Position numbers and translations under genes: made by a program. This document shows, piece after piece, positions 1 to 10,000 of a stretch of DNA of 10,000 nt (positions are counted from its first letter, which is position 1; each line of letters starts with the position of its first letter). Source of the stretch: Asticcacaulis sp. GTDB lineage: Bacteria > Pseudomonadota > Alphaproteobacteria > Caulobacterales > Caulobacteraceae. Location of the stretch: contig NZ_JAIWNX010000010.1 of the NCBI RefSeq assembly GCF_020217185.1, positions 1 to 10,000 of the forward strand. The letters run 5' to 3'. The notes below the pieces were generated by a model. The model saw only the letters and a program-made list of their open reading frames with translations. It did not search any database and had not been told where the DNA came from.

Positions 1-1320
1 ATAGGCGGCCTTATAGTCCACGCCGGGCACGCCCTTGATGCAGGCCTCGGCCAGAACGGCGGCGCTATGGTAGCCGATCATGGTGTCGGTTTCGCGCCCC
101 TGAAGCGGCCAGATGGGTGCGCCCGCCGGGCTTTCCTGCCCCATGCGCGCCAGACCGCCGATCATACCGGGCAGGCGCGGCCCCTGCGTCAGCGTGTACA
201 GCGGATGCGCGGCGCGATAGGTGTCCCACAGGCTGTAAGTCGAATAGTTCTCCTCACCGGGTTTCAGGCTGTGCACCTGATTGTCCATGCCGCGATAGCG
301 CCGATCGACGTCGGAAAACATGGTCGGCGCCAGCAGGCTATGGTAATGGGCCGTATAGAAAACCTTGTGGTCATTCGGGTCACTCAGGTCCACGCGGATG
401 CGCGACAGTTCGCTTTGCCACGCCAGATGCGCTGACCTGCGCGTGCTCTCGAAATCAAAGCCCGGCTGTTCAGCCTCAAGGTTTTTCAGCGCCCCGTCGA
501 TATCGACCGCCGAAATCCCCACCTTGACCAGCAGCGGGGCCGACCCCGCATCATCGAAATGCAGGGCGCATTTCAGCTTGCCGCCGGCAACCTCTGTGCC
601 GCCGACCGGCGCGTCGTCCTGATACAGTTCGGCACGGCTGAACGGACGCGACAGTTTCAGCGCAAAGAAGATCCAGCGCCCGCCGGCCCACATGAAGACC
701 TGACGCCCACCCACCAGCGTGTCATTGCCGATCAGGCGCAGACTCGTATTGTCGAGCTTGGTCGCGGGCGATTTTTCCCACCAGTTGCGCTGCCCGTGCG
801 CCCAGTCGATCAGAAGGTGCCCCGCCTCGCCGGCCGGGAAGACGTAACGGTGCAGACCCGTGCGCAAGGTGGCCGTCAGTTCGGCGCGCACGCGGCTGTC
901 GGTCAGGGTGACGGCGTAGTAGCCGGGACTGGCCACCTCATCGGTATAGCGCGAGCGGTAGCTGCCTCCGATCTTTCCCGGCTCACCGGGATTGAGCACG
1001 ACGGCTCCGGTGCGCGGCGTCACCAGACAGTCGAGCATATCCGCGCAGCCCGTCCCCGACAGGTGGGTGTGCGAAAAGCCCATGATCGAGCCGTCCTTGA
1101 CGTGATAGCCGGAGCAGGAATCCCAGCCATTATTGCTGGTGTCCGGCGACAACTGCACCATGCCAAACGGCAGGGTCGCTCCCGGATAGGTGTGGCCGTG
1201 GCCGCCCGTGCCGATAAAGGGATCGACATGGGCGCACAGGTCGTCTTCAGCGGCCAGAGACTGAACCGGCAGGACGGAGGCCACCGAGGCGGCCCCCAGA
1301 AGCGAACGGCGATTGATCAT
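1..1320 (-). CDS. GH92 exo-alpha-mannosidase, N-terminal 440 residues (partial, runs off the left edge)
   Basis: This is a calcium-dependent, inverting GH92 alpha-mannosidase; family members remove terminal alpha-1,2-, 1,3-, 1,4- or 1,6-mannose. The ATG at 1320 follows a GGAGTG ribosome site at 1328-1333. The first residues, INRRSLLGAAS, form a twin-arginine signal, with likely cleavage near the AA at residues 23-24 and no lipobox. Family hallmarks are visible: VDPFIGTGGHGHTYPGA at 32-48, PFGMVQLSPD at 51-60, GFSHTHLSGTG at 81-91, YSLWDTYRAAHPLYTL at 362-377 and GRETDTMIGYHS at 408-419. Full-length relatives have about 740-780 residues, so roughly 300 residues are missing. By comparison with Bacteroides BT3990 (recalled acid E533, base D644), the catalytic acid and base probably lie outside the window. 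It is the last visible operon gene, 45 bases after GH125. By analogy with Xanthomonas NixK it would remove the alpha-1,3-mannose of a plant N-glycan core. The family call is firm; the linkage is inferred. Confidence 0.95.
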   Translation of the reverse strand, partial: MINRRSLLGAASVASVLPVQSLAAEDDLCAHVDPFIGTGGHGHTYPGATLPFGMVQLSPDTSNNGWDSCSGYHVKDGSIMGFSHTHLSGTGCADMLDCLVTPRTGAVVLNPGEPGKIGGSYRSRYTDEVASPGYYAVTLTDSRVRAELTATLRTGLHRYVFPAGEAGHLLIDWAHGQRNWWEKSPATKLDNTSLRLIGNDTLVGGRQVFMWAGGRWIFFALKLSRPFSRAELYQDDAPVGGTEVAGGKLKCALHFDDAGSAPLLVKVGISAVDIDGALKNLEAEQPGFDFESTRRSAHLAWQSELSRIRVDLSDPNDHKVFYTAHYHSLLAPTMFSDVDRRYRGMDNQVHSLKPGEENYSTYSLWDTYRAAHPLYTLTQGPRLPGMIGGLARMGQESPAGAPIWPLQGRETDTMIGYHSAAVLAEACIKGVPGVDYKAAY

Positions 1321-1365
1321 CGAAAGGCACTCCATAGTCGCGGGTTATCGCGGCAAATCACAAGG
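1321..1365 (-). promoter_or_regulatory. Intergenic gap GH125-GH92 with ribosome binding site
   Basis: This is the longest gap between genes in the window, at 45 bases. It holds a good Shine-Dalgarno sequence, GGAGTG (1328-1333), 7 bases before the GH92 ATG. The only self-complementary element is a very short CGCG...CGCG pair just downstream of the GH125 stop. It is too weak to call a terminator, and no U-tract follows. GH92 is therefore probably co-transcribed with GH125 but translated from its own ribosome site. Confidence 0.6.
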
Positions 1366-2796
1366 TCACAGAAGGTCGGGGGCGGTCCGCATCAGGGTCA
1401 GCACGGTCTCTCCAAACAGGCTGTTGGCCCAGGCAAACCATGAGCGGGTGAAATGACCGGCGTCATCCTTATGCACGGACTCATTGACGAAACCGCGCGG
1501 AGCCGAGGCCCGCACAATGCCCGCAAGGCAGGCGCGTTGTTCGGCCTTGTCCTGCGTGGTCAGTATCTGCATCATCAGGGCGATGGGCCACACCGTGTCC
1601 GGCTCCGAATGCGGGCTGCCGACGCCGGACAGCACCTTGCCCTCGAAATAATAGGGGTTGCGGCGGCTCAACACCGCGCGGCGGGTGCGCTGATAGAGCG
1701 GGTCGTCGATACGGCAGGCCCCCAGATAGGGCAGGCTGAGCAGGCTTGGCACATTGGCGTCGTCCATAAACAGGCCATTGCCGAAGCCATCGACCTCATA
1801 GGCCCACATGTCGCCACCGTCAGGCGCGCTGAGGCGGCCATAGGCGTTCAGGGCGTCGCTGACCTCCTGCGCCAGCGCCAGACACGACTGCGCAAACCCT
1901 GCCCCAAGCCCCGTCGGTTGCGCCAGCTCAGCCAGTTGCCGCAGACTCACGACCGCAAAATGATTGGCCGGGATGAGGAAGGGATAGAGGCAGGCATCGT
2001 CGGACGGGCGGAAACCGGAATGGATCAGCCCGATCTTGCGCGTCGGGGCCCCGTAGCCGCGCGCCAGCGTCTCGGTGGGTTCGGACGCCGTGCGCTGAAA
2101 GCGGTAAGGACCGTTGCCCTCCTTACGCTGCTGAACGCGGAAGGTATCGACCACCGTGTGCATGGCGGCGCGCCAGGTCTCGTCAAAGGCGCTGACATCC
2201 CCCGTCTGCCGCCAGTACAGATAGGACAGGCGCACCGGATAGCACAGCGAGTCTATTTCCCATTTGCGCTCGGCCACACCCGGCTTCATGTCGGTAAAGT
2301 CGGTCTGCGACCATGACAGGTCGGTGCGCGCCCTGGGGTCGTGCATATAGGCATTGGCATAGGGGTCGATCAGGATGCAGCGCGATTGCCGGTGGATCAG
2401 ACCGACAAACAGGCGTTGCAGCGCCTTGTCCTCCGTCACCAGCGGCAGATAGGGCGTCACCTGCGCCGACGAGTCGCGCAGCCACAATGCCTTGATATCG
2501 CCGGTAATGACGAAGGTGTCGGGCTTGCCATCCACCTCCCCCAGCTCAACCGTCGTATCGAGCGTGTTGGGGTAGGCGTTTTCAAACAGCCGCGCTAGAG
2601 CCGGGTTGCGGATAGCGCGGCGGGCCTTGGTGATGGTCGCTTCGACCGCCGCCGAGCGGAAGCCTCGCTGTTGCGGCGGAAGCCGCAGGCCAGAGGCCAC
2701 CTGAGGCGACATGGGCGGAATTTCGGCCAGAGCGGGCGTCGCCAATGCGCCCAGTGTGGTTGCCCCCAAAGCGGTGAGAAACTGTCTGCGCTGCAT
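1366..2796 (-). CDS. GH125 exo-alpha-1,6-mannosidase, Tat-exported
   Basis: The 476-residue protein is a metal-independent, inverting exo-alpha-1,6-mannosidase of family GH125 (formerly DUF1237), with the single (alpha/alpha)6-barrel expected for the family. The N-terminus [12 protein letters not shown] is a twin-arginine signal with probable cleavage after ALA at residue 24. Family blocks include [19 protein letters not shown] at 101-119, [20 protein letters not shown] at 259-278, the [20 protein letters not shown] stretch at 330-349, [14 protein letters not shown] at 391-404 and [20 protein letters not shown] at 437-456. By comparison with the Clostridium perfringens enzyme (recalled acid D220, base E393), D266 or D267 and E439 are the likely acid and base; this pairing is inferred, not aligned. 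It starts 5 bases after GH35, with its ribosome site inside the end of GH35. In the Xanthomonas nix system the GH125 enzyme NixJ removes the alpha-1,6-mannose once GH92 and GH3 have acted. Confidence 0.95.
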
Positions 2797-2801
2797 CGGC
2801 C

Positions 2802-4643
2802 CTATCCTTTTACCAGACCCGGCAGGTCCCAGATCTGCGATCCCGAACCGGCCAGTGAGCGTTCGCCCTGATCGTGCAGGTCGAGCACGACGACCTCATT
2901 GACCCCGACCTTGAGATAGGGGGCCGGGACGAAGACGGCGCGCTGCGGCCCAACGGACCAGTAGCGGCCCAGATTGTGCCCGTTGACCCAGACATAGCCC
3001 TTACCCCAACCGCGCAGGTCGAGGAAGGTGAAGCCCGCCTCAGTCGTTTCAAACGTGCCGCGATAGAAGGCCGGTCCATCGACGCGCTGACGCTTGAAGC
3101 GCAAGGCGCTGAGGTCATCCAGCGATACGCCCAGATGCGTCCAGCCGGTAAGCGGCTTGCCATTCAGCGTGACCGGCCCGATCAGGCCCTTCTGATCCTT
3201 GCCGATCTGATCGCCGTAGTTGACGTGGCCCATGGCGTCGATGAGCAGGTCGAGCGTGTCACCGGCCTTAAGCGACACCTCTATCTCGGTCTCTTTCAGA
3301 CGGCGATCCAGCGTCCCGAACCGGGCCTGTCCGGCGCTGACGAGAGCATAGTCGCGCGCTTCGCCCACACGCAGTTGCCCCGAAAGCGCGGTTTTGGCCG
3401 CGTGGCGATAGAGCATCAGGCCGTGGTTCTGCCCCATCTGCTCAAAGGTTTTGGGCTGCGCATGGCTGACACCCTTGGGGTAGAGTTGTGACAGCGGGGC
3501 CGTTTCGCGCAGGGTAAAGCGCTCAATTTTGAGGGCCTTTTCCGGCTCCGGCAGGGCGGTGAAGCGCTCCGGTGGCAGGTAGCGACGGAACAGTTCGCGC
3601 GCCGCCTCGTATTTCGGTGTCACGCGCCCGGCCTCATCCAGCATGGCGTCGTAATCATAGCTGGAAATATCCGGCTGATAGCCATGCGTTTTGTGGAAGT
3701 TGGCCCCGGCGTCGAAGGCGAAAGAGGTGCCGCCGTGCAGCATGTAGAAGGAGAAGCTGATGCGGTTATCGAGCATCCATTTCAGGCTCTCCATCAGCGG
3801 CGGGATTTCCATATTGGAGTGCATTTCCCCGAAGTGGTCGAACCAGCCGCCCCACAGCTCGGTACACATGCGCGGGCCCTTGGTCTTGAACCTGGCATAG
3901 CGCGCAAACTCGCCCTCCGCCTTGTCATAGGTGCCGAAATTGATGCCATTGAACAGTTCCGGCAGGGCGCCGTTTTCAATGACCGCCGCCCCATCGACGG
4001 TATAGAGCTGACCGCTAAAACCGGCGGCGCGCACCTGATCGCGGACGGCGCGCATATAGTTGAGGTCATTGCCGTAGGAGCCGTACTCGTTTTCGACCTG
4101 CGTCATCAGGATCGGGCCGCCCTTGTCGATTTCAAGGTGCGCCACCTCCTGCCCCAGCCGCTTCAGCCACTGACCCGCCGGGCCCATATAGCGCGGGTCG
4201 AGCGAACGCGGGCGGATGTCCGGGTCATTGAGGAACCACGCCGGATAGCCGCCATTGTCCCACTCGGCGCAGGCATAGGGGCCGGGCCGCAACAGGACGT
4301 GCAGCCCCTCTTCCTGCGCCATCTTCACCCAGGCGGCGACATCGAGATTGCCGCTGAAATCATAGACGCCCGGCCTTTTCTCGTGCGCGCTCCAGAAGGT
4401 GTAGGTCGAGAGCGTATTCAGCCCCAGTGCCTTCAGCTTGCGCAGACGATCGCGCCACAGTTCGCGCGGGATGCGCGGATAGTGCATCTCACCCGCCATC
4501 AGGTGCACGGGCTTACCGTCCAGCAGGAAGTCATCATCCTTTATCGTAAAGCGCGACGGGGCCGCGCTGGCGTCAGCGGCTGAAAAACCGAGCGTCACCG
4601 TCGAAGCGGCCAGCCCGCCGAGAATCTGTCTGCGATCAATCAT
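2802..4643 (-). CDS. GH35 beta-galactosidase, Tat-exported
   Basis: The 613-residue protein is a retaining GH35 beta-galactosidase that releases non-reducing beta-galactose. The N-terminus [11 protein letters not shown] is a twin-arginine signal with cleavage near ASA/A at residues 25-28. The TIM barrel begins at about residue 32 with a classic GH35 opening: [20 protein letters not shown] at 51-70, [19 protein letters not shown] at 80-98 and [20 protein letters not shown] at 117-136. The motif [17 protein letters not shown] at 175-191 carries the acid/base E186, and [14 protein letters not shown] at 260-273 carries the nucleophile E262. These match E188 and E268 of human GLB1. A jelly-roll galactose-binding-like region ends the protein (about 525-595, [24 protein letters not shown]). 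A CAGGA ribosome site (4654-4658) precedes the ATG by 10 bases. GH35 also includes beta-1,3/1,4/1,6-galactosidases and some exo-glucosaminidases. In this operon, removal of the beta-1,3-galactose of Lewis a antennae is the most likely role, by inference. Confidence 0.95.
2805..2810 (-). promoter_or_regulatory. Ribosome binding site of the GH125 gene, embedded in the end of GH35
   Basis: AAAGGA makes up the last two sense codons (Lys-Gly) of GH35 and ends 8 bases before the GH125 ATG. The GH35 stop TAG lies between this site and the start. Ribosomes finishing GH35 would therefore cover the site, which suggests coupled translation of the two genes. It also confirms ATG 2796 as the start. Confidence 0.7.
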
Positions 4644-4660
4644 GAGCGTCGTATCCTGTC

Positions 4661-7285
4661 TTACTTCGGCAGCGCCATCTGGCCGGTGATCGAAAAATCG
4701 GCGTTCAGGGTCTGAGCAAATCCGGGCTGGCCGCCACCGACCGACAGGCTGTAGGCCCCGGCCCGGATGGCGCGCTCGCCCTCAAGCGTGACCGTACTCA
4801 GATCACGCGGGTCAATCGTCATATAAACGACCCGGCTTTCGCCCGGCTTCAGGCTGACGCGCGAAAACGCCGCCAGCGAGGCATTGAGGCCAAAGGCATC
4901 CGGACGTTTGACGTAAAGCTGAGCCACCTCGTCCCCGGCGCGCCGACCCGTATTGCGCACACGGACGCTGAGGCGCAGCGGCTGACCGGCGTTCAGCGAG
5001 GTCGTGTCCAGTTTCAGATCGCTATAGCTGAACTGCGTGTAGGACAGGCCGTGGCCGAAGGGATAGAGCGGCTTGCCCTTGAAATAACGATAGGTGCGCC
5101 CTTCCATGCGGTAGTCGATAAAGGGTGGCAGGTCCTGCACCGAACGATAGAAGGTCACGGGCAGGCGACCGGAGGGGTTAGACTCGCCGGTCAGGGTGCG
5201 GGCAATGGCCGTGCCCCCCGCCTCGCCCGGATACCAGGCGGCCACTATGGCGTCGGCGTGGGCGTCGGCCCAGTTAAGCGCCACCGCCGAACCGGACAGC
5301 AGTACCACCACCAGCGGCTTATCCGTCGCCTTGACCGCCTTCAGCAGATCTTCCTGCGTGCGCGGCAGGCCGAGATCGGTGCGATCCCCGCGGTCAAAGC
5401 CCGGCACCAGAATCTGAAGCTCCTCGCCTTCGATGTCCGGCGACAGGCCGACGAAGGCCACGATAGCGTCAGCGGCCTGCGCGGCCTTGACCGCTTCGTC
5501 GATCTGCGGCTGTGCCGGGGCGATCCATTGCAGGCGCACGCCCCAATCGCCGCCCACATGGCGGTACTCCAGGCGCAGACGGCGCGCGGCGGCGCTGTCG
5601 AAGGTCAGTTCGGCCTCCAGAGACTTACCGTCGCCCGTATCGACGATGACCGGCTTGTCATCGAGATAGAGGCGCACCTCATCGTGCTGATTGGCCTCGC
5701 AGGACCAGCAGCGATCCACGAACACTTTCAGGCGATAGGTGCCCGCCGCCGGGGGCACGATCTGACCGCTCCAGCGGATGCTGTAAGGGCCGTCTTTCAG
5801 CCCCTTGACCGGCAGGCGGTTCATGAATTCCAGATTTACGGTACGCTCGGTGCGCGTCTCGACCGGCGCACCGGCAAAATCGGCATTGGCGTAATAGCTG
5901 GCCGTCAGACCCGATAGGCCTTCAGGCGTGCGCAACGCGGTTTCGGGCACCGTAGTCGGCACCCCTTCGGCCAAGGTCGCGCCCTGCGCATAGAGCACCT
6001 TCGCGGCCCCCAGTTGCGCCCGCAATCCGGCCAGCGGCGTCACCGGCTGACGCGCTATGCCATTATAATTGCCGCGCAACGTCTCCTGCGTGTCGGCATT
6101 GGGGCCGATGACCGCGACAGTCTGACCCGGCTTGAGCGGCAAGACGCCATTGTTTTTGAGCAGGACCAGCGACTGTTCCGCCGCCTGTAGCGCCAATCCT
6201 TGCGCCTGCGGTGTATTGATGGCGGCCGGGCTGATCTTCGACCACGGGCTGGGCGCGCCGTCGATGCCGAGACGCTTGCGCACATCCAGCAGGCGGTTCA
6301 GCGACTGATCCATCAGGGATTCGGGGATCAGGCCCCGGCTCACGGCTTCGGGCAGGGCCGCATAGGCATTGCCGCAGTTGAGATCGACGCCAGCCTTCAG
6401 GCTTTCGGCCGAAGATTCAGCGTCATTGAGGCGATAGAAGTGAAAGCGCGTCATGTCGTAGATGGCGTCGCAATCGGTGACGACATAGCCCTTGAAGCCC
6501 CAGGCGTCGCGCAGATAGGTCTTGAGCAGCAGGTCAGAGGCACAGGCCGGAACGCCCCCCACGGCATTATAGGCACACATGACCGACTGCGCCTTGGTCG
6601 TCATCACCGAATAACGGAAGGCCGGCAAATAGGTCATTTCCAGATCATAGGGCGATACCGAGGCGGCAAAACCATGCCGACCGGCCTCCGGCCCCGAATG
6701 CACGGCCAGATGCTTGACCGAGGCCACGACCTTCGGGTGCTGCGGGTCCGGCCCCTGAAGCCCGGTGACGAAGCCTTCAGCCAGACGGCTGGTCAGGAAG
6801 GGATCTTCGCCATAGGTCTCCTGCCCCCGCCCCCAGCGCGGATCACGGAAGATATTGATATTGGGCGACCACAGGGTCAGGCCGTAATAGCGCGGGTGAT
6901 CCCCCGCCGGATCGGTCGAATTGAACTTGGCGCGCGCCTCAGTGGAAACCACATCCCCCACCTGTTTCAGCAGAGCCGGGTTCCAGGTGGCCGCCAGGCC
7001 GATGGCCTGAGGGAATACGGTGGCTTCGCCCGCCCGCGCCACGCCGTGCAGGCCTTCGTTCCACCATTCGTAGGCGGTCAGACCCGCCGATGGCAGGGCT
7101 GGCGCCCGGTTCTGCATCTGCGCCGCCTTTTGCTCGACCGTCAGGCGGGCAATGCGCGGGTCCATGGGTGGCTCAGCCGTTTGCGCCAGCGCCGCACCCA
7201 GGGACAGGGCCCCCAGAGACAGGGCACTGAGGCTTACGGTCAGCAGAAGGGGTTTCACAGCAGAAAATACAGATCGGGAAATCAT
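4661..7285 (-). CDS. GH3 beta-xylosidase-type hydrolase with PA14 insert
   Basis: The 874-residue retaining GH3 enzyme is predicted to be a beta-xylosidase and, by analogy with Xanthomonas NixI, to remove the beta-1,2-xylose of plant N-glycans. A Sec signal ends at ALA (residue 34). Domains in order are the TIM barrel (about 42-345), the first half of the alpha/beta sandwich (about 370-450), a PA14 domain (about 458-592), the rest of the sandwich (about 595-740, with EGEE at 619-622 as the likely acid/base region), and an FnIII-like domain (about 765-868). The nucleophile is D271 in GYVVTDCDAIYDM. Conserved K191-H192 and RDPRWGRGQETYGEDP are present. E77 (WWNEGLHG) and C272 replace the Asp and Trp usual in beta-glucosidases, a combination typical of GH3 xylosidases. 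The ATG overlaps the GH2 stop and has no clear ribosome site. A beta-glucosidase or mixed activity cannot be excluded. Confidence 0.93.
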   Translation of the reverse strand: MISRSVFSAVKPLLLTVSLSALSLGALSLGAALAQTAEPPMDPRIARLTVEQKAAQMQNRAPALPSAGLTAYEWWNEGLHGVARAGEATVFPQAIGLAATWNPALLKQVGDVVSTEARAKFNSTDPAGDHPRYYGLTLWSPNINIFRDPRWGRGQETYGEDPFLTSRLAEGFVTGLQGPDPQHPKVVASVKHLAVHSGPEAGRHGFAASVSPYDLEMTYLPAFRYSVMTTKAQSVMCAYNAVGGVPACASDLLLKTYLRDAWGFKGYVVTDCDAIYDMTRFHFYRLNDAESSAESLKAGVDLNCGNAYAALPEAVSRGLIPESLMDQSLNRLLDVRKRLGIDGAPSPWSKISPAAINTPQAQGLALQAAEQSLVLLKNNGVLPLKPGQTVAVIGPNADTQETLRGNYNGIARQPVTPLAGLRAQLGAAKVLYAQGATLAEGVPTTVPETALRTPEGLSGLTASYYANADFAGAPVETRTERTVNLEFMNRLPVKGLKDGPYSIRWSGQIVPPAAGTYRLKVFVDRCWSCEANQHDEVRLYLDDKPVIVDTGDGKSLEAELTFDSAAARRLRLEYRHVGGDWGVRLQWIAPAQPQIDEAVKAAQAADAIVAFVGLSPDIEGEELQILVPGFDRGDRTDLGLPRTQEDLLKAVKATDKPLVVVLLSGSAVALNWADAHADAIVAAWYPGEAGGTAIARTLTGESNPSGRLPVTFYRSVQDLPPFIDYRMEGRTYRYFKGKPLYPFGHGLSYTQFSYSDLKLDTTSLNAGQPLRLSVRVRNTGRRAGDEVAQLYVKRPDAFGLNASLAAFSRVSLKPGESRVVYMTIDPRDLSTVTLEGERAIRAGAYSLSVGGGQPGFAQTLNADFSITGQMALPK
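7196..7225 (-). repeat. 15-base tandem duplication in the GH3 signal peptide
   Basis: Two adjacent 15-base units, differing at 2 positions, encode ALSLG twice (residues 21-30) in the hydrophobic core of the GH3 signal peptide. The duplication keeps the frame and lengthens the hydrophobic stretch by five residues. It is probably a replication-slippage product with little functional effect. Confidence 0.7.
7282..7285 (-). other. ATGA stop-start overlap between GH2 and GH3
   Basis: The GH3 ATG (7285-7283) and the GH2 TGA (7284-7282) share two bases within ATGA. The 25 bases upstream of the ATG show no purine-rich Shine-Dalgarno sequence. GH3 translation therefore probably depends on ribosomes terminating GH2 and re-initiating, which would tie the amounts of the two enzymes together. 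Confidence 0.8.
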
Positions 7286-9963
7286 TGCGCAGCGCCATAG
7301 AGGGAACGGATGGTCAGCGCCCGACGCAGTTGCGCCTCGGAAGCTGAGGTTTTGAGATCGAGGGTGACGGTCTCACCGGGCAGCAGATCGAACGCATTGT
7401 CGGACAGGCTCACCTCCAGCGCGTCCGTGTCGACCCAGACCTGCCGCGCCAGCGTGCGCGCCGACAGGGTAAGGCGATAACCGTCCGCCGTGCGGGTCAG
7501 GCGCGATTTAATCTTCGGATCGCGGAGCGCCAGCGCCTTGGAGGCGACGAAATAGCTCTGATGCCGCGAGATGACCTGATCGTTTTCCAGAAGCTCGACG
7601 CTGACCACGGTCGATTTGGGATCGGCGCCTTTCAGCAGGTCGGCATCACTGAGGCGCGTGACGACCTGTGCGCTGAGCGGGGCGGCGTTGAGGTCCTGCG
7701 TCCATTGCGACAACAGCTTGCCGTCCAGCGTCATCACCTTCAGCCGCCAGTGCAGGCGCGCCTCGCTCTGACGATCAGACACCACCGACAGCTCGGTCAC
7801 GCCGTCGCGACGCAGCAGCGATACGGAGACGGGGGCATAGAAACGACGCGCCGAATAGTGCAGCGCCTTCCAGCGGCCGTAATAATCAACACTCGACCAC
7901 GACGCCACCGGCCACACATCGTTCAATTGCCAGTAGAGGCCGCCCATATTCTGCGGGCGTGAGGCGCGCAGGTGCCGCGCCGCCAGCTCGATACCTTCGG
8001 CCTGCATCACCTGCGACAGATAGACGAAGTCCTCAAAGCGCCTGGGCTGACCGTAATTGTTATTGATGTACATCAGAAGGCGCTGATTACCACGACCCTT
8101 GTCGAACTTCTGGTGGGCGATCATCACCGGGGCATCAATGGCCATATCCTTCGGCTCGGCAAAGGCCTTGATCGTCGCCATGACCGGGAAGGATTGCAGC
8201 CCGTATTCCGACATGAAGCGCGGCGTTACCGTCAGATAGGTTTCCACCGGCTGCTTGCCGCCCCAGACCGTCCAGTAGTGGCGGTCCCCGTCGCGGTCAC
8301 CATCCGACGGCCCGTCATAGTCAGCCGTGGGGGAACCCGGCCAATAGGGTACGCCCGGTGAATATTTATCGACCGCGCCGCGCAGCACCTGATCGAACAG
8401 ACGGACCAGACCGGTATGGATGCGCTCGGCCTCCTTGCGACCCACCTTGTCCTTCAGGGCCTGACTGTCGCCCCAGTTATCCCAGTTGACCTGCACCTCG
8501 TTATTGCCGCCCCAGATGACAATGGAGGGGTGATGGCGCAGGCGACGCACCTGATCATAGGCCTCCTGACGCACGTTTTCGCGATAGGCTTCGTCGTAAG
8601 GCGGGATGGAGCCGCCGAACATGAAGTCCTGCCACAGCATCAGGCCGTGGGCGTCGGCCCAGTCGTAAAAGCCATCGTCGAAATAATGCCCCCCACCCCA
8701 CAGACGCAGCATGTTCATATTGGCGTCGATGGCGGTTTTGAGGATGCGATCACGGTAAGCGTCCGATACACGCGGCGGCATCATGTCGAGCGGGATCATG
8801 TTGGCGCCCTTCATATAGATGGGCACGCCATTGATCAGTATGTCGAAGCCGCGCCCCCATTCGTCCTTCTGACGGCGAATTTCAGAGGTGCGCAGACCGA
8901 TGCGCTGCACACGCTCGCCCATCACCACGCCGTCGCTCAGAACACGGGCGCGGACGGTGTAGCGATCCGGGCGACCATAACCCACGGGCCACCAGCGTTT
9001 CGGATGGTCGATGCGCACCGGCAGGCTGAGGCTGTTGCTTCCAGCATAAAGGGGAAGGGTTTGCGTCTGGGTCTGCGTCTTGCCGTCCGGATCGGTGACG
9101 GTAACCTCCAGAGTCGCGCTGCGCGCTGTGTCGGAGACGATCTCGAAACGTGCCTCCAGAGCCGCTACCTGATCATCAAGGTGCTGTTGCTGCGCATAAA
9201 AGTCCGACAGACGCACCCCGTCATAAATATCCAGCCGCACCGGCCGCCACGGCCCCAGCGTCACAATGCGCGGGCCCCAGTCCCAGCCGTACTGATACCC
9301 GGCCTTGCGCACATAGGCCGAACTGTTCTGCCCCAGCGGCTCATCGCCAAAGGCCGAGTCATAGGCTCCCGGCTGGTAATAGCTGAGCCCCTGCATAAAG
9401 GGCCGCATTTTATTGATGGGTGAGGCAAAACGGATATGCAGGCGATTGGCCCCATTCACCACCATGTCCTTAACCGGCACACGCCAGGTGCGGAACATAT
9501 TGTCTGTGGAGAGAAGCGCCTTTCCGTTCAGCGTCACCTCGGCAAACGTATCCAGCCCGTCGAACACAAGGTCGATATGGCCGCGCTTCAGCGTCGCCTC
9601 ATCGAGCGTAAACGACGTTTCGTATTCCCAGTCCGACAGGCCGACCCACTGCGCCGCCGCCTCGTTCAGGCCGACATAGGGGTCTTTGAGCTTGCCCGAC
9701 GCAATCAGGTCGCTCTGCACCGTGCCCGGCACCGTGGCAGGCATCCAGTTGGTGACTTCGGGATGGGCCGCGCGATTGGGGTCGCCCTCAGCGATGCGAA
9801 AGCGCCAGCCGTCCGTCAGGGTCCGCGTCTCAAGCCCTTTCAGAGCCTCCGCCCGCGCCGGCACGCCCATCAGAGAGAGAGTCATAATCAGCCAGAGACA
9901 AAAAGCGATCAGCCCGCCCATCCCGGCGGCCACACGTCCCTTCGAAATCACTGTCCGATGCAC
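7282..9963 (-). CDS. GH2 beta-mannosidase
   Basis: This retaining exo-beta-mannosidase is predicted to cleave the Man-beta-1,4-GlcNAc bond of the N-glycan core. I place the start at GTG 9963 (893 residues) because AAGGGAGA lies 7 bases upstream; an in-frame GTG at 9987 would add 8 residues but has only a poorly spaced GAGG. Numbering is from 9963. A Sec signal has its hydrophobic core at 16-34 and cleavage after ARA at 38. Domains are the sugar-binding sandwich (about 47-240), an Ig-like domain (to about 365), the TIM barrel (about 372-690) and C-terminal beta domains. YQYGWDWGPR at 223-232 is a beta-mannosidase signature. E489 in IWGGNNE is the acid/base and E586 in RFMSEYGLQSF the nucleophile. 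The stretch YWQLNDVWPVASWSSVDYYG (677-696) is also typical. A small in-frame repeat gives DGDRDGDR in the loop at 554-561. This is the first visible gene of the operon and is coupled to GH3. Confidence 0.95.
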   Translation of the reverse strand: MHRTVISKGRVAAGMGGLIAFCLWLIMTLSLMGVPARAEALKGLETRTLTDGWRFRIAEGDPNRAAHPEVTNWMPATVPGTVQSDLIASGKLKDPYVGLNEAAAQWVGLSDWEYETSFTLDEATLKRGHIDLVFDGLDTFAEVTLNGKALLSTDNMFRTWRVPVKDMVVNGANRLHIRFASPINKMRPFMQGLSYYQPGAYDSAFGDEPLGQNSSAYVRKAGYQYGWDWGPRIVTLGPWRPVRLDIYDGVRLSDFYAQQQHLDDQVAALEARFEIVSDTARSATLEVTVTDPDGKTQTQTQTLPLYAGSNSLSLPVRIDHPKRWWPVGYGRPDRYTVRARVLSDGVVMGERVQRIGLRTSEIRRQKDEWGRGFDILINGVPIYMKGANMIPLDMMPPRVSDAYRDRILKTAIDANMNMLRLWGGGHYFDDGFYDWADAHGLMLWQDFMFGGSIPPYDEAYRENVRQEAYDQVRRLRHHPSIVIWGGNNEVQVNWDNWGDSQALKDKVGRKEAERIHTGLVRLFDQVLRGAVDKYSPGVPYWPGSPTADYDGPSDGDRDGDRHYWTVWGGKQPVETYLTVTPRFMSEYGLQSFPVMATIKAFAEPKDMAIDAPVMIAHQKFDKGRGNQRLLMYINNNYGQPRRFEDFVYLSQVMQAEGIELAARHLRASRPQNMGGLYWQLNDVWPVASWSSVDYYGRWKALHYSARRFYAPVSVSLLRRDGVTELSVVSDRQSEARLHWRLKVMTLDGKLLSQWTQDLNAAPLSAQVVTRLSDADLLKGADPKSTVVSVELLENDQVISRHQSYFVASKALALRDPKIKSRLTRTADGYRLTLSARTLARQVWVDTDALEVSLSDNAFDLLPGETVTLDLKTSASEAQLRRALTIRSLYGAAQ

Positions 9964-9970
9964 GAATGGT

Positions 9971-9978
9971 TCTCCCTT
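9971..9978 (-). promoter_or_regulatory. Ribosome binding site deciding the GH2 start (GTG 9963)
   Basis: AAGGGAGA is a near-consensus Shine-Dalgarno sequence, with 7 bases separating it from the GTG at 9963-9961. It lies inside the reading frame that would open at GTG 9987, so it favours the shorter protein. Even the longer form would have a signal peptide, but with an extended N-region. Confidence 0.65.
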
Positions 9979-10000
9979 GCTCTGCACAGCCCTCAGGCCA

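Follow-up and report, generated by a model that had tools for sequence, protein, structure and literature searches.

The window analysed here, 10,000 nucleotides of Asticcacaulis DNA, contains five glycoside hydrolase genes, of families GH2, GH3, GH35, GH125 and GH92, each matching its Pfam models with scores far above the cut-offs (Table 1). Taken in that order, the genes are spaced by -4, +17, +5 and +30 bp, and because of this spacing they likely form a single operon. The original prediction of one tight operon in an alphaproteobacterial host was confirmed, with all five genes on the minus strand. Its extent, first given as 1-9963, was near the true 1-9987, but GH92 is not the end of the operon. 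The window edge truncates GH92, whose remainder lies in the neighbouring 10-kb piece (L003:9032-10000), and a sixth gene, encoding a 755-residue orphan protein, begins on the last base of the GH92 stop codon, so that the operon extends past GH92. This one-base overlap is identical in Asticcacaulis sp. DW145, a duckweed isolate (PMC11008219) with a plasmid 93% identical across the window.

Table 1. Features of the locus, with positions in the window unless another piece is named
Feature	Position	Strand	Basis and predicted role
GH2 β-mannosidase, NixH-like	7282..9987	-	Pfam GH2 and mannosidase Ig domains; cut of Man-β-1,4-GlcNAc predicted
GH3 with PA14 insert, NixI-like	4661..7285	-	Pfam GH3 N, GH3 C, PA14, Fn3; β-1,2-xylosidase predicted
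GH35 β-galactosidase	2802..4643	-	Pfam GH35, 353 bits; antennary galactose trimming predicted
GH125 α-1,6-mannosidase, NixJ-like	1366..2796	-	Pfam GH125, 529 bits, full profile; PDB GH125 relatives
GH92 α-mannosidase, NixK-like, N-terminal 445/767 aa	1..1335	-	Pfam GH92N and GH92
TonB-dependent receptor (NixD counterpart)	L108:209-2878		
cutC	L108:4816-5598		

The flanks, which had been singled out for inspection, carry further genes. Upstream of the operon lie genes for a TonB-dependent receptor, a tryptophan-halogenase homologue, CutC and a NagK-like kinase (229.6 bits, under the cut-off of 370), and downstream of GH92 lie the orphan, GH29, a GntR/UTRA regulator and GH84. The adjacency of the receptor and cutC to the operon was placed via synteny with DW145. 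The closest solved relative of the GH29 protein was 8ayr (574.6 bits), an Akkermansia fucosidase acting on α-1,3/4-fucose of Lewis epitopes (PMC10067855, excerpt). RNA folding showed a hairpin followed by six U between the receptor gene and the operon, separating the two. A consensus scan of L108 1-400, with a loop limit of 8 bases and a U tract required directly after the stem, found neither promoter nor terminator, and no convincing common operator motif emerged across three intergenic regions. MsrPQ, GH9 and PurB (L005) were ruled out as locus members, since DW145 synteny and the receptor position put C221 after C241, not C242.

The specificities of all the locus enzymes are predicted from sequence. 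Among solved structures the GH2 protein was closest to 6bye (1020 bits; next other enzyme 2vjx, 598 bits), which we take to be the X. citri enzyme XAC3075. 6BYE represents the β-mannosidase subfamily GH2_13 (PMC12243196, excerpt). The description of the GH3 protein as xylosidase-type stands insofar as its best PDB relatives are β-xylosidases, but the kinship is loose, with the top NCBIfam model, xylosidase Xyl3A, reaching 784 bits where its cut-off is 1250; the protein matched the X. sacchari protein P0229 at 58%. The top PDB match of GH35 was 8fa5 (503.7 bits). For GH92, represented by its DW145 orthologue, the best solved structure was 7zgm (583.8 bits), which is the plant N-glycan α-1,3-mannosidase of B. 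massiliensis (PMC9522356, excerpt). The close second, 6f8z (540.7 bits), is likewise an α-1,3-mannosidase. Comparison by eye with the 7ZGM pocket showed three of the six named residues kept (H530, W178, W209) and three changed (Y72, E532, S533); read in the same way, a Trp also aligns at the W209 place in 6f8z.

To place the locus against the nix cluster of Xanthomonas, we take NixI to belong to GH3, NixJ to GH125, NixK to GH92, NixL to GH35 and NixE to GH29. The cluster comprises nixD-L (excerpts of PMC6718126 and PMC5700972), with the order nixH-I-J-K given by locus tags in a table of PMC6718126, and X. citri carries a second β-galactosidase gene between nixI and nixJ (PMC5700972, excerpt). 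Compared at family level only, the two clusters share a TonB receptor, GH29, GH2, GH3, GH125, GH92, GH35 and a nearby cutC, and the nearness of the GH2 protein to 6bye places it with the β-mannosidase NixH. GH2-GH3-(GH35)-GH125-GH92 is collinear with nixH-I-J-K, which corrects the earlier view of the gene order as distinct from nix: even the placing of GH35 has its parallel in X. citri. On the other hand, the Asticcacaulis locus is alphaproteobacterial and includes the orphan, the GntR/UTRA protein, the NagK-like kinase and the halogenase homologue; its cluster holds GH84 and not a GH20 hexosaminidase like NixG, the only GH20 found in the genome lying elsewhere (C188). A NixF-type GH18 was not found in the Asticcacaulis genome. 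The proposed equivalence with nix therefore holds for gene order but not for GH18 or an in-cluster GH20, and the locus is nix-like, not nix.

Both GH18 and GH85 had been put forward as enzymes to look for, and neither was found in the window genome, which is 95.8% complete. The GH18 model (PF00704) had no match there and matched 6 of 14 controls. Given these absences, the release step may differ from that of nix. The Asparaginase_2 proteins of the genome share no more than 38-40% identity with the glycosylasparaginase of relatives, and a search with PF09113 (PNGase F) was uninformative because no control matched. In a phylum scan the GH2 protein had matches at E ≤ 1e-100 in 21 of 398 genomes; no Xanthomonas nix cluster was identified in regions from 8 of these 21, where gene calls clearly placed on the wrong strand were left aside. 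The B. massiliensis system has the same families in GH92 α-1,3-mannosidase, GH3 β-1,2-xylosidase and GH29 core fucosidase, the Asticcacaulis GH92 being nearest 7ZGM, but its genes lie in distinct loci and include a PNGase and a GH2 β-1,3-galactosidase, whereas in Asticcacaulis most of the genes are in one operon, with GH35 (PMC9522356, excerpt).

A collinear locus occurs in Asticcacaulis, Caulobacter, Sphingomonas and Niveispirillum, with one copy on the plasmid of the duckweed isolate. Among the alphaproteobacterial loci that carry the orphan, 45 in all, GH92 was present in 41, GH29 in 38, GH3 in 32, GH2 and GH125 in 28 each, GH20 in 20, AGA in 11 and GH85 in 2. Here the suggested search for GH20 and GH85 found both, together with glycosylasparaginase, NagA and a NagB-II-like protein. 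The GH20-bearing loci were all from Sphingomonas or Caulobacter, and in Sphingomonas pokkalii (L044) GH20 stands immediately ahead of GH2, which is the place of nixG. In two relatives within Asticcacaulis, a gene of glycosylasparaginase type lies between GH92 and the orphan, and GH85 is on that stretch too; the benevestitus protein scored 381 bits as glycosylasparaginase vs 126 as isoaspartyl peptidase. Nitrospirillum viridazoti has genes for a BadF-type kinase, for NagA (287 bits, above cut-off) and for a NagB-II-like protein (339 bits where 430 is required) adjoining its orphan, GH29, GH92 and GH125. Sources of the related loci include a pond, and also leaves.

The orphan belongs to no Pfam family; its sole Pfam match up to E 10 was a chance one to TraW_N (0.68), and the Pfam GH84 profile gave no match. 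GH115 and GH84 were among its top rows with Foldseek and VIA-align, where a family's absence from the VIA-align rows does not exclude that family. Profile comparison gave a probability of 90.5 across 157 columns with the local GH84, and of 6.6 with GH20. When strands were matched by eye, without superposed coordinates, the strand at 246-249 was followed by GGDPGH, in which D253 is invariant; this reading gives a single acid, whereas after strand 4 GH84 has Asp-Asp and GH20 Asp-Glu. The fold is GH84/GH115-like, and by this matching the usual acidic pair may be absent. GH92 lies within 2.5 kb of the orphan in 12 of the 13 family genomes that have the orphan. Some Asticcacaulis have a close GH92 and no orphan, and beyond the alphaproteobacteria the orphan family mostly lacks the neighbours seen in this locus. 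For the orphan, a role at the GlcNAc core or close to it is probable. We offer only tentatively, as a possibility on the doubtful side, that it represents a glycosidase family not yet classified, whose barrel resembles GH84/GH115 but whose catalytic set differs, and which alphaproteobacteria have recruited to the plant N-glycan step that the nix scheme assigns to NixF or NixG, for instance cutting the α-1,3-fucosylated chitobiose core.

From the observed gene content, order, operon spacing, homology and conservation in relatives, we consider it probable that the locus serves N-glycan catabolism, most likely of plant or plant-like algal N-glycans that bear xylose and fucose. For the dismantling of xylosylated plant N-glycans, as first proposed, the N-glycan as substrate class is well supported, while the plant type is likely and the xylosylated glycan is inferred. 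In the scheme that we envisage, the TonB-dependent receptor would import N-glycan or glycopeptide into the periplasm, where exo-enzymes with Tat- or Sec-like signal sequences would dismantle it stepwise. GH29 would remove fucose, GH35 galactose, GH84 or GH20 antennary GlcNAc and GH92 α-1,3-mannose, followed by GH3 (β-1,2-xylose), GH125 (α-1,6-mannose) and GH2 (β-mannose). The orphan would take a step at or near the GlcNAc core, the NagK-like kinase would phosphorylate freed GlcNAc, and regulation would likely fall to the GntR/UTRA protein.

The locus might instead serve N-glycans other than the xylosylated plant type (high-mannose, insect or microalgal), in that GH92, GH125, GH2, GH84, GH29 and glycosylasparaginase fit any fucosylated N-glycan, the GH92 pocket matches that of 7ZGM in part, and related loci come from a pond besides leaves. 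We think this unlikely, since xylosidase-kin GH3 occurs in 32 of the 45 alphaproteobacterial loci and would be superfluous without xylose, GH92 is closest to the plant-specific 7ZGM, and DW145 comes from duckweed. Degradation of fungal α-mannan, with GH92 and GH125 as the core and the remainder accessory, has a precedent in a marine operon that joins GH92, GH125 and GH2 with GH76 and GH43 and is thought to target fungal mannan (PMC10154615, excerpt). GH29, GH84, the NagK-like kinase and the relatives' glycosylasparaginase fit such a role poorly, and the endo-α-1,6-mannanase family GH76 had no match in the window genome (2 of 14 controls matched, 1 above cut-off). This absence is evidence against mannan, including the yeast-mannan flanks raised as a challenge to the original prediction. 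Together with the poor fit of the other genes, it makes that substrate very improbable. Slighter still are the chances of a mixed hemicellulose side-chain cluster (xyloglucan, galactomannan) with incidental α-mannosidases: although enzymes of GH3, GH35, GH29 and GH2 are known from hemicellulose breakdown too, GH92 and GH125 share an operon with 30 bp between them and recur alongside GH20, GH85 and glycosylasparaginase.

In the literature covered, plant N-glycan degradation is linked to Xanthomonas and gut Bacteroides. Among the matches listed, titles and abstract openings described no such locus in alphaproteobacteria, subscription journals lying mostly outside this scope; topics included marine particle bacteria (PMC10877868), a Caulobacteraceae genome (PMC5712168) and tomato roots (PMC10232838). 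NixE, NixF and NixL homologues are reported from several phyla, chiefly in bacteria of plants and soil, and the excerpt concerned mentions no such locus (PMC5700972). The enzymes of the locus are potential tools for trimming plant-made biopharmaceuticals, and the orphan points to an uncharacterised glycosidase-like family of at least 3527 related proteins. If plant N-glycans are indeed the substrate, ordinary plant-surface bacteria would also feed on them.

Five glycosidase genes, all on the minus strand, fill the window, with gaps of -4, +17, +5 and +30 bp in the order GH2, GH3, GH35, GH125, GH92. The full-length GH92 has 767 aa, its remainder lying on the adjoining 10-kb genome piece, and is followed by a sixth gene whose 755-aa product has no Pfam family (the orphan). 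The final base of the GH92 stop codon is the initial base of the orphan gene, a one-base overlap also present in Asticcacaulis sp. DW145, a duckweed isolate (PMC11008219). Over its whole length the window is 93.3% identical to the 345-kb plasmid pASDW145_1 of that strain, which gives the order of genome pieces as C240, C241 (the window), C221. Folding places a hairpin followed by six U (-20.8 kcal/mol, z -4.5) between GH2 and the gene for the receptor. The glycosidase operon may thus be transcribed from a promoter of its own; none turned up in a consensus scan covering L108 1-400. Tat-like or Sec-like N-termini, read by eye, suggest a periplasmic location for GH92, GH125, GH35, GH29, GH3 and the orphan.

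Features of the locus (L108, upstream side; L003, downstream side)
Feature	Coordinates	Strand	Position
TonB-dependent receptor	L108:209-2878	-	upstream of operon
Tryptophan-halogenase homologue	L108:3277-4809	+	upstream, adjoins TonB receptor
CutC	L108:4816-5598	+	upstream
BadF-type kinase, NagK-like	L108:5609-6517	+	upstream
GH2	7282-9987	-	window
GH3	4661-7285	-	window
GH35	2802-4643	-	window
GH125	1366-2796	-	window
GH92	1-1335 and onward past window edge	-	window
Orphan, 755 aa (sixth gene)	L003:6765-9032	-	downstream of GH92
GH29 with F5/8 domains	L003:4630-6747	+	downstream
GntR/UTRA regulator	L003:3550-4293	-	downstream
GH84	L003:1365-3410	-	downstream

The BadF-type kinase has a single NCBIfam match, to the GlcNAc kinase NagK, and at 229.6 bits it stays short of that model's cut-off of 370. 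The best solved relative of GH29 is 8ayr, described in PMC10067855 as an Akkermansia fucosidase acting on alpha-1,3/4-fucose of Lewis epitopes. The GH84-GntR part (L003:1369-4472) is only 83% identical to the matching DW145 stretch (L017), versus 88-93% for the rest of the locus, which suggests faster evolution or exchange of that end. Asticcacaulis sp. AC466 likewise has a halogenase homologue, adjoining its orphan. Further off, a second plant-polymer locus may lie at L009:1449-8237, which encodes a pectinesterase, an esterase-like protein, a TonB receptor carrying an STN domain and what looks by eye like a sigma/anti-sigma pair.

The reading as an N-glycan locus comes from related loci and from the absence of any GH76 mannanase match in the window's genome. 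Glycosylasparaginase acts on GlcNAc-Asn, the N-glycan anchor; a gene of this type sits between GH92 and the orphan in AC466 (L020) and A. benevestitus (L029), the latter's product scoring 381 bits to glycosylasparaginase versus 126 to isoaspartyl peptidase, and a GH85 endoglycosidase lies beyond the orphan in both (~1.6 kb and 8 kb, respectively). L022, from Nitrospirillum viridazoti, carries the orphan together with GH29, GH92 and GH125, next to genes for NagA (287 bits, cut-off 225.65), a NagB-II-like protein (339 bits against a cut-off of 430) and a BadF-type kinase. The order is GH20-GH2-GH3-GH125-GH92-orphan-GH29-Asparaginase_2-receptor in Sphingomonas pokkalii (L044; GH20 truncated at the edge of the sequence) and receptor-GH20-GH2-GH3-GH125-GH92 in another genome of the class (L145).

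A scan of named genomes gave 343 orphan relatives, the best 80 of which, several on stretches shortened by contig ends and with Sphingomonas over-represented, comprised 45 alphaproteobacterial and 35 other loci (assigned by title). The 45 held GH92 (41), GH29 (38), GH3 (32), GH2 (28), GH125 (28), GH20 (20), receptor (19), AGA (11), CutC (9), BadF (7), GH35 (4), GntR (3), GH84 (2), GH85 (2) and halogenase (1); GH2, GH3 and GH92 occurred together in 28, and four lacked all of GH2, GH3, GH92 and GH125, any of which was present in only 3 of the 35 others. The substrate is probably of plant N-glycan type, because the recurrent GH3 has xylosidase kin and GH92 is nearest to 7zgm: the DW145 GH92, 97-98% identical to the window's, matches 7zgm best (583.8 bits), then 6f8z (540.7 bits). 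Both are alpha-1,3-mannosidases, 7zgm acting on plant N-glycans, according to PMC9522356. Among six residues named there as surrounding the +1 site, an alignment read by eye has three kept (H530, W178, W209) and three changed (Y72, E532, S533); Trp aligns at W209 in 6f8z too. The likeness to 7zgm thus appears supportive of plant type, short of decisive.

The original prediction of an equivalent of the Xanthomonas nix cluster holds for gene order, H-I-J-K being matched by the Asticcacaulis operon, but not for GH18, the presumed family of the nixF product: the window's genome gave no match to GH18 (NixF type) or GH85, and its Asparaginase_2 proteins, 38-40% identical to the glycosylasparaginase of the relatives, are only tentative candidates for that enzyme. 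PMC6718126 and PMC5700972 describe nix as comprising nixD (receptor), E (fucosidase), F (COG3858), G (hexosaminidase), H (beta-mannosidase), I, J, K (mannosidase) and L (beta-galactosidase), with cutC near; the Asticcacaulis cluster, in contrast, lacks GH20. A second beta-galactosidase gene of X. citri, between nixI and nixJ (PMC5700972), occupies the same place as GH35. The locus would therefore work like nix, yet is not classed as nix because of the missing GH18 and GH20. PMC10154615 states that at its writing no GH18 or GH85 had demonstrated action on plant N-glycans, which bears on the glycan release step of nix as well.

Elsewhere in the phylum, L151 (5472-17019, genome G126) holds a compact N-glycan-like cluster of GH92, a transporter-like gene, GH2, CutC, a GH85-like gene (29% across 217 aa), Asparaginase_2 (56% identical to the glycosylasparaginase) and a BadF-type kinase; orphan, GH3 and GH125 had no match within 20 kb. 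L143 (6972-17098, genome G213) has CutC and GH2, an intervening stretch, then a GH92 with 59% identity to that of the window; this may be one more nix-like locus, lying outside the class. Orphan relatives in Pedobacter, Acidobacteria and Bryobacteraceae (L096, L041, L034, L030, L080) adjoin BNR-repeat proteins, Fucose_iso_C, FGGY kinase, and HpcH/HpaI or DHDPS aldolases, neighbours hinting that the context is one of deoxy- or keto-deoxy sugars.

Of 199 genomes in the family to which the window belongs, 13 carry the orphan (E <= 1e-60); the window's own genus, with 25 of the 199, accounts for 10 of the 13. GH92 is at most 2.5 kb away from the orphan in 12 and on a different contig in the remaining one; GH92 at least 64% identical occurs in 16 family genomes, three without the orphan. 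The locus is thus patchy in distribution, and the orphan is a frequent, not fixed, component of it.
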